A DNA stretch of 64,000 nt, taken from contig NZ_BSDR01000001.1 of assembly GCF_027925305.1 (NCBI RefSeq), positions 1,205,001 to 1,269,000 on the forward strand, in the 5' to 3' direction. Positions 1 through 64,000 of the stretch are shown here, one piece after another (position 1 is the stretch's first letter; the number at the start of each line of letters is the position of its first letter). The DNA comes from Desulforhabdus amnigena. Its GTDB lineage: Bacteria > Desulfobacterota > Syntrophobacteria > Syntrophobacterales > Syntrophobacteraceae. Below the pieces are notes generated by a model. It worked only from the letters and a program-made list of their open reading frames with translations. It did not search any database and was not told where the DNA came from. The position numbers and the translations under genes were made by a program.

Positions 1-5
1 TTCAT

Positions 6-563
6 TTGAAGAGCCTTGTCGCGGCGAAGGGGTCTGTTTCTGAATGGATGGAAGCGGGGAATCCGGGTGCGTCCGATCAGAAAGCGCTCACCGAGCTTTT
101 GAAGAAGGAAAACGAAGAATTGAAACATCTGTTGCGGGTCAAGAAAGAACAGGTCAAAGTCCTTTCCACAAGCACCTCCAATCGTCCTATGATGAGGGTG
201 ATCATGAAGCTGAAGGGGGAAAATGCGCAGTTGAAGAAGGAGAGCGGATACAAGGATGAAATCGTACGCCGCCTTGAACAGGAACGGGACGAACTCAAGG
301 GGCAGATTTCCGACAGTGCGGCATTGGCCCGGCACGCAAGGCAAATGAAAACCGAGCTGGAATATTTTCAAAAGCTTGTCAATTCCCTTAGACCGTTAGA
401 AGTTCAATACAAGTCCCTGAAAAAGGAATACTCGGCTGTTTCCAGCAAATATGAAGCCCTGCTTGTTGAAAACCGCGAGGTGAACCAGAAGCTGAACAGG
501 CTGCGTGCTGAACACACCCTCCTGATCAACGAATATGAGAACCTTTTTGGTAAGTCTCTATGA
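6..563 (+). CDS. Coiled-coil protein of unknown function (5' end uncertain)
   Basis: I do not recognise this gene. The 185-residue product is almost entirely charged and heptad-like, rich in Glu, Lys, Leu and Gln, with no Cys cluster, signal peptide or membrane segment, so a long soluble coiled coil is the only supported description. The first usable start is a TTG at base 6 with no visible ribosome binding site, and the frame is open to the window edge, so the real gene may begin outside. Its stop overlaps the ATG of the next gene (ATGA at 560-563), so the two are translationally coupled and probably made together. It could be a structural or scaffold protein; no specific role is supported. 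Confidence 0.6.
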   Translation: MKSLVAAKGSVSEWMEAGNPGASDQKALTELLKKENEELKHLLRVKKEQVKVLSTSTSNRPMMRVIMKLKGENAQLKKESGYKDEIVRRLEQERDELKGQISDSAALARHARQMKTELEYFQKLVNSLRPLEVQYKSLKKEYSAVSSKYEALLVENREVNQKLNRLRAEHTLLINEYENLFGKSL

Positions 564-1810
564 GAATGACTATGTTCAATAAGGAAAACAAGAAGTTGAT
601 TTCCAGGTTGGTGAATCTTCTGGAACGTTGTTTCTTTAGCGATGGAAGCCCCCGCAAAATCAAGGAAGGTTGCCCGGAAGTACAAGACCTTCGTAACCAA
701 AACGACGAACTGAATGAGCGGATAGAAAATTTACACACGAAGTACATGCAGGCAAATCTGCAGCCCGATAGGGAACTTTCGTTCAAGACCGAAATCGGAC
801 TTCTTAAAGAGAAGCTCAGAGAAGCAAGATTGAAATTAGCCCTGACTGAAAAGAAACTGAAAGTTTTGATGCCTTATCAGGAAATGGTTCAAAGTCTGAA
901 ACTAAAGAACGGTTCACTCGTTTCAAAGATCGAGCACCAGGCCAGACTGATTCGATCATTAATAGAAAATGATTCAAAGCAGCAAAAGTTTCTTTCCACC
1001 ATAGAAAAGCTGGTCGAAGAGAACCGCAAACTCAAGACCGAGCTCCGACAGAAATCCCAATTGCTCGGCCAACTCCAGAAATATCTCCCGCCCACTTCTT
1101 TGGATGTCGTCCAGAAACTGGTTGAAAAAAACGCACGTCTTCATGCTTTCATCGAAGAAAAAGATGCCCAACTGGAAGGCATGATAACTCCTGCCGACTG
1201 TGAAAACGACCTGATGGAGTCTTTTGAGAGACTGAGCGAAGAAAACATCCGCCTTCATAAAATGAAAGAAGCGAAGCAGTGCCTGGGTGACTTCATTGAG
1301 AAAAAGGGGAAAGGGGACCCAAACCAGGTCATTGAAGCTCTCAAGATGGAAAATCAACTTCTGGAACTCACGCACAACACCAGGGAAGAAGAAATCGAGT
1401 ACTTCGCTGCTGAACCTTCGCTTAGACCACTGATCAGAGCTCAGATAAAAAAAAGGAATGAATACAAGCAGATTTTCATGGAAAACCGGATCCAGGATCA
1501 GTTCTCTCGTTACCAGCAAGACGAGAAAAAGTGTCTTCAGGCACAAGCCCGCGAAAAAACGGCACTTATCAGAGAAAATCACGATCTGAAAGCGGAACTT
1601 GACACTCGTGAGAGGCGTTGGACTGATTTACTGAGAAGAGCCGAGTCACAATGTAAGGCTTTGAACAACGAGAAAAATCAAATCTGGTCCAAGTACCAGG
1701 ATGCACTCGCAGTTAACCATGACCTGCACTGGAAACTGACGGAAATGAGAAACGAGTATGATTCACTCAAAAGAGCGGTCGAAAAGGTTTTTATTCCTAC
1801 CCTGAAATGA
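560..1810 (+). CDS. Large coiled-coil protein of unknown function
   Basis: I do not recognise this gene. The 416-residue product is again nearly all predicted coiled coil: repeated Leu/Ile heptads in runs of Glu, Lys, Arg and Gln, broken by a short less regular stretch near residues 205-215. There is no transmembrane segment, enzymatic motif or signal peptide. It starts inside the stop codon of the preceding coiled-coil gene, so the pair forms one unit whose proteins may interact. A second ATG lies three codons in (MRMTMF). The base composition does not differ obviously from its neighbours. Confidence 0.65.
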   Translation: MRMTMFNKENKKLISRLVNLLERCFFSDGSPRKIKEGCPEVQDLRNQNDELNERIENLHTKYMQANLQPDRELSFKTEIGLLKEKLREARLKLALTEKKLKVLMPYQEMVQSLKLKNGSLVSKIEHQARLIRSLIENDSKQQKFLSTIEKLVEENRKLKTELRQKSQLLGQLQKYLPPTSLDVVQKLVEKNARLHAFIEEKDAQLEGMITPADCENDLMESFERLSEENIRLHKMKEAKQCLGDFIEKKGKGDPNQVIEALKMENQLLELTHNTREEEIEYFAAEPSLRPLIRAQIKKRNEYKQIFMENRIQDQFSRYQQDEKKCLQAQAREKTALIRENHDLKAELDTRERRWTDLLRRAESQCKALNNEKNQIWSKYQDALAVNHDLHWKLTEMRNEYDSLKRAVEKVFIPTLK

Positions 1811-1946
1811 CTGTTTGAATGCATGGGGATAGGTTGCCTGAGAGTTACACGGGAGGCAAAAGCTCACCTGAAACGCCCTTTATTCAAGAGAGTACAGGTC
1901 GGCGGGCAAATTTCATTTCGGTAATCAATGACTCGCCTGTTGTGTT

Positions 1947-2089
1947 CAGCAATTCTCATTTTGGATGTCTCTCATGATACTGGCATTTCCGACATCCCCC
2001 CGATCCCCCTTCAAAGGGGGATTTTATCTTAAAAATTCTCCCTTGAGGGGGGCAGGGGGGGGGTAGGTTTTTCAAAATGAGAATTGCTG
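1947..2089. mobile_element. MITE-like element with 17-bp perfect terminal inverted repeats
   Basis: The 352-base gap between the coiled-coil gene and the sensor kinase holds a compact element. Its left end CAGCAATTCTCATTTTG (1947-1963) is the exact reverse complement of its right end at 2073-2089. The interior (about 1996-2067) contains two facing G/C-run palindromes separated by an A/T-rich centre. The heptamer TTGTGTT lies immediately left (1940-1946) and again at 2092-2098, two bases beyond the right end, as a possible target-site duplication. No coding capacity is seen. A non-autonomous transposon (MITE) fits best; an RNA hairpin at the kinase promoter is an alternative. Confidence 0.6.
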
Positions 2090-2162
2090 TATTGTGTTTC
2101 GTCATTTTTTGGATTGAGTGCTACATTTGGAGACACCCGGCAAACAGACATAAGGATAAGCC

Positions 2163-4805
2163 ATGAAACGGTTTGCTTTTGGAAGCTTACGTATACGGCT
2201 GATTTTTCTCGTTCTCTTTGCCGTTCTCCCGGCACTGGGACTCATGCTTGATCTTGGCATGGAACAACGCAGCCCGAGCATTTCTCTTGCTCAGGAACGC
2301 GCGCTGGAACTGGCCCGGAGCATATCGGACGTCCAAAGGCGCCTGATTGCGGATACGCGGCAGATTCTTTTTACCCTCTCGCAGCTGCCCGAAGTCCGGC
2401 AGCACAATCCAGTTGCCTGTTCAGCAGTGTGTGCCAATCTGCTGAAAGAATCGGAAGGCTACACAGGTTTTGCGGTCGCCAAACCCGATGGCGATGTATT
2501 CGCCAGTGCTCCTCCCCTTGCTCAACCGGTCAACCTTGCCGATCGCCCGTGGTTCCAACGCCTCGTGCAATCCCGCGGTTTCGTTGTCGGTGAATATCAA
2601 AAGGGTCGTATCTCCGACAAGGCCACCATTGTCCTCACCCATCCCGTCCTAGATGATACCGGCCGGCTGAAAGCCATCGTCGGCGCTGGATTGGATCTGA
2701 ATTGGCTCAGCCGGTTCATCGCCGAAAGCAGCCTTCCTGCCGACACGAAATTCACCATAGTTGACCGCAATGGCACCATCCTGGTCCGCTATCCTGATCA
2801 GAAGGAATTTGTCGGCAGATCCATGCCAGAAACGTCCCTTGTCAAGGCCGTTTTGGCCGAAGGCGAGGGAGTGATGGAAGCTCCCGGCCTGGATGGCATA
2901 CCGTGTTTCTATGGATTCACATCGCTTGCTTTTGGATCAGGCAGCGTACATGTGGTCGTCGGCTTCCCCGAACAGCTCGCCTTTGCCGAGGGCCAACAAG
3001 AACTGATTTTCAATCTCGCTTTATTGGGAACGGTCGCACTATTGGCCCTTGTGGCGGCATGGTTCGGTGGGGACCTTTTCATTGTGCGACAGGTGAGTGC
3101 GTTGCTTGTCGCAGCAAAGGGGCTCGCAGACGGCAATCTTACCGTCCGCACCGGGGTCTCCTACGGACGAGGGGAGCTCGGTCAACTGGCGCGCGCCTTC
3201 GATCAAATAGCAGAGTCGCTTGAATTTCACAAGGCTGAACGCAGGAAGTCGGAAGAAATATATCGGAGCGTGGTGGACAACATCACCATGGGGGTGTCGC
3301 TTATCAGCATCAAAATGGAAATCCTCGCCATCAACAATCAGATGAGGCAATGGTATCCCGGGCTGGATCCCACAACCCGGCCTCTTTGCTATCAGGCTTA
3401 CAACGACCCGCTCAGAGAAGGCGTCTGCTCTTATTGCCCTACCGCTCAGACTATAAGAGACGGCTTAGTCCATGAAGCTATTACAGAAACGCCACGAGGT
3501 AATCAGATCATGCGCTACAAAATCATCTCTTCTCCTATCAAGGATCAGGCAGGCAACGTGTTGGCCGCTATAGAGGTGGTTGAAGATGTTACCGAGCGCA
3601 TGCTGGCGCAGGAGGAAAAGGTCAAACTTGAAACCCAGCTTCGCCAGGCACAGAAAATGGAGGCCATTGGTACACTGGCCGGAGGAATCGCCCACGACTT
3701 CAACAACATTCTTGGAATCATAAGTGGATACACGGATCTAACCATGCTCGACATGCTCGAGGGGAGTCGAGAGATGGAACAACTCGAATGCATCCGCAAA
3801 GCCGTCTATCGGGCGAAAGAATTGGTACAGCAAATTCTTACTTTCAGTCGTCAAAGGGAAGAAGAACTGATACCACTGAGGGTCAGCTCCCTTGTCAAGG
3901 AAGCCTTGAAAATGCTTCGAGCCACACTCCCTTCAATCATTGACATTCGTTGGAATATACAAGCTTCGGAAAGCGAGGATTTGATCCTCGGTTACCCGAG
4001 CCAGATTCACCAGGTTTTGATGAACCTCTGTACCAATGCGAGCCATGCCATTGGGGATCAGGCAGGCATTATCGATGTGAATCTGTCCAGGATTCAGTGG
4101 GAACAGGAAGATTCGGCCAGGCCTTTAGAACTGAACCAGGGCTATTACCTGGAACTGACGGTAAGCGATACTGGCTGTGGAATAGATCCGAAGATCATGG
4201 ACCGGATCTTCGAACCCTATTTCACCACCAAAGAAGCAGGTGTGGGAACCGGTATGGGCCTTGCCGTGGTTCACGGCATCGTCAAAAATCATGGGGGGGC
4301 CATTACCGTTGAAAGCGAACCGGGGAAAGGAAGCAGCTTCCATGTGTTTTTTCCCGCCTTGAAAGACAAAGGGAAACATGATGGAGAAATGCCCCTTGAA
4401 CCAATTCCTACAGGAAAAGAATGTATTCTGCTTGTAGACGATGAAGCGGCGTTGGGGCAGGTCGCGGAAAAGATGCTGAAACACCTTGGGTACGAGGTTG
4501 TCAACAGGACGAGCAGCATTGAAGCGCTGGAAGCTTTTCGTGCCAATCCGGGCAGGTTCGATTTGGTCCTTACCGACCGGACAATGCCGCAGATGACGGG
4601 CATGGTGCTCGCCAGGGAAATCTTGAAGATCCGCCCGGATATCCCCATTATACTTTGCACCGGATTCAGCGATACCCTCACTCAGGGGAAAGCGGCAGCC
4701 TCAGGCATACGGGAGATTGTCCTCAAGCCTTTTCTTCTGAACGATATGGCCAGGGCTGTCCGTCACGTTTTGGACCAGTGCAAAAAGACTAAATCAACTC
4801 TGTAG
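2163..4805 (+). CDS. Membrane hybrid sensor histidine kinase (Cache-HAMP-PAS-HisKA-HATPase-REC)
   Basis: The 880-residue two-component sensor spans the inner membrane. Domains in order: a membrane segment at about 12-30; an extracytoplasmic Cache-type sensor to about 275; a second membrane segment at about 280-307; HAMP to about 360; a PAS domain at about 365-480; HisKA with phospho-accepting His near residue 510 in GGIAHDFNN; HATPase_c with the DTGCGI and GTGMGLAVVHG boxes at about 610-735; and a C-terminal receiver with its phospho-Asp near 805 (LTDRTMP). The PAS carries a Cys motif (CYQAYN...CSYCP) also found in the second kinase of this window. AAGG lies upstream of the ATG. The REC domain is probably a phosphorelay or phosphatase sink. 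The ligand and output partner are not evident; no DNA-binding domain is attached. Confidence 0.9.
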   Translation: MKRFAFGSLRIRLIFLVLFAVLPALGLMLDLGMEQRSPSISLAQERALELARSISDVQRRLIADTRQILFTLSQLPEVRQHNPVACSAVCANLLKESEGYTGFAVAKPDGDVFASAPPLAQPVNLADRPWFQRLVQSRGFVVGEYQKGRISDKATIVLTHPVLDDTGRLKAIVGAGLDLNWLSRFIAESSLPADTKFTIVDRNGTILVRYPDQKEFVGRSMPETSLVKAVLAEGEGVMEAPGLDGIPCFYGFTSLAFGSGSVHVVVGFPEQLAFAEGQQELIFNLALLGTVALLALVAAWFGGDLFIVRQVSALLVAAKGLADGNLTVRTGVSYGRGELGQLARAFDQIAESLEFHKAERRKSEEIYRSVVDNITMGVSLISIKMEILAINNQMRQWYPGLDPTTRPLCYQAYNDPLREGVCSYCPTAQTIRDGLVHEAITETPRGNQIMRYKIISSPIKDQAGNVLAAIEVVEDVTERMLAQEEKVKLETQLRQAQKMEAIGTLAGGIAHDFNNILGIISGYTDLTMLDMLEGSREMEQLECIRKAVYRAKELVQQILTFSRQREEELIPLRVSSLVKEALKMLRATLPSIIDIRWNIQASESEDLILGYPSQIHQVLMNLCTNASHAIGDQAGIIDVNLSRIQWEQEDSARPLELNQGYYLELTVSDTGCGIDPKIMDRIFEPYFTTKEAGVGTGMGLAVVHGIVKNHGGAITVESEPGKGSSFHVFFPALKDKGKHDGEMPLEPIPTGKECILLVDDEAALGQVAEKMLKHLGYEVVNRTSSIEALEAFRANPGRFDLVLTDRTMPQMTGMVLAREILKIRPDIPIILCTGFSDTLTQGKAAASGIREIVLKPFLLNDMARAVRHVLDQCKKTKSTL

Positions 4806-4898
4806 CACTTGGCCGTTTTTTGCTTTCGCGATGTGCACCCTACAAAAGAAAATTTCTTACTGTGTGTGGTAATGTATCTTTTCTCAGCTCATTATCGC

Positions 4899-5405
4899 TC
4901 AAAGTAATGAACTACCTTTCTTCTCTTCGAATCGATCATCTGCACGGATTTCCTTCAAATTTTGAGCTTTTCCGGTAATCCACCCCTGTGTTTGAGTTTG
5001 CCTCACGTCAAATTCCATAACATAGGGTTTGACGTCCAGAAGTGGAGTTCCGTCCACTATATCCACATCCATCACATGCAGCAGGTTTCCCTCGACACCC
5101 ATCAGCCTGACCACCGACAGTCCTATGGGATTGGGCCGACGCGGCGCTCGCGTGGAAAAGAGCCCATGGAGCTGATTGTCCAGGAAAGGCTTCACCAAAA
5201 GATCATAACTTTCCGATAGGTGAAAATGATATAAAAGAATGAGGTGGGAGAAGCCTTCAATATCCCTGAGCCCAGCCCTATATTTTTCATCCAGCTCGAT
5301 TGTTCCTGGTATGCCACTTGCCGCCGCGGGTTGAATAGGTGTCCCCTTGACACTATTGAACGGGGACCGGATAATTCCAATGGGAGAAAAGATTATTTTT
5401 TTCAT
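4899..5405 (-). CDS. trmO: tRNA (N6-threonylcarbamoyladenosine-37) N6-methyltransferase, TrmO/TsaA family
   Basis: The product uses S-adenosylmethionine to methylate t6A37 of tRNAs reading ACY codons, fine-tuning decoding. The 168-residue protein has the family pattern: an N-terminal beta strand beginning IGIIRSP, then FSHLILLYHF, the strongly conserved STRAPRRPNPIGLS block, and the DIVDGTPLLDVKPY strand. The ATG at 5405 is chosen because AAGGA precedes it and homology begins at FSPIG; an upstream start at 5441 would add 12 unconserved residues. It stands alone, convergent with the sensor kinase and divergent from the M48 peptidase gene. Confidence 0.88.
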   Translation of the reverse strand: MKKIIFSPIGIIRSPFNSVKGTPIQPAAASGIPGTIELDEKYRAGLRDIEGFSHLILLYHFHLSESYDLLVKPFLDNQLHGLFSTRAPRRPNPIGLSVVRLMGVEGNLLHVMDVDIVDGTPLLDVKPYVMEFDVRQTQTQGWITGKAQNLKEIRADDRFEEKKGSSLL

Positions 5406-5546
5406 TTGCTGAATTTCCTTTGCACGCTTGAGAGAAATCATTAAAGCCTGTCCTGGAACCTTTCATCTTAAAGGGGTGAGGAAGTTTTTGGGACACGTTC
5501 TCAATAACCGATATAAGTAACCAATGACCCCCAGGACAACGACCTC

Positions 5547-7382
5547 ATGTACAGCCAGCTCATCTATTTCATCATTGCCTTGATGCTTTTCACCATCCAG
5601 CAACCGGGCAATCAACCCTATCTTCCGCCTGCGCCGACCTTCCTGGCGGGAATAGGCATCTTTCTCGTCTACGTAATGATTTGCCGCACCGCCTTCCGTC
5701 GGCTTCAATACGCCATGTGGCAAAACATCCCCACATCGGTTCTGACTCACCGGCAACATCAGCTGGAGGCGCGTCTTTCCATCCTGGCGCTTGTGCTGCT
5801 CATCTTCTTTGTTTACATGCTGAACATCAAGTTCTATTTTCGGGCTCTGCCAGGTTTTGATACATCGCTGGCACTTTCAGGAACCCTCGGTTTGATTCTT
5901 TACCTGGTACACCTGGCAGTCATATGGTTTTTCAGCTATCCGATTTACAAGCATATTCACCATTCGGACATAGGAATTGCAGGATTTTTAAAAGGACATC
6001 TTTCTTTCAACTCCGCCATACTTGTCCCCTGGCTCTTCCTTTCATTGATTCTGGACCTCATGGAGGCCATCCAGGGACCGGCTCTGTTGAAATCGGAAGT
6101 AGGGCAGTTCATTTCACTGGGGTTTGTTCTGCTCTGCTTCATTCTTTTCGGACCTTTCGTGGTGGTCCGCCTCTGGGGGTGCACCCCACTACCCGAAACA
6201 TCCACTCGAAAAGAACTGCAAGACTTCATCGATAAAAATCATTTCAGAATCGGCAATTTTGTTCAATGGCCTCTTTTCGGAGGTGAAATGCTCACGGCAG
6301 GCATCATGGGTATACTTCCCGGATGGCGCTATATCCTTATCACCCAAGGCCTTCTCTCCCTGCTTACCGTCGATGAATTGAAAGCCGTCGTGGCTCATGA
6401 AATGGGACACGTCCGCCGCTTTCATCTTCTTTTCTACCTCTGCTTTTTCATCTGCTACTCCGTTTTGACTTACTCTTTGAACGACGTCATTCTTCTTCTG
6501 CTCCTTCAAAATGGAACACTCCTGGAGTGGGCCCTAACCCCGGACAACATGCATCTCACACTCTTTTCCATCGTTTACAGTATTCCACTGGTTCTCCTTC
6601 TGGTCATCTATTTTCGATATATTTTCGGCTTTTTTCTTAGAAACAGCGAACGCCAGGCAGATATTTACGCCATGCAGTTGATCGGGCACCCCTATACCCT
6701 CATCTCAGCCTTTGAGAAAATAGCGTATTACAGCGGTCAGATCCGGGACCTTCCCAGTTGGCACCATTACAGTATTCGCCAGCGCATCGATTTCCTCCTG
6801 AATTCCTACGAAGATGCATCTCTTGTCAGAAGACATCACAAAAAGCTTTACGGCACGGCAGTGGTCTTTCTCTTTTTGGTGGCGAGCTTGATTTTTTGGA
6901 CGGAACGCATTGAAAGCACTTCACTGGTGAAAAACTGGAACACGGAATTGCAGCTCAACATGATCAAGGATGAAATCAGGCGAAAACCGGACAACCCGGA
7001 ACTCCTCGCAGCCTATGGCGGACTGCTCCTGGAAAAGGGCCGATTCGAAGAGGCAAAACTCTCACTCGAAAAAGCCCTGGAGATGGAACCGAATGATGCG
7101 ACAACGATGAACAATTTGGCCTGGCTTTACGTCACAGCCCCCCCACCGCATTTCCAACCTCGAAAGGCCCTTGAGTTGGCCCTTGCAGCAAAAGCGCTGG
7201 ACCCCGCACCTCAAGTGCTGGACACGCTGGCTGAGGCATATTTTGCCAACGGTCGTTATCGGGAGGCCTTGCAGGCTATCGAGAGCGCTATCGAAAAGCA
7301 CCCCAAAAACGAAGCATATTTCCTGGGGCAGCAGCTGAAATTTCAGGATGCGTTGCAAAAAAGCCTTGAAAGAAGAGATTGA
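5547..7382 (+). CDS. Integral membrane M48-family metallopeptidase with C-terminal TPR
   Basis: A 611-residue zinc peptidase in the inner membrane. About seven hydrophobic segments occupy the first 430 residues. The HExxH zinc site is in VVAHEMGHVRRFH near residue 285, and the downstream Glu ligand is probably in RNSERQADIYAMQL. After a final membrane segment near 435-450 comes a soluble tail with at least two tetratricopeptide repeats (EEAKLSLEKALEMEPND, then REALQAIESAIEKHPKN). M48 proteases such as HtpX degrade or process membrane proteins under stress; the TPR tail suggests a docking function. Only a weak AGGA lies before the ATG. The gene ends before a strong palindrome. Confidence 0.87.
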   Translation: MYSQLIYFIIALMLFTIQQPGNQPYLPPAPTFLAGIGIFLVYVMICRTAFRRLQYAMWQNIPTSVLTHRQHQLEARLSILALVLLIFFVYMLNIKFYFRALPGFDTSLALSGTLGLILYLVHLAVIWFFSYPIYKHIHHSDIGIAGFLKGHLSFNSAILVPWLFLSLILDLMEAIQGPALLKSEVGQFISLGFVLLCFILFGPFVVVRLWGCTPLPETSTRKELQDFIDKNHFRIGNFVQWPLFGGEMLTAGIMGILPGWRYILITQGLLSLLTVDELKAVVAHEMGHVRRFHLLFYLCFFICYSVLTYSLNDVILLLLLQNGTLLEWALTPDNMHLTLFSIVYSIPLVLLLVIYFRYIFGFFLRNSERQADIYAMQLIGHPYTLISAFEKIAYYSGQIRDLPSWHHYSIRQRIDFLLNSYEDASLVRRHHKKLYGTAVVFLFLVASLIFWTERIESTSLVKNWNTELQLNMIKDEIRRKPDNPELLAAYGGLLLEKGRFEEAKLSLEKALEMEPNDATTMNNLAWLYVTAPPPHFQPRKALELALAAKALDPAPQVLDTLAEAYFANGRYREALQAIESAIEKHPKNEAYFLGQQLKFQDALQKSLERRD

Positions 7383-7431
7383 GAGGCGGGTTTAAAAGGC
7401 GCAAAATATAAAAGAGGCCATGACTCTATTC

Positions 7432-7463
7432 CCTTGTTCCCACGCTTCTGCGTGGGAACAAGG
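7432..7463. repeat. Perfect 14-bp palindrome with 4-base loop between convergent genes
   Basis: CCTTGTTCCCACGC, a TTCT loop and the exact complement form a 14-bp hairpin between the stop codons of the M48 peptidase (7382) and the DUF2333 gene (7496). There is no clear T-tract, so it is more likely a REP-type extragenic palindrome that also acts as a bidirectional transcription barrier than a classical terminator. Confidence 0.6.
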
Positions 7464-7495
7464 ATTTATAGTCGTGGAATCACAATTTTCAGCAT

Positions 7496-8725
7496 TTAGA
7501 ACTGTGTGAGAACCCCCATCATATGAGTGGCCTCGCTCAAGGGGGCATTGATATTCGCACGATGGTTGGCAAAAAAGCCATCCAGGTCGGAATCAAGAAC
7601 GATCCAAGGACTCATCTCTTCGACCCGATACAGCTCATGAATGATTTCGTCCATTACATCGAGGCCATAAAGTGTGGATGCCAACTGGTTCTGAAATCCG
7701 ACACGAGAGACGCGCAAAATTTCATAAAAGACATGTGAAACCCCCTTGGCATAATAAAAATAATCGTCTGCCTTGAAGAAACTTACGGGAGAAACAATGA
7801 GAGTCTTATTCACATTGCCGAGAAGATCTTTATAGGTCGCAAGCAACGAAATAATCGTATCCTTGCGATAGTAGAAGCTGCGCTTTCCCGTCTTGAGTTT
7901 TACCAGGAAGTTCTTCAGGTGATCCACGGCTTCGCTGTAAGAACTTTCGGCTGAGGGAAACCAGAAGCTGGTCGCGCGATTCATGAAAAGGTTGAGAGCC
8001 TGTTCCAGGTCCGGATCATAAGCGTCGGCATCCCCCATGCGAGTCAAACTGTCCTTGAGACGGAGTGTCGTGAACCGCATCGCCTCCAACACTCCCAATT
8101 GATATTGGTTGATGTCATCCGTAAATTGACCAATGAAAATATCATTGGGACGCCATCCCCAAAAACGTCCGTTCAATTCATGTTCCATGAGATTGATCAT
8201 CGTTTCGACAAAAGTAACGCCGGGAATGGGGGAAATCTCAGGAAGCCGGGGTCCATGTTCGGCATGTTCAGCCACAACCGGTTCAGGCTTGGGGGTGCGT
8301 TCCTCTTCTCTTTTCAGGGTATCGAGCTCGCTTGGAGTATGACCAGGCACCATAGGAGCAGCAGGTTGGACTTGAGATTCCTGATGTAATTCCTGCTTGG
8401 GAGTCGGTGCGTTTGCGGCATGCGACTCTTCCCCTGTCGGATTGACCGCCGCGTAGGCCACACCTTTGTTCGAAATGGAGGCCAACAGAAATTCCCCTTG
8501 CTGTGGCAGGGACGCAAAAAAACCTTGCGCCTCTTTTCCCATAGATTGGTTTTCGCCATTCCCCTCTTGCTGTGCATCTACTCCCTGTTGCCGACCTCCC
8601 CAGCCACAGGCAACACCGCCGAACACCACGAACAAGACCAACAAATGAACCAACCAAAGATGCCTACACCTCAGTAGTCCCAATCGCCTCCGAAGGCCAC
8701 CTGCCCGCTCATCCAGAACGCCCAT
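7496..8725 (-). CDS. DUF2333-family membrane-anchored protein
   Basis: The 409-residue product has a basic N-terminus, one hydrophobic anchor (about residues 25-45, ending in a Cys-containing VACGW), a long low-complexity Gln/Pro/Glu-rich linker, and a conserved C-terminal domain from about 170. The recognisable part is the RFWGWRPNDIFIGQFTDDINQYQLGVLE block and the FWFPSAESSYSEA block, which I associate with DUF2333, a family of unknown function. The ATG at 8725 has AAGGAG upstream; an in-frame start at 8926 would overlap queD and adds unrelated residues. The domain probably lies in the periplasm. The function is unknown. Confidence 0.7.
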   Translation of the reverse strand: MGVLDERAGGLRRRLGLLRCRHLWLVHLLVLFVVFGGVACGWGGRQQGVDAQQEGNGENQSMGKEAQGFFASLPQQGEFLLASISNKGVAYAAVNPTGEESHAANAPTPKQELHQESQVQPAAPMVPGHTPSELDTLKREEERTPKPEPVVAEHAEHGPRLPEISPIPGVTFVETMINLMEHELNGRFWGWRPNDIFIGQFTDDINQYQLGVLEAMRFTTLRLKDSLTRMGDADAYDPDLEQALNLFMNRATSFWFPSAESSYSEAVDHLKNFLVKLKTGKRSFYYRKDTIISLLATYKDLLGNVNKTLIVSPVSFFKADDYFYYAKGVSHVFYEILRVSRVGFQNQLASTLYGLDVMDEIIHELYRVEEMSPWIVLDSDLDGFFANHRANINAPLSEATHMMGVLTQF

Positions 8726-8765
8726 TATACCCACTCCTTTTCTATTTTCCGTCAGTCGCTTCAGT

Positions 8766-9149
8766 TTACTCAGACATGTAAGTTGCGCAAGCGTCGGCAG
8801 ATTCCCAAGCCGATACCCTGTAAAGCCAACGCTTCTCATTATCCAGCTTTTCAGAAAGTTGTTCAAATAGATAACGGGCAATATTTTCGGAAGATGGATT
8901 ACGTTCTTTAAAGAAGGGAAGATCATTTAAGTAAAGATGGTCCAGCGAAGAGAGAATTTCACGTGTAGCTTGCTTCACTTCGCCAAAATCCACCAGAACC
9001 CCACATTCTTCAAGCTCAACGCCACGCAGGACGACTTCCACTTTCCAATTATGGCCATGAAGATTTTCACACTTGCCGCGAAAGTTTCTCAACTGATGAG
9101 CCGCAGCAAAATCAGTTATGATCTTGACTTCATAAGTCCCTTTTTTCAA
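8766..9149 (-). CDS. queD: 6-carboxytetrahydropterin synthase (QueD)
   Basis: Converts 7,8-dihydroneopterin triphosphate to 6-carboxy-tetrahydropterin, the first committed step of queuosine/7-deazaguanine synthesis. At 127 residues it is full length. The zinc His residues are seen in DFAAAHQL and LHGHNW, with the catalytic Cys in GKCENLHGH, and the C-terminal Glu in SAWESADACATY fits the family. It lies 40 bases upstream of the DUF2333 gene on the same strand and may share its transcript. FolE2, which makes its precursor from GTP, is encoded about 7 kb away (15987-16760). Confidence 0.93.
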   Translation of the reverse strand: MKKGTYEVKIITDFAAAHQLRNFRGKCENLHGHNWKVEVVLRGVELEECGVLVDFGEVKQATREILSSLDHLYLNDLPFFKERNPSSENIARYLFEQLSEKLDNEKRWLYRVSAWESADACATYMSE

Positions 9150-9267
9150 AACAGATTCTCCTTGTGAATCTCTTTGTTTTCATGGACAAACTTTTCCTGC
9201 GTGGCCGTTTCCGGTTTGCAAGCAACTCCCTTAGTACTGAAAATTGTAAATACGTGGCCACTTCTTT

Positions 9268-9338
9268 GTAGGAACAGCTTCCAGCCGTGACAGCAACCGG
9301 CAACCGCACACCTTGTCGCGGCAGGATGCCGCTCCTAC
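9268..9338. repeat. REP-like imperfect inverted repeat, 24-base arms
   Basis: The gap from queD to the tRNA (about 470 bases) contains an inverted repeat with arms at 9268-9291 (starting GTAGGAACAGC) and 9315-9338 (ending GCCGCTCCTAC); 19 of 24 positions pair. No protein-coding signal is seen in the gap apart from short unconserved frames. It resembles dispersed extragenic palindromes common in Deltaproteobacteria; no second copy was seen in this window. Confidence 0.5.
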
Positions 9339-9618
9339 GAAAACGTAGGGGTAAACGGCTGCGTAATTACGAAGACCAGTACTCAGTCCGAAAGTCATTT
9401 GAATCCGGTTCATTCAGTCAGATGGGGAATCCTGAAGTTCTTCCGATCCCAAAAACAGCAAAAAGCCCTTTCCTTCAATGAGTTACCCACATTTAACTGA
9501 AAGGTATTTTTTTGTCAATTGTAATCCCTCGGATCAATACGAGAGGTTTTATGCAGAAAAATGTTGATTTTGCTATTGACTGAGATCGATTTTTCTTTTA
9601 CATATCTCCCTGCTCAGA

Positions 9619-9695
9619 GGCGGTGTAGCTCAGGTGGTCAGAGCATACGGCTCATATCCGTAGTGTCCGGGGTTCGAAGCCCTGCACCGCCACCA
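9619..9695 (+). tRNA. tRNA-Met (anticodon CAT), elongator type
   Basis: A complete 77-base cloverleaf: acceptor stem GGCGGTG paired with CACCGCC, D-arm TAGCTCAG, anticodon arm TACGG-CTCATAT-CCGTA with CAT at 9653-9655, and T-arm CGGGGTTCGAAGCCCTG. The terminal CCA is encoded (9693-9695). The G1:C72 pair excludes initiator tRNA. A CAT anticodon could also belong to the lysidine-modified tRNA-Ile2; elongator Met is preferred on overall resemblance. A terminator follows 13 bases later. Confidence 0.93.
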
Positions 9696-9708
9696 AACGA
9701 AATCAATC

Positions 9709-9744
9709 GGGGTCTCCATGCCGGGCGTGGAGCCCCATTTTTTT
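9709..9744 (+). terminator. Rho-independent terminator after tRNA-Met
   Basis: GGGG-T-CTCCA pairs with TGGAG-CCCC around a short GC-rich loop with one bulged base, and is followed by seven T residues (9738-9744). Placement right behind the tRNA supports it. Confidence 0.85.
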
Positions 9745-9868
9745 ATTGCAATATGGCCTATTATTCTTTAATATTTATATACTTAATGCTGGAAAGCTCG
9801 AACAATATGTATATTTCAAGACGTTTCATTCTTCATGATTCGGCAACACGGAAAGAAAGGGATACAAA

Positions 9869-10156
9869 ATGACACTAACGAAAGCGCATATAGTCGAAAA
9901 CTTGTTCGCAAAAAATATTTTTACCAAGACCGAATCGGCTCAAATTATTGAAACGCTTTTTGAAATCGTCAAGCAAACCCTTGAGTCCGGTGAGGATGTC
10001 CTCATCAGCGGCTTCGGTAAGTTCAGCGTAAAAGAAAAAAACCAGCGTCGCGGCCGAAATCCCCAGACAGGAGATCCCATCATGCTTTCGCCTCGTAAAG
10101 TCGTTACCTTCAAATGCTCTGGAGTTTTACGCGAAAGAATCAATGCAGGAAAATGA
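9869..10156 (+). CDS. ihfA: Integration host factor alpha subunit (HU/IHF family)
   Basis: A 95-residue nucleoid protein that binds and sharply bends DNA, supporting sigma-54 activation, replication and recombination. The family layout is complete: an N-terminal helical dimerisation part (MTLTKAHIVENLF), the strand motif ISGFGKFSV, the RRGRNPQTGDPI beta-arm with the intercalating Pro, and the C-terminal helix. The arm and overall sequence favour IHF alpha over HU. GAAAGGGA lies upstream of the ATG. The gene is monocistronic, closed by a terminator at 10301-10329. IHF would be relevant to the sigma-54 promoter found at 35858. Confidence 0.88.
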   Translation: MTLTKAHIVENLFAKNIFTKTESAQIIETLFEIVKQTLESGEDVLISGFGKFSVKEKNQRRGRNPQTGDPIMLSPRKVVTFKCSGVLRERINAGK

Positions 10157-10300
10157 TGGAGGGTGTTCCGCTATCCATGAAGTGCCCGGTGATGAAGGCA
10201 AAGCCATGCTTGCGGCAAGGTTTGTTCCTCTATAATGTACAAATATTCATGTTCTTGTTTTTTGCGTTCTTCCGGCAAGTTTTTTCACTTCGACTGTCGA

Positions 10301-10329
10301 GCCCCTCATAATGATGCAGGGGCTTTTTT
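10301..10329 (+). terminator. Rho-independent terminator downstream of ihfA
   Basis: GCCCCT (10301-10306) pairs with AGGGGC (10318-10323), followed by six T residues. It lies 145 bases after the ihfA stop; no other plus-strand gene lies between. Confidence 0.8.
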
Positions 10330-10372
10330 GTTATGAGGAACCAAGTTTTTCAATCCTGTCAAAGAATCTTCC

Positions 10373-11728
10373 TTAAACGGTGAGGCAGCTCGTTTCTAGG
10401 CGCCTGCTGATATATTCCACCTGGCGTTTCATCTTATTGTTTTTCTCTTCAATCTGTTTACTCAATCCGTTCACTGCGTACAGAACCGAACTATGACTCC
10501 GGTTGAACGATTTTCCAATGGCAACCAGAGACTCGGTCGTATACTGCCGACTCAGGTACATTCCAATCTTCCTCGCCATAGCGATTTCTTTTTTCCGTAT
10601 TGAAGATTTCAATTCTTCCATGGAGATCTGAAAGCTCGCACAGATGATTTTCTGAATGTGCTCCACGGTGATCTTGGGCAGATGGTTCAGCATGGTCTGT
10701 GTGACTTCCTGAGCCAACTGCATCGAAATCGGGATGCCCAAGATATTACTTTTGGCCATCATGCCCACGAGGCAGCTTTCAATCTGGCGAATGTCTCCAC
10801 TGATTCGCTCTGCCAAAAACTCGACAACCTCCATGGGGAGACGAACATTCTCCGTCTTCGCTTTACGCTTGATGATCTCGATCCTGGTCCTGAAATCGGG
10901 ATGTTCGATAGGAGTCATAAGGATTCCACTCAATCGGGACTGAAGCTCTATGCTCAGTTTGGGAATATCCTTGGGGTAGGCGTTACCCGTACAAAGGACC
11001 TTCTTTCCCCTGTCCATCAGTTCGTCCAAGGTATAGACCAGTTCGCTCTGAACCTTTTCCTTCCCGCTCAGGAACTCAACCTTTTCCAGCAGAAGAACAT
11101 CGCATCCTTTACGGAACTTGTTCTTGAAGGCTTCAATACTGCCGTGCTTGAGGGAAAAAATCATTTCATTGGCAAACTGCTCGGCCGTCACATACTGCAC
11201 ACGGAGGTCCGGCTTTTGCTGAAGGAATAAATTGCCCACCGCATGAGACAGATGACTCTTTCCCAAGCCGGTGTCCGCCAAAAGATAAAGAGATTGATGG
11301 TACTGCTGCCGGCTGGTGGCCATCGCCATGGAGGCCGCATAAGCAAAATGATTGCAGTTGCCCACTACAAACTGGTCGAAAGTGAAGCGGGGATTAAAGG
11401 CGGGACCCGAACGCTTGATCAAGTCATGAAAGGAGATCTGTTTGGGTCCATCCTTTTCTTCCTCGATTTTCTCCAATTCCAGCTGGTTTTCCCGAACAAT
11501 CTGATATTCCAGTCTTCGAACCTGGGGTAACTGCTTTTCAGCGATCTCGAGGAGTTTTCTTTCAAGCTTTTCGCGCACCCATTCTATGTGGAATCGATTT
11601 CGACATCCCAGGACCAAACAGCCCCCTTCGATGCTCAGGGGATCGATGGTAGACACCCAGAGATCGTATTGACCTTTTGAAAGGGTCTTCTGGATTTTCT
11701 TTTTAATCTCTTGCCACTCTTGGACCAT
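10373..11728 (-). CDS. dnaA: DnaA-family replication initiator with divergent Walker B and DNA-contact motifs
   Basis: The 451-residue protein has the full DnaA architecture: domain I (WQEIKKKIQ...WVSTIDPL), a linker, the AAA+ core with Walker [10 protein letters not shown] at about 152-160, and a C-terminal duplex-binding domain ([11 protein letters not shown]...SHSSVLYAV). Several key positions differ from the usual family. The Walker B acidic pair, normally Asp-Asp, is Glu215-Lys216 (VLLLEKVEF); sensor I reads TGNAYPKD; and the DNA-contact signature, normally RDHTTV, is RSHSSV. The arginine of QSRLSG and the sensor II Arg (GDIRQIES) are kept. The ATG at 11728 is used since homology begins there; longer starts to 11854 are unsupported. 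No dnaN, recF or gyrB is adjacent, so it may be a second DnaA or a DnaA-derived regulator. Confidence 0.85.
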
Positions 11729-12367
11729 AATGAATTGAATTCCCTTCTCTCTCCGAGAAAAATGAAAGAGATGTCTAAAAGGTTTTCCGCAAATTCTGTT
11801 CTGTTCGTCCACACAATAGAGAATCGAAGGCAAAAGAACACCCTCAGAGAGCACTCTTTATGTTCTCTATACCTTAAAGGAAGGACTTAACAGTTTTAAC
11901 CAATTGAATTTGAAGCAGAAATAGTTGAGGCTGTCGTAAATCCCAAATGAAAGTCTTTTATCCACTTCCGAAAGTCACGCGTGTTACATAACCAAGAATT
12001 TGAATCCGGTCAAAGTTGATCTGACGAGTTTGAAGGAAGATCGAAGAAGGAGACTTAATTCCAAAAATTCACCACAATGAATGGATGTTAGACTCTAAAA
12101 TGTCATAAGGTATTGAGAGTAGAGTGCTTTTTTTTGATCTGATTTACTTTTTATTTTCATGGACTTATATTCTCTTGCGCTTAATGTTCTCCAAAATGGG
12201 ATATCTCAAACTTCTGTTTTCTTCGCTTTTCTCATAAAATCATCCCAAGGGCTTCCCAAATCCTGGAAGATGAAGATAAGTATCTTGAATTGGGTGGGCT
12301 TTTCCATATTCGCCTTCCACCAATATTTTTTTCTCCCTGAATCCTTGCCGACACTGTGCGCGATCTT
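11729..12367. other. Intergenic region upstream of dnaA with one DnaA-box-like site
   Basis: This gap contains no supported gene; a 71-codon plus-strand frame at 12159-12374 has no recognisable features and is not called. TTATCCACT at 11958-11966 differs from the DnaA-box consensus by one base and lies upstream of dnaA, which would fit autoregulation. A cluster of boxes expected of a replication origin is not seen. The region is A/T-rich toward 12120-12160. Confidence 0.4.
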
Positions 12368-12535
12368 CATATGAAAAAGGCTCATGGTTCATGATAACAT
12401 CGCTTTTCAAGAGCGTTTCCCGCTTCCCCTATTGCCCGGCATCTCTTTGCCTTTTTTTCATTTTTCGTTATGACCGTTCCGGCCATAGGAAGTTAATTTA
12501 CATTTTTTCATTCTTTCTCTTGCCAGGTATCTTTT
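12368..12535 (+). repeat. Dispersed intergenic repeat, copy 1
   Basis: This stretch, starting CATATGAAAAAGGCTCATGG, closely matches a second copy at 31638-31815 in the same orientation. Shared blocks include GGCTCATGGTTCAT, CGTTTCCCGCTT, CATCTCTTTGCC followed by a T-run, and TGACCGTTC. Similarity is strongest from 12368 to 12485 and fades after that. Both copies lie directly upstream of a gene on the same strand (the HD phosphohydrolase here, an alcohol dehydrogenase there). A frame open through it would extend the HD protein, but the lack of homology argues against translation. Confidence 0.65.
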
Positions 12536-12597
12536 CTTTGAAATATCCTTATGCAGGTTTGGATGAAAAAGTTCACCCTGGAAAGCGAAGGATTACA

Positions 12598-13242
12598 ATG
12601 TACACGCTAGCAACCCCAACGCGCGATCAGTGCTTCAGGCTCATAAGACAGATCGGCATGCCTCCTCATATTCAGAGACACAGTTTGATGGTCGCTGAAA
12701 TTTCTTTGTACCTGGGTCGTCTGTTGAAGGTCCAAAACCCCGGTCTGGACCTCGACCTGCTGCAGGCATCCGCCCTATTGCACGATATCGCCAAGGCTCC
12801 CAGCCTCGTTACCGGTGAAAGTCACAGCGAACTGGGGGCCAAGATGCTCGATGACCTGGGATATATGCAGATTTCGCCCATTGTGAAAGAACATGCCAGC
12901 ATGGAGGCGGATCGCCTCATAGGCCCCATAACCGAATCATTGATCGTAAATTATTCCGACAAACGGGTAAAACATGATCAGATCGTCTCACTGGAAGACC
13001 GGTTTTGCGATCTGATGGACCGTTACGGGAAAACACAGGAACACAAGGATCGAATCTGGAGCAAGCTTGGACTCTATTTGGCGTTGGAGAAAAAGATTTT
13101 CGCACAACTCCCCATAGACCCTGGGGGGAGAGAGTTGATGAGCCTTTCTCCACAAAATCATGCAGGGATTGAATCGGAGCATTATGACTGGGAAAAAATT
13201 GAAAGTGGCGTTATTGGCCGGTGGCAAATCCGCCGAGCGTGA
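12598..13242 (+). CDS. HD-domain phosphohydrolase
   Basis: A 214-residue soluble protein with the HDIG-type metal phosphohydrolase fold: His in HIQRHSLMVA, the HD pair in ALLHDIAKAP near residues 60-66, a further His in ESHSELGA and in KEHASME, and the distal Asp in NYSDKRVKHD. These are consistent with hydrolysis of phosphate esters or nucleotides; the substrate cannot be read from sequence. The ATG at 12598 has AAGGA eight bases upstream; the longer frame from 12391 runs through the dispersed repeat and is rejected. Its 3' end overlaps ddl by 59 bases, so the two are cotranscribed and coupled. Confidence 0.8.
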   Translation: MYTLATPTRDQCFRLIRQIGMPPHIQRHSLMVAEISLYLGRLLKVQNPGLDLDLLQASALLHDIAKAPSLVTGESHSELGAKMLDDLGYMQISPIVKEHASMEADRLIGPITESLIVNYSDKRVKHDQIVSLEDRFCDLMDRYGKTQEHKDRIWSKLGLYLALEKKIFAQLPIDPGGRELMSLSPQNHAGIESEHYDWEKIESGVIGRWQIRRA

Positions 13243-14119
13243 GGTTTCCCTAAAGAGCGGAGAACAGGTTTTTCAAGCACTCGATAAGGATCGTTATGAT
13301 ATTTCCCGCTACGATCCCCGAGACGACTTGCCGCGCCTTGCCCAAGATGCCGGAAGCATTGATGTCGCGCTCATCATTTTGCATGGAAGACTGGGTGAAG
13401 ATGGAACGATACAGGGGTTTCTCGAATCCCTCGGCGTCCCCTATCAGGGCAGTGGTGTTCTTGGAAGTGCCGTCGCCATCAATAAAATATTGAGCAAAGA
13501 GCTTTACGGGCAGGCCGGGCTACCGACCGCTCCATACGCCATATTGGACAGGAACCACCCGGAAAACATTGAAGATGTGTTGAACCGCCTGGGGCTCCCT
13601 CTGGTCATAAAACCGGAGCATGAGGGGTCTAGCATCGGTTTGAGCATTGTCAGGACGGAAGACCAGCTGCCCAAAGCATTGCAGGATGCATGGGGTTACG
13701 ATCGTCGTTGTCTGGTCGAAAAATTTATCCGGGGAATCGAAGTAACGGGTGGCGTTCTCGGGAACGATGAACTTCAGGCCCTTCCTTTGATCGAAATCAT
13801 TCCCGGAGAAGGGTATGAGTTTTTCGATTATAAAGCCAAATATACTCCCGGAGCATCCAGGGAAATCTGCCCGGCCCGCATATCTCCGGAACTCACTGCC
13901 AGAGCGCAGGAACTAGCCAAACGCGCCCACCGGGCTCTCTTCTGCAGAGGATACAGCAGAACCGACATGATCATCGACGGCGAGGAGATCTATATCCTCG
14001 AAACCAATACCATTCCGGGCATGACCCAAACCAGCCTGTTCCCACAGGCGGCAGCCGTTGCGGGCATTTCTTTTTCCAACCTGCTTGACAAACTGATTGA
14101 ATTGGCGCTGGAGAAGTAG
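13184..14119 (+). CDS. ddl: D-alanine--D-alanine ligase
   Basis: An ATP-grasp enzyme of peptidoglycan precursor synthesis in the cytoplasm, joining two D-Ala. The 311-residue protein shows the family blocks: VALLAGGKSAEREVSL at the N-terminus, LHGRLGEDGTIQG, the ATP-binding KPEHEGSSIGLS, YKAKYTPGASREICPA, and the metal-binding ILETNTIPGMTQTSL. The ATG at 13184 is preferred because homology begins at MTGKKLKVALL and GGAG precedes it; a start at 13160 would add eight residues. It begins inside the HD-domain gene, an unusual partner. Confidence 0.95.
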   Translation: MTGKKLKVALLAGGKSAEREVSLKSGEQVFQALDKDRYDISRYDPRDDLPRLAQDAGSIDVALIILHGRLGEDGTIQGFLESLGVPYQGSGVLGSAVAINKILSKELYGQAGLPTAPYAILDRNHPENIEDVLNRLGLPLVIKPEHEGSSIGLSIVRTEDQLPKALQDAWGYDRRCLVEKFIRGIEVTGGVLGNDELQALPLIEIIPGEGYEFFDYKAKYTPGASREICPARISPELTARAQELAKRAHRALFCRGYSRTDMIIDGEEIYILETNTIPGMTQTSLFPQAAAVAGISFSNLLDKLIELALEK

Positions 14120-14138
14120 CTTTTAGGATCTGGATTTT

Positions 14139-14191
14139 GGAATCCTGAACCGTTCAGCGGATTCCAGCAAATTTCCACCTGTTTTTTTTTT
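14139..14191 (+). terminator. Hairpin with distal T-run after ddl
   Basis: GGAATCC-TGAAC pairs with GTTCA-GC-GGATTCC (14139-14165) and a run of ten T residues follows at 14182-14191. The T-run is 16 bases from the stem, so this is a weaker terminator call, but it sits between convergent genes. Confidence 0.5.
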
Positions 14192-14202
14192 CGAAAAGCG
14201 AG

Positions 14203-15807
14203 TCACAAGATGTTGTTCACCTGAAGGCACTTGAGCTCATAGGCCTTGGAGAGAACCGACATGAAGGTCTCGAAAAAGGGAGCCTCCGTCCGAACCTGTA
14301 TAAGGCTCTCCGGAGGTGCTTCCTCCAGCGGTTCAAAGCTTGCAACCATTTCCGGGAGATGCTGCAGACGGGCATCGGACAGTCCCGGACGCGATTCGCG
14401 GCCTTTCAATCTTTCCCGCATCGTCTCCTCACTACACGTACATTCTATGAAGAGGACGTTGGTGTCGAGATCCGCAGCCAGCTGCTTGACATCTTCTCTC
14501 CATTTACGATGCGAATAGGAAGCATCGAGGATGACGGAATGTCCCTTCTTGAGCTCTTCCTGGGCTCTGAAAAGCATTTTCGCATAAATCCTCTGACGTA
14601 GCTCGGGCCGATAGGCTCCCTGGGCAAACGGTACAACTTCCGCCTTAGGGAGATGCTCCACGCCTTCTTCTTTCCGAATGCGATCCGACTGGAAAACCGC
14701 AATCTCCAGCGCCTTCGAAACCTGCAAGGCCAGAGACGATTTCCCCGTCGCGGGAAGGCCGCAAAAGACCCATAGAGTCGGACGACTGAAGCGGATGGCG
14801 TAACGATAGGCCAGGTTCAGGTAGGCATCCGCCTGTTTCAACGCCGCTGCATGTTTTTCCGATCTTTCTCCCCTGGAGGGGAGGCCAAGACAGGCAACTT
14901 TCAGCTTTACGACGGCACGGTAGGCTGCATAAAAATCAAGGAGCGCATAAAGGCCGGGATCATTGGCCTCCTTGGCATAGGCAGCCAGAAAAATCCGGCT
15001 CATTTCCGGATGACCGAGATTCTCCATGTCCATGTATAGAAAAGCCAGGTCACAAACGACATCTCCATATCGAAAGCGATCGTTGAATTCAATGCAATCT
15101 ATGATTTGAATGCCATCGGAAAAATAGATGTGTTCAGCGCGCAAGTCCCCGTGACCGTCGCGAATGCGCCCCTCACGCACACGCCCAGAGAAAAGGTCCG
15201 CCCAATTCTCGAAAAAAGCACGGCTGGCCTGTCGGATGAACTCCCAGGGCTCCCGTTGGATCACATCATCAACGTAGGGTTCGATCTGCCGGAAATTTTC
15301 TTCCATATTGATGGCGATCACTTCCGTATGGCCAAAATGATCTATCGTGACATTCCGATCACATCGGTCGTAAAATTCCGCAAGGTGGCGCCCCAACCTT
15401 TCCATTTCCTCCGGATGAACCAACCCCTTTTGCAGAAGCATGTGCAGATTGTCATCGTCTTGAAGCTGCTTCATTTTGACAGCATATTCCACCGTCTTTC
15501 CATCTCCCCCCAAGGAAATCCGGCCCTGCGGATCCTCGCGGATCGGAACCACCCCTTCATAAACGCCACGGCTGAGTCGCTGATTGAGAATCACTTCCTG
15601 ATGGCAGAAATGTCGACGGGCATCGAGGGTCCGAAAATCCAGAAAACCGAAATCCACCGGTTTTTTCAGCTTATAGACCCATGGTCCTGTCAGGAACACT
15701 GCAGATATATGAGTATCTCGACGCTCCAGGCAGGAAACCGGATGCGGATAGAGTGCAGGATCTGCCATTGCCTGGCAGAGTCTTTCAAAATGCTGCATTG
15801 CCTCCAT
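14203..15807 (-). CDS. Bifunctional protein: aminoglycoside-phosphotransferase-like kinase domain plus P-loop kinase domain
   Basis: The 534-residue cytoplasmic protein has two enzymatic halves. Residues about 30-320 resemble small-molecule kinases of the APH fold, with a catalytic-loop-like RDGHGDLRAEHIYF and a metal site in IDCIEFNDRFRYGD. Residues about 345-520 form a P-loop NTPase with Walker A GLPATGKSS, like gluconate/shikimate-type kinases. This pairing corresponds to COG2187 plus COG0645, whose substrate is unknown. Starts at 15807 (GGGGTGAG upstream) and 15798 (GGAGG upstream) are both plausible. It is convergent with ddl; no operon partner. Confidence 0.82.
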   Translation of the reverse strand: MEAMQHFERLCQAMADPALYPHPVSCLERRDTHISAVFLTGPWVYKLKKPVDFGFLDFRTLDARRHFCHQEVILNQRLSRGVYEGVVPIREDPQGRISLGGDGKTVEYAVKMKQLQDDDNLHMLLQKGLVHPEEMERLGRHLAEFYDRCDRNVTIDHFGHTEVIAINMEENFRQIEPYVDDVIQREPWEFIRQASRAFFENWADLFSGRVREGRIRDGHGDLRAEHIYFSDGIQIIDCIEFNDRFRYGDVVCDLAFLYMDMENLGHPEMSRIFLAAYAKEANDPGLYALLDFYAAYRAVVKLKVACLGLPSRGERSEKHAAALKQADAYLNLAYRYAIRFSRPTLWVFCGLPATGKSSLALQVSKALEIAVFQSDRIRKEEGVEHLPKAEVVPFAQGAYRPELRQRIYAKMLFRAQEELKKGHSVILDASYSHRKWREDVKQLAADLDTNVLFIECTCSEETMRERLKGRESRPGLSDARLQHLPEMVASFEPLEEAPPESLIQVRTEAPFFETFMSVLSKAYELKCLQVNNIL

Positions 15808-15986
15808 AAGGGCTCACCCCGGGTGCGGATTCAAAAATATGGGCAAACTCGGGAACGCTTAAGACGAGACATATTCAAAACCGGTGAGTAGAATACAACA
15901 ACACGCCAAATAGAGTAGGATCTTAGAGAAGTTCAGATGGAGAATTGGAACGAGGCGTCCCGAATTTCATCACCTCCGCGATAGTT

Positions 15987-16760
15987 TCATTTGTGCCGTT
16001 CGATGCATGCGTAAGCGCTATGATTATGAATAGATTCAAAATTTTCCACATCTACCTTAAACCACAAAACATTGGCGTCTTTCTTCAATGCCTTGGCGAC
16101 ATCACGCACGACGTCTTCCACAAATTTGGGATTCTCGTAGGCTCTTTCTGTAACGTATTTTTCATCGGGCCGTTTCAGAACGGAATACACTTCGCAGGAT
16201 GCACAGTATTCAACCAGTTGGACAAGGTCTTCGATCCACATGAATCGTTTGAAGCGGACAGCGAGACGTACCATCCCTCTTTGGTTGTGAGCCCCATGAA
16301 TGCTGATCTCCTTGGAACAAGGGCAAACGGTGGTGATGGGAACGTTTACTTCGAGAACCAGGTCACAGTCATCGTTCTGGTCCCGGCAGGCCGCCACACG
16401 GCAGCCATATTCCATGAGCCCTGCCGTGGCCGTAATGGGTGAGAGTTTCTTGATGAAGTATGGAAAACTGATCTCGAGGTGGGCCGATTCAGCCTGAAGC
16501 TTCGACTGCATTTCTTCAAGAATCATGGAAACCTCACGAATGTCCAGGTTGCCGTGGAATTCATTCAATATTTCAATAAACCGGCTCATGTGAGTGCCTT
16601 TGAACTCACGAGGCAGATTTACGTACATATTGATGCACGCTACGGTATGCTGCGCCCCGTTATTCTTATCCATTACCGTAAGAGGGTAACGGATATCCTT
16701 GACTCCGACCTTATCGACCCTGATGTTCCTGTGATCCATCTGATTTTGCACATCGATCAT
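15987..16760 (-). CDS. folE2: GTP cyclohydrolase, FolE2 (type IB)
   Basis: Converts GTP to 7,8-dihydroneopterin triphosphate for folate and 7-deazaguanine synthesis, using a metal other than obligate zinc. The 257-residue protein shows the T-fold signatures: NMYVNLPREFKGTHMSRF, the catalytic-Cys segment ITTVCPCSKEIS, HGAHNQRG, and VLKRPDEKYVTERAYENPKFVED. The start at 16760 is chosen for GAGGGA at proper distance; ATG 16772 is the alternative. It is the last gene of a three-gene unit (DUF3786, cooC, folE2) with gaps of 21 and 23 bases. It would feed QueD. Confidence 0.93.
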   Translation of the reverse strand: MIDVQNQMDHRNIRVDKVGVKDIRYPLTVMDKNNGAQHTVACINMYVNLPREFKGTHMSRFIEILNEFHGNLDIREVSMILEEMQSKLQAESAHLEISFPYFIKKLSPITATAGLMEYGCRVAACRDQNDDCDLVLEVNVPITTVCPCSKEISIHGAHNQRGMVRLAVRFKRFMWIEDLVQLVEYCASCEVYSVLKRPDEKYVTERAYENPKFVEDVVRDVAKALKKDANVLWFKVDVENFESIHNHSAYACIERHK

Positions 16761-16783
16761 GGAATCCCTCATGTATGCTATTC

Positions 16784-17569
16784 TTAAGATGCAGCAACCG
16801 TCCTGATTTTTTGCAGATTTTCTGCAATTTCTTCAAGACTGGCACGGGTTTCCTCTTTCAGATCCTCGGGAAAGATTCCCTTGAGGTCCGCTTCGATCAG
16901 CTGATCGTCATATGGGATAAACCCAAGGAACCGATAGTCCGGCAAACTCCTGGTCAAAAATTCTCGATCTTTTTCTCCCCTGATTTTATTCCCCACCAGA
17001 CCAATATTCGTGAGCCCGATATCCAAACCCAGATCTTTTATCCTGAGGGCAGTCTCAATGCTGCGTCGTCCCGGTTCCACAACGATAATGAGGCAATTCA
17101 CCGCCTTGGAAGTCCCGCGGCCGAGGTGCTCGATTCCAGCCTCCATATCCATGACGACGATTTCGTCGCGTCTGAGAATCAGGTGTTGAACCAGATTTTT
17201 CAAAAGAACGCTCTCAGGGCAAACACAACCCGTTCCCCCTTTTTTCACGCCGCCCATCACCATGAGACGAATGCGCTCACCGCTGGGCACCGCCAGCTTT
17301 TCAGGAAGGTCATCTACCTGGGGATTCAATTTGAAAAATCCTCCAAAGCTCCCGGGAACGGATCCTGTCCGCTCAGCCACAAGCTCTTTCATTTTGGCGA
17401 TGGGAACAATATTGGACGCATCTTTGATGCCGAGACCATGTCCCAGATTGGCATCGGGATCGGCATCAATGGCGAGCACGGTGTTTCCTTGACCTGCAAA
17501 CCATTTCACCAAGAAAGCGGAAAGAGTGGTTTTCCCAACTCCGCCTTTACCACTGACTGCAATTTTCAA
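16784..17569 (-). CDS. cooC: CooC-type ATPase for CO dehydrogenase nickel insertion
   Basis: A 261-residue MinD/ParA-family ATPase. The deviant Walker A GKGGVGKTTL is at the extreme N-terminus, followed by DADPDANLGHGLG, the CxC metal-binding segment in TGCVCPESVLL, and a Walker B-like VVMDMEAGIEH. This order is typical of CooC/AcsF, which loads nickel into the C-cluster of carbon monoxide dehydrogenase. A TTG start at 17569 is chosen because GGAGG lies eight bases before it and the product then begins MKIAVSGKGG like its homologues; GTG at 17584 is the alternative. No CODH genes are in the window, so the target enzyme is encoded elsewhere. Confidence 0.87.
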   Translation of the reverse strand: MKIAVSGKGGVGKTTLSAFLVKWFAGQGNTVLAIDADPDANLGHGLGIKDASNIVPIAKMKELVAERTGSVPGSFGGFFKLNPQVDDLPEKLAVPSGERIRLMVMGGVKKGGTGCVCPESVLLKNLVQHLILRRDEIVVMDMEAGIEHLGRGTSKAVNCLIIVVEPGRRSIETALRIKDLGLDIGLTNIGLVGNKIRGEKDREFLTRSLPDYRFLGFIPYDDQLIEADLKGIFPEDLKEETRASLEEIAENLQKIRTVAAS

Positions 17570-17590
17570 TGTCTTATCCTCCACTGGAAT

Positions 17591-18244
17591 TTATTTGAAG
17601 AGAGCCGCAGCTTGCAAACCCCGGGCAATGCCCATGAGACGATAGACAACCATCCCGCTCACCACGGCAATATCTTCCACAGCCAATTCGTTCTGAATCG
17701 CTGAATCAAACAATATACTCGCTTCCGGTTCAAATTCTTCATCCCCCTCCCAGAGAACGATTTGAAGGGCAATCCGGGGAAACACCTGGAACGCCATTCC
17801 CACATCACCCGTTTCTACGGGGAAACCTCCAAGCCTTTGCGCACACGTCCGAAAGAGATCCGCATCTTTACCAAACGTGGCGAGAAACGGGTCTCGTGCC
17901 CTTCGCTGAAAGGCGTCGAAATAAAAATGACCATCCGGAATCTGACGAAACGTGATGAGCTCCCCCGTCGCCGGCTTCCCCGTCGCATGAAGGAGATAGT
18001 GACAAATGAGGATCTTTTCCGGTAAGGGAACTTCTCCCTCCTGCCCGTCTCTGACCACATCCACCGACTCACCCACCTGAACGATTATCGGAGTCCCGAG
18101 AAATGAAAGCTTCAACCCTACAACTCCGTTATCGGAAGCCGCGATATCCACTTCAGAAGCTTTCGCCAGATCCGTCAGGTTTGATTTCTTGAGCTCCAAT
18201 GCTGCAAGCCGAAAGGATTCCTTATAATCGTCTATTCGAGCCAC
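17591..18244 (-). CDS. DUF3786-domain protein
   Basis: A 217-residue soluble protein of unknown function. The pattern LILCHYLLHATG-like (here ILICHYLLHATGKP), LITFRQIPDGHFYFDAF, and LPRIALQIVLWEGDEEFEPEASILFD fits DUF3786, which I recall accompanying acetyl-CoA pathway genes. The GTG start has AGAGGGGG upstream. It is the promoter-proximal gene of the unit with cooC and folE2, so a role around CO dehydrogenase or corrinoid proteins is a reasonable inference from context only. No Cys ligand cluster or membrane segment is seen. Confidence 0.65.
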   Translation of the reverse strand: MARIDDYKESFRLAALELKKSNLTDLAKASEVDIAASDNGVVGLKLSFLGTPIIVQVGESVDVVRDGQEGEVPLPEKILICHYLLHATGKPATGELITFRQIPDGHFYFDAFQRRARDPFLATFGKDADLFRTCAQRLGGFPVETGDVGMAFQVFPRIALQIVLWEGDEEFEPEASILFDSAIQNELAVEDIAVVSGMVVYRLMGIARGLQAAALFK

Positions 18245-18781
18245 CCGATTCCCCCTCTCTTTTCAATCTTGAGTACGAACCCAGCTCATCCGCGTTCTCA
18301 CTGCAGGGCTCCACAAAACCAGATAAACTGCAACTGCAGAGGCACATGTTCGAGCATACCTTGACATCATCTTTCCCCCTCACCACCACTGTCTGGATCG
18401 GTCGAAAAATATTCGCTCTCAGTGCCGGCAACAAAACTTTGGCTCTGAAATGCCGTTTTTTTTCATTATATGTTTCAGCCGTCATATAAATCAACATATA
18501 GTTCCCCCGGAACGTTTCCGGTTCGTTCTTCCAGATGTCCCGTTCCTTGAAATCCCGTGATCCGGTGATTATGCAATGGTTGGTGTACGCACTCTTGTAG
18601 AAGTGGCGTTCTTACAGCGATTAAAGATAGTCACGGCGAGGCCCCCCTCTGACAGAAGGTTCAATTCTCAGGCGTGCGGAGTATATGAACGGCTTACAAG
18701 TATTGCTCTTGATCGCATTGAAGAAGTTTTGCCAGTGATAGCTTTCTTTCAATTTTCAGGGAAATAGAGGAGATATGATTT
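18245..18781. other. Intergenic region between divergent units
   Basis: No supported gene. A 91-codon minus-strand frame (18222-18497) overlaps the DUF3786 start and shows no recognisable pattern. The region must hold the promoters of the DUF3786-cooC-folE2 unit and of the selenoprotein-thioredoxin unit; I see no clear repeat or riboswitch. Confidence 0.4.
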
Positions 18782-19093
18782 ATGAGCGGTTGCGTTGAAC
18801 TCACCAAAGCAATGCTGAAGGATCCAATAAACCTTCACATCCAAAGTGAATGGCTCGATTTTGAAGCCGCCCGAAGAATAGCCGACCGGAAGGCTCATGA
18901 AATGGCCCCGTTCTCCATGCTTTTGGCGTGGTTCGACAAGCGGAAAGCGGAATTTTCCCCCAAAGTCGAATGATGCGATGCAAAAAAGCCAGGTTGGCTC
19001 GTTTATGCTGAAAATCGCGGCGGGAAAATCATCATCAGCATCAATGATGAAGAATATGTGTTCGTCTATAAAGATCTATCGGACGCATTTTGA
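18782..19093 (+). CDS. Candidate small selenoprotein (Sec encoded by in-frame TGA at 18971-18973)
   Basis: Read normally the frame stops after 63 codons at TGA 18971-18973, but the same frame continues for 39 sense codons to a second TGA at 19091. The continuation is protein-like (KPGWLVYAENRGGKIIISIND, then EEYVFVYKDL) and completes a compact alpha/beta domain, giving 103 residues with Sec64 in the context SPKVE-U-CDAKKPGW. A 5-bp stem with a GGT loop begins 13 bases after the TGA, as bacterial SECIS elements require. GAGGAG precedes the ATG. It is followed by a thioredoxin gene 22 bases downstream. It vaguely recalls the small AF1514-like family, but I do not recognise it securely. The Sec-Cys pair suggests a redox or metal-binding function. 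Confidence 0.75.
18987..18999 (+). promoter_or_regulatory. SECIS-like hairpin for Sec64 of the small selenoprotein
   Basis: AGCCA (18987-18991) and TGGCT (18995-18999) form a 5-bp stem with apical loop GGT. The loop begins 18 bases after the TGA, within the window where SelB-dependent elements place their loop G. It lies inside the coding frame, as usual in bacteria. Confidence 0.6.
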
Positions 19094-19115
19094 GAAAGGT
19101 AAAGGTTTTGAAGCA

Positions 19116-19568
19116 ATGAACCAGGAAAGCGTTATTGTCGGTTGCACTCATTGTGGAGCCAAGAACCGCATTCCCAAAAATCGGCTGAAAGATCGCGCAA
19201 CTTGCGGTAAATGCCACCATCCGCTTACTCTTTCAGCCCGCTACCCGGAGGATCCTGTAGAGGTGACCGACCAAAGCTTCAACAGTGAGGTCCTCGGTTT
19301 TCCGGGACCGGTCGTCGTATTTTTCTGGCAGCCCTGGTGCGGGTACTGCCAAAGGTTGATGCCGGATTTCAATGCATTGGCTCGGGAATATTCCGGCCGC
19401 ATCAAGTTCGCTAAAATTCACCTGGATCGGAATCCCATCTCCGGAGGCAACTATACAGTACAAAGCGTGCCCACCCTCATCCTGATGAAAAGGGGAAGGC
19501 AGGTCGACCGCATTGTGGGAGCGCTTCCCAAAATGGAATTGGATCGGCGCTTGCGTGTACTCCTTTGA
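19116..19568 (+). CDS. Thioredoxin-2-like protein with N-terminal zinc ribbon
   Basis: A 150-residue cytoplasmic disulfide reductase. Residues 10-35 carry a zinc-ribbon pair (CTHC...CGKC) as in TrxC, and a thioredoxin fold follows. The active site is WCGYC rather than the usual WCGPC, which should alter the redox potential; the cis-Pro is in SVPTLILM. The ATG at 19116 lies 22 bases after the end of the preceding candidate selenoprotein, so the two are most likely one transcript and may be redox partners (inference from adjacency). The gene faces the frd-like operon and shares a bidirectional hairpin at 19609-19636. Confidence 0.85.
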   Translation: MNQESVIVGCTHCGAKNRIPKNRLKDRATCGKCHHPLTLSARYPEDPVEVTDQSFNSEVLGFPGPVVVFFWQPWCGYCQRLMPDFNALAREYSGRIKFAKIHLDRNPISGGNYTVQSVPTLILMKRGRQVDRIVGALPKMELDRRLRVLL

Positions 19569-19600
19569 GCCGGACTTGCCCGCGCGACAAACGAAAATGC

Positions 19601-19636
19601 AAAAAAACGGGGTACCCTCCAACATCAGGGTACCCC
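19601..19636 (-). terminator. Rho-independent terminator of the frd/hdr-like operon
   Basis: A perfect 10-bp stem, GGGGTACCCT (19609-19618) with AGGGTACCCC (19627-19636), is followed on the minus strand by a C and seven T residues (19601-19607 read as A on plus). It lies 46 bases after the flavoprotein stop and may also stop thioredoxin transcripts. Confidence 0.85.
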
Positions 19637-19682
19637 AAGGATTTCTTCAATAAAGACTCTTATGTACTCTTAGCGATGGAAC

Positions 19683-21356
19683 TTATTCGGCTTCCAGCTT
19701 GCCCTGAACTTCCAGAAGGCGACGTGCGGCAACTTCATCGGTCGAGTAATCCGGCAGCAGAATGGGCGCTACCATGGGGTTCTCGATACCTGCTTCGGCA
19801 AGTTCCTTCTCGTACTTCACCACATGATCCAGCGTCAGCTTCTTCAATTCAACACCGTTCTTTACATACTTGGCGGCAGCGACACCGGAACGGCGACCGA
19901 AAGTGATAACATCCTGAAGGCTGTTGCCCATCAGGCGGTTTTCACCGTGCAGACCGCCGGTACATTCGCCGGCGCTGTAGAGACCGGGGATAGAGGTTTC
20001 GCAGTCTGCGTTGATGGCGATACCACCGTTCTGATAGTGGAGTGTGGGATAAACGAGCATCGGTTCCTTGCTGATGTCGATGCCGTGGCGTTCGAACTGA
20101 ATGAACTTGGCGGGAAGTTCGCGGCGAACCGTCCCCTCTCCGTGAAGCATGTCGATCATGGGCGAATCCAGCCACAGGCCGTAACGTCCGGTAGGAGTCA
20201 AAACAGCCTTGCCCACTTCAATGGCTTCCTTGATCAATTCAGCGGATTCAACGTCGCGAGGTTCAAGGGGGAAGCAGAATTGCTCGCCGTCGATGTTGAG
20301 CACGTGGGCACCCAGACCGCGGACTTTTTCCGTGATGAGCAGACCGACGTTCTGTTCGGGATAGGCTACACCCGTGGGGTGATACTGGGTGGAAAAGAGG
20401 CATGTCGTCCCGACACCTGCGCGGTAAGCTAGAACGACACCATCCATGGTGGCGCCGTAATGGTTGGTACACGCAAATCCCTTGATGTGCAGTCGGCCGT
20501 TTCCACCCGTCGCGATGATGGTGGCCTTGGCCTTGGCAATAAAGAACTCGCGGGTTTCCATGTTGTAGAGAATCGCGCCCGCACACTTTCCGTCTTCGTC
20601 CAGGATCAATTCAACGGCGGGAGTGAATTCAAGGATCGTGATCTGATCCCCACGGTTACGGGCTTCATCCCTCAACACGCGCATGATTTCAGCACCTGTC
20701 ATGTCACCGGCCGAATTCATACGCTTACGGCTGGAACCGCCGAAATGGCGGGACATGAGGCGGCCATCGGGGAACTTGTTGAACATCATGCCGAGGCTTT
20801 CCAGCCAGGCGATGGAAAGGGGGGCATCATGAGCCAAAGCGGCCACCAGGTCGGGCTGGTTGGTGAAGTGGCCGCCACCGATGGTATCCATATAATGGTA
20901 ATAGGGGGAATCGGCTTCCTGCACTGCAGCCTGAATACCACCTTCAGCCATCATGGTATTGGCATCCCCGTGACGCAGCTTGGTGGTCATGATGACGCGA
21001 ACACCCGCATCGGCGGCTAAAAGTGCTGCAGAGGTCCCTGCACCGCCGCCACCGATGATCAGGACGTCTGTTTCGAAATCCGCATGTGAAAGGTCGACAT
21101 TTTCAGGGCGAAGCATGGAACGGGATTCCAGCATGGAAGCGACTTCTTCAGGCAATACCAGGCCCTTATCAGCACCCGTTCTTACAGGGCGACGGCCTTC
21201 CTTCTGATAGTCGGGATGGAATTTCTCAAGAACAACAGCCCGCTCTTCCAAGGTCAATGCAGGGTAGTTCTCGCCGCGGCGCGCTCTTTCCAGACGTGCG
21301 GGCCGAGTGGCTTCAACCCTCTTGATCAACTCTTTCATTTCCGGAGTGTAACCCAT
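19683..21356 (-). CDS. Fumarate reductase/succinate dehydrogenase-like flavoprotein subunit
   Basis: A 557-residue FAD subunit. An N-terminal extension of about 95 residues precedes the dinucleotide fold IGGGGAGTSAALLAADAG (101-118). Substrate-site blocks are present: QYHPTGVAYPEQNVGLLITEKVRG, HYQNGGIAIN, and SAGECTGGLHGENRLMGNSLQD with its catalytic Arg/His pattern. The position that carries covalent FAD-His in classical SdhA/FrdA (S-H-T-V) reads A-Asn133-T-M, so FAD is probably non-covalent. The neighbours are an FrdB-like Fe-S protein and HdrB/HdrC-like proteins, as in thiol:fumarate or methylmenaquinol:fumarate reductases. It probably reduces fumarate or oxidises succinate; the direction is not readable. 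AGGAG precedes the ATG. Confidence 0.85.
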   Translation of the reverse strand: MGYTPEMKELIKRVEATRPARLERARRGENYPALTLEERAVVLEKFHPDYQKEGRRPVRTGADKGLVLPEEVASMLESRSMLRPENVDLSHADFETDVLIIGGGGAGTSAALLAADAGVRVIMTTKLRHGDANTMMAEGGIQAAVQEADSPYYHYMDTIGGGHFTNQPDLVAALAHDAPLSIAWLESLGMMFNKFPDGRLMSRHFGGSSRKRMNSAGDMTGAEIMRVLRDEARNRGDQITILEFTPAVELILDEDGKCAGAILYNMETREFFIAKAKATIIATGGNGRLHIKGFACTNHYGATMDGVVLAYRAGVGTTCLFSTQYHPTGVAYPEQNVGLLITEKVRGLGAHVLNIDGEQFCFPLEPRDVESAELIKEAIEVGKAVLTPTGRYGLWLDSPMIDMLHGEGTVRRELPAKFIQFERHGIDISKEPMLVYPTLHYQNGGIAINADCETSIPGLYSAGECTGGLHGENRLMGNSLQDVITFGRRSGVAAAKYVKNGVELKKLTLDHVVKYEKELAEAGIENPMVAPILLPDYSTDEVAARRLLEVQGKLEAE

Positions 21357-21435
21357 AGTATTCTCCTCATACTCCCTAACAAATTTTAATATTTGTCTTT
21401 TTAAAGTCTATCAGCAGTCTCTACAAAACGTGGGA

Positions 21436-22239
21436 TCAAAGATACGGATCGCTTGCAGGCATCCAGGTTCCGTTGGGAGCCATATCCGGTTCACGTTCCC
21501 TTTCTTTATAGCGCTTTTCCAGCTCTTCATGGCTCATGGTCTGAAGCTGCTTCAGCAGATCGTCATACTTGCCCGATTCGATCTCTTTGACCCGCTTGGC
21601 AAGGTGCTCGGCCTTGGGCATGATATATTTTCCGTACATGCGGCGGGCCAGCTGGGCGATGTGGTACTGGGGCAGTTCACCCATGCAACGGCTGGCGCAC
21701 ATGCCGCACTGGATGCAGTCGAAGGAAAGTTCTGCGGCTTTGGCAATATCCCCCTGCTTTAAAGCGGAGATATAACCCAATACATCCACCCCCATAGGGC
21801 ATGCCTTGGTACAGTTGTTACAAGCCACACAACGGAACAGCTCGGGATAAAGTGCATAGATCGTCTCGGGGGTAGGCTCGAGATCTTCAATTTTGTAGGC
21901 TGCGCGGTTTGCGGGATAGAAAGGAATCTGAGCCAGGTACATGTTGGGCTCTACGACCGTCTGGCAGGCAAGACCAAAATGCAGCTTGTAGTCGCCGGGC
22001 TTGCGATATACGGTAGGGCAGGCACCGCAAATACCACCACGGCAGCCGGCACCCCTCAGGAACTTGAAGCCGGCATATTCCATAGCTTTCATGATGGTCA
22101 GAGTCTCGGGAACTTCGTACTTCTTTCCCATGATATAGACTGGAATGGTCTTCGCCCCTTCGGGGAGAATGGCCCGGTCGCCCGTTGCAACCTGTACTTT
22201 CTTTTTTGGCTTGGATTCACTGCTTTCATGATGCGACAT
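21436..22239 (-). CDS. Fumarate reductase/succinate dehydrogenase-like iron-sulfur subunit
   Basis: A 267-residue electron-transfer subunit. The N-terminal ferredoxin part holds a [2Fe-2S] Cys motif GCRGGICGACPTVYR with a later Cys in FGLACQTVV, and the C-terminal part holds two cluster motifs, CVACNNCTKACPMG and CIQCGMCASRCMGE. A charged tail of about 50 residues ends the protein. The ATG at 22239 has GGAG eight bases upstream; TTG 22245 would add two residues. It lies 79 bases upstream of the flavoprotein gene in the same operon and would wire its FAD to the HdrB/HdrC-like proteins. Confidence 0.88.
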   Translation of the reverse strand: MSHHESSESKPKKKVQVATGDRAILPEGAKTIPVYIMGKKYEVPETLTIMKAMEYAGFKFLRGAGCRGGICGACPTVYRKPGDYKLHFGLACQTVVEPNMYLAQIPFYPANRAAYKIEDLEPTPETIYALYPELFRCVACNNCTKACPMGVDVLGYISALKQGDIAKAAELSFDCIQCGMCASRCMGELPQYHIAQLARRMYGKYIMPKAEHLAKRVKEIESGKYDDLLKQLQTMSHEELEKRYKEREREPDMAPNGTWMPASDPYL

Positions 22240-22335
22240 ATTCAATTCTCCTGAGAAAAACTGTTAGTAACTTCATATGATCGTCAAGATCAACCCCTCG
22301 GCTGTTCTGAGTGAACCTCATCCGACAGCGTCTTT

Positions 22336-23214
22336 TCAAACGGGGAAATTTTTAGTCTTAAGAAATTCCGATGAGCACTTGCTGTTGAGGTCAAATCGGC
22401 AGGCCTCATTCCCCAGACCCAACGCCATGGCGAGCAATTGAGTGAAGTAGTAAACAGGAACTTCTTTGGAAAGCTTCTTTTTGGCTATGACCTCAGGCTG
22501 CTTCTTGGAAAGGTTGAATTCACAGAGAGGACAGCTGAGCACCACGGCTTCTGCGCCCGCATTTAGAGCGGAATTGAGAATCTGACCACTCACGTCGTTG
22601 GCTGCATCGGGATTGGCCAGAATCTGATAAGAACCGCAGCAAGTGGTGGCATCCGCGAAATCTATGGGTGTTGCACCGATGGCTTCAAGAAACTCCCCCA
22701 TGATCTTCGTATCGCCTATGGGTTCGATGGCTACATTGCGGGGACGCACCAGAGTACAGCCGTAATACATAGCCACCTTCAGGCCATTGAGAGGAACTTT
22801 CACGGCTGCGCGCACCTTATCCCAACCGACCTGGTCGCGCAGGAAGTTCAGGAAATGAACTACTTCCACTTCCCCGTTGTAATCCCTCTCTTCGTTCATG
22901 AAGTCGTTGATTGTCTTCCTCTTCACCTCATCTTGCCTCATCAGCAAATTTGCCCGCGCAAGGGTGTTGTAGCACATCGAGCAGAGAGTAACGACCGTGT
23001 CGCTCCCCTGTTCCAGTGCGCGAACCAGGTCACGCACAGGAGCCACTTGGTGAATGAGATCGTCGTCAGCGAGAGAGTGAACGGCGCCACAGCAGTTCCA
23101 ACGGGTCAACTCCTCAAAATCCACACCGAGGGCGGCCATTGAGGCGACTGCAGCGTCCTCCAAGTTTTTCGCTTTCGTCTTCAGGGTACATCCTGGATAA
23201 TAGCTGACTTTCAT
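22336..23214 (-). CDS. HdrB-like CCG-domain protein (electron-acceptor subunit of the frd-like complex)
   Basis: A 292-residue protein with two CCG domains (DUF224). The first shows YPGCTLKTKAKN, WNCCGAVHSL and LCSMCYNTL; the second shows YYGCTLVRPRN, TTCCGSYQIL and SCPLCEFNL. In heterodisulfide reductase HdrB these Cys bind noncubane [4Fe-4S] clusters that cleave disulfides. In fumarate reductases of the Tfr and Mfr types an HdrB-like part accepts or delivers electrons from thiols or quinol. AGGAG lies just upstream of the ATG. Genes run hdrC-like, hdrB-like, frdB-like, frdA-like. Confidence 0.88.
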   Translation of the reverse strand: MKVSYYPGCTLKTKAKNLEDAAVASMAALGVDFEELTRWNCCGAVHSLADDDLIHQVAPVRDLVRALEQGSDTVVTLCSMCYNTLARANLLMRQDEVKRKTINDFMNEERDYNGEVEVVHFLNFLRDQVGWDKVRAAVKVPLNGLKVAMYYGCTLVRPRNVAIEPIGDTKIMGEFLEAIGATPIDFADATTCCGSYQILANPDAANDVSGQILNSALNAGAEAVVLSCPLCEFNLSKKQPEVIAKKKLSKEVPVYYFTQLLAMALGLGNEACRFDLNSKCSSEFLKTKNFPV

Positions 23215-23223
23215 ATCACTCCT

Positions 23224-23631
23224 CTAACTTGTCAATTTTCTGAAGCAGCTGACCATAGCAATCTGGGGCAAATCGCGGACCGTCTCGGCGTCAAGCTTCG
23301 AAGGTTCATACATATTGACGTTTTTCCTAAGGGTCAGAAGCCGGATAGCCTCCATGACTTTGGCAATGTCAATGCCTCTCGGGCAATTCACAGTACAGGA
23401 ATGGCAAGAAGCACACATCCAATAACTCTTGGCATCCATAACGGCATCTTCCAAACCAAGCTGTGTCATTCGCATGATCTTGCGCGGAACAACATCCACC
23501 TTGTCGGACATGGGGCATGCGCCACCGCAGGTGCCACACTGAAAGCACATGTTGATGTCCTGCCCGCTGAGTTTGATGACTTTCTCGATGAAGTCACGCT
23601 TGATGGTTTTCTCTGAAATTTCAATCGGCAT
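23224..23631 (-). CDS. HdrC-like two-cluster ferredoxin subunit
   Basis: A 135-residue iron-sulfur protein with two [4Fe-4S] motifs, CFQCGTCGGACPMS and CASCHSCTVNCPRG, each in a short alpha-helical ferredoxin fold as in HdrC. The ATG at 23631 (GAGGGAAA upstream) gives MPIEISEKTIKRDF; an ATG at 23676 would add 15 unconserved residues. It is the first gene of the operon, 9 bases ahead of the HdrB-like gene. It would connect the noncubane clusters of HdrB to the FrdAB-like dehydrogenase. Confidence 0.87.
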   Translation of the reverse strand: MPIEISEKTIKRDFIEKVIKLSGQDINMCFQCGTCGGACPMSDKVDVVPRKIMRMTQLGLEDAVMDAKSYWMCASCHSCTVNCPRGIDIAKVMEAIRLLTLRKNVNMYEPSKLDAETVRDLPQIAMVSCFRKLTS

Positions 23632-24804
23632 GGTTTCCCTCGTTTCGTAAAAATGTTTTCGATAAGAACCTCTCACCGGCTCTTATCAACCGGCCAACTC
23701 ACATCCAGAAACTTCCTTGCACTTCATTCTCTTTGCCAGAAACTTCATCCAACACAGCCATCTTCAGGACAGAGAATCCGCTTCTGAATGAAAATCAACC
23801 ACGTGATACCTTACTTTGCAGACCGACGAACAAAATCCAACCCCTTCATGTTGCATATATCTACATGTCGGGCGCAACGCCATCCCTTCAATCACCGGCA
23901 ATAGTTCGAGAGTTATAATCTTCACGAAGTCTTTTCCGCTACACATAACCCAACACATATTTGAAGACAAGAATCAGTCGTAAATCTTTCCCCCGCCATT
24001 CCAAGGGGCTCATCGAAACCACATACCACCCAATGGGCAATCTCCCACACAACCCTTTCCGCGACTTGTCTTAACAAATCTGTTTCAACCAATCCTTGTG
24101 ATTTCTTCCACGAGTCTTCATCTGCGCCTCCCTTTTTTCCTGCATGAGTCCGTCCGAGTTACCGACCGCCCCGACAAACCGGATGCATTTTAAATGAACT
24201 GACCGGACGCGCATCTCCAATCATACAACAGGGATTTCCAGCAACGGGAAAACCCATTGCGCATCACATTCCAAAGTTCAAACCGATTTTTAAAAGGGGG
24301 CTTATTCGAACTACAGGGAAAAAAAGGCGGAAGAATCAAGAGGGAGGAAACTACTCCTCGGTTCTCAAAGCATGTAACCCAAAACGGCACGTTGAAAAAA
24401 TCAACGCAAAAATTTGGAATTAAGCCGAACAGCAACATCAAACCTGGGTCACTCCGCTTGGATTGTGAAGCGCATCAGATAGTTAAAGACCTCTAACAGA
24501 CCGAGCTGTCAACATCAGAATGAACATGAGAGCTTGGGAAATCCAATTCAAGTTTGGTTTTTATTATATTCCCTTATGTTTTGTCAAATTTTTTCATCAG
24601 CATAAAACGGATCTTGCTTTAAAGGTAAAAACCTCAGCTTTTCATCCATTTGGAATCATCTCGCACTCAAAAAGGCCGATAAAAAGTTTCAGTTTAAAAT
24701 TCTTGAAAAATCTTTACAATTCCTCTCCGGACGAAGAACGCCAGCCATAACGGCAGGAAACGAAAAATTCATCATTTTATCGGTTAAAATAAAAGAAAGA
24801 CATT
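23632..24804. other. 1.2-kb gene-poor region upstream of the frd/hdr-like operon
   Basis: No gene can be supported. Short frames (24257-24496 and 24520-24750 on plus, 24190-24441 on minus) lack recognisable motifs and good ribosome sites. The right half (24540-24800) is strongly A/T-rich. This space must contain the promoters for the leftward hdrC-hdrB-frdB-frdA-like operon and the rightward metallo-hydrolase. I see no riboswitch or clear repeat. Confidence 0.4.
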
Positions 24805-25572
24805 ATGAAAATCAGAGTGCTCGGTGCATCCGGTTCCGAAGTTCCGGGACACAATTCCCCTGCTTTTCTGGTGGATGAATTTCTCCTGATGGATGCAGGA
24901 ACTATTTCTCTTTCCCTGGACAGGGACTCACAATGCAAAATCACTCACATTTTCCTGACACATGCCCATCTGGACCATATCAAAGGCATTCCATTCCTGG
25001 TCGATAATATCGTTTCCACAAATCAGGCATGCGCTCTGACCATCCTCAGTGGTAAAGAGGTTTTGAAGGATCTGAAAAAACATCTGTTCAACAACAGGAT
25101 CTGGCCCGACTTCAGCCGTCTTCCAAAACATGATGCACCTGTTATGAGGTATCAGGAAATCTCAACGCGAAATTTCATTGAAGTGCATGGATATAGAATC
25201 TACTCGACACCAGTCCATCACTCGGTCCCGGCCTATGGCTATATGATTGAAGATCCGGAGGGAAATGCGGTTCTCTATACGGGAGATACGGGACCTACGG
25301 AAAAAATCTGGACGCGCATGCGCAAACACAACGTCAAAGCCTTGATCACCGAGGTTTCCTTTCCCGACGAATTGGAAGAGCTTGCGAGGGTTTCAGGACA
25401 TTTAACCCCTTCCCTCCTCAAAGGAGAGATCCAAAAGATGCCCGTCCTGCCGGCAAGAATTTACATCAGCCATTTAAAGCTTCATTACAAGCACCTCATA
25501 GAAAAACAACTCGCCACAGTAGACGCACCGCCTATTGTTCTCCTCAAAGACAACATGCTCCTTTATGTATGA
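24805..25572 (+). CDS. Metallo-beta-lactamase-fold hydrolase, class II cyclic phosphodiesterase-like
   Basis: A 255-residue soluble hydrolase. The metal motif THAHLDHIKGIPF lies at about residues 51-64, a second His is in TPVHHSVPAYGYMI, the bridging Asp is in LYTGDTGPTEKIW, and a terminal His is in YISHLKLHYK. Order and length resemble class II 3',5'-cyclic-nucleotide phosphodiesterases, but the fold covers many hydrolases and the substrate is not proven. It has its own promoter region and ends facing the acyl-CoA oxidation operon. Confidence 0.8.
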   Translation: MKIRVLGASGSEVPGHNSPAFLVDEFLLMDAGTISLSLDRDSQCKITHIFLTHAHLDHIKGIPFLVDNIVSTNQACALTILSGKEVLKDLKKHLFNNRIWPDFSRLPKHDAPVMRYQEISTRNFIEVHGYRIYSTPVHHSVPAYGYMIEDPEGNAVLYTGDTGPTEKIWTRMRKHNVKALITEVSFPDELEELARVSGHLTPSLLKGEIQKMPVLPARIYISHLKLHYKHLIEKQLATVDAPPIVLLKDNMLLYV

Positions 25573-25597
25573 TCTTCATATGATTTTCAAGGGACAC

Positions 25598-25642
25598 AAA
25601 AAAACCCGCCTCATTCGAAACCAGTGGTTTGAAAAAGGCGGG
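25598..25642 (-). terminator. Rho-independent terminator of the acyl-CoA oxidation operon
   Basis: On the minus strand CCCGCCT (25642-25636) pairs with AGGCGGG (25611-25605), with an inner TTCAAACCA/TGGTTTCGAA extension, followed by seven T residues (25604-25598). It lies 20 bases after the acyl-CoA dehydrogenase stop. Confidence 0.88.
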
Positions 25643-25662
25643 GCAGTCCGGAGCGGGATCTG

Positions 25663-26811
25663 TTATTTCAGCAGGTCTCGCGCGATGATGAGACGTTGAA
25701 TTTCGCTCGTCCCTTCATAGATCGAAGTGATTCGAACATCCCGTGTAAAGCGCTCTACGGGGAAATCGGCCGTGTACCCATAGCCGCCCAGAATCTGCAG
25801 CGCATCGTAGCAGGCCTTGTTGGCGGATTCCGTTGCATACACTTTGGCCATGGAAGCTTCTTTGGCGTAAGGCTTCTTTTGATCCTTCAAGCTGGCCGCA
25901 CGGAGCAGCAACAACTGGGACGCTTCGAGGCGGGTATAGTTGTCGGCGATCATCCATTGAATGGCCTGAAGATTGGAGATCGGTTTATCGAACTGGATTC
26001 TCTCCTTGGCGTAAGCGGTGGCGCAATCCATCGCGGCAAGTCCGATGCCCAGAGCCATGGACCCGATGCCGATACGTCCTCCGGCCAGTTCGGAAACCGC
26101 GATGCGAAAACCGTCGTTCACCTTTCCGAGCACGTTTTCTTTGGGAACACGGCAGTTTTCGAAACGCAGTTCGTTCGTGGAAGAGGCATGCTGCCCCATC
26201 TTCTTCTCGTCTTTTCCCACGATAAAGCCGGGAAAGGAGGGTTCCACGAGGAAGGCGGTGATACCCTTCCCTTTTTTCACTTCCTTGTCCGTTACGGCCC
26301 ACACGACAAAAACACCGGCATATTCCGCACTGGTGATGAAGATCTTGCCGCCGTTCAGAACGTATTCATCGCCATCCAGAACGGCGGATGTACGCATGGA
26401 GGCCGGGTCGGAGCCGGCGCAGGTTTCAGTGAGTCCGAAGCTGCCGGCGGCCCATTCACCACTACAGAGGGGGGGAATATATTTTTGCTTCTGCTCTTCC
26501 GTCCCCACCACCTGAATGACTTCTGCAACCATGTTGGTAACGGATGTGGTCACCGCCGTAGAAGCACAGGCACGGCCCAGCTCCGTCATCGCCAGGGAAA
26601 AAGAAACAACCCCTGCGCCCGTTCCGCCATACGCGGGATCGACATTCAGCCCCATGAAGCCCAATTCGGCGAGCTTTCGAAGGTTTGCCTTGAGGATCTC
26701 GCGATTCTTCGTCTGGTCCAGTTCGGCTGCAACGGGTTCCAGTTCACGCTTGGCGAATTTTGCAGCTGTATCTTGAATGATTTTTTGTTCTTCAGTCAGT
26801 TCAAAATCCAT
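25663..26811 (-). CDS. Short-chain acyl-CoA dehydrogenase
   Basis: A 382-residue FAD enzyme that introduces the 2,3-double bond into acyl-CoA (butyryl-CoA range suggested by its neighbours). It shows the family signatures FGLTETCAGSDPASMRT, GGKIFITSAEYAGVFVVWA, and the C-terminal ILGGYGYTADFPVERFTRD followed by IYEGTSEIQRLIIAR, where the Glu is the catalytic base position. The start at 26811 gives MDFELTEEQ; ATG 26817 adds two residues. It forms an operon with hydroxyacyl-CoA dehydrogenase (12-base gap) and thiolase. In such anaerobes the electrons would go through EtfAB, not in the window. Confidence 0.93.
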   Translation of the reverse strand: MDFELTEEQKIIQDTAAKFAKRELEPVAAELDQTKNREILKANLRKLAELGFMGLNVDPAYGGTGAGVVSFSLAMTELGRACASTAVTTSVTNMVAEVIQVVGTEEQKQKYIPPLCSGEWAAGSFGLTETCAGSDPASMRTSAVLDGDEYVLNGGKIFITSAEYAGVFVVWAVTDKEVKKGKGITAFLVEPSFPGFIVGKDEKKMGQHASSTNELRFENCRVPKENVLGKVNDGFRIAVSELAGGRIGIGSMALGIGLAAMDCATAYAKERIQFDKPISNLQAIQWMIADNYTRLEASQLLLLRAASLKDQKKPYAKEASMAKVYATESANKACYDALQILGGYGYTADFPVERFTRDVRITSIYEGTSEIQRLIIARDLLK

Positions 26812-26823
26812 ATGCACCCCATT

Positions 26824-27675
26824 TTATTTATATTCGTAGAATCCGCGTCCAGACTTTCTCCCAAGCCATCCCGCCTCAACATACTTACGCAGGAGAGGAC
26901 ACGGGCGATATTTGGAGTCACAGAAACCTTCATAGAGGGTTTCCATGATGGCAAGGCAGGTGTCCAGGCCGATGAGATCTGCCAGCGTAAGGGGCCCCAT
27001 GGGATGGTTCATTCCAAGCTTCATGACGGTATCGATGGCTTCGGGGGTGCCGACGCCGTGATAGAGAGCATAAACGGCCTCGTTGATCATGGGCATGAGA
27101 ATACGGTTGGCGATAAAACCCGGAAAATCACTGGATTCCGCCGGAGTTTTGCCGAACTTGATGGAAAGGTCCCATGTCACTTTGAACGTTTCATCTGAAG
27201 TGGCAAGACCACGAATCACTTCCACCAGCTTCATAACCGGCACGGGATTCATGAAGTGCATGCCGATGACCTTTTCTGGACGTTTGGTTTGGGCGGCGAT
27301 ACGGCCGATGGGAATCGAAGAGGTGTTGCTGGCAAGGATGGTCTCAGGACTGCAGATCTTGTCCAGGTCCTGAAAGATTTTGAACTTGATGGGTTGATTC
27401 TCTGTGGCGGCTTCCACAACATAATCGGCCGCTTCAAGATCCTGAAGGTTCACACTGGTTTTGATGCGCCCCAGAACCGCAGACTTTTCCTCTGCAGTCA
27501 TTTTGCCCTTCTCCACATTCTTGGAAAGAATGCCGGTGATATTGTTCAGACCACGCTGTACGAACTCCTCCTTGATATCGTTCATGATGACCTGAAGCCC
27601 GCTCATGGCGGCTACCTGAGCGATCCCGTTTCCCATTTGTCCGGCACCAATCACTCCAAACGTTTTCACTTCCAT
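26824..27675 (-). CDS. hbd: 3-hydroxybutyryl-CoA dehydrogenase
   Basis: NAD-dependent interconversion of 3-hydroxyacyl-CoA and 3-oxoacyl-CoA. The 283-residue protein has the Rossmann motif [19 protein letters not shown] at the N-terminus, the catalytic His in [36 protein letters not shown], and the C-terminal [18 protein letters not shown]. The ATG at 27675 follows GGAGATAAGGTG; longer starts reaching 27780 are unsupported. It is located between the thiolase and acyl-CoA dehydrogenase genes of the same operon. Confidence 0.94.
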
Positions 27676-27718
27676 CTGCACCTTATCTCCTTCCATGCAT
27701 TTCAAAGTTAAACCACCT

Positions 27719-28894
27719 CTATCGTCTGACCAGCATAGCAACTGCCTCTCCACCACCAAGGCAGAGGGAGACCAAACCAACTTTTTTGTCCTGTCGCATC
27801 ATTTCATAGAGCAACGTCACAAGCAATCTGCAACCACTTGCTCCAATGGGATGCCCGAGGGCCACGCTTCCACCATTGACATTCACCTTGGCGGGGTCCA
27901 GCTTCAGTTCGCGCAGGACCGCCACCGTAGAACCGCTGAAAGCCTCGTTGATTTCATAAAGATCCACATCTTCCAGCCCGAGGCCTTCCTTTTTCAGGCA
28001 CTTGGGAACCGCCCATATGGGAGCTACCAGAACATATTTCATATCGATACCGGCAGAGGCCTGAGCGCCAATGGTTGCCAGGATCTTACAGCCCAATGCT
28101 TCGGCCTTTTCACGCGCCATAACGACAACGGCAGCAGCCCCGTCACTGATGATGGAGGCGTTTCCAGCAGTGGTCAAGCCGTCCTTCTTGAAAGCCGGCC
28201 TCATTTTGGAGAGCACCTCGTAAGGAGTTTCCTTGGGACACTCGTCCTGCGAGAAGAGAACAGGGTCCCCTTTGCGCTGCGGGAGAGGCACGGGAACGAT
28301 TTCATCCTTGAATCTTCCCTCTTGTATGGCGACAAGCGCCCGTCGGTAAGATTCGGCCGCATAACGATCCTGGTCCTCACGTGAAACATTGTATCGTTCG
28401 GAACAGAGCTCGTTGGAAATGCCCATATGAAAATCATTTACAATATCCCAAAGGCCATCGTGAACCATGTGATCCCGAATGGTTCCATCTCCCATACGAT
28501 ATCCAAAGCGAGCCTTGTCCAGGTAAAAAGGAGCCATACTCATACTTTCCATGCCGCCGGCAACCACTATGTCCGCGTCACCCACCTGAATGGCCTGAGC
28601 TGCCAACATTACGGATTTCAATCCGGAACCGCATACTTTATTGACCGTGATGCATTCCACTTCCCATGGCATCCCGGCCTGGACTGTCGCCTGCTTTGCA
28701 GGATTCTGTCCATACCCGCAAGGAAGCACCATCCCCATGATCGCTTCGTTGACTTCTTCCTTGCCGATCCCAGCCCTGCGAATGGCTTCTTCCATGACGA
28801 TCGCACCCAATTTTGTGGCTCCAATTCCGGTGAGAGAGCCGTTGAAGCTCCCCAGTGGAGTCCGCACCGCACTCACAATAACCGCTTCTCGCAT
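27719..28894 (-). CDS. Acetyl-CoA acetyltransferase (thiolase)
   Basis: A 391-residue thiolase that cleaves acetoacetyl-CoA or condenses two acetyl-CoA. The nucleophilic Cys is in [10 protein letters not shown] near residue 89, the His in [13 protein letters not shown], and the second Cys in [24 protein letters not shown] precedes the ATG. It is the first gene of the operon with hbd and the acyl-CoA dehydrogenase. Together they cover three of the four steps between butyryl-CoA and acetyl-CoA; crotonase is missing here. Confidence 0.93.
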
Positions 28895-28999
28895 GTTTGC
28901 TCCCTTTCAAAGTATGCGTTTGCCTCTTATATTCTTCGAAAATGCTGAAAAACCCTTTTATCAAAAGGTGTCGCCTTTTACAAAAAAAATATCATTACA

Positions 29000-29332
29000 T
29001 CAAACTTTCCCGGCTGCAGTCCCCTGAACTACACCCTTTTCATGTAAAATCGACTCAAGAACTTCAGATGAAATACCGCGGATCAAGATACTCTTCTGAC
29101 GGGACTTATGCCCCTGAATGATTTCCAGATCGGATTTGGAGACATTCAGTAGCTTGGCCAGGAACTTGATGCATTCCTTGTTCGCTTCCCCTTCCACGGG
29201 TGGAGCCGTCAATCGCACCTTCAAGCTTCCCTGGTGTATTCCGACCAGTTCATTCCTGGCGGCTTTCGGCTGTACATAAATATCCAGAACAGTTCCATCA
29301 AGCTTTTGGTGTATAAATGGCAAAGAATTCAT
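29000..29332 (-). CDS. DUF167 (YggU-family) protein
   Basis: A 110-residue member of DUF167, a small conserved family of unknown function. The pattern LDIYVQPKAARNELVGIHQGSLKVRLTAPPVEGEANKECIKFLAKLL matches it well. The ATG at 29332 has AAAGAGG upstream; the frame reaching 29404 is not conserved. It is 105 bases upstream of the thiolase gene on the same strand and could be in its transcript. Confidence 0.8.
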   Translation of the reverse strand: MNSLPFIHQKLDGTVLDIYVQPKAARNELVGIHQGSLKVRLTAPPVEGEANKECIKFLAKLLNVSKSDLEIIQGHKSRQKSILIRGISSEVLESILHEKGVVQGTAAGKV

Positions 29333-29622
29333 AAGCCTCTTTCCATTGCACTGCGCTTTTTTGAAGTGCGTTTCGATTTGCACGGGAAATAGATTTTGCA
29401 CCATGGAGGTTGCATCGTCAAAGTTTTACAATGAGTCCCAAAAATATTGTGCCAAAATTGATATATTTACAAGCTAATTGGAATATGTTCTTAGAAGAAA
29501 AGTCGACAGTCTATGCTTGACTTGAATGATTTGAACTATCCGAAACCATGGCATTCTTCAAAGACACGGGCAGGATGTGAACTGAAACATTTTCTGGCAT
29601 TAAAGGGGACAGGAGGTTAGCG

Positions 29623-31359
29623 ATGGACAAAATATTACGCATCGACACTGGAGCGCAAGGCGGTCCTAGGGCCAAAGAGGAGCCGGTGGGAGCATATGCC
29701 GGCATGGGGGGAAGGGCTCTCACTTCAACCCTGGTTTACAAAGAAGTTCCTCCCCTTTGCCATGCATTGGGGGCCGAGAACAAGCTGGTCATTGCGCCGG
29801 GCTTACTCAGCGGAACCACAGGGGCTATGTCGGGCCGCCTGTCCATAGGGGCCAAGAGCCCCCTTACGGGGGGCATCAAGGAAGCCAACGCGGGTGGACA
29901 ACCGGCTCAGGTGCTGGCCCGCCTTGGCTATGCAGCCATTGTCCTTGAAGGAAAACCTGAAACCGACGATCTCTACAAGATTTTCATCAACAAAGACGGC
30001 GTCAAAATCGAAAAAGACAACAGCCTCAAAATGCTTCCCAACTACGATCTCATCGAAAGGATGAAGAAAGAGTACGGAGACCAGATCGCCTGCATCTCCA
30101 TAGGGACGGCGGGTGAAATGAAAATGTGCGCCGCATCCATCGCCTGCACCGATCCCGAGCTCAGACCCACACGCCATGCCGGCCGCGGAGGGCTTGGAGC
30201 CGTCATGGGTTCCAAGGGCATCAAGGTCATCGTGCTCGACGACACGGGCATGAAGATGCGCTCCCCGAAAGACCCTGAAAAATTCAAGGAAGCCAACAAG
30301 AAATTTGTGGCGGGCTTGAGAGGTCATGCCGTCACGGGACAGGGTCTTCCCGCCTACGGTACCAACATTCTTACCAACATCTTGAACGAAGCGGGTGGAT
30401 ACCCCACCTATAATTTCAAGCAGGGCCGCTTCGACGGCGCTCACAAGATCAGCGGGGAAACCCAGGCCGAAACCGAGACCGCCCGCGGAGGACTGGCTAC
30501 CCACGGTTGTCACCGGGGATGCGTCATTCGGTGTTCGGGGATTTATAACGACAAGGACGGCCATTTTCTCACCAAACAACCCGAATACGAGACCGTCTGG
30601 GCTCACGGCGGCAACTGCGGCATCTGCGATCTCGATGACATCGCCATGATGGATTTTCTCGATGACAACTACGGCCTTGACACCATCGAGATGGGAGTCA
30701 CCATCGGGGTGGCCATGGATGCCGGCCTGATCAAATTCGGAGATTCCAAGGGGGCCATCGACCTGATGCACCAGGTGGGCAAAGGCACTCCTTTAGGGCG
30801 TATCCTGGGCAGTGGAGCCGCCGTTGCGGGCAAGGTCTTTGGAGTAGAGCGGGTTCCCGTGGTGAAAAACCAAGCTCTTCCCGCCTATGACCCCCGTGCG
30901 GTGCAGGGCATCGGAGTCACTTACGCCACAAGCCCCATGGGAGCCGACCACACGGCGGGCTATGCCGTAGCCACCAATATCCTCAAGGTGGGAGGCGATG
31001 TCGATCCCCTCAAACCGGAAGGTCAGGTGGAACTCTCGCGCAACCTGCAGATCGCCACTGCCGCCATTGATTCCACCGGCATGTGCCTTTTCATCGCCTT
31101 TGCCCTTCTGGACCAGCCTGAAACCTTCCAGGCCATGCTCGACATGATCAACGCCTTCTACGGGCTCAACCTCACAGGCGACGACGTGACAGCACTGGGC
31201 AAACAGATCCTCAAGACGGAACGGGCTTTCAACACTCAGGCTGGGTTTACCGCACAACATGACCGCCTGCCCCGCTTCTTCACCACCCAACCCGTAGCGC
31301 CTCACAATGTCACTTTTGGTGTCAAAGATGAAGAGCTCGACCAGGTCTTCAATTGGTAG
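29623..31359 (+). CDS. aor: Tungsten-type aldehyde:ferredoxin oxidoreductase
   Basis: A 578-residue cytoplasmic enzyme oxidising aldehydes to carboxylates with ferredoxin, or reducing acids in reverse, at a bis-pyranopterin tungsten site with one [4Fe-4S] cluster. Family features are ISIGTAGEMKMCAAS, the cluster Cys in HGCHRGCVIRC near 300-310, YATSPMGADHTAGYAV, and the fourth Cys in DSTGMCLFIA. AGGAGG stands before the ATG. It is followed by an alcohol dehydrogenase, a two-component pair and a second alcohol dehydrogenase on the same strand, so its role is probably ethanol/acetaldehyde-type metabolism. No sigma-54 promoter was found directly upstream. Confidence 0.93.
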   Translation: MDKILRIDTGAQGGPRAKEEPVGAYAGMGGRALTSTLVYKEVPPLCHALGAENKLVIAPGLLSGTTGAMSGRLSIGAKSPLTGGIKEANAGGQPAQVLARLGYAAIVLEGKPETDDLYKIFINKDGVKIEKDNSLKMLPNYDLIERMKKEYGDQIACISIGTAGEMKMCAASIACTDPELRPTRHAGRGGLGAVMGSKGIKVIVLDDTGMKMRSPKDPEKFKEANKKFVAGLRGHAVTGQGLPAYGTNILTNILNEAGGYPTYNFKQGRFDGAHKISGETQAETETARGGLATHGCHRGCVIRCSGIYNDKDGHFLTKQPEYETVWAHGGNCGICDLDDIAMMDFLDDNYGLDTIEMGVTIGVAMDAGLIKFGDSKGAIDLMHQVGKGTPLGRILGSGAAVAGKVFGVERVPVVKNQALPAYDPRAVQGIGVTYATSPMGADHTAGYAVATNILKVGGDVDPLKPEGQVELSRNLQIATAAIDSTGMCLFIAFALLDQPETFQAMLDMINAFYGLNLTGDDVTALGKQILKTERAFNTQAGFTAQHDRLPRFFTTQPVAPHNVTFGVKDEELDQVFNW

Positions 31360-31361
31360 CC

Positions 31362-31431
31362 CATTTCATTGACAGCCCTTTACAATGAAATGATTCACCC
31401 ATGGGGGAGATTTTTTCGGCCCCCCCATGGG
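31362..31431 (+). repeat. Two tandem perfect hairpins after the aldehyde oxidoreductase gene
   Basis: CATTTCATTG (31362-31371) pairs with 31383-31392, and CCCATGGGGG (31398-31407) pairs with 31422-31431, both perfect 10-bp stems. The T-run lies in the second loop rather than after the stem, so they are not canonical terminators. They begin 3 bases after the stop codon and may protect or end the aor mRNA. Confidence 0.55.
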
Positions 31432-31637
31432 ACACGCCCTGCAAGGATTGCCTTCCCGCCACCGTCCCCCATCAAGCCCTTTCCTCTCCCGAGATAGTGC
31501 CCGCCAAGAAAATTCGAATTTCTTCTTTCCTCAGAATTTCTTTACGGTTATTTAAGAAGGAAACGTGCACGTTACATAGAAAATAGACTTCCGAGGGCTT
31601 ATTTCATCATGCAGGGTACCGCTCCGGAATGACAATT

Positions 31638-31815
31638 CATATGAAAAAAAGGCTCATGGTTCATAGCTCATGGCTCATGCTGACGTCGTTTTTCAGTAGC
31701 GTTTCCCGCTTTCCCTCTTGCCTTCCATCTCTTTGCCTTTTTTTCATCTTTCGCCGTGACCGTTCTGGTTATGGGATTTTATAAAATTTTCGTCTATTTT
31801 TCTCGCCCCTCTCTA
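31638..31815 (+). repeat. Dispersed intergenic repeat, copy 2
   Basis: Second copy of the element at 12368-12535, same orientation. It starts CATATGAAAAAAAGGCTC and carries an extra short tandem of GCTCATG units near 31662-31680. It lies 30-60 bases upstream of the alcohol dehydrogenase start. The rest of the aor-adh gap (about 31432-31637) shows no gene or clear signal. Confidence 0.65.
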
Positions 31816-31842
31816 TCATTTTGATCAAGAAGGCAATCATTC

Positions 31843-32988
31843 ATGAACAATGTACATAAATTTTCCATTCCTGAAATCATTTTTGGACGTGGAAGCCTCA
31901 GCTATACCGGCCTCTGTGCCCGGCAGCTTGGGGGTGAAAAAGTCTTTTTAGTGAGTGACAGGGGTCTGGAAGATGCGGGTTGGGTCAGACGCGTCATCGA
32001 AATCCTGGAGAGAGAGAAACTCCGCTGGATTTATTATTCCGATATCTCCTCAAACCCACGGGACTATCAAACTCATGCCGGGGCAAAATACTATCTCGAA
32101 GAGGAAGCAGATGTCATTATTGCCCTGGGTGGAGGAAGTCCAATGGACGCTGCCAAAGGAATTGCGCTTGTGGCAAGCAACGGTGGACGGATTCAGGACT
32201 ACGAAGGAGCCAACCGCATTCATCGTCCCCTTCCCCCCATGGTATTCATTCCGTCAACAGCGGGGAGTGGTTCCGATATTTCACAGTTTTCCATCATCAC
32301 GGATGTGGAGCGGCAGGTGAAAATGTCCATAATCAGCCGGACTCTCGTTCCCAACATTTCCATTATAGATCCCTTGGTCTTGCAGACTAAAAGCGAAGAA
32401 CTCATTATAGCCGCCGCTGTCGATGCCCTGTGTCACGCGATTGAATCCTTCGTATCCAAAATCGCTTCGCCTTTTACGGAACTGCAATCCATGCAAGCCA
32501 TTCAATTGATTATGAAGAACATAAGATCGGCAATTGACACACATTCCCTGGAGAGCCTGGAGCAGTTGAGTATTGCGAGCACCGCTGCCGGAATGGCTTT
32601 CAGCAACGCCGGTCTGGGTGCGGAACACGCACTTGCTCACTCCCTCGGGGGAATGTTCGATACCCTGCATGGATTGGTCCATCCCATCTTGCTTCCGCAC
32701 GTCATGCGTTACAACCTTCCGGCCTGTACGGAAAAGATCGCCGCCATTGGTGAAGTCTTTCTCGGTAAGCGTTTGAAAACGGATAGAGAAACGGCGGTAG
32801 CTGGCATCGAGAAGATCGAAGCATTTTGCCATTCCTTTGGAGTTCCCGTACATCTTGAAGATGTCGTTCAGAACCGCTCACAACTGCCGGAACTTGCAAA
32901 AATGGCGGCCAACGATGTTTGCCTGCTGACCAATCCCCGCCAGGCGAGTTGGGAGGATCTCATGCATATTTGTGAGGAGGCCTGGTGA
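31843..32988 (+). CDS. Iron-containing alcohol dehydrogenase (group III), first copy
   Basis: A 381-residue NAD(P)-dependent dehydrogenase. The nucleotide-binding IALGGGSPMDAAKGIA lies at about 92-107, with FIPSTAGSGSDISQFSI, the metal Asp/His in VDALCHAIESFVS, and His ligands in GAEHALAHSLGGMFDTLHGLVHPILLPH. It resembles the second copy at 36091 in layout but is clearly diverged. Its stop codon overlaps the ATG of the sensor kinase gene (TGATG), so expression of enzyme and sensor is coupled. Confidence 0.92.
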   Translation: MNNVHKFSIPEIIFGRGSLSYTGLCARQLGGEKVFLVSDRGLEDAGWVRRVIEILEREKLRWIYYSDISSNPRDYQTHAGAKYYLEEEADVIIALGGGSPMDAAKGIALVASNGGRIQDYEGANRIHRPLPPMVFIPSTAGSGSDISQFSIITDVERQVKMSIISRTLVPNISIIDPLVLQTKSEELIIAAAVDALCHAIESFVSKIASPFTELQSMQAIQLIMKNIRSAIDTHSLESLEQLSIASTAAGMAFSNAGLGAEHALAHSLGGMFDTLHGLVHPILLPHVMRYNLPACTEKIAAIGEVFLGKRLKTDRETAVAGIEKIEAFCHSFGVPVHLEDVVQNRSQLPELAKMAANDVCLLTNPRQASWEDLMHICEEAW

Positions 32989-34202
32989 TGAGCGAAAAAC
33001 CGACTTTGGATGATTTGATCGGCATCGAGTACGCCAAACTGGGGTTCTTCAGAGAGGTCCAGGAAAAGGTAGCGGAATTACAGGCTTCCAATCTCAAACT
33101 GGAACTCAAGCGACGCCATATTCAGGGAATACTGGACGGCATAACAGATGTGATGGCCATTCTTACCCTCGATTTCCGCATCACGTCGGTCAATCACGTT
33201 TACTACGATATCTTTAAGGAAACGCAGCCTGTTGGAAAATATTGTTTCGAGGTCTTCCGGCAGCAGAAGGAGCGATGTTCCTCCTGCCCCGTGGTCATCG
33301 CGCTCGACACGAACCGCGTATGCAGACAGCTCGATATTTTCTCCGTAGGGGGCAAGAACCGCCATTTTGAGATCACGGCATCTCCCCTTCGAAATTCTGA
33401 GGGGAATCCCTGTCATATTTTGCTGCTGAAGCGTGATGTTACCCTCGAAAAGGAATACCAGGCGAAATATTACCAGGCCCAGCAAATGGCGACTGTTGGC
33501 GCCCTGGCTGCAGGCGTTGCCCATGAGATCAACAACCCATTGACCGCCATTTCGGGGTTTGCCGAGGGATTGAAACGTCGGTTGCCAAAACTGAAAGAAC
33601 AAGTAGACAAAGATCTCGCTGAAGATTTCGACGAATATATCAATATCATCCTTAAAGAATGCCGCCGTTGCCAGGGTATCGTTCAGAATCTCCTGGATTT
33701 TGGCCGCCCGAAATCCAACGACTTTCGTTCCGTAAATCTCAACATGGTGGTCCGGGACACACTCAAGCTACTTCAAAATCACCTGAAGTATTATCCAGAA
33801 GGACATGTGCGCCAGGAACTTCAGGAACCTCTTCCATTCATCCAGGCGGATGCGTCACAATTGAAGCAGGTGGTGCTCAACTTGCTTTTCAACGCGCTGG
33901 ATGCAACTCAGGGAAGGGGGACCGTTATCCTGCGCACGTTTTCAACGAACGACCAATGGGTGGGGCTGGCCGTGGAAGACAACGGCTGTGGTATTCCATC
34001 AGAAAATCTTGACAAGCTTTTCGAACCCTTCTTTACCACCAAACCGGCTGGCAAGGGCATCGGTATCGGACTGTCGACGTGTTATAATATTATTCAAAAT
34101 CACGGTGGAGAAATTTTAGTCTGCAGCGAAGTCGAGAAAGGCTCGACCTTTCTTGTGCGACTGCCGACTGAACCATCTACCCCTCTTGTTTTAGTCGTTT
34201 AG
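32988..34202 (+). CDS. Cytoplasmic PAS sensor histidine kinase
   Basis: A 404-residue kinase without membrane segments. A short N-terminal coiled coil precedes a PAS domain (about 40-150) with the Cys motif [18 protein letters not shown], similar to that in the hybrid kinase at 2163. HisKA follows with phospho-His in [14 protein letters not shown], then HATPase_c with [12 protein letters not shown] and [14 protein letters not shown]. It overlaps the upstream alcohol dehydrogenase stop by one base and is followed 73 bases later by a sigma-54 activator with a receiver domain, its obvious partner. The PAS Cys residues could sense redox state or an aldehyde (speculative). Confidence 0.9.
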
Positions 34203-34275
34203 CCAGGCTGCATGATCTGACGGTCCACACCTGTAATTTGCCATCAATTTTCAGGTAAAACAGAGAAAATCGCTC

Positions 34276-35622
34276 ATGACTATTTTTGACCCCATTCGAA
34301 TTTTATTGATCGATGACGAAGAATCCATCAGGAGATTGGCGGAGAAGGAATTCTCCGATATGCGAAGAACTGTGCGCACTGCAGGGAGTGCCCACGAGGC
34401 ATTCGATTTGATCCGTCAACAACAGTTTGACGTCATCGTGCTCGACATTCGCCTGCCTGACGCCGATGGATTGGAACTTCTGGAGCGGTTGAGAGAAACC
34501 TTGCCCGATGTTGAAGTCATTCTCATCACGGGTCACGGCAATATCGACAGTGCCGTCGAAGCAATGAAGATCGGGGCATATGATTATATCACCAAGCCAT
34601 TTGCCCTCGACCGTCTCGAATTGGTCATCGAAAAAGCCTATCAGCGCGTTCGCCTCCAGCGGGAAAACCGCCTTTTACGGCATACCCAGAGCGATCAATC
34701 CTCTCCCCGTTTTATCGGATCTTCCCTGGCCATCCAGCACATCCAGTACCTCATCAGCAAAGTGGCCCCCACGGATGTGCCGGTTTTGATCACGGGGGAG
34801 AGCGGTGCAGGAAAGGACGTCGTTGCAAGGGCTATACATTCTGCAAGCAAAAGGAACGATCATCCGCTCATTATCAAGAACTGCGGCACCATGCAAAAGG
34901 AACTCATCCGCAGCGAACTCTTCGGCTACTGCAAGGGGGCGTTTACCGGCGCAACCGAATCACAGGAGGGACTTCTCGCTCTTGCTCACCTGGGTACGCT
35001 CTTTTTAGATGAGATCGGAGAACTTCCCCTTGAAGTTCAGGCATCCCTTCTGCGCGTTCTTGAAAACCAAACCTACCGCAGAGTTGGCGACAAACAGGAA
35101 CGACAGGTAGACGTACGTTTTCTCTTTGCCACCAACCGCAACCTGGTGGAAGAAGTGAAAGCGGGGCGTTTTCACGAAGCTCTTTTCCATCGAATCAACG
35201 TGTTTCAACTGGATCTTCCCCCCCTGCGCCAGCGTAAGGAAGACATTCCTTTGCTGGTGGAATATTTCCTGGGACAGTTGAGCGTTGGAAAGTCTCCCTA
35301 CCGTATATCCAAAAATGTCATGGAGCATTTGCTCGCATACCATTGGCCCGGGAACGTGCGGGAGTTGCGCAATGTAATGGAAAGGGGCACCATTCTTTCA
35401 GAAAATGGGGTAATTACCGCTCAGGCCCTTCCCCGTGAGATAGCCGAGCAAGAGCCTACCTCAACAACGAATAGCTCCTTTTTGAGCCTGAGGGACATTG
35501 AGAAGCGTCACATTCAGCAGGTTATGGAACATGCAGCAGGAAATCGTTCACAGGCTGCGGATCTCCTGGGAATCAGCAGAAAAACCTTGTACCGGAAATT
35601 AAAAGAGTATGGTTTGGAATAA
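34276..35622 (+). CDS. NtrC-family sigma-54-dependent response regulator
   Basis: A 448-residue activator. The receiver has DDEE at the N-terminus and phospho-Asp in IVLDIRLPDADG near residue 57. The AAA+ domain carries Walker A GESGAGKD, the sigma-54 contact loop GAFTGATES, and Walker B TLFLDEIGELP. The C-terminal Fis-type helix-turn-helix is AAGNRSQAADLLGISRKTLYRKLKEYG. It is the partner of the preceding kinase. A good -24/-12 promoter lies 236 bases after its stop, in front of the second alcohol dehydrogenase, its likely target. Confidence 0.94.
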   Translation: MTIFDPIRILLIDDEESIRRLAEKEFSDMRRTVRTAGSAHEAFDLIRQQQFDVIVLDIRLPDADGLELLERLRETLPDVEVILITGHGNIDSAVEAMKIGAYDYITKPFALDRLELVIEKAYQRVRLQRENRLLRHTQSDQSSPRFIGSSLAIQHIQYLISKVAPTDVPVLITGESGAGKDVVARAIHSASKRNDHPLIIKNCGTMQKELIRSELFGYCKGAFTGATESQEGLLALAHLGTLFLDEIGELPLEVQASLLRVLENQTYRRVGDKQERQVDVRFLFATNRNLVEEVKAGRFHEALFHRINVFQLDLPPLRQRKEDIPLLVEYFLGQLSVGKSPYRISKNVMEHLLAYHWPGNVRELRNVMERGTILSENGVITAQALPREIAEQEPTSTTNSSFLSLRDIEKRHIQQVMEHAAGNRSQAADLLGISRKTLYRKLKEYGLE

Positions 35623-35857
35623 ACTGCCCCAGCTCTTTATGTCAATCGAAACACAATGTATCCTTTTGACTCAATTTCTGCATTTCACTGTATCATTATA
35701 ACACGTTACTTTAAGTACCTATTTTTTATGCTAATTTTTAATTTTCTCCCGTTCGTTTTCTCAAAATGACCCTTCCGCGGGCCAAAAGAATGCAGGTGCA
35801 TCCTTCAAAGCTAACAAACCATTCATTATCCTATTGCTATTTATAGATAATTCTGTT

Positions 35858-35874
35858 TGGCCCACCTTTTGCTT
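35858..35874 (+). promoter_or_regulatory. Predicted sigma-54 (-24/-12) promoter for the second alcohol dehydrogenase
   Basis: TGGCCCACCTTTTGCTT matches the sigma-54 pattern TGGCACG-N4-TTGCW with GG and GC exactly ten bases apart. It stands between the sigma-54 activator gene (ends 35622) and the alcohol dehydrogenase (starts 36091), leaving a leader of about 200 bases. The rest of this gap (35623-36090) is A/T-rich, with no gene; activator sites are not obvious. Confidence 0.72.
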
Positions 35875-36090
35875 ATATAGAAGCACAACGACTGAGTTAC
35901 ATCCAGGCTGATTTTGAGATGTTGATGTTCCAACGTTTCTCCCGCTCCCGCGCGCCGTTCAATGATTGCAACTTGGTATCGTTATCGGAAGTAGTTTGTG
36001 TATCTGGACTGTCACGAGATGGAATTCGTCAGGCAGTCGGAAGATGGTCCCTAACCTTGAAGTATTACCAGCAAAGAAAAGGAGTTTCAC

Positions 36091-37257
36091 ATGGCCGTAG
36101 GAGAGCAAGTATTTGGATTCTATATTCCCACCGTTACCTTGATGGGCATTGGAGCACACAAGCAAGTGGGGGAACAGGTCAAAACGTTGGGTGGCACCAA
36201 ACCTTTCATCTGTACGGATAAGGGCATCACGCGGGCCGGTATAAGCCAGCAAATCGTGGATATCATCAAGAAGGACGCAGGCGTTGATTGCGTTGTTTTC
36301 GATGAAACCATTCCGAACCCCACGGATACGAATGTTCACGATGGTTTGAAGATTTTCAAAGACAACGGCTGCGATATGATCATTTCGATCGGTGGCGGCA
36401 GCTCCCATGACTGCGGCAAGGGCATCGGCGTCGTGGCCAGCAATGGCGGGCACATTCGTGATTATGAGGGAGTGAACAAGTCCGGCAAACCCATGCCGCC
36501 CTTTATTGCCGTGAACACGACAGCGGGAACGGGAAGTGAAATGACCCGCTTTTGCATCATCACCGATACCAGCCGGAAAGTAAAAATGGCCATCGTTGAT
36601 TGGAGAGTCACTCCCAACGTGGCCATCAACGACCCCCTGTTGATGGCGGGAATGCCTCCCGGACTCACGGCAGCTACCGGTATGGACGCATTAACACATG
36701 CTATAGAAGCCTACGTTTCCACCATCGCAACCCCAGTCACGGACGCCTGTGCACTCAAGGCCATCGAGTTGATCGCCAAAAACCTGCGCGCCGCAGTGGC
36801 ACATGGGGGTGATATGGTTGCGCGGGACAACATGGCTTATGCCGAATATCTGGCTGGAATGGCCTTCAACAATGCCAGCCTCGGCCACGTTCACGCAATG
36901 GCTCACCAGTTGGGCGGCTTCTATGACCTGCCCCATGGCGTTTGCAACGCCATCTTGCTTCCCCACGTGGAACGGTTCAACATGATAGCCAAGGTCGGAC
37001 GCTTCGTAGACATCGCCAAAGCCATGGGTGAAGTCGTGGATGGACTCTCACAGCGTGCTGCAGCGGAAAAAGCACTTGAAGCCATCAAGACCCTCTCGGC
37101 AGATGTGGGCATTCCGGGCGGGCTGAGGGAACTCGGCGTACAGAAAGAGGATCTCCCCATTATGGCGGAAAATGCTCAGAAAGACGCCTGTGGTTTGACC
37201 AATCCCCGTTGTCCCACTCTTGAAGACGTGATTGAAATTTACAGGAACGCTCTGTAA
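36091..37257 (+). CDS. Iron-containing alcohol dehydrogenase (group III), second copy
   Basis: A 388-residue enzyme of the methanol/butanol dehydrogenase type. Signatures are IISIGGGSSHDCGKGIG near residue 95, NTTAGTGSEMTRFCII, GMDALTHAIEAYVS, and LGHVHAMAHQLGGFYDLPHGVCNAILLPH with the iron His ligands. AAGGAG precedes the ATG. It is transcribed from the predicted sigma-54 promoter at 35858 and closed by a terminator at 37277. With the AOR it could take primary alcohols to acids via aldehyde, or run in reverse. Confidence 0.93.
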   Translation: MAVGEQVFGFYIPTVTLMGIGAHKQVGEQVKTLGGTKPFICTDKGITRAGISQQIVDIIKKDAGVDCVVFDETIPNPTDTNVHDGLKIFKDNGCDMIISIGGGSSHDCGKGIGVVASNGGHIRDYEGVNKSGKPMPPFIAVNTTAGTGSEMTRFCIITDTSRKVKMAIVDWRVTPNVAINDPLLMAGMPPGLTAATGMDALTHAIEAYVSTIATPVTDACALKAIELIAKNLRAAVAHGGDMVARDNMAYAEYLAGMAFNNASLGHVHAMAHQLGGFYDLPHGVCNAILLPHVERFNMIAKVGRFVDIAKAMGEVVDGLSQRAAAEKALEAIKTLSADVGIPGGLRELGVQKEDLPIMAENAQKDACGLTNPRCPTLEDVIEIYRNAL

Positions 37258-37276
37258 CAGACCGCCAGAGCCAAAA

Positions 37277-37305
37277 GGGGGGGCTTAGGCCTCCTCTTTT
37301 TTTTT
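37277..37305 (+). terminator. Rho-independent terminator after the second alcohol dehydrogenase
   Basis: GGGGGGGC (37277-37284) pairs with GCCTCCTC (37289-37296), with two G-U pairs and a TTAG loop, followed by nine T residues. It starts 20 bases after the stop. Confidence 0.85.
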
Positions 37306-37792
37306 GGAATTCCCCTTCCCTGCCTATGGAAAAAGGCGTTGTGGATCACCGCTTTTTTGAAAAATTTGCGTTTTTCCCGAAGCATGAACACCCTTGAAAC
37401 TTTCAGGATTCGTTTTTTCGGAGCAATTGGTTCTTGCTTTCCCGGACTCCCCATTTCCTCCAAGCCGAGGATCCCCCCTCTCCTCATTATTTGAATCCTT
37501 CCAAATATCCGGCCATGCAACTCAAATGCATTGACACGAATGCTGCCCCAACCTATTAAGTTTTGCTATCCAAAAGTGCATTCAATCCAAGAGGCCACTC
37601 GAATGTTTTTTCATCGTTTCCTTTCGCACCTTTTTAGAGGATAATCTTTTCTCAAAAGCTGAGAATAGATTTCAGAATCAAATATTTCGGAATTCTATTC
37701 TTTGACCTGAATGGAGCAAATCCATTCAACTTCAACATATGTGAGGCTGGGGCTTCAAGGTGATCTAGGGTTCTTCAGAGAGAGGTTTAGAG
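37306..37792. other. Intergenic region before the DUF4412-like gene
   Basis: No gene is supported in these 487 bases. The short minus-strand frame at 37239-37520 has no recognisable features and crosses the terminator. The last 100 bases must hold the promoter of the next gene. Confidence 0.4.
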
Positions 37793-38380
37793 ATGAGACG
37801 ATTAAAGATTGGAAAAATGATGAGATTCATGGTTGCAGTGGCTTTCTGCATCGTTCTTATTTCGGCTCCCGCACTGGCGGCTGAATTTTCTGCCGATATG
37901 GTTTTTCAGCCCAAGGGGGAAGCGCCCATGACAGCAAAGGTTTACGTCAAAGGCAATAAAATGAGACAGGAAGCAATGGAGGAGGGGGAAAAACAGATTG
38001 TCATCGTGCGGCCTGACAAGAAGGTCTCATGGATGATTGACCCGGAAGAGAAGAAGTATATAGAAATGCCCTACGAAGACGAGGAAAATCTTTTCGAAGA
38101 ATGGTCACTGGAAAAGCAGGAAAAAGCAAAATTCCTCAAAGAAGAAAATGCCGCTGGGGTACCCTGCAAGAAATACGAAATCGATGAAGAGGGTGAAAAA
38201 ACAAGTATCTGGATTTCCACCAAACATTCATTTCCTGTAAAAGTTGAAGATTCGGAAACCATTGTGGAATACAAGAACATTAGAGACGGCTCCCTTGAAG
38301 ATTCTTTGTTTGAGTTGCCCGAAGGTTATGAAAAGATATCGGTGCCCACGATGGACGAGGATAAAGAAGTCTCCCAATAG
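37793..38380 (+). CDS. Exported LolA-like/DUF4412-type protein
   Basis: A 195-residue periplasmic protein with a clear Sec signal peptide (basic start, hydrophobic core VAVAFCIVLISAPALA, cleavage probably after ALAA near residue 30). The mature part is a run of beta strands with pattern SADMVFQPKGEAPMTAKVYV, IVRPDKKVSWMIDPEEKKYIEMP, and GVPCKKYEID, which resembles DUF4412 and outer-membrane lipoprotein carrier-like folds. The function is unknown. AGAGAGG lies upstream of the ATG; another Met at codon 9 or 10 is possible. Apparently monocistronic. Confidence 0.7.
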   Translation: MRRLKIGKMMRFMVAVAFCIVLISAPALAAEFSADMVFQPKGEAPMTAKVYVKGNKMRQEAMEEGEKQIVIVRPDKKVSWMIDPEEKKYIEMPYEDEENLFEEWSLEKQEKAKFLKEENAAGVPCKKYEIDEEGEKTSIWISTKHSFPVKVEDSETIVEYKNIRDGSLEDSLFELPEGYEKISVPTMDEDKEVSQ

Positions 38381-38637
38381 AATATGGAAAAAGAGTCCGT
38401 ATCTTGGGATATGACTCGATTCTCGTTCACAAATATCGAGGAGTTTCAATTTACGAAAAGGGTTGGGGAGCGGCCGGCCGGTTCTGCCCCCCACATCCTC
38501 GATCCCTGCCGGCACACATCAGGAACGTTGTAAGGTACAAAACTCTCGAAACCATCGAAAGGAAACATCCCATCAGCGGGACCTTCTAAAGCGAAGCAAT
38601 TGATGATGAAGAGAATCCCATACGAAGGAATTCATCT

Positions 38638-39360
38638 CTGGCTGAAATACACTCACCCCTGATCACGTATCCGCACGGAACCATTCGAGCCACATTCTGC
38701 CGGCGTGAAAAGCGTTTTTTGGTTGAAGTGGACACAGGAAAAGACCGCATCTGGGTCCATACGAACAACTCCGGAAGCATGATGGGGCTTTTGAAACCAG
38801 GGGCAGAGGTCTTGATTTCTCCTGCCCAACGTCGGGGTCGCCGATTGCCCTATACATTGGAGCTCATAAAAGTAGACGGTTTATGGGTGGGAGTGAACAC
38901 TTCGGTGCCCAACAGGTTTCTCAAATGCGCCTGGCAATCCGGCCTAATGCGGGAAACTACAGGCTACAGTACATTCAAGAGCGAAAAGAAGTATGGACAG
39001 AGCCGTATGGACGCTTTTCTCCATGGTCCTCTCGGTACGCTTTGGATCGAGAGCAAAAACGTCACTCTGGTGGAGGGGGATGTAGCCTATTTCCCTGATG
39101 CAGTTACGGTCCGTGGGCAAAAGCATCTCTCAGAACTGATGACGCTCGCATCCCAGGGCCATCGGACCGCCTGTTTCTACCTGATTCAGAGGGCCGATGC
39201 GCACTGTTTCGCACCTGCAGACTTCATTGATCCTTCTTTTGCCGAACTTTTCCGCCAAGCTCAACAGACCGGAGTCGAGATGTGGCCATACAAAGCCGTC
39301 ATCTCAACCAAAGGTATTGGACTCGGCCCCCGTCTTCCCCTATTGAATTTTCATCGATGA
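38638..39360 (+). CDS. sfsA: SfsA-family DNA-binding/nuclease-like protein, predicted CTG start
   Basis: A 240-residue member of the SfsA family (named for sugar fermentation stimulation; a nuclease-like fold). Family blocks are NNSGSMMGLLKPGAEVLIS, the residues around YSTFKSEKKYGQSRMDAFL, WIESKNVTLVEGDVAYFPDAVTVRGQKHL, and the C-terminal FRQAQQTGVEMWPYKAVIS. Homology begins with HSPLITYPHGTIRA upstream of the first standard start codon (TTG 38719). In that frame the only reasonable start is CTG at 38638, with AAGGA eight bases before, yielding a protein close to the usual 234 residues. A frameshift joining ATG 38602 is the alternative. Confidence 0.78.
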   Translation: MAEIHSPLITYPHGTIRATFCRREKRFLVEVDTGKDRIWVHTNNSGSMMGLLKPGAEVLISPAQRRGRRLPYTLELIKVDGLWVGVNTSVPNRFLKCAWQSGLMRETTGYSTFKSEKKYGQSRMDAFLHGPLGTLWIESKNVTLVEGDVAYFPDAVTVRGQKHLSELMTLASQGHRTACFYLIQRADAHCFAPADFIDPSFAELFRQAQQTGVEMWPYKAVISTKGIGLGPRLPLLNFHR

Positions 39361-39767
39361 CGATTTTCCTTCCCGAAGTGGGGTGCTGAATTTGTCCGGC
39401 CCCTCCTCGTCTCACCGAAGTAGTTTTTAATTTTAACGAAAGCAAAAATGCGCCCAGACCATCGCATTGAATCCTTAAAGGGAGATTTAGATTGAATAAT
39501 CAGGAAATTAAATGAGACAATGTCATTACATTCATTGACATTCAAACTCGAAATTGGGCATAAATGAAAGAACTTCATGAACGATGAGGCATAAAGCGCT
39601 TCACCATGGAGTCTGATTTTGTTGATTTGACCCTGATTCTGAAGGAATTCTTATCTTTGGTTTGCGCATCGGCCATGCGGCAAGGCACTCACCAATTGCA
39701 TGAATCCGCCATAAGGGAAAATTCATTCAATAGCTATATATCATGTACCACCTCAAGGACAGCAAAC
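39361..39767. other. A/T-rich intergenic region before the KaiC-like regulator
   Basis: No supported gene in 407 bases. The regulator frame is open back to 39606, but that part (54 codons) shows no pattern and the better start is at 39768. A promoter must be located here; none could be fixed. Confidence 0.4.
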
Positions 39768-41066
39768 ATGTCAGAAAGACTTCGCATCACCTCCGGCGTC
39801 AGCCAACTGGATCGCATATTGGGCGGCCTTTTCATAGGCGACAATGTCGTATGGCACGACGATTCAGGCAGCCTCGCCTCTGTATTCTGTCTCAATTTCA
39901 TCCAGGCATCACAAATCCAGAGCAAGCCTCTGATTTATGTCAGCTTCGACCGCTCCCCCAAGAATCTCCTGGAAAAACTTGGCCCTCTGGCGGACAACCC
40001 TAACCTCACCATACTGGATTGTTTTACCTGTGGTAAGGGTGCGAAATCTTCCATTTTTCTAAAATTCTACGAAGAGTCTGATGCCGAATTTCCATGCCGC
40101 ATCATCAGAGTGGAGGAGCCACGCCGAACAGAAGAGGTCATGGATGTTCTCTACGGGGTCCATGGCACTATGAAGGGGGATGTACGCTTCGTATTCGAGA
40201 GTATTACCGGAATGCAGGAGGTCTGGGGTGGAGAGGAATCCATTTTGAATTTTTATTCCCACTCCTGCCCTCGGCTGTATGAGTTGAACACTGTTGCCTA
40301 CTGGATTATGGAGAAAAAAGCCCATTCCCCGCGCCTTCGCGCAAATATCAGCCAGATCGCTCAGGTCGTCATTGAACTCGGAATCAAAAGGGGTACCACT
40401 TCTCTCACGGTCCTCAAGGCCGAAAAGCGCGATATGGATAACCTGCATAAGCCACACAGCTACTGGGCAAAAGATCTCACCGTCACTTTTGACGAAGAAA
40501 AACGCACCACCGGAGGCATCGATCTCGGGTTGCGTCTCAAGGAACTTCGCACACGGAGAGGTCTTTCTCAGACGGAGCTTTCTAAATTAGTGGGGGTCAC
40601 ACCGAGCACCATTTCTCAGATCGAAAGCAACTTGATTTATCCGTCCCTGCCAGCTCTGCTGAAAATGGCCGAAGTGCTCTCTGTGGACGTGAGCGCTTTT
40701 TTCCAGGAAAGGACGGAAGTCAAAAAGAGGATCATTTTTCCATCTTCAGAGGCTGTGGAAATTAAAATACCCGAACTTCCAGAAGGAAACGTTTTCGCAC
40801 GACTCTTGACCCCAATTGACTTCGACCCCAAGGCTCAACCTTATCTTATTGAAATTCCACCAGGAAAAAGTATTTCTGCACATTTTTTCATTCATAAAGG
40901 CGAAGAAATTGGATATGTCCTCTCAGGAAAATTACAGATAAAGCTTGAAAAAGCGGCTTACAATCTTCGCTCAGGAGATGTTATCTACCTTACTTCCGAA
41001 ATGCCCAGTCAGTGGAAAAATCCTGGTCCCAACACAGCGAAACTCCTTTGGATTAAAATCAAGTGA
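39768..41066 (+). CDS. Fusion regulator: degenerate KaiC/RecA-like domain, XRE helix-turn-helix, cupin
   Basis: The 432-residue protein has three parts. Residues about 5-235 follow KaiC/RadA-like ATPases (ITSGVSQLDRILGGLFIGDNVVW at the start), but the P-loop is lost: where GxxxxGKT is expected the sequence is HDDSGSLASV, with no Lys-Thr. Residues about 250-315 are an XRE DNA-binding domain (LKELRTRRGLSQTELSKLVGVTPSTISQIESN). Residues about 325-432 are a cupin (KGEEIGYVLSGKLQIKLEKAAYNLRSGDVIYL). It is probably a transcription regulator whose cupin binds a small ligand. AAGGA precedes the ATG. It lies just upstream of the c-di-GMP riboswitch; its target is unknown. Confidence 0.85.
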   Translation: MSERLRITSGVSQLDRILGGLFIGDNVVWHDDSGSLASVFCLNFIQASQIQSKPLIYVSFDRSPKNLLEKLGPLADNPNLTILDCFTCGKGAKSSIFLKFYEESDAEFPCRIIRVEEPRRTEEVMDVLYGVHGTMKGDVRFVFESITGMQEVWGGEESILNFYSHSCPRLYELNTVAYWIMEKKAHSPRLRANISQIAQVVIELGIKRGTTSLTVLKAEKRDMDNLHKPHSYWAKDLTVTFDEEKRTTGGIDLGLRLKELRTRRGLSQTELSKLVGVTPSTISQIESNLIYPSLPALLKMAEVLSVDVSAFFQERTEVKKRIIFPSSEAVEIKIPELPEGNVFARLLTPIDFDPKAQPYLIEIPPGKSISAHFFIHKGEEIGYVLSGKLQIKLEKAAYNLRSGDVIYLTSEMPSQWKNPGPNTAKLLWIKIK

Positions 41067-41184
41067 CCGCTGAGAGCATGTTCTGCCGATGGCTTTATAA
41101 AAACAGTTGTAGAGGATAAGATTCTTCTTCAAAAATTTGCTTGTATTACGTATAAGATATCTATTGGCGAATTTAATTCCGAGC

Positions 41185-41268
41185 TCGAGACAAAGCCAAA
41201 CCCTCCGTGAGGCGGGGACGGAAAGCCTAGGGTCTCTTTCTCTTAGAGACAGCCGGGTTGCCTGGGCA
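41185..41268 (+). ncRNA. Cyclic di-GMP-I (GEMM-I) riboswitch aptamer
   Basis: The order of conserved blocks matches GEMM-I: CAAAGCCAAACC, a stem CTCC closed by a GTGA (GNRA) tetraloop, GGGGACGGAAAGCC, a second hairpin (GTCTC...GAGAC), and AGCCGGGTTGCC. Aligned by eye to the Vibrio Vc2 RNA, the ligand-contact G20, the intercalating A47 and C92 are kept, and the G21-C46 pair is swapped to C-G, a compensatory change that supports the fold. G at position 20 favours c-di-GMP over 3',3'-cGAMP. It stands 43 bases before an RHH-PilZ gene. Confidence 0.85.
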
Positions 41269-41302
41269 GGGCAACATGGTTCTTTTCCTCTAAGAACGAA
41301 GG
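41257..41302 (+). promoter_or_regulatory. Expression platform of the c-di-GMP riboswitch
   Basis: GTTGCC (41257-41262), which is the 3' strand of the aptamer, can instead pair with GGCAAC (41269-41274). A second hairpin, GTTCTT/AAGAAC (41279-41297), lies right before the AAGGGG ribosome site of the PilZ gene. The two alternatives are mutually exclusive, as expected of a switch; the sign of regulation is not evident. Confidence 0.55.
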
Positions 41303-41310
41303 GGACGACC

Positions 41311-41811
41311 TTGAAAAAAGATGTCATTTACAGCATGAGAATGAACAAAAGGGTCCGGGAAGCATTGAGAAAGGCGGCCGATCGTGAATGCCGTACGGTT
41401 GCTTCCCTGTTGGATAAGATCATTATAGATTATCTGACAAAGGAAGGCTTTTCCCTCAGAGAGAACTTCACGGAGGAAAGACGCAAATACCCTCGAAAAG
41501 AAATCACTCTTTCCGCGCTGACTCACTTGAAGAACGGTACCCGGTTAGACCCGCTGCCTGGCGTAATCCTGGACATTTCCATGGGTGGGGTATTGGTCAC
41601 TTACCCTAAGGGTTCCGAATTCAAGATCACTTCCGTTGGCCAGTTGCCCAATTTTGAACTTTCTTTTCAACTTCCCAATGTCTCTGAAACGATACGTCTC
41701 GATTGCGATGCTCGTCGCATAATGGACGACGGCAATCAGATTCAGGTTGGCGCAACTTTTAGAGATTTGAGCGAAAACACGGCTGAAAAGCTCAGAACCT
41801 GCTTGTTTTAG
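41311..41811 (+). CDS. Ribbon-helix-helix/PilZ fusion protein
   Basis: A 166-residue protein. Residues 1-45 look like an Arc/CopG ribbon-helix-helix DNA-binding domain (VIYSMRMNKRVREALRKAADRECRTVASLLDKIIIDYL). Residues about 55-166 are PilZ, with both c-di-GMP motifs: RRKYPR (RxxxR) and DISMGG (DxSxxG). A TTG start at 41311 is used because AAGGGG lies at correct distance and it preserves the RHH strand; ATG 41335 is the alternative. It is the gene controlled by the c-di-GMP-I riboswitch, so both RNA and protein would sense the same second messenger. The role is likely c-di-GMP-responsive transcription control (inference). Confidence 0.82.
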   Translation: MKKDVIYSMRMNKRVREALRKAADRECRTVASLLDKIIIDYLTKEGFSLRENFTEERRKYPRKEITLSALTHLKNGTRLDPLPGVILDISMGGVLVTYPKGSEFKITSVGQLPNFELSFQLPNVSETIRLDCDARRIMDDGNQIQVGATFRDLSENTAEKLRTCLF

Positions 41812-42135
41812 ATTTCGCCAGCAGATTGAAATCTTGAATATAAATGGAATACAAATCCTATAATTCTGATATTAAAAAAAGAGTATGGTATTTTTTTAAA
41901 ATATATGTATTGCATTTAGATTTATAAGAATTATGATGTAATAGTATTATTTGTCCGGAACAGTCACGATAAATCAATGAAATAAAGAAACAAATAGATC
42001 CAATGAAAACAACATCTCTCCGGCAATTTCTCGTGATTTTAACGTTGGATGAATTGGGGAAAAGCCCAAAGAACAAATATTTGAAAGTGCACAGTGCTTA
42101 CTACGAGGTGTTCCGGTAGTGGAAAGGAGGCAGAG
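41812..42135. other. A/T-rich intergenic region before the PEP-CTERM gene
   Basis: 324 bases without a supported gene; extremely A/T-rich from 41830 to 42000. No second riboswitch is seen. Confidence 0.4.
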
Positions 42136-42939
42136 ATGTTAAAAGGAAACCTGATATCCGCTTCCGCAGTTTTATATTTTTTATGGCTTTGGGGAATGGG
42201 AATAGCAAATGCCATACCCTTTGGCGTAGATGTGACCATATGGGATCAAATGGGGTTGAGGGCAGGCAGATGCGGTGGAACTCACGAAGACCAGGAGGTG
42301 GAACCGGGCAATAAGAAATGGAATAATTGGCAGAGAAGGGATCTCGAAGGATTCCTTTTGAACGGATCGAATTTATCCATTGTCGCAGGATTTGACTTCA
42401 AGAATGCACACAGAAGGTTACGTGCTGGAGATATTTTCATCGATGTGACAGGGGATGCAAGGTATGGATCCGACATTCAACGCAGCGGGTGGGGACGGAT
42501 TAGCCGCAATTCATTCGGCTATGATTACGTACTCGATATGAACTATGCAAAGATGACCTACACGGTCTACGAACTCAACCGCCGCAGTTACACATCCCTG
42601 GTTTCAACTCCTCGAAATGCCGTATCGAACGCCTGGCGATTCAAGAAAACTCCAGGAGACACGGCTATTGCTCATGGAACTATTTATTACTGGGAGGGCC
42701 TATCCGATCTCGAAGCGGGAGGATTCAAAGGAGGTAAGCACTACGCAGCCACTGTGGATCTCAGTTTTCTTCCCATGGGAAGCTCCTTCACCTCTCACTT
42801 CACCACGCGATTGGGCATTGACAATTTGATGGGCAAATCTTCGATGCCAATCCCTGAACCGGGCACCCTCATGTTAGTGGGAACCGGGCTGCTGGTTCTA
42901 GCAGGAGTGAGCAGAAAGAAAAAGCTTTCCAGGCAATAG
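42136..42939 (+). CDS. PEP-CTERM-sorted exported protein
   Basis: A 267-residue secreted protein. An N-terminal signal peptide (hydrophobic SASAVLYFLWLWGMGIANA) is followed by a beta-rich mature domain with Asn/Gly-rich stretches (GDIFIDVTGDARYGSD, YDYVLDMNYAKMTYTVYEL). It ends with a PEP-CTERM signal: PEPGTLMLVGTGLLVLAG then RKKK. Such proteins are cleaved by an exosortase and tied to extracellular polysaccharide and biofilm. No exosortase is in the window. AAGGAGG directly precedes the ATG. Its neighbourhood with a c-di-GMP-controlled regulator suggests coregulation in surface attachment (weak inference). Confidence 0.85.
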   Translation: MLKGNLISASAVLYFLWLWGMGIANAIPFGVDVTIWDQMGLRAGRCGGTHEDQEVEPGNKKWNNWQRRDLEGFLLNGSNLSIVAGFDFKNAHRRLRAGDIFIDVTGDARYGSDIQRSGWGRISRNSFGYDYVLDMNYAKMTYTVYELNRRSYTSLVSTPRNAVSNAWRFKKTPGDTAIAHGTIYYWEGLSDLEAGGFKGGKHYAATVDLSFLPMGSSFTSHFTTRLGIDNLMGKSSMPIPEPGTLMLVGTGLLVLAGVSRKKKLSRQ

Positions 42940-43099
42940 GACCCCCCGAGGGATCGCAGCCTCATCTCATAAGGTGGGTCGAAACAAGCAAAAGCGGTCT
43001 TTTGCAATACGGCGATTGAATGCCTCTCGCAAAGTTCTCGGAATTCGTCATCTTCAGGGTTCCCGGAATCGCTTGTCGTCGATATCGGTCGGAGGCGGT

Positions 43100-43918
43100 T
43101 CAGCCCAAAGCCACATCCAGGATCATCATGACCGTAAAACCCAGCATACAACAGAGAGTTGCGAAATCCGCATATCCGCTCTGCTGGGATTCAGGAATCA
43201 CTTCTTCCACGACCACAAAAATCATGGCTCCCGCAGCAAAACTCAAGGCATAAGGCAAAATAGCCTGAGAAGAAACCACGACCGCAGCTCCGAGAACCCC
43301 TGCAGCGGGTTCAACCATCCCTGAAAGTTGTCCATACCAGAAGCTTTTGGCCGCAGATATCCCTTCGCGGCGCAATGGCATGGAAACCGCCATTCCTTCG
43401 GGAAAATTCTGCAACCCGATTCCAAGGGCCAATGCAACCGCACCGGAAAGGCTGGCACCAGGATGGTGTGCTGCAGCGGCTCCAAACGCAACCCCTACTG
43501 CCAGACCTTCCGGTATATTGTGAAGAGTGATGGCAAGCACCAGCAAAATAGACTTCTTCCACCTGGTGTGAATCCCTTCCGCTTCTTCAATGGGCAAACC
43601 GATATGCAAATGCGGAAGAATTCTATCGATGATTCGTAAGAAAAGACCTCCGGTTAGAAATCCGACAGAGGCGGGAACCCACGCCGGAAAAGACCCGCCT
43701 TCTCCCATTTCAAGTGCGGGCGCAAGAAGGGACCAAAAACTGGCAGCAATCATGACTCCGCCGGCAAATCCCAGCATCCCGTCCAGAAGTTTTTGTTTGA
43801 TCTTTTTCGAACTAAATACGGTGGCAGCGCCAAGAGCGGTCACAAACCACGTGAAACCGGTTGCGCACAGGGCTTGTGCTACAGGATTAAGTTCTTTGAA
43901 TGTTTCAATAAAAACCAT
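43100..43918 (-). CDS. ZIP-family metal transporter
   Basis: A 272-residue inner-membrane protein with about eight helices. Metal-site helices carry TLHNIPEGLAVGVAFG and GLQNFPEGMAVSMPLR, the HNxPEG signature of ZIP transporters, and a VVEEVIPESQQ segment. The likely substrates are zinc or other divalent ions taken up into the cytoplasm. The loop with a His (HTRWKK) before the fourth helix is short. ATG 43918 and GTG 43939 are both possible starts; neither has a strong ribosome site. It precedes rfbB, 66 bases after the rfbB start on the opposite reading order, with no functional link. Confidence 0.88.
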   Translation of the reverse strand: MVFIETFKELNPVAQALCATGFTWFVTALGAATVFSSKKIKQKLLDGMLGFAGGVMIAASFWSLLAPALEMGEGGSFPAWVPASVGFLTGGLFLRIIDRILPHLHIGLPIEEAEGIHTRWKKSILLVLAITLHNIPEGLAVGVAFGAAAAHHPGASLSGAVALALGIGLQNFPEGMAVSMPLRREGISAAKSFWYGQLSGMVEPAAGVLGAAVVVSSQAILPYALSFAAGAMIFVVVEEVIPESQQSGYADFATLCCMLGFTVMMILDVALG

Positions 43919-44004
43919 AAGCTCGATTTCTTTTTCCACGTTTATCAGGAAGCTTCAACTCGCAGTCTCATGGAGTTATTGAGCAGATCTTTTTTTACTC
44001 CGTT

Positions 44005-45081
44005 TCAAACCTCTTCCTGCGACCAGTAATGCTTTCGAATCCACTCGCGATAAGCTCCGGATTGGACGGACTGTACCCAACTGGGATTTTCAAGATACCA
44101 TTGGACGGTTTTCCTGATTCCGGTCTCAAAAGTCTCTTTGGGTGTCCACCCCAATTCTGTATGTATCTTGGAGGAATCGACGGCATAACGCCGGTCATGC
44201 CCCGGACGGTCTTTGACGTGAGTTATGAGAGATCGATGAGGCAAATAGGGGCTGTCGGGAAACATTTCATCCAAAATCCCGCAAATCGCCGTTACTACCT
44301 GGATGTTGGTTTTCTCACAGGAACCGCCTATGTTGTAGACCTCTCCGATACGTCCTTTCTCCATCACCAAACGTAGCGCACTGCAATGATCTTCAACAAA
44401 AAGCCAGTCTCGTATATTCTGACCATCGCCGTAGATGGGCAAAGGTTTTCCTGCAATGCCGTTCAAAATCATCAAAGGTATAAGCTTTTCCGGGAATTGA
44501 CGCGGCCCATAATTATTGGAACAGTTGGTAGTGATTGCAGGAAAACCATAGGTATGGAAGTAGGCTCTTACAAGATGGTCACTGGCAGCCTTGGACGCAG
44601 AATAAGGGCTGTTTGGAGCGTAAGGTGTCTTTTCATTGAATGGACGATCCTTGGGCCCCAGGGAACCATATACCTCATCCGTCGAAACATGCAGAAAGCG
44701 GAAAGCCTCCCGTTCTTCCGCTGGAAGGTCTTTCCAAAATCGGTAGGATTCCTCCAGAAGGTGAAATGTTCCTACGATATTGGTTTGAACAAAATTGTCA
44801 GGCCCAATGATCGAACGGTCCACGTGAGTCTCGGCTGCAAAATTCAAGACAGCACCGGGTCGGTATTTTCGCAGCAGATCCCTGACCAGGTCCCGGTCTT
44901 GAATATCCCCGTGGACAAAGATATGGTCCGGATCATCTTCAAGGGATTCCAAGTTCATCAAATTGCCCGCATAGGTCAGACGGTCCAAATTGACGATGCG
45001 CACCCTGGTCCTGCGTTTCTCAAAAAGCACGAAGTTGCTTCCGATAAAACCAGCCCCTCCGGTTATAAGCCATGTATTCAT
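44005..45081 (-). CDS. rfbB: dTDP-glucose 4,6-dehydratase
   Basis: An NAD-dependent short-chain dehydrogenase-fold enzyme making dTDP-4-keto-6-deoxyglucose for rhamnose and other deoxysugars of surface polysaccharides. The 358-residue protein has GGAGFIGSNFV at the N-terminus, NFAAETHVDRSI, the catalytic triad residues in STDEVYG and SPYSASKAASDHL, and NNYGPRQFPEKLIPLMI. The other rfb/rml genes are absent here. It lies 93 bases downstream of the exported superoxide dismutase gene on the same strand. Confidence 0.94.
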   Translation of the reverse strand: MNTWLITGGAGFIGSNFVLFEKRRTRVRIVNLDRLTYAGNLMNLESLEDDPDHIFVHGDIQDRDLVRDLLRKYRPGAVLNFAAETHVDRSIIGPDNFVQTNIVGTFHLLEESYRFWKDLPAEEREAFRFLHVSTDEVYGSLGPKDRPFNEKTPYAPNSPYSASKAASDHLVRAYFHTYGFPAITTNCSNNYGPRQFPEKLIPLMILNGIAGKPLPIYGDGQNIRDWLFVEDHCSALRLVMEKGRIGEVYNIGGSCEKTNIQVVTAICGILDEMFPDSPYLPHRSLITHVKDRPGHDRRYAVDSSKIHTELGWTPKETFETGIRKTVQWYLENPSWVQSVQSGAYREWIRKHYWSQEEV

Positions 45082-45174
45082 GCCCCTGCTCAGCTCCGAT
45101 ATTCCTTTTGTTCACAGCCGCAAAAAACGGCTCCAACATGCGTTCAGTGCACAAAACTCAGAATGCCTGCAAGA

Positions 45175-45897
45175 CTAACTCAGATTCCTTGAAACAAAAT
45201 CCCAGTTGATCAGATGATCCAGGAAAAGATTGATATAATCCTTGCGTCGATTCTGATAGTCGAGGTAATAGGCATGTTCCCAAACATCCAATGTTGCGAG
45301 GGGAAGCATGCCGTGAACGATAAGAGTGTCGGCATTCAACGTCTGGACGACTTTTAGAGAATCGTCTGCTTTGACCAGCCAAACCCAGCCGCTGCCGAAC
45401 AGGCTCCCTGCTGCATTGGCAAAAGACTCTCGGAACTTTTCGAAACTGCCGAAGGATGCTTCGATCTTCTTAGCCAGACCTCCTGACGGAACGCCTCCTC
45501 CACCGGGTTTCATACTTTTCCAGTAAAAATTATGATTCCAAACCTGAGCTGCATTGTTGAACAAGTCAGACTTGTCCGCTTTGCCCTGGGTCTCTTTCAC
45601 GATATCCTCCAGAGAAACACCCGCCATAGAGGTCCCCTGAACGAGTTTGTTGACTTTGTCCACATAGCCTTGGTGGTGGAAGTTATAGTGAAAGGCTACG
45701 GTTCCGGAAGAAATGTATGGTGCCAGGGCATTTTGCCCATACGGAAGGGGGGGAAGCTTGATGAGAGTTTTTTCATTGGTGGCCCTAGCTATTGAGCCCA
45801 ATGGAAAAAATTCCGCTGCCAGAAGAGTTGTCCCCACAACGGCCCCTTTTAAAAAGGAGCGCCGCTCCTCACAAAATCCATCCTTTTTTCTTTCCAT
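45175..45897 (-). CDS. sodB: Exported iron-type superoxide dismutase
   Basis: A 240-residue enzyme dismuting superoxide. An N-terminal Tat-like signal (EERRSFLKGAVVGTTLLAAEFF) is followed by a normal Fe/Mn SOD: metal His in FHYNFHHQGYV and WNHNFYWKSM, Asp and His in DVWEHAYYLDYQNRR. NNAAQVWNH favours iron. The signal implies a periplasmic protein, useful for an anaerobe exposed to oxygen. AAGGGAG lies upstream of ATG 45897. It is followed by rfbB. Confidence 0.9.
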   Translation of the reverse strand: MERKKDGFCEERRSFLKGAVVGTTLLAAEFFPLGSIARATNEKTLIKLPPLPYGQNALAPYISSGTVAFHYNFHHQGYVDKVNKLVQGTSMAGVSLEDIVKETQGKADKSDLFNNAAQVWNHNFYWKSMKPGGGGVPSGGLAKKIEASFGSFEKFRESFANAAGSLFGSGWVWLVKADDSLKVVQTLNADTLIVHGMLPLATLDVWEHAYYLDYQNRRKDYINLFLDHLINWDFVSRNLS

Positions 45898-46261
45898 AGC
45901 TCGGCTCCCTTCTTTGGTATTGTGTCTTTGATGGCAGACTCTCCCAAAAGCAACGATTTTTTTTAAAAGCCGAAGACGTACTCCAATCATGAAAATTCTG
46001 TTCGCAGCGAAGTCCTACGGTGCAAACGTCCCCCATGAAGGAAGATTTTGCAGCCTACTGACGCCATAATATATTATCCTGGCTCATCACGAGAGGAAAA
46101 TTTAGGAAAAACGTCATTGAGAGAGAAAACTCAACGGCCTGAACAGGAAAATCAATCCTTCGCGCAAAGAGAAAATCCCGCAGCAAAAATTTCATACATT
46201 CAAAGAAGATAAAAGGACTGAAAGAGTATAAATGCACTGGACTGAAAGAAAATGCTGCTTG

Positions 46262-46315
46262 CTACCCCAATCGGATTCCCCTCTTATTCAAGAGGATGAA
46301 ACCCGATTGGAGTAG
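46262..46315 (-). repeat. Long hairpin at the 3' end of the DUF1573 gene
   Basis: Outer arms (46262-46274 with 46303-46315) pair at 12 of 13 positions, and an inner CCTCTT/AAGAGG stem (46280-46285 with 46290-46295) tops it. It begins 9 bases after the predicted stop of the DUF1573 selenoprotein. There is no T-tract, so it may be an mRNA 3' stabiliser or a terminator variant. The remainder of the gap to sodB (45898-46261) shows no gene. Confidence 0.55.
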
Positions 46316-46323
46316 TATTTCAC

Positions 46324-46788
46324 TCAGAAACTTGATTTTCCAATCACCGTCAACATAAAGTAGCTCTTATTCGGATCATCAGTGGTAACAAGAGCGGTCT
46401 TTTTGGTAGTGCCAATACAACTTTTCGGATTCAATCTCAAAACGATACTTCCCTCGCCTCCGGGAGGGATCGCCCGGTCATATCGGGCAACGGAGGAACC
46501 TCAGCCCGGCAGAACTTTTTTGATGTGCAAAACCCTTGTTCCTCTGTTTTTCACTATGAATTCATGTACATAATCTCCATCTTTATCCACAACTCCAAAG
46601 TCGTGAGATACCTCCGGTATTTCAATGGAAGAAGAACCTCCTTCAGTGCCGCGCGTCTCTACCTCGGAAACGGCAGCAAGGTAGGCCTGCTGATCTGCCA
46701 GGTTACAGGTGGATGGCTCTGTGTGAGCGCAGCCGATGCATAATAAAGAGGTTAAAAGCCAGAAAAAGGGTTTGAAAAATCGATCCAT
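46324..46788 (-). CDS. Candidate DUF1573 lipoprotein with selenocysteine (in-frame TGA at 46501-46503)
   Basis: A signal peptide with a lipobox-like LLCIGC puts Cys20 as the acylated residue. A DUF1573 domain follows: VSHDFGVVDKDGDYVHEFIVKNRGTRVLHIKKVLPG. The frame then meets TGA, but continues for 58 sense codons with the rest of the same domain (GSSVARYDRAIPPGGEGSIV, then TKKTALVTTDDPNKSYFML). The TGA stands exactly where the family's conserved Cys (usually in a CGC-T motif) is expected, giving Sec96. A SECIS-like hairpin follows. The 154-residue protein would be exported, unusual for a selenoprotein. A pseudogene by point mutation is the alternative, but the downstream half is intact. Confidence 0.72.
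46472..46488 (-). promoter_or_regulatory. SECIS-like hairpin for Sec96 of the DUF1573 protein
   Basis: On the minus strand GCCCG and CGGGC form a 5-bp stem around ATATGAC. The loop runs 18 to 24 bases after the TGA and contains one G, fitting bacterial SECIS placement. Confidence 0.55.
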
Positions 46789-47427
46789 ATTTTATTTTTC
46801 TCCACATTGAATCCTCGCAAAAACATAGGAATCTCCTTTAGATCCCTAAAGCCAGAGAATAAAAATTTAAGAAGTATGTTAATCAAACACCCCCACAAAA
46901 TCAATGCGGGAATGTTCGAAAGCGGTTGTGTAGACAAACTCTATTCTGCCATTCAGTGCTGAGCCACCACAATTTCACAGCCATATCCAGGAAGGTTGAA
47001 TTGAACACGCAACACATGGGAATTGCAAATCGCGCCTCTCAAGGCGAAACCCAACGAGAAGAGTTTTTTATATCGGGTTTCGCCCAGCAATTTCTGATCT
47101 ATGATGAGAGCGAGCGTATGGCTGCTTCATCACAATATTGAACAGCAACCGGATGAGATTAAATTAATAATAATTTTAAATACTTGATGTTTTTTATCAC
47201 TTAAAGGTGAGATTTTTCGAAAAATCGGGCATGAAGATTGTGGTCCTGTCACAGGAATGGAGAAAGCGCTTCTGCTTTACAACAGAAAAGGGGATGCTGG
47301 GTAGCCACCCCCTTTTTCTTTATTTCGATGAAAAATCAAGAAGCGCAAGATCGGAAAACCCGTTCATTGCCGATTGACTCGGGTCTCCTTCAATACGCAC
47401 CATAAAACAGAGTCAGACTGAAGCGAT
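46789..47427. other. Intergenic region with bidirectional terminator, possible small RNA
   Basis: No supported protein gene in 639 bases. GGGG (47290-47293) pairs with CCCC at 47308-47311, with an inner GCT/AGC, followed by TTTTTCTTT on the plus strand and TTTTC on the minus. It would terminate the minus-strand glutamate synthase-like gene (stop 47428). On the plus strand the preceding 100 bases (from about 47185, with ACTTAAAGGTGAG) contain palindromes such as GATTTTTCGAAAAATC and could encode a small RNA; this is a guess. Confidence 0.4.
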
Positions 47428-49020
47428 TCAACTGTTCAGAATAGCTTCGGCTTCTGCTCTGTATGCATCCATAACATACGGAATGCCGGTCACCTTGGTG
47501 CACTCATCCGTGAGGGACATGAGCTCCTTACGGGTTATGGCTTTGAGATTGAAGCAACGGCAACCGGCCATCAGCTGTTGCAGACCCACTTTGATTTTGT
47601 CTGAATAGCTGAATATTCCGATGGCACCCAGAGGGATATTCTTGATTTCTTCGTTTCCAACAATGTCTTTAACAGCTTCATAGTTCACAAAAATCTCTTC
47701 CACAGTCGAACCGTAGACACTGACCGTCTTGGGAAGATCGTTTTTGGACATCCATTCAGCGATGTTTTTGCCGACCATCCCGGGGATCATGAGAGCGCGC
47801 CCCATACAAACAGCCTTTACAAAGGGAGCACCCATGGCAAGGGCCTTGAACACGCCGTCTTCGCTGGAGAAACCGCCTGCAAATGCGATGTCGGGTACCT
47901 TCTCGCCTTTTGCAGTGAGTTTTGAACAGAAATCATAGGCAGCAGAATGGATATAAATGCTGGGAATTCCCCACTCTTCCATCATTCTCCAGGGGCTCAT
48001 TCCCGTCCCGCCGGGAGCACCGTCAATGGTCAGGAGATCGATTTTCGCCTTGGCTCCCCACTTGATAGCCATAGCGAGCTCACGCAGGCTATATGCCCCG
48101 GTCTTCAGAGTAATTCTCTTGAATCCCAGTTTTCGCAGTCTTTCGACTTCGGCAAGGAAGCCCTCTTCGCTCACAAAACCCAGCCGGCTGTGACGTTCGA
48201 ATTCCTTGATCGCCCCTTCCTTATAGGCAGCCTGCACCACGGGATCGGTAGGATCCGGTGTGACGATATATCCCCTTTTCTTCAATTCTTGAGCACGTTC
48301 AAGGCTGGGAACCTTGATTTCACCACCGATGCATTTCGCACCTTGTCCCCATTTGAGTTCGATCGTTTGAAGACCGTGCTTGTCGATGACATATTCCGCT
48401 ACTCCGAGTCGTGTATCTTCAACGTTCATCTGGACAAGGAGCTCTCCATATCCACTGTGGTAACGCTTGTAAACTTCGACACGGCGGTCCATCTCGGGCG
48501 ATTTAGTAATCTTGTTGCTGCTATTGAGTTCCAGACCGGGATCGATTCCACAGACATTTTCACCACACACCAGGGTCACACCACTGATCGCGGCACCGAT
48601 GGCAAAGTGTTCCCAGTTTTTCCGTGCAATTTCAGTAGAACCCAGAGCACCCGTAAAGATGGGAGCTTTCATCTTTACTTTTATATCCCATCCATATTCC
48701 GTTTCCGTGTTCACAGCGGGAAATACAGCCGTATCAGGACCCGCTTCGACTCCCTCGGGAAGGCCATTGGCCCCCAATGCGTAGCCTTGAATATTCAAGT
48801 GAGAATAGTCCACGGGATAATCTTTGTCTGCTCCCGCTGTAACTTGTCCAAAAGGCCCCGGATAGATTACTTCGCGGCCTCTGAAGGTCGATCTGAATAC
48901 TTCACAGTTTCCACGGCATCCGTCGATACAACGGGAACAGAGCCCGCTCATTGGAACTACGCTTTTGGAACGATTGAAAGTCAATGTGGCGTCATTGGAA
49001 TTGGGCTTGGACAAGTTCAT
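47428..49020 (-). CDS. Glutamate synthase-like FMN-binding protein
   Basis: A 530-residue protein with the FMN-binding (alpha/beta)8 domain of glutamate synthase. Visible landmarks are ELKWGQGAKCIGGEIKVP, LLTIDGAPGGTGMSPWRMMEEWG, IAFAGGFSSEDGVFKALAMGA, and a tail with MAGCRCFNLKAI. The N-terminus adds a Cys segment LCSRCIDGCRGNC, which may bind a cluster. The glutaminase domain is absent, as in archaeal-type GltB. Substrate is therefore uncertain: glutamate synthesis or another FMN redox reaction. GGGAG precedes the ATG. Confidence 0.85.
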   Translation of the reverse strand: MNLSKPNSNDATLTFNRSKSVVPMSGLCSRCIDGCRGNCEVFRSTFRGREVIYPGPFGQVTAGADKDYPVDYSHLNIQGYALGANGLPEGVEAGPDTAVFPAVNTETEYGWDIKVKMKAPIFTGALGSTEIARKNWEHFAIGAAISGVTLVCGENVCGIDPGLELNSSNKITKSPEMDRRVEVYKRYHSGYGELLVQMNVEDTRLGVAEYVIDKHGLQTIELKWGQGAKCIGGEIKVPSLERAQELKKRGYIVTPDPTDPVVQAAYKEGAIKEFERHSRLGFVSEEGFLAEVERLRKLGFKRITLKTGAYSLRELAMAIKWGAKAKIDLLTIDGAPGGTGMSPWRMMEEWGIPSIYIHSAAYDFCSKLTAKGEKVPDIAFAGGFSSEDGVFKALAMGAPFVKAVCMGRALMIPGMVGKNIAEWMSKNDLPKTVSVYGSTVEEIFVNYEAVKDIVGNEEIKNIPLGAIGIFSYSDKIKVGLQQLMAGCRCFNLKAITRKELMSLTDECTKVTGIPYVMDAYRAEAEAILNS

Positions 49021-50110
49021 CTTACTTTACTCCCTTTACATAAAAAATGGGTTCCTCTGGTCACTGCTGAACCACGGAAGTGGTGAAGTGATGGACCACT
49101 CTTCTTGTGGGGCCAAACTGACACACTTTTTCGTATGTTCACAAAGATGTTTCTTCTTACGCAGCAATGCAGTTGCCGATTTCCTGCTCATCGCACGCCT
49201 TGAAGAGATAAAACCTAATTTAACTTCCACTATAGATTTCACCTTAGTATTAGCTATACTTATGGAAACCGAACCAACCTATTAGCTATACTTACTGTTT
49301 TTGTCAAGAAATTTTAAATTATGGACGATGATTTGGAGAGATCGAGAGAAAAAAATCATACAAGCATATATAATTATTATTTTTATATAGTTAATTTCTT
49401 TCAGCCTTTCAATCACTCAGGATGCGCTTTTAAGTTTAGATGAAGGTTACCTCTATAAATCAGAATTCACTCTCCCAAACGCATTGCATACCACGCTTTC
49501 TATGATGGCGCATATTGGAGAGAATGCACATTCTGGTACTACCCGGCAGAAGTAATCATCCTGGCTGGCATGTTTTGGATTGATTTTTTCATATTTTTTG
49601 TCAAAAAATTATCGAAAATTCCTATTTGACAAATTGAAATACTACCTTTTATTTTACCATTCAATCATCCACCTATCCTCATAAGGGGCAATAAATGTAT
49701 CTTTTTACGGGCTTCACCTGAAACAGTATTTTTTATGCTACCCGTGTTAGGTAGGCAACGGGCCAGGCAGAAAGATACATCCCCCATTCCTTTATTTCCA
49801 ACTCTCCCGGTTTCATCCCTCTTTCAGTCCGGCTCATGCGCCTTTCTTTAGGCATGCCGAGACGTGACCGGACCCATGATGTAGGACGCTGCTGCAGGTC
49901 AAACTCTTCTACCCACGATTCCCAAGATTTCCCCGGTTCGTTTCACCCTCTGAAACAAATCTCCAATTCAGTAAGTGTTTCGCTTTTGATGATGGAATCA
50001 TTTTCATAATGAAGAGGTTCTGCTGTGGCCGCTTTCCCGGTTCGTAAAATACGGAATATTTTTTTATGAAGGCACCAAACGGCATTCAACCTGAAAAATT
50101 AGAGGTGATG
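49021..50110. other. 1.1-kb divergent intergenic region with structured element at 49695-49780
   Basis: No supported gene. Promoters for the leftward FMN gene and the rightward NuoG/Hdr operon must lie here. ATGTATCTTT (49695-49704) is the exact reverse complement of AAAGATACAT (49771-49780). The 66 bases between contain further pairing (CCCGT with ACGGG at about 49741-49762). This could be a leader RNA starting the long operon or a small mobile element; I do not recognise the class. The left half is A/T-rich. Confidence 0.4.
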
Positions 50111-52771
50111 ATGAGTACCATTAAATTATGGATCAATGCTCACGAGGTGGAGGCGAAACCCGGGCAGACGATTATGGAAGCCGCAGATGCGGCAGGAATC
50201 CATATCCCCCGTCTGTGCTATCATCCATCGCTCAAGGCCAGCGGTTCGTGCCGGCTCTGTGCCGTCGAAATCGATGGTTACCGCGGACTCCCCGCAGCGT
50301 GTTCGACCCCCGTTGCTGAGGGGATGCGCATCGAGACAAGTACCCCCAAGGTTCAGGACTTCCGAAGGGAAATGCTGAGTCTGATTCTTCAGGACCATCC
50401 CAGGGAATGTCTGGGATGCCCGCGCAACGGTACTTGTGAACTTCAACAACTGGTTTCCAGCCTAGGAATCGATTTTCCCTATCCTCCTCCCACGGGAAAA
50501 CGTCCTCCGCTCAAAGCGGGAGGAGCCTACTTCGAGCGGGACACGAGTCTTTGCGTCCGCTGTGGCAGGTGTGTGCGCATCTGTCACGAGGTGCGGGGCG
50601 CCGGGGCGATAGTCTTCCGGGAAAAGGCGGGACGCCAGGAAGTGGCAACCCCCTTCGACCGCCCTCTGGAAGATGTGGGCTGCCAGTTTTGCGGAGCCTG
50701 TGTGGACGTCTGCCCCGTAGGAGCGTTGAGGGAAAACCTGAAAACGTATCAGGGAGAACCGCAGGAACAGATATTCCAGACATGCGAAAACCTGACAAAC
50801 ATAGTGTTGGATCTCTACCGGAAAGAAATGCCTCGCACGTGGAAGACATCCATCTGTCCCGTCTGCAGTGCAGGATGCCGGATGAGGTTTGAACTGACGG
50901 AAACAGGACACATCGTCCAGGTACGGCCGGACTCCAATGGCCCGAGCAATTTGGGGCAGGCCTGTATACAGGGGAGGTTCCTTCTGAAAGGATACCTTCA
51001 GCAACCGGGCCGTTTGAAAAAACCCCTCTTGCGCGAAAACGGCAGCCTCCGGGAGACCACCTGGGATGCCGCGCTGGAATCCATGGCCGGGAAATTCAAG
51101 GAGTATGGCCCGGGAGAAACGGCAGTACTCACGGACGGGCGAGCAACAAACGAAGAGTTGTATCTCTTGCAGAAGTTCGCCCGGGAAGTTCTGAAAACCG
51201 GCTTCATCGGTTGTTTGGCGCCACAGAACCACGGTAAGGCGCATGAAGTCCTTCGCAGGAATTTCGGTATGGCGGCAGCGACGAATAGCTTGGGGGAAAT
51301 GAACCAGGCGGGATGCCTCCTGGCGATAGGGTTCAACCCGCCTGCCGATCATCCTGTCGCGGGGACCCACATGCGGAGAGCGGTCCTCAATGGTACCAAG
51401 CTGATCGTCGCTAACCCCTGCGATGGAGCCATCGCTCATTATGCCGACCTCCCCATGCACTACTATCCGGGGACAGAACTCTCGCTTCTTTCAGGACTCC
51501 TGTATCTCGTAATCAAGGAAAATCCCGATCTCCCGGCTCTGAAGGAGATGGATCCTTCGGAACTGGAGAACCTGAAACAAAGCCTTGATGCATATCATCC
51601 GGAAGCGGTGTCACGGATGACAGGAATCCCGCAGGAAAAACTCCTGGAAGCCTCTTGCCTCCTGGGCACCGGCAAGCCTCTGGGCATCCTCTATGGAAAG
51701 GGCTTATTGGAATCCTGCAATGTTCCTGAAACTGTCCAGGCCCTTGTCAGCCTCTCTAGAATCACCGGAAGCGTCGGAAATGCGGGTGGAGGGATTGCTC
51801 CACTTTACGGCAATGGAAACCTTCAGGGCGCCTGGGACATGGGTGTGGTTTCTCACCTGCTTCCCGGCCAGGCGGCACAGAAGGATTCCGCCTTTGTTTC
51901 ACCTGAGGAAATCCTACAGGCCGTCGATTCAGGAAAGATCAAGGCGCTTTATGTCGCATTGGAAGACTATGACGGAAGCTGGATGGATTTTCTCACGCCG
52001 TACGTGAAAAAAGCCGAGTTTGTAGTCATTCAAAATGTCGTGTCCTGCCATCAGAAGCGGCAGGAAGAAGAGGCCTCAGCCCATGTTGTTCTGCCTATGG
52101 CGGCTGTCCTGGAAAAAGGGGGAACGCTCACAAACGGTGAGCGGAGAGTGCAACGGGTCGAAGCGATTCTTTCTCCCCCGGGAGAGGCCAGATCCCTGCA
52201 ATGGGTATTGTCGGAAATAGCCGGCAGAATGGAAGTTTCCGGTTTTGAATATTCGAACGCCGAAGATGTGTTCAATGAAATCCGGGAAAAGGTGCCGTAT
52301 TATAGCGGCATGAGAGGGGAAAGGAAGGCTGTTCAATGGCCCTGCCCTCATCCGGATCATCCCGGAACATCCACTCTCTTTGCAGAAGCTGCTCCCTCGT
52401 GGGTTTCGTGGGCCCCTCCCCCACCCCAGCTCCCCGAAGAGACCCCGGATAAAGACTACCCTTTCAGCCTGGTTTCCAGCGAACAGCTGAATGCATATTT
52501 TCTCGGTCCTCTTCTGGCAAAAGAGTCGACAGCGTTGCTCAGCACAAAGGGGGTCGTCCAAATGAACCCGGCAGATGCCTTCACGCGTGGACTCCTGCCA
52601 GATGATACCGTTCGAGTCATCACGCATACCGGCGAATGGGAGGGGAACCTCGCAATGAACCCGCTCCTGCCGGGCAAAATGATCGCTCTTCCTCAGGAGA
52701 TGATTTTGAATCAGCTGAAAGATCCAAATATCGCGGGCAAATTCTTTGCCGCCAAAGTAGAAAAGAGGTAG
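50111..52771 (+). CDS. NuoG/FdhA-like iron-sulfur molybdopterin-fold subunit lacking catalytic Cys/Sec
   Basis: An 886-residue cytoplasmic protein. The N-terminus holds a [2Fe-2S] domain (C36, C47, C50, C64), a His-Cys cluster (HPRECLGCPRNGTC, from 97), two [4Fe-4S] motifs (CVRCGRCVRICHE and CQFCGACVDVCPVG), and a fourth cluster (CPVCSAGC) at about 246. The rest is a molybdopterin oxidoreductase fold. The site of Sec/Cys in formate dehydrogenases reads APQNHGKAHEV near 373 (Asn instead), and the Lys after the cluster Cys is Gln (CIQGRF), so formate oxidation is unlikely. Start 50111 is chosen by GAGG spacing. First gene of the Hdr-like operon. It probably carries electrons from a partner. Confidence 0.82.
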   Translation: MSTIKLWINAHEVEAKPGQTIMEAADAAGIHIPRLCYHPSLKASGSCRLCAVEIDGYRGLPAACSTPVAEGMRIETSTPKVQDFRREMLSLILQDHPRECLGCPRNGTCELQQLVSSLGIDFPYPPPTGKRPPLKAGGAYFERDTSLCVRCGRCVRICHEVRGAGAIVFREKAGRQEVATPFDRPLEDVGCQFCGACVDVCPVGALRENLKTYQGEPQEQIFQTCENLTNIVLDLYRKEMPRTWKTSICPVCSAGCRMRFELTETGHIVQVRPDSNGPSNLGQACIQGRFLLKGYLQQPGRLKKPLLRENGSLRETTWDAALESMAGKFKEYGPGETAVLTDGRATNEELYLLQKFAREVLKTGFIGCLAPQNHGKAHEVLRRNFGMAAATNSLGEMNQAGCLLAIGFNPPADHPVAGTHMRRAVLNGTKLIVANPCDGAIAHYADLPMHYYPGTELSLLSGLLYLVIKENPDLPALKEMDPSELENLKQSLDAYHPEAVSRMTGIPQEKLLEASCLLGTGKPLGILYGKGLLESCNVPETVQALVSLSRITGSVGNAGGGIAPLYGNGNLQGAWDMGVVSHLLPGQAAQKDSAFVSPEEILQAVDSGKIKALYVALEDYDGSWMDFLTPYVKKAEFVVIQNVVSCHQKRQEEEASAHVVLPMAAVLEKGGTLTNGERRVQRVEAILSPPGEARSLQWVLSEIAGRMEVSGFEYSNAEDVFNEIREKVPYYSGMRGERKAVQWPCPHPDHPGTSTLFAEAAPSWVSWAPPPPQLPEETPDKDYPFSLVSSEQLNAYFLGPLLAKESTALLSTKGVVQMNPADAFTRGLLPDDTVRVITHTGEWEGNLAMNPLLPGKMIALPQEMILNQLKDPNIAGKFFAAKVEKR

Positions 52772-52776
52772 CCCCT

Positions 52777-53622
52777 ATGTTCCCCATCGTCGCACATGAA
52801 GAGTTGGCGCCAAAAGTCCACAGGATGAGCGTCAAAGCGCCCATCGTCGCAGAAAAATCAAAACCCGGTCAATTCGTCATTCTTATCGTTGATGAAAAAG
52901 GGGAACGAGTTCCCTTTACCATCAGCGGATGGGATGCATCCAAAGGAACAGTGGATTTTGTCTATATCGAGGTGGGTAAGACTACCTGTCGACTGGGAAG
53001 TCTCAAACCGGGAGACCAGCTGGCTCATTTTGTCGGACCTCTGGGAAAACCCGCAGAGATCGACCATTACGGGCACGTTCTGGCTGTCGCCAGCGGGTAT
53101 GGAGCGTCCGCCATTCTGCCTGTGCTGAAAGCTCTTAAAGAAAAGGAAAACCGCATCACCACCATCCTGCAAGCCCCGGACCGGGAACGCGCCTTCGGCT
53201 GTGCAGAGCTGGAAGAGGTCAGCGACCGCCTGGTGCTTGCCATCGGAACGCCCGGCGAAGACATGACGGTCAGCGCCACCCGGCTCCTGCGAAAACTCCT
53301 TGCGAATCATCCTCAGAACCCCATCCATCGAGTCATCGTTATGGGTTCGCTCTGTCTCATGCGAGTGATCAGCGAAATGACCCGCCCTTATGCCATCAAA
53401 ACCATGGTGCACCTCACACCGCTCATGGTGGACGGTACGGGGATGTGCGGCGCCTGCCGTCTGAGTGTCAAGGGAAACAACCGGTTTGCCTGCGTGCACG
53501 GCCCCGAATTCGACGGCCATGAAGTGGACGGCTGGGATGTACTCATGGCGCGGCGCTGCACTTATGCCGATGAGAGCGTTCTGCAGCAAAGCTTCCAATG
53601 CCGCGGGTGTTCCCAGTGGTAG
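52777..53622 (+). CDS. NfnA/SudB-like FAD and NAD(P)-binding subunit
   Basis: A 281-residue ferredoxin reductase-fold flavoprotein. An FAD domain (KPGQFVILIVDEKGERVPFTISGWD) is followed by a nucleotide domain (AVASGYGASAILPVLKAL), and a [2Fe-2S] site at the end (DGTGMCGACRLSV...FACVHGPEFDGHEV). It matches the small subunit of NADH-dependent ferredoxin:NADP oxidoreductase (Nfn) and sulfide dehydrogenase. The ATG is 5 bases after the preceding stop. It ends with a Cys-rich CRGCSQW tail. It should work with the NfnB-like protein encoded next. Confidence 0.9.
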   Translation: MFPIVAHEELAPKVHRMSVKAPIVAEKSKPGQFVILIVDEKGERVPFTISGWDASKGTVDFVYIEVGKTTCRLGSLKPGDQLAHFVGPLGKPAEIDHYGHVLAVASGYGASAILPVLKALKEKENRITTILQAPDRERAFGCAELEEVSDRLVLAIGTPGEDMTVSATRLLRKLLANHPQNPIHRVIVMGSLCLMRVISEMTRPYAIKTMVHLTPLMVDGTGMCGACRLSVKGNNRFACVHGPEFDGHEVDGWDVLMARRCTYADESVLQQSFQCRGCSQW

Positions 53623-53778
53623 CAGGAGACCCAGCACGTAGGATCCATTGCTGCACCTCACCCTGCATGATCTGATCGCTCAAACAAACCGTGAAAAGGC
53701 AGGGCGGATTCTTGCGCGACACGAGAAAGTCGATCAAGGAAACCCGGTCCGTCCTTTCATGTATAAGGAGTTAGAATC

Positions 53779-55218
53779 ATGACCGAAACAAAAGATCCAG
53801 GTCCATCCCGGGAAGAAACCGAAAAAAAGAAAGGCAGGATGAATCTGAACCGGGTTGAAATGCCCAAGCAGGAACCCGAGGACCGACGGCGCAACTTTGA
53901 CGAAGTGGCTACGGGCTATACTTATGAAATGGCCATGGAAGAAGCCTCGCGCTGCATCCAATGCAAAAAGCGCAACTGCCAGCAGGGATGCCCTGTAAAC
54001 ATCGACATTCCTGATTTCATCAAGCACCTGCAGGATGGAAACATCGAGGCCGCATCACGGGTGCTCAAGGCCAAGACATCGCTTCCCGGCATCTGCGGAC
54101 GCGTCTGCCCTCAGGAACTGCAGTGTGAAAATTCCTGCACGCTTAACAAAAAAGGCGCACCTGTCGCTATCGGACGTCTCGAAAGGTTCATTGCCGACTG
54201 GGAACGATCTCAAGGAGCGGTATCCACACCGGAGATCGCCCCCTCCACGGGTAAGTGCGTGGCGGTTGTCGGCACCGGCCCTTCGGGCCTTACAGTCGCT
54301 TCGGATCTGGCCATTCGGGGACACCAGGTCACCATGTTCGAAGCGCTTCATGTCGCCGGGGGCGTTCTCATGTACGGGATTCCGGAATTTCGTCTCCCGA
54401 AGGAGATTGTTCAGCGTGAAGTGCAGTACGTCGCATCCCTGGGAGTTGACATTCAACTGGATACCGTAATCGGCATCAACTACAGTCTGGATGAACTGCT
54501 GAACACCAAGTATCATGCCGTCTACCTGGCTACCGGGGCTGGTCTTCCACAGTTTCTGCGGGTGCCGGGGGAAAATCTGAACATGGTCTATTCCGCCAAC
54601 GAATTTCTCACCCGCACCAACCTCATGAAAGCCTACCTCTATCCGGAATACGCCACTCCTGTGAAAATGGGCAAAAAAGTCGCGGTCATAGGAGGCGGAA
54701 ACGTCGCCATGGATTCGGCACGCTGTGCGGTCCGGCTGGGAGCACAGGAAGTTTACGTTGTCTACCGACGCACCCGTCAGGAGATGCCCGCCCGTCTCGA
54801 AGAGGTGGAAAATGCCGAGGAGGAAGGCATCCACTTTCATTTCCTCTGCAATCCCACCGGTTTTATCAGCGATGGACGGAACAATGTTTCAGCGATGGAA
54901 CTCATCCGCATGAAACTGGGAGAACCCGATGCGAGCGGTCGCAGGCGGCCCGTGCCCATTGAGGGAAGTGAATATACCATGGACGTGGATACGGTGATCG
55001 TCTCCCTTGGAACCTCTCCCAATCCGCTCATCTCTTCCACTACTCCCGACCTGGAAACATCCCGGTGGGGAACGGTGGTGACGGATGAGCGAGGTAAAAC
55101 ATCCAAAGCCCGCGTATGGGCTGGAGGCGATATCGTTTCCGGCGGGGCAACGGTCATCAGCGCCATGGGAGAAGGCCGGCGCGCCGCATCTGCCATGCAT
55201 GAATTTCTCAGTCAGTAG
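53779..55218 (+). CDS. NfnB/SudA/GltD-like flavoprotein subunit
   Basis: A 479-residue protein of the glutamate synthase small-subunit fold. The N-terminal segment carries two [4Fe-4S] motifs (CIQCKKRNCQQGCPVN and CGRVCPQELQCENSC), followed by two dinucleotide domains: VVGTGPSGLTVASDLAIRGH (FAD) and VIGGGNVAMDSARCAVRLG (NADPH). Family motif GGVLMYGIPEFRLPKEI and TDERGKTSKARVWAGGDIVSGGATVI fit NfnB. A 157-base gap separates it from the NfnA-like gene, larger than the others. AAGGAG precedes the ATG. With NfnA it could bifurcate electrons between NADH, NADPH and ferredoxin. Confidence 0.92.
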   Translation: MTETKDPGPSREETEKKKGRMNLNRVEMPKQEPEDRRRNFDEVATGYTYEMAMEEASRCIQCKKRNCQQGCPVNIDIPDFIKHLQDGNIEAASRVLKAKTSLPGICGRVCPQELQCENSCTLNKKGAPVAIGRLERFIADWERSQGAVSTPEIAPSTGKCVAVVGTGPSGLTVASDLAIRGHQVTMFEALHVAGGVLMYGIPEFRLPKEIVQREVQYVASLGVDIQLDTVIGINYSLDELLNTKYHAVYLATGAGLPQFLRVPGENLNMVYSANEFLTRTNLMKAYLYPEYATPVKMGKKVAVIGGGNVAMDSARCAVRLGAQEVYVVYRRTRQEMPARLEEVENAEEEGIHFHFLCNPTGFISDGRNNVSAMELIRMKLGEPDASGRRRPVPIEGSEYTMDVDTVIVSLGTSPNPLISSTTPDLETSRWGTVVTDERGKTSKARVWAGGDIVSGGATVISAMGEGRRAASAMHEFLSQ

Positions 55219-55231
55219 AAGAGGTGAACGT

Positions 55232-58200
55232 ATGTCAGTAACATCTCGAAATCTGGTCGGATCAGCTATGATCGTCGGTGGAGGGATTGCAGGTGTGCAA
55301 GCGGCTCTGGATCTCGCTGACACAGGCTATTTTGTCTATATGGTCGAAAACAGTGAGGCCATCGGCGGAGTCATGAGCGCTCTGGACAAGACTTTCCCCA
55401 CCAATGACTGTTCCATGTGCATTCTTTCTCCGAAACTGGTGGAATGTGGACGGCATCCCAATATCGAAATCCTCACACTGACCGATATCCTGGAAGTGGA
55501 AGGGGAAGCCGGGAACTTCAATGTGAAGCTGCATCAAAGGCCCCGTTTCATCGATATGACCAAATGTATCGCTTGCAGCGCCTGTGCCGAAAAATGCCCC
55601 CGCAAGGTTCCCGACGAGTACAACCTGGGTCTGAGCAAACGCAAAGCGGCTTACGTCAAATATCCACAGGCTGTTCCCCTGAAATACGCCATCGACAAAG
55701 ACCACTGTATCTACTTTGAAAAAGGCAAATGTCGGGCCTGCGAAAAGATCTGCCCCGCCGGGGCGGTCAACTTCGACGACAAGGACATGTTTTTCACCCT
55801 GAATGTGGGAAGCATTATCCTTGCCCCTGGTTTCAAGCCTTTTGATCCCAAAATCTTCGACACCTATAATTATGCACACTTCCCCAACGTGATTACCGCC
55901 ATGGAGTTCGAGAGGATTCTCTCCCCCTCAGGCCCATCGGGTGGAGATCTGGTGCGGCCCTCGGATAAGAGCGCACCCAGGCGCATTGCCTGGCTCCAAT
56001 GCGTGGGTTCACGCGACATAAACCGGTGTGACAACAGCTACTGCTCTGCCGTTTGCTGTATGTACGCCATCAAGGAAGCGGTCATCGCTAAAGAACACAG
56101 TCATCATCCCCTGGATGCGGCCATTTTTTTCATGGACATGAGAACATCCGGAAAAGACTTCGAAAAGTATTATGACCGGGCCAGGGAGGAACACGGTGTT
56201 CGGTTCATCCGTTCCCGTGTGCATTCCATCGAGGAGGTCCATGGATCGAAAAACCTCATGCTCCGTTTTACCGAAGACAACGGAAGCCTCCGCGAGGAAG
56301 AGTACGATCTCATAGTTCTCTCGGTGGGCCTGGAAACCTCTCCTGAAGTGATGGAACTTGCAGAGCGCCTGGGTATTGAAATCAACAACGGAAGGTTTGC
56401 TGCAACTTCACCTTTTTCACCTGTCACCACATCCCGTCCGGGAATTTTTGTATGCGGCGCCTTTCAAGGTCCGAAGGACATTCCCCAGTCCGTCATGGAA
56501 GCTTCGGCGGCGGCGGCTGAAACATCAGCCCTTCTTTCAGCCGTTCGCGGCACAGCCATAACCAAGACCGAACCTCCCGAAGAAGTGGATCGGAGTGAAA
56601 TCGTCTCTCCCCGCATCGGCGTCTTTGTCTGTCAATGCGGCATCAATATCGGCTCCGTGGTGGATGTGCCTGCCGTCAAGGAATACGCGAAGACCCTTCC
56701 CCACGTCGTCTATATGGATGAGAATCTCTTCACCTGCTCGCAGGATACCCAGGACCGCATGAAGGAAGCCATTCGGGAAAACAAGCTCAACCGCATTGTG
56801 GTGGCGTCCTGCTCGCCCCGGACTCATGAACCTCTCTTTCAGCAGACCATCCAGGAAGCAGGACTCAACAAATACCTCTTTGAACTGGCCAACATTCGAG
56901 ACCAGGATTCATGGGTGCATCGCGACTTTCCCGAAGCAGCCACTGAAAAAGCCAAGGACCTCGTTCGCATGGCGGTGGCCAAGGTCAGCCTTCAGCAGCC
57001 TCTTGATGAAGTTCGACTGCCGATCAATAAAAGCGGACTGGTCATCGGCGGGGGAGTTGCCGGCATGGAGGCGGCTTTAGCCCTTGCCGGCCAGGGATAT
57101 CCCGTCACGCTGGTGGAAAAGAATGCGGAACTGGGCGGACATGCCCGCAAGCTTCTTTCTGCCTGGACTGGAGAACCCATAGCACCTTATCTCGAGGAGC
57201 TCATTCAAAGCGTACAAAATCATCCTCAGATTTCTGTACGAACCAAGGCGACATTGAAAGAAGTCACCGGATTCGTAGGCAATTTCAACACAACACTGGA
57301 GGTGGGAGACCGGGCTGAAACCGTACAGCACGGTGTTGCCATCATTGCGGTAGGAGCTCATTCTTACCAGCCCACTGAATATGGCTACGGAAAGAGCGAC
57401 CGGATTTTTCTCAATCTCGACATGGACCGTGCCATTCGTGAGCGGCATGAGTCCGTCGTCAATGCCCGTTCAGCCGTCTTCATACAATGTGTGGGATCTA
57501 GGGAACCGGAACGCCCATATTGCAGCAGGGTGTGCTGCAGTCACAGCATTGAAAACGCTATCCGCATCAAGGAACTCAACCCCGGCGCAGATGTATATAT
57601 TCTCTACCGGGATATTCGCACGTATGGTCTGCGAGAAAACATCTACAAAGAGGCACGGAAAAAGGGGATCCTTTTCATTCGATTCGATCCGGAACGGAAG
57701 CCGCAGGTGGAACTGGCAGGAAATCAGTTGAAGATAACCGTATTCGACCCCATTCTTCAAAAGGACATCGTCCTGAAGCCGGATGTTTTGACTCTCGCCA
57801 GCGCCATCGTCACACGGGAAGTGGAACCGCTGGCAAAAATGTTCAAGGTGCCTTTGAACCCGGAGGGTTTCTTTCTGGAAGCCCACATGAAACTTCGGCC
57901 CGTGGATTTTGCCACCGAGGGCGTTTATGTAGCGGGGTTGGCTCACTGGCCCAAACCAACGGAAGAGTGCATCGCACAGGCCAAGGCCGCTGCATCGAGA
58001 GCATCCACTGTTTTGGCGAGGGATTTTATCGCGGCGGGGGGCGTAGTCGCTCTCATACAAAAGGACAAATGCATAGGCTGCCGGGCCTGCATGGAATGCT
58101 GTCCTTTCGGAGCCATCAGCTACCTGGAACAGGAAGCTAAATGTGAAGTGAACCAGGCTCTCTGCAAGGGCTGCGGCACCTGTGCGGCAACCTGTCCTTC

Positions 58201-58273
58201 CGAAGCCGTTTCTCTTCTCGGGTTCAGCCATCTACAGCTCTATCGCCAGATAGATGAAGCTCTTTGCGCATGA
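55232..58273 (+). CDS. hdrA: Tandem HdrA-like iron-sulfur flavoprotein
   Basis: A 1013-residue protein made of two HdrA halves. The first half has a FAD motif (IVGGGIAGVQAALDLADTG) with two cluster motifs (CIACSACAEKCPRKV near 112 and CRACEKICPAG near 168). The second half carries the N-terminal HdrA domain (VFVCQCGINIGSV at about 463), another FAD fold (VIGGGVAGMEAALALAGQG at about 605), and ends with a two-cluster ferredoxin (CIGCRACMECCPFG and CKGCGTCAATCPSE). HdrA bifurcates electrons in Hdr complexes. GAGGTGA precedes ATG 55232; an in-frame upstream start lies in the NfnB gene. No HdrB or HdrC in the operon, so the disulfide site is missing here. Confidence 0.9.
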   Translation: MSVTSRNLVGSAMIVGGGIAGVQAALDLADTGYFVYMVENSEAIGGVMSALDKTFPTNDCSMCILSPKLVECGRHPNIEILTLTDILEVEGEAGNFNVKLHQRPRFIDMTKCIACSACAEKCPRKVPDEYNLGLSKRKAAYVKYPQAVPLKYAIDKDHCIYFEKGKCRACEKICPAGAVNFDDKDMFFTLNVGSIILAPGFKPFDPKIFDTYNYAHFPNVITAMEFERILSPSGPSGGDLVRPSDKSAPRRIAWLQCVGSRDINRCDNSYCSAVCCMYAIKEAVIAKEHSHHPLDAAIFFMDMRTSGKDFEKYYDRAREEHGVRFIRSRVHSIEEVHGSKNLMLRFTEDNGSLREEEYDLIVLSVGLETSPEVMELAERLGIEINNGRFAATSPFSPVTTSRPGIFVCGAFQGPKDIPQSVMEASAAAAETSALLSAVRGTAITKTEPPEEVDRSEIVSPRIGVFVCQCGINIGSVVDVPAVKEYAKTLPHVVYMDENLFTCSQDTQDRMKEAIRENKLNRIVVASCSPRTHEPLFQQTIQEAGLNKYLFELANIRDQDSWVHRDFPEAATEKAKDLVRMAVAKVSLQQPLDEVRLPINKSGLVIGGGVAGMEAALALAGQGYPVTLVEKNAELGGHARKLLSAWTGEPIAPYLEELIQSVQNHPQISVRTKATLKEVTGFVGNFNTTLEVGDRAETVQHGVAIIAVGAHSYQPTEYGYGKSDRIFLNLDMDRAIRERHESVVNARSAVFIQCVGSREPERPYCSRVCCSHSIENAIRIKELNPGADVYILYRDIRTYGLRENIYKEARKKGILFIRFDPERKPQVELAGNQLKITVFDPILQKDIVLKPDVLTLASAIVTREVEPLAKMFKVPLNPEGFFLEAHMKLRPVDFATEGVYVAGLAHWPKPTEECIAQAKAAASRASTVLARDFIAAGGVVALIQKDKCIGCRACMECCPFGAISYLEQEAKCEVNQALCKGCGTCAATCPSEAVSLLGFSHLQLYRQIDEALCA

Positions 58274-58343
58274 AAATGCAAGGCGGACTAAGGCTGAGGC
58301 CGTCGATGTCCGTTATTCAATACTTGGAAAAAGGGGTGCTATC

Positions 58344-58787
58344 GTGGAAATAATAAACTTTGAACCCAGGATTCTCGCATTTCTCTGTAACTGGTGCAGC
58401 TATGCAGGGGCTGATCTGGCAGGAGTGAGCCGCCTGCAATATCCTCCAAATATCAGAGTCATCCGGGTCATGTGTTCGGGCAGCGTTTCTCCCCATCATC
58501 TCCTGCACGCCTTTCAGAAGGGAGCGGATGGAGTGCTGGTGGCAGGATGCCACATTGGGGACTGCCATTACCTGAAGGGAAACTACATGACCGTCAAACG
58601 GGTGAAATTTCTGGAAGGGTTGCTCAAATTTGCCGGCTACAATCCCGAGAGGCTTCGCCTGGAATGGATCTCAGCCGCTGAAGGAATCAAATTCGCAGAG
58701 GTCGTAAGAGATTTTACGGAAAAGATCCGAAGCCTTGGCCCCGCCCCATCCTTTGAAGCCGTTCCTGGGACTGCAGCCACGGCTTGA
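58344..58787 (+). CDS. MvhD-like [2Fe-2S] subunit, cysteine form
   Basis: A 147-residue MvhD/DUF (methyl-viologen hydrogenase delta) protein that links HdrA to hydrogenase or formate dehydrogenase. The signature FLCNWCSYAGADLAGVSR comes first, then VMCSGSVSPHHLLHAFQKGADGVLVAGCHIGDCHY. A GTG start at 58344 is chosen since AAGGGG precedes it and the homologue at 59684 begins alike; an ATG upstream would overlap hdrA. At the position where its paralogue at 59684 has Sec, this one has Cys. Confidence 0.85.
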   Translation: MEIINFEPRILAFLCNWCSYAGADLAGVSRLQYPPNIRVIRVMCSGSVSPHHLLHAFQKGADGVLVAGCHIGDCHYLKGNYMTVKRVKFLEGLLKFAGYNPERLRLEWISAAEGIKFAEVVRDFTEKIRSLGPAPSFEAVPGTAATA

Positions 58788-58828
58788 ACGCTTTTTTCTA
58801 ACGGACAATAAACCCACCTTCGCAGGAT

Positions 58829-59629
58829 ATGAGTCCTATGAATACGAAAATAAAGAAGCTTCTGGAAGAAGGTCGAGTAGATGGTTTCTGGGCCTACAAG
58901 ACCATGCACGGGTTCCCATTTCCCTGGCTTTTCACCAGAGAAAACATGGAGGAACTGGAACCATGGAAAACAACCCGGGCACGTTATCCTATCCTCAAGA
59001 TGCTCCTGGCACAGGCGCGCAAGAATCCCGAAAAAACCTACGGTGTCCTTGTGCGCGGGTGTGAAGAAAGGGGCCTCAATGAACTCTTCAAGTGGAACCA
59101 GCTTCAGCCGGAAAGGGTGGTCGCGCTAGGGCAGGCCTGCACCCGGGAACTGGCGGAGTATTGTGAATGCTGGAAACCTTACCCCGACCGGCTTGACTAT
59201 GGTGAGCCGGCGGCACCTGCGGGAGAGAGCAGGAAAGTAAAAGCATTGCAGGCCATGAAAATGGATGAAAGACAGCAATGGTGGCTTTCACACCTGAACC
59301 GCTGCATCAAATGCTACGGTTGCAGAGATGTCTGTCCCGTATGCTTTTGCACGGAATGCACTCTGCAACACGATGAACTCATTCCGCAGGCCAAACTGCC
59401 TCCGGATGCGTCTTTTCATCTGGTTCGCGCCATTCACATGGGAGGGCGCTGCATCGACTGCGGCTTGTGCGAAGAGGTCTGTCCGGCCAAGATTCCTCTG
59501 AGGTCCCTCTACAAAGAGGTCAATCTGCTGGTGGAAGAGATTTTCGGTTACAAGCCCGGCACAGCCGACGGCAAATCCCCTTTCTCTTTCCTGGGGGATG
59601 AAATGCTTCTTCCGGCGGGGCCCCGCTAG
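58829..59629 (+). CDS. FdhB/FrhB-like iron-sulfur protein
   Basis: A 266-residue cytoplasmic protein. The N-terminal half has features of the F420-hydrogenase/formate dehydrogenase beta family (KTYGVLVRGCEERGLNELFKWNQLQPE), and the C-terminal half two [4Fe-4S] motifs, CIKCYGCRDVCPVC and CIDCGLCEEVCPAK, with an additional CFCTEC. It lies between the two MvhD-like genes, so probably it carries electrons to or from them. Flavin binding cannot be confirmed by eye. The start at ATG 58829 has AGGA ten bases ahead. Confidence 0.75.
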   Translation: MSPMNTKIKKLLEEGRVDGFWAYKTMHGFPFPWLFTRENMEELEPWKTTRARYPILKMLLAQARKNPEKTYGVLVRGCEERGLNELFKWNQLQPERVVALGQACTRELAEYCECWKPYPDRLDYGEPAAPAGESRKVKALQAMKMDERQQWWLSHLNRCIKCYGCRDVCPVCFCTECTLQHDELIPQAKLPPDASFHLVRAIHMGGRCIDCGLCEEVCPAKIPLRSLYKEVNLLVEEIFGYKPGTADGKSPFSFLGDEMLLPAGPR

Positions 59630-59683
59630 TTCCTGTTGAGCTTGAGCCGGTTATTACAGTGAACGCATACGAAAGGAATGGAA

Positions 59684-60112
59684 ATGACACATCCCCATTT
59701 TGAGCCTGTCATTCTTTGCTTCCTCTGCACCTGGTGAGCATACGCCGCTGCTGACCTGGCTGGGGTCAGTCGAATGCAATATCCGACAAACATTCGGATC
59801 ATCAGAGTCATGTGTACGGCAAGTGTTTCTCCGCACCACATCCTGCGAGCCTTCCAGGAAGGGGTGGATGGAGTCTTCGTCGGCGGTTGTCATCTCGGCG
59901 ATTGCCATTATCTGTATGGCAATCATTCGGCAAATAAACGTGTACGGTTCTTAAGGCAACTGCTCACTTTCTCGGGCGTTGACGGAGAAAGGCTGAGTTC
60001 AACTTGGGTTTCTTCCGCGGAGGCCCCAGAATTTGTAATGGCAATAAAGGGTTTTATTGAAAAACTGAAGATTCTGGGTCCCTCTCCACTTCGCAAGGCA
60101 GAAGCGGGTTGA
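59684..60112 (+). CDS. MvhD-like subunit with selenocysteine (TGA at 59735-59737)
   Basis: A 142-residue MvhD-like selenoprotein. The frame starts at ATG 59684 (AAGGA upstream), reads MTHPHFEPVILCFLCTW, then TGA as Sec18, and goes on AYAAADLAGVSRMQYPTNI. The sequence on both sides aligns with the Cys paralogue at 58344 (FLCNWCSYAGADLAG), so Sec replaces the second Cys of the CxxC-type pair. A 6-bp SECIS-like stem follows. Selenium-containing MvhD/VhuD-like proteins are known in methanogens and related bacteria. Pairing a Sec and a Cys copy in one operon suggests two distinct docking or redox positions. The yedF and selD genes follow 193 bases later. Confidence 0.92.
59751..59769 (+). promoter_or_regulatory. 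SECIS-like hairpin of the Sec-MvhD gene
   Basis: CTGACC (59751-59756) pairs with GGTCAG (59764-59769) around the loop TGGCTGG. The loop starts 20 bases after the TGA. Confidence 0.75.
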
Positions 60113-60305
60113 ACTGTCTGCTCTCCAATTTTCTTTAAAACTTGCAAGGTACAGTCGCCGCATTGTCTTCAAAGATCCAAGACATGAACCATCGACTGTG
60201 ATATTGAATAAAATTTCAATGTACTGGAAGATGAAAGGGTAATGCAGGAAAAACTCATCATTGCTTCTTCTAAGACTTCGAACACACAGCGGGAGCGCAC
60301 TTCAA

Positions 60306-60929
60306 ATGGCGGAGAAAAAGCTGGACTGCCGTGGGTTGGCCTGTCCTCATCCTGTTCTAAAGACCAAAGAGACAATAGAAAGCGGCGATATCACTCAGGT
60401 GAACATTTTGGTGGACAATGCCGCAGCCAGGGAAAATGTGGGACGATTTCTGGAACGCATGGGTTATACAGTGACTGTTTCCGAACACGAAGGATCTTTT
60501 GAAGTTGCAGGATCAAAAGCCCTCGAAACATCGGCACGTGAAATAACGCCGGAACCGGAAGAGCCCAAGCAGACCAGGAAGAACGAGGAACGCAAAATTG
60601 CGGTGCTTGTCGGTACGGAATGCATGGGAAGTGGGGACGACACGCTGGGCCGGAAGCTTCTCATAAATTTCGTCGGCACCCTGAAGGAAATGGGCTCTGA
60701 ACTTTGGCGCTTGATCTTTCTGAACGGAGGAGTCAAATTAACAGTGGAAGGTTCCGAATCCCTGCCCATTCTTCAGGAACTGGAAAAATCGGGGGTCTAT
60801 ATCCTCGTTTGTGGAACCTGTTTGAATCATTTCGAACTCTTGGAAAAAAAGAAGGTCGGAGAGACGACCAACATGCTGGATATCGTCACGGCTTTGCAGC
60901 TGGCGGATAAAGTCATTAGCTTCACCTGA
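60306..60929 (+). CDS. yedF: Selenium metabolism protein YedF
   Basis: A 207-residue protein. An N-terminal TusA/SirA domain carries LDCRGLACPHPVLKTKETI with its conserved Cys, and a C-terminal DsrE-like domain has the characteristic GTECMGSGDDTLGRKLL and VCGTCLNHFELLE. This combination is found next to selD in organisms with selenium use and probably handles selenium or sulfur transfer. The ATG at 60306 has GGGAG upstream. It lies 47 bases before selD and 193 bases after the Sec-MvhD gene. Confidence 0.9.
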   Translation: MAEKKLDCRGLACPHPVLKTKETIESGDITQVNILVDNAAARENVGRFLERMGYTVTVSEHEGSFEVAGSKALETSAREITPEPEEPKQTRKNEERKIAVLVGTECMGSGDDTLGRKLLINFVGTLKEMGSELWRLIFLNGGVKLTVEGSESLPILQELEKSGVYILVCGTCLNHFELLEKKKVGETTNMLDIVTALQLADKVISFT

Positions 60930-60976
60930 TGCGTTGAAAACATATTCCATACACTTTTGAATTTTAGGGGTGACTC

Positions 60977-62023
60977 ATGACACATTCTCGGGTGGAACTG
61001 GCCAAAACAGTACGTGCAGCTGGTTGAGCTGCCAAAATAGGTCCGGGGGACCTGGCTGAAATTCTCGAAAATCTGCCTCTCGAAAAAGATCCCAACCTGC
61101 TGGTGGGGCGGGAAACTTCCGATGATGCCGGAGTTTACCGTTTGACAGAGGAAACGGCTCTGGTCCAGACCATCGATTTCATCACTCCGGTGGTGAACGA
61201 CCCCTACGACTTTGGGAGGATCGCCGCCGCCAACGCTCTAAGTGACGTCTATGCCATGGGGGGCCGTCCTCTCACGGCCATGAATATCGTGTGCTTTCCG
61301 GTCAAGAAGATGGACAAGAAGATCCTGGGAGAGATTCTCAGGGGCGGGTTGGAAAAAGTTCATGAAGCAGGAGCGGTTCTGGTGGGGGGGCACAGCGTTG
61401 AAGACCCGGAAATCAAATTCGGGCTTTCAGTCACAGGGCTGGTGCACCCTCAAAAGGTCCTGGCCAATAGCAGGGCACAGGTGGGAGATGCCTTGATCCT
61501 CACCAAACCTCTCGGTACGGGAATCCTGGCAACCGCCATCAAAGCGGGGCTGGTTTCCGATGAAGCAGAAAGGGAAGCCATCGAGGTCATGGCGACATTG
61601 AACAAGACTGCGGCGGAAGCCATGAGTGCGTACACGGTGCATGCCTGCACGGACATCACCGGTTTCGGGTTACTGGGACATGCGCTCGAAATGGCTGTCG
61701 GCAGCAAGGTCTCCATCACCCTGGACGTCAAGAAGGTGCCCCTGCTCACCGAAGTCCTGCATAACCTTCAAATGGGTTTGGTCCCGGCGGGAAGCTATGC
61801 CAACCGGAATTTCTGTGCACACCAGGTCAGGCAGATCCAAACCATCGACCCCGCCCTGCTGGACCTGCTCTCCGATGCACAGACATCGGGAGGCCTTCTC
61901 ATTTCACTTCCCGAAAGTGAATCGCAGAAACTGGTGCAGGACCTCAGGAACCGCGGAGTCTCCAGTGCTGCGGTCGTCGGACATGTCACAGGTACAGGAA
62001 AAGGAACGATTGACCTTATTTGA
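60977..62023 (+). CDS. selD: Selenophosphate synthase with active-site selenocysteine (TGA at 61025-61027)
   Basis: Makes selenophosphate from selenide and ATP, the selenium donor for tRNA-Sec and selenouridine. The protein of 348 residues reads TVRAAG-U-AAKIGPGDL at its N-terminus: Sec17 is at the catalytic position where other SelD have Cys or Sec, followed by the essential Lys20. Downstream motifs are ETSDDAGVYR, RIAAANALSDVYAMGG, and GGHSVEDPEIKFGLSVTG. The long frame would miss its active site if started after the TGA (61103). GGGGTGA precedes the ATG. A SECIS-like stem lies 11 bases after the TGA. Confidence 0.96.
61039..61053 (+). promoter_or_regulatory. SECIS-like hairpin of selD
   Basis: AGGTCC (61039-61044) pairs with GGACCT (61048-61053) with loop GGG, beginning 18 bases after the TGA. 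Confidence 0.75.
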
Positions 62024-62096
62024 GGGAGATACCGGTGGCACTTGAATACAGCCTGCCGCCGGGTTCCCCCCAGAGCCTTTGTCCGGACATCCAATT

Positions 62097-63368
62097 CTAG
62101 CAACCGCTTCCATCTCCCTGGCACCCCTGCCCCTTCGTGCACCCGCCGCTTCGCCTGACTTTGAATTCCGAAAGGTTCCGGCCGTTGAAAACCGCCTCCA
62201 GTCCCATTTCAATGAAACCGCTCATTTCCACCGGGAGCACCCCCGTTTTCGTGAGTATCTTCCTCGGGTGTTCCCCTATTCCGCTCACGAGCACGGCGCG
62301 GCAGTCCTGTAAGACTCTTGCCAGTTCCTCCCATCTCTTCGGGCCTCCCCCAGAGGGAGGGGCCTTCCGTTCTGCAACCTTTTCAAATCCTTCTTCACTC
62401 TTTTTCCAGATCTGGAAACGGGCGGCTTCCCCCAAATGCTGATTGACCAGAAGTCCCTCGATCGTCGCTACGGCAACGTAGGGCCTCGCTTCAGAGGAAG
62501 GCAGGGAAGTCGCGCATGCGGAAAGGCAGCCGCGAAACGCGTCGCTTTTGTCTTCACCGAGAAGTCCCACCGCATCCGCGCGGCACCGGGTACAGTGACG
62601 CATCTGGGGCAGATATTCCTCGGCCTTTTTACGTATTTCAACCATTTGCTCCCGGCTCGGTTCGTGCACCGATTCAAAGACCGTATCCGCATTGGGATAG
62701 AGGGGCATACAGTTGAGGACATCCACTTCGATCTCGGCCATCTTTTTCGCCACTTCTTCGATATGGTGATCGTTGATTCCAGGCATCACGATCGTGTTGA
62801 CCTTGACCACCATGCCTTTGGCTTTTAGCGCTTTGATGGCTTCCAACTGACGTTCCAGCAGGAGTTCTGCAGCGCGAAGCCCCCGGTAAATCACTTTTCC
62901 GTCCCGCACCCAGCTGTAAATTTTCTGACCGATTTCAGGATCCACGGCATTGACGGTGACCGTCACGTGGGAAACGCCGATCCTGGCCAGTTCATCCACA
63001 TAGGGAGCAAGGTTCAATCCATTAGTGGCCAAACAGAGAAGCATTTCAGGAAATTTCTCCCGGATCAAACGCATGGTTTCGACCGTCTCGAACGCATTGG
63101 CGAAAGGATCTCCCGGCCCGGCGATTCCGGCGACAGTGATACGGGGTTCTTTTTCAAGCACTTTTTCCATATATTCGACAGCCTGGACAGGAGAGAGAAC
63201 AGCACTGGTGACCCCTGGCCGGCTCTCGTTCACACAGTCATATTTGCGGTTACAGTAGTTGCATTTGATATTGCACTGCGGAGCTACGGGAAGGTGGACC
63301 CGGCCGCATTTTCCTTTGACCTCAACATTGAAACAGGGGTGTCGATCGAGATTCAGCGTAGTTGTCAT
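62097..63368 (-). CDS. nifB: Nitrogenase cofactor biosynthesis radical SAM protein NifB
   Basis: A radical SAM enzyme building the NifB-co core of the nitrogenase cofactor. The 423-residue protein has the radical SAM Cys motif in PQCNIKCNYCNRKYDC near 32, IAGPGDPFANAF, TNGLNLAP, and further Cys in MRHCTRCRADAVGLLGED. A C-terminal NifX-like domain (ARPYVAVATIEGLLVNQHLGEA) and a Cys/Gly-rich tail end it. It faces selD across a 73-base gap and is encoded downstream of nifN (38-base gap), as in nif operons. Confidence 0.96.
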   Translation of the reverse strand: MTTTLNLDRHPCFNVEVKGKCGRVHLPVAPQCNIKCNYCNRKYDCVNESRPGVTSAVLSPVQAVEYMEKVLEKEPRITVAGIAGPGDPFANAFETVETMRLIREKFPEMLLCLATNGLNLAPYVDELARIGVSHVTVTVNAVDPEIGQKIYSWVRDGKVIYRGLRAAELLLERQLEAIKALKAKGMVVKVNTIVMPGINDHHIEEVAKKMAEIEVDVLNCMPLYPNADTVFESVHEPSREQMVEIRKKAEEYLPQMRHCTRCRADAVGLLGEDKSDAFRGCLSACATSLPSSEARPYVAVATIEGLLVNQHLGEAARFQIWKKSEEGFEKVAERKAPPSGGGPKRWEELARVLQDCRAVLVSGIGEHPRKILTKTGVLPVEMSGFIEMGLEAVFNGRNLSEFKVRRSGGCTKGQGCQGDGSGC

Positions 63369-63406
63369 GGTCCCTATCCTTTTCTATTTTTCAGCCACGA
63401 CTCTTT

Positions 63407-64000
63407 TTACATGTAGCCATAGCCCACAGACGAATCCATCTGTTTCTTTTCAATGAGAGCATTCACAATACGGTCGAGCAGGTTCTGCGCTCCCCGGTAA
63501 CCCAGGTGAAGGATTCTCTGTCCTCCGAAGCGGTCGTGAATGGGAAATCCCACCCGAACCAGGGGGATATTCCATTTCTTTGCCAGGTGATATCCTTTGC
63601 TGTGCCCTACGAGGAGCTCAGGCGAGAGGGCTTCCACTTCTTCGGCGATTTCGTAGAAGTCCACCCCTTCTTTCACAATGGGAGTTTCCGAAAGGATCTC
63701 TCCCGTAACCTGTTCGATGGCTTCCCGGAAGTGCCCGCTGCGCCCGCCCGACGCACAGAGAACCGGTTTGATGCCGATCTCGACGAGAAAGGAGGTCAAT
63801 CCGACCACGAGATCCTCTTCACCGTAAATGACCGCCCGTTTCTCGCTAAGGTACTTGTGGCCATCCACGTAAGCATCGATGAGCCGCCCCCGTTCCGAGG
63901 CGTGCTTTATGAGCGTGGGGGAACCTGAAATCTCTTCCAGTGCTTCAAAAAAGCGATCCGTTTCGCGCAACCCCATGGGCATACCCAGTCCGTGGAGCTT
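63407..64000 (-). CDS. nifN: Nitrogenase cofactor scaffold protein NifN (C-terminal part; truncated by window edge)
   Basis: The visible 197 residues are the C-terminal end of a NifN-like scaffold (NifD/NifK family), which works with NifE to mature the nitrogenase cofactor. The pattern LPMGL-like GLGMPMGLRETDRFFEAL, GRLIDAYVDGHKYLSEKRAVIYGEEDLVVGLTSFLVEIG, and GHSKGYHLAKKWNIPLVRVGFPIHDRFG fits the family better than NifK; the absence of the full metal-site residues cannot be tested. The frame is open to the window edge, so the gene continues beyond 64000. It is followed by nifB. Confidence 0.88.
   Translation of the reverse strand, partial: KLHGLGMPMGLRETDRFFEALEEISGSPTLIKHASERGRLIDAYVDGHKYLSEKRAVIYGEEDLVVGLTSFLVEIGIKPVLCASGGRSGHFREAIEQVTGEILSETPIVKEGVDFYEIAEEVEALSPELLVGHSKGYHLAKKWNIPLVRVGFPIHDRFGGQRILHLGYRGAQNLLDRIVNALIEKKQMDSSVGYGYM

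Follow-up and report, generated by a model that had tools for sequence, protein, structure and literature searches.

The closest described counterpart of the protein considered here is AF1514 of Archaeoglobus fulgidus, an archaeal sulfate reducer. AF1514, a solved member of the DUF5619 family (PF18505; structure 3c0f), is annotated as uncharacterised. Another member is encoded in the 64,000 nucleotides of Desulforhabdus amnigena contig NZ_BSDR01000001.1 that were analysed as a whole (the window). Both proteins share the domain and the fold, but AF1514 has Cys-Cys where the window protein has a predicted Sec64-Cys65. Selenoproteins with Sec and Cys in adjacent positions have been described. According to a 2026 review (PMC13188914), a CU motif occurs in SaoC, HgcA and KCU-star and a GxUC motif in form 1 of the CopZ-family (2Fe-2S)-binding protein, and such families were likewise found from Cys/Sec pairs. 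What they have in common with the window protein is the position of Sec next to Cys, while their domains differ. With the selenoproteins of the thioredoxin fold (Trx, Grx, Prx) the window protein shares the suggested redox use of Sec, but Sec64 belongs to neither a UxxC nor a CxxU motif, and there is no Cys three residues to either side.

The same review comprises 119 prokaryotic selenoprotein families and subfamilies, an inventory which its authors call the most comprehensive to date (PMC13188914). The family is not listed in its Table 1, and PF18505, DUF5619, AF_1514 and 3C0F were not found in a search of its text. Nor is DUF5619 named among the nine new families in the available part of the deep-Sep paper (PMC12013277), and the NCBIfam models of its three domain-less families (NF049953, NF041197, NF049942) were not matched by the window protein. 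A literature search, as far as its sources were accessible, yielded nothing on DUF5619 or on AF1514 as a selenoprotein, the papers on AF1514 being unrelated by title. Missing from the inventory and unnamed among the deep-Sep families, the protein appears, within the openly licensed literature, to be an undescribed variant with Sec of an established domain family, and it would add a family to the 119 published ones. The first-pass annotation had called it an unrecognised selenoprotein. This holds insofar as the sources searched contained no description, but the protein is not wholly unknown: it belongs to DUF5619/AF1514, whose structure has been solved by crystallography, and represents the Sec version of that family.

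The interrupted DUF5619 gene

The gene is located at 18782-19093 on the plus strand and comprises 103 codons. It starts with an ATG at 18782, is interrupted by one in-frame TGA at 18971-18973 (putative Sec64) and ends with a normal stop codon (TGA, 19091-19093), exactly as the first-pass annotation had it. A Shine-Dalgarno-like sequence (AGAGGAG, 18766-18772, plus strand), likewise read from the sequence, lies 9 nt 5' of the ATG. Around Sec64 the predicted protein reads PKVEUCDAKK, the TGA being followed by the codon of Cys65 (18974-18976, plus strand). The read-through frame matched PF18505 with an E-value of 9.1e-29 (99.8 bits, gathering cut-off 25) over residues 15-96 and profile positions 3-85 of 85, which agrees with the expectation of a continuous domain over the TGA. 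Moreover, each half matched the profile separately (residues 1-63, 2.2e-11; post-TGA part, 9.9e-11). Judged from these matches, the TGA interrupts a real domain. An NCBIfam search with the protein gave nothing at E 1 or better except a spurious hit (E 0.11) far below the cut-off.

The AlphaFold2 model of the protein (pLDDT 89.8, pTM 0.83) matched 3c0f with a Z-score of 12.8 and an rmsd of 2.1 over 85 residues, followed by a next match with a Z-score of 2.1. Thus, 3c0f was the sole strong match in the fold searches, and a thioredoxin-fold chain was not among the matches listed. The model places residue 64 in the loop that connects a strand (57-59) to a helix (71-78).

Conceivably, the TGA acts as a genuine stop codon and what follows it is left over from a disrupted gene, since degenerate relatives exist, namely a fragment in genome G013 and, in G344, an additional copy devoid of Cys64. 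However, the sequence after the TGA shows conservation at the protein level: residues 65-97 revealed 64% identity to the counterparts in both G026 and G030 when read in frame, compared to 33-39% in the other two frames. This comparison used frame identity alone, dN/dS having been set aside because synonymous sites were saturated in most pairs. The frame also possesses a normal stop at a short distance from the next gene, the machinery for Sec insertion is present, and five species have their TGA in one and the same conserved Cys column. A broken gene is thus a very unlikely explanation.

The in-frame TGAs of the G013 fragment (L046/L072) and of a further fragment (L016) look degenerate and were not counted as Sec. 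The same applies to the second DUF5619 copy of G344 (L073, G344:C91:33302-33523), in which the TGA lies elsewhere in the frame and which is probably degenerate.

Column 64, selenium machinery and the hairpin

Within the 69 aligned rows, column 64 was occupied by Cys in 62, by Sec in five and by Pro in one, and there was one gap in the faulty row L024 of G022. The 66 rows retained after leaving out L016, L024, L045, L046, L073 and L087 (fragmentary or faulty) and the AF1514 fragment contained 61 Cys and five TGA, the latter from five species, in line with the earlier expectation of Cys or Sec at this position across the family. AF1514 has Cys here as well, and column 64 is the only near-invariant one among the cysteine columns. 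In addition to the window gene (G000, UC), a TGA was detected in G026 from the same genus and in two members of the same family, G030 and G037, the residues around Sec reading EUSS in G026 and G030 and EUCG in G037, and also in JAMCYH010000176 (CUGEG). Column 65 is less uniform: Cys occupies it in 48 of the 69 rows, and the five Sec forms have Cys twice (window, G037), Ser twice (G026, G030) and Gly once (JAMCYH). The proposal that the Sec64-Cys65 pair constitutes the centre is therefore not supported in this form, and the pair is not essential, the relative from the same genus having Sec-Ser.

In the tree, which kept the AF1514 fragment and is based on few columns with many open forks, the JAMCYH sequence was placed beside a Cys form (95/87), and G037 beside G036 (100/99), a member of the same genus with Cys at column 64. 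From these groupings at least three Cys/Sec changes may be inferred, and the fewest changes on the tree as drawn are four. The gene pair of this one genus (L071 of G037 and L027 of G036), with Sec and Cys, respectively, at the same site, has retained identical hairpin bases.

In the window genome, selB (383 bits, cut-off 242) and tRNA-Sec (72.9 bits, cut-off 47) were identified. SelB exceeded its curated cut-off in all five Sec genomes (G000, G026, G030, G037 and that of JAMCYH), and tRNA-Sec was found in the four that were searched (G000, G026, G030, G037; 72.5-74.8 bits). As 51 of the 55 genomes from the class have selB above the cut-off, its presence permits Sec without singling out the TGA genes of DUF5619. 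The earlier statement that selD and a Sec-MvhD are encoded in the window was correct: selD (60977-62023, plus strand; TIGR00476, 410 bits) has its own in-frame TGA at 61025 (UAAK), and a Sec-type FlpD/MvhD gene with one TGA (59711-60079) is situated close to it. TGA codons were present in six of the 16 FlpD matches in the window genome.

A SECIS-type element is a hairpin that follows soon after the UGA and has a G early in its loop. Downstream of the window TGA, the previously reported 5-bp stem was recovered as a SECIS-like hairpin (AGCCA-GGT-TGGCT, 18987-18999, plus strand) with 18 nt between the TGA and the loop. In each of the five Sec genes, a hairpin with 5 bp or more in its stem and a G among the first two bases of its loop stands 17-18 nt downstream of the TGA. 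Stems of at least 5 bp occurred in 5/5 Sec genes versus 14/61 Cys genes (Fisher 1.3e-3, kinship ignored), scores of at least 12 in 5/5 versus 12/61 (Fisher 7e-4, kinship ignored), this limit being the lowest Sec score and chosen after the Sec scores had been seen. Folds of 50, 38 and 80 nt containing the window hairpin were little or no better than those of shuffled sequences (z -1.07, -0.01 and -0.21). When the window protein was recoded at random with synonymous codons, 20% of the versions scored as high and 30% reached the class of score 12. Per gene, this class was reached by 6-30% of the recodings, because a stem of this kind is favoured by the codons of the conserved KPGWL stretch. In G026, the 10-bp stem was equalled in 0.2% of the recodings. 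Covariation in a fixed register was not significant for the five Sec sequences, since 48 of 500 shuffles were as high. The hairpin was rejected as stand-alone proof of Sec, given that single folds resembled shuffles and that the KPGWL codons produce a similar stem in some Cys relatives. On the strength of these sequence comparisons, the hairpin alone is weak evidence, while the set of five genes is informative. The protein sequence may even have eased the change to Sec by way of the KPGWL stem.

The poor performance of most single hairpins against shuffled or recoded sequence, G026 excepted, would also suit a passage of the TGA without selenium, either by a near-cognate tRNA or by programmed read-through, resulting in a short and a long product. 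By contrast, the TGA replaces Cys exactly and does so in genomes that possess SelB (5/5) and tRNA-Sec (4/4 searched), there are other Sec genes in the same window, and a product of 63 residues would be deprived of the conserved P70-W72-Y75 half. This explanation is the least probable of those considered. Decoding of the TGA at 18971 as Sec is very probable, and the first-pass annotation of a selenoprotein is upheld by the TGA on a conserved Cys column in five species together with selB and tRNA-Sec in the genome. Three findings that would have spoken against it, homologues ending at the TGA, an unconserved downstream part and the absence of selB or selC, were looked for and none was made. Gene callers that stop at UGA would truncate the Sec protein at residue 63.

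Thioredoxin, dsrA and a possible redox role

The next gene on the same strand (19116-19568, plus), separated from the DUF5619 stop codon by 22 nt, encodes a TrxC-like thioredoxin with an N-terminal Zn ribbon and a WCGYC site (PF00085, 1.1e-24; PF21352, 1.8e-9), although its score with the TrxC model (112.6 bits) is below the cut-off of 125. The suggested connection to thioredoxin is right with regard to this direct neighbourhood but cannot be generalized, as seven of 72 distinct loci have a thioredoxin gene as their immediate downstream neighbour in the same orientation (G000, G026, G034, G035, G037, G233 and G373). These 72 loci include fragments, 67 of them having at least 400 nt downstream, and the search was carried out with relatives of the window thioredoxin, so distant thioredoxins could escape it. 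The thioredoxin neighbours fall in two bacterial families (f1 and f54). No relative of the window thioredoxin was found beside the Sec genes of G030 and JAMCYH, i.e. two of the five.

DUF5619 itself was detected in 30 of the 55 genomes from the class and in 43 of 395 genomes of a phylum-wide sample. For two further classes the counts were 14 of 85 and 13 of 29 genomes, all these samples overlapping each other. None of the 15 and 14 matches in the latter two classes contained an in-frame stop (85 and 29 genomes, overlapping with the 395), and the family was absent from all 14 well-known control genomes. The window genome harbours a second DUF5619 gene, 44% identical and without an in-frame stop.

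All 43 DUF5619 genomes of the phylum-wide sample possess dsrA (best E 5e-161 or better), compared to 188 of the 395 above the curated cut-off (hypergeometric 8e-16; the pairing was read by eye from two result tables and the statistics ignore kinship). CdhC (acetyl-CoA synthase family) was present in 40 of the 43 versus 269 of the 395 (5e-5, kinship ignored). In the genomes compared (G018, G022, G023), dsrA does not adjoin DUF5619 but lies 31-34 kb away on the same contig. This distribution suggests that the DUF5619 protein serves sulfite/sulfate reducers, either as a selenol/thiol redox protein or as a sulfur carrier, and the co-occurrence of dsrA in 43 of 43 genomes indicates where its function should be looked for.

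Most likely, the product serves sulfate reducers as a small redox protein of the selenol/thiol type. SelB and tRNA-Sec would read the TGA at 18971 as Sec, giving a 103-residue protein predicted to have the AF1514 fold, in which Sec64 would stand in for the single near-invariant cysteine of the family. In organisms that possess dissimilatory sulfite reductase, residue 64 would act as the reactive nucleophile. After oxidation, it might be resolved by a nearby cysteine, which would be Cys65, Cys4 or Cys63 in different species, and be reduced again by thioredoxin, in this lineage possibly by the TrxC-like protein encoded 22 nt downstream. Candidate partners are common: many bacterial forms add an N-terminal Cys4 (50/69 rows; window codon at 18791-18793, plus strand), which four of the five Sec forms also have, and the fifth has Cys63, so that all five carry another Cys at position 4 or 63. 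On the other hand, a resolving cysteine is not required in all members, because six of the 61 Cys forms are without any partner cysteine among the positions checked. Given Sec, a redox function is somewhat favoured, and reduction by the window thioredoxin is put forward tentatively. To the explanation as a whole, a thioredoxin-reduced thiol/selenol redox protein of dsr organisms with Sec at position 64, we assign a probability of roughly 0.7.

The same cysteine pattern would also be compatible with a real Sec64 in a protein that is not a disulfide reductase but a carrier of metal, metalloid or sulfur/selenium, for instance a persulfide/selenopersulfide relay in dissimilatory sulfur metabolism. 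Lone Cys forms (6/61) suit a carrier or ligand, multiple cysteines are common (Cys4, Cys64 and Cys65 together in 41 of 61 Cys forms), and dsrA accompanies DUF5619 in every genome of the sample. However, the thioredoxin neighbours in two bacterial families and the location of dsrA away from DUF5619 in the three genomes compared speak against a carrier, which we regard as unlikely. Slightly more doubtful still is the wider speculation that dissimilatory sulfite reduction includes DUF5619 as a component so far unrecognised, a persulfide/selenol relay or reductase of dsr-bearing anaerobes, archaeal ones included, with a reactive residue that is Sec in some lineages and either Sec or Cys within one genus. 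The change from Cys to Sec marks residue 64 as reactive in a family that has a crystal structure and for which no function was found; the function of DUF5619 therefore becomes directly testable.

Further genes around the locus

Divergent to the DUF5619 gene, a DUF3786 gene (17591-18244, minus strand; PF12654, 6.7e-50) and a gene for a MinD/ParA-type ATPase (16784-17584, minus strand; PF01656, 5e-20), presumably CooC-like, are located, and FolE2 is encoded on the same flank. The thioredoxin gene is followed by a convergent block of four genes (19683-23676, minus strand) for a fumarate-reductase/TfrA-like flavoprotein, an FeS protein, an HdrB-like and an HdrC-like protein, whose NCBIfam matches were all below the cut-offs; the FeS protein had no NCBIfam match at 1e-10. 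The ATPase and folE2 recur in G026, G034, G035, G036 and G037; three of these genomes (G026, G036, G037) have the flavoprotein there as well. No neighbour common to the whole DUF5619 family emerged from a scan of 88 neighbouring ORFs, in which no Pfam family was found in more than four (best 25 of 127 families); these ORFs were most of the downstream and upstream ones, and selection of the longest ORF missed some thioredoxins. At another locus (L041, G054:C2), DUF5619, DUF3786 and the CooC-like ATPase are encoded in a row on one strand, i.e. the same three genes as in the window in a different arrangement. Finally, the window contains a c-di-GMP-I-GGC riboswitch (41186-41266, plus strand; 63.9 bits).
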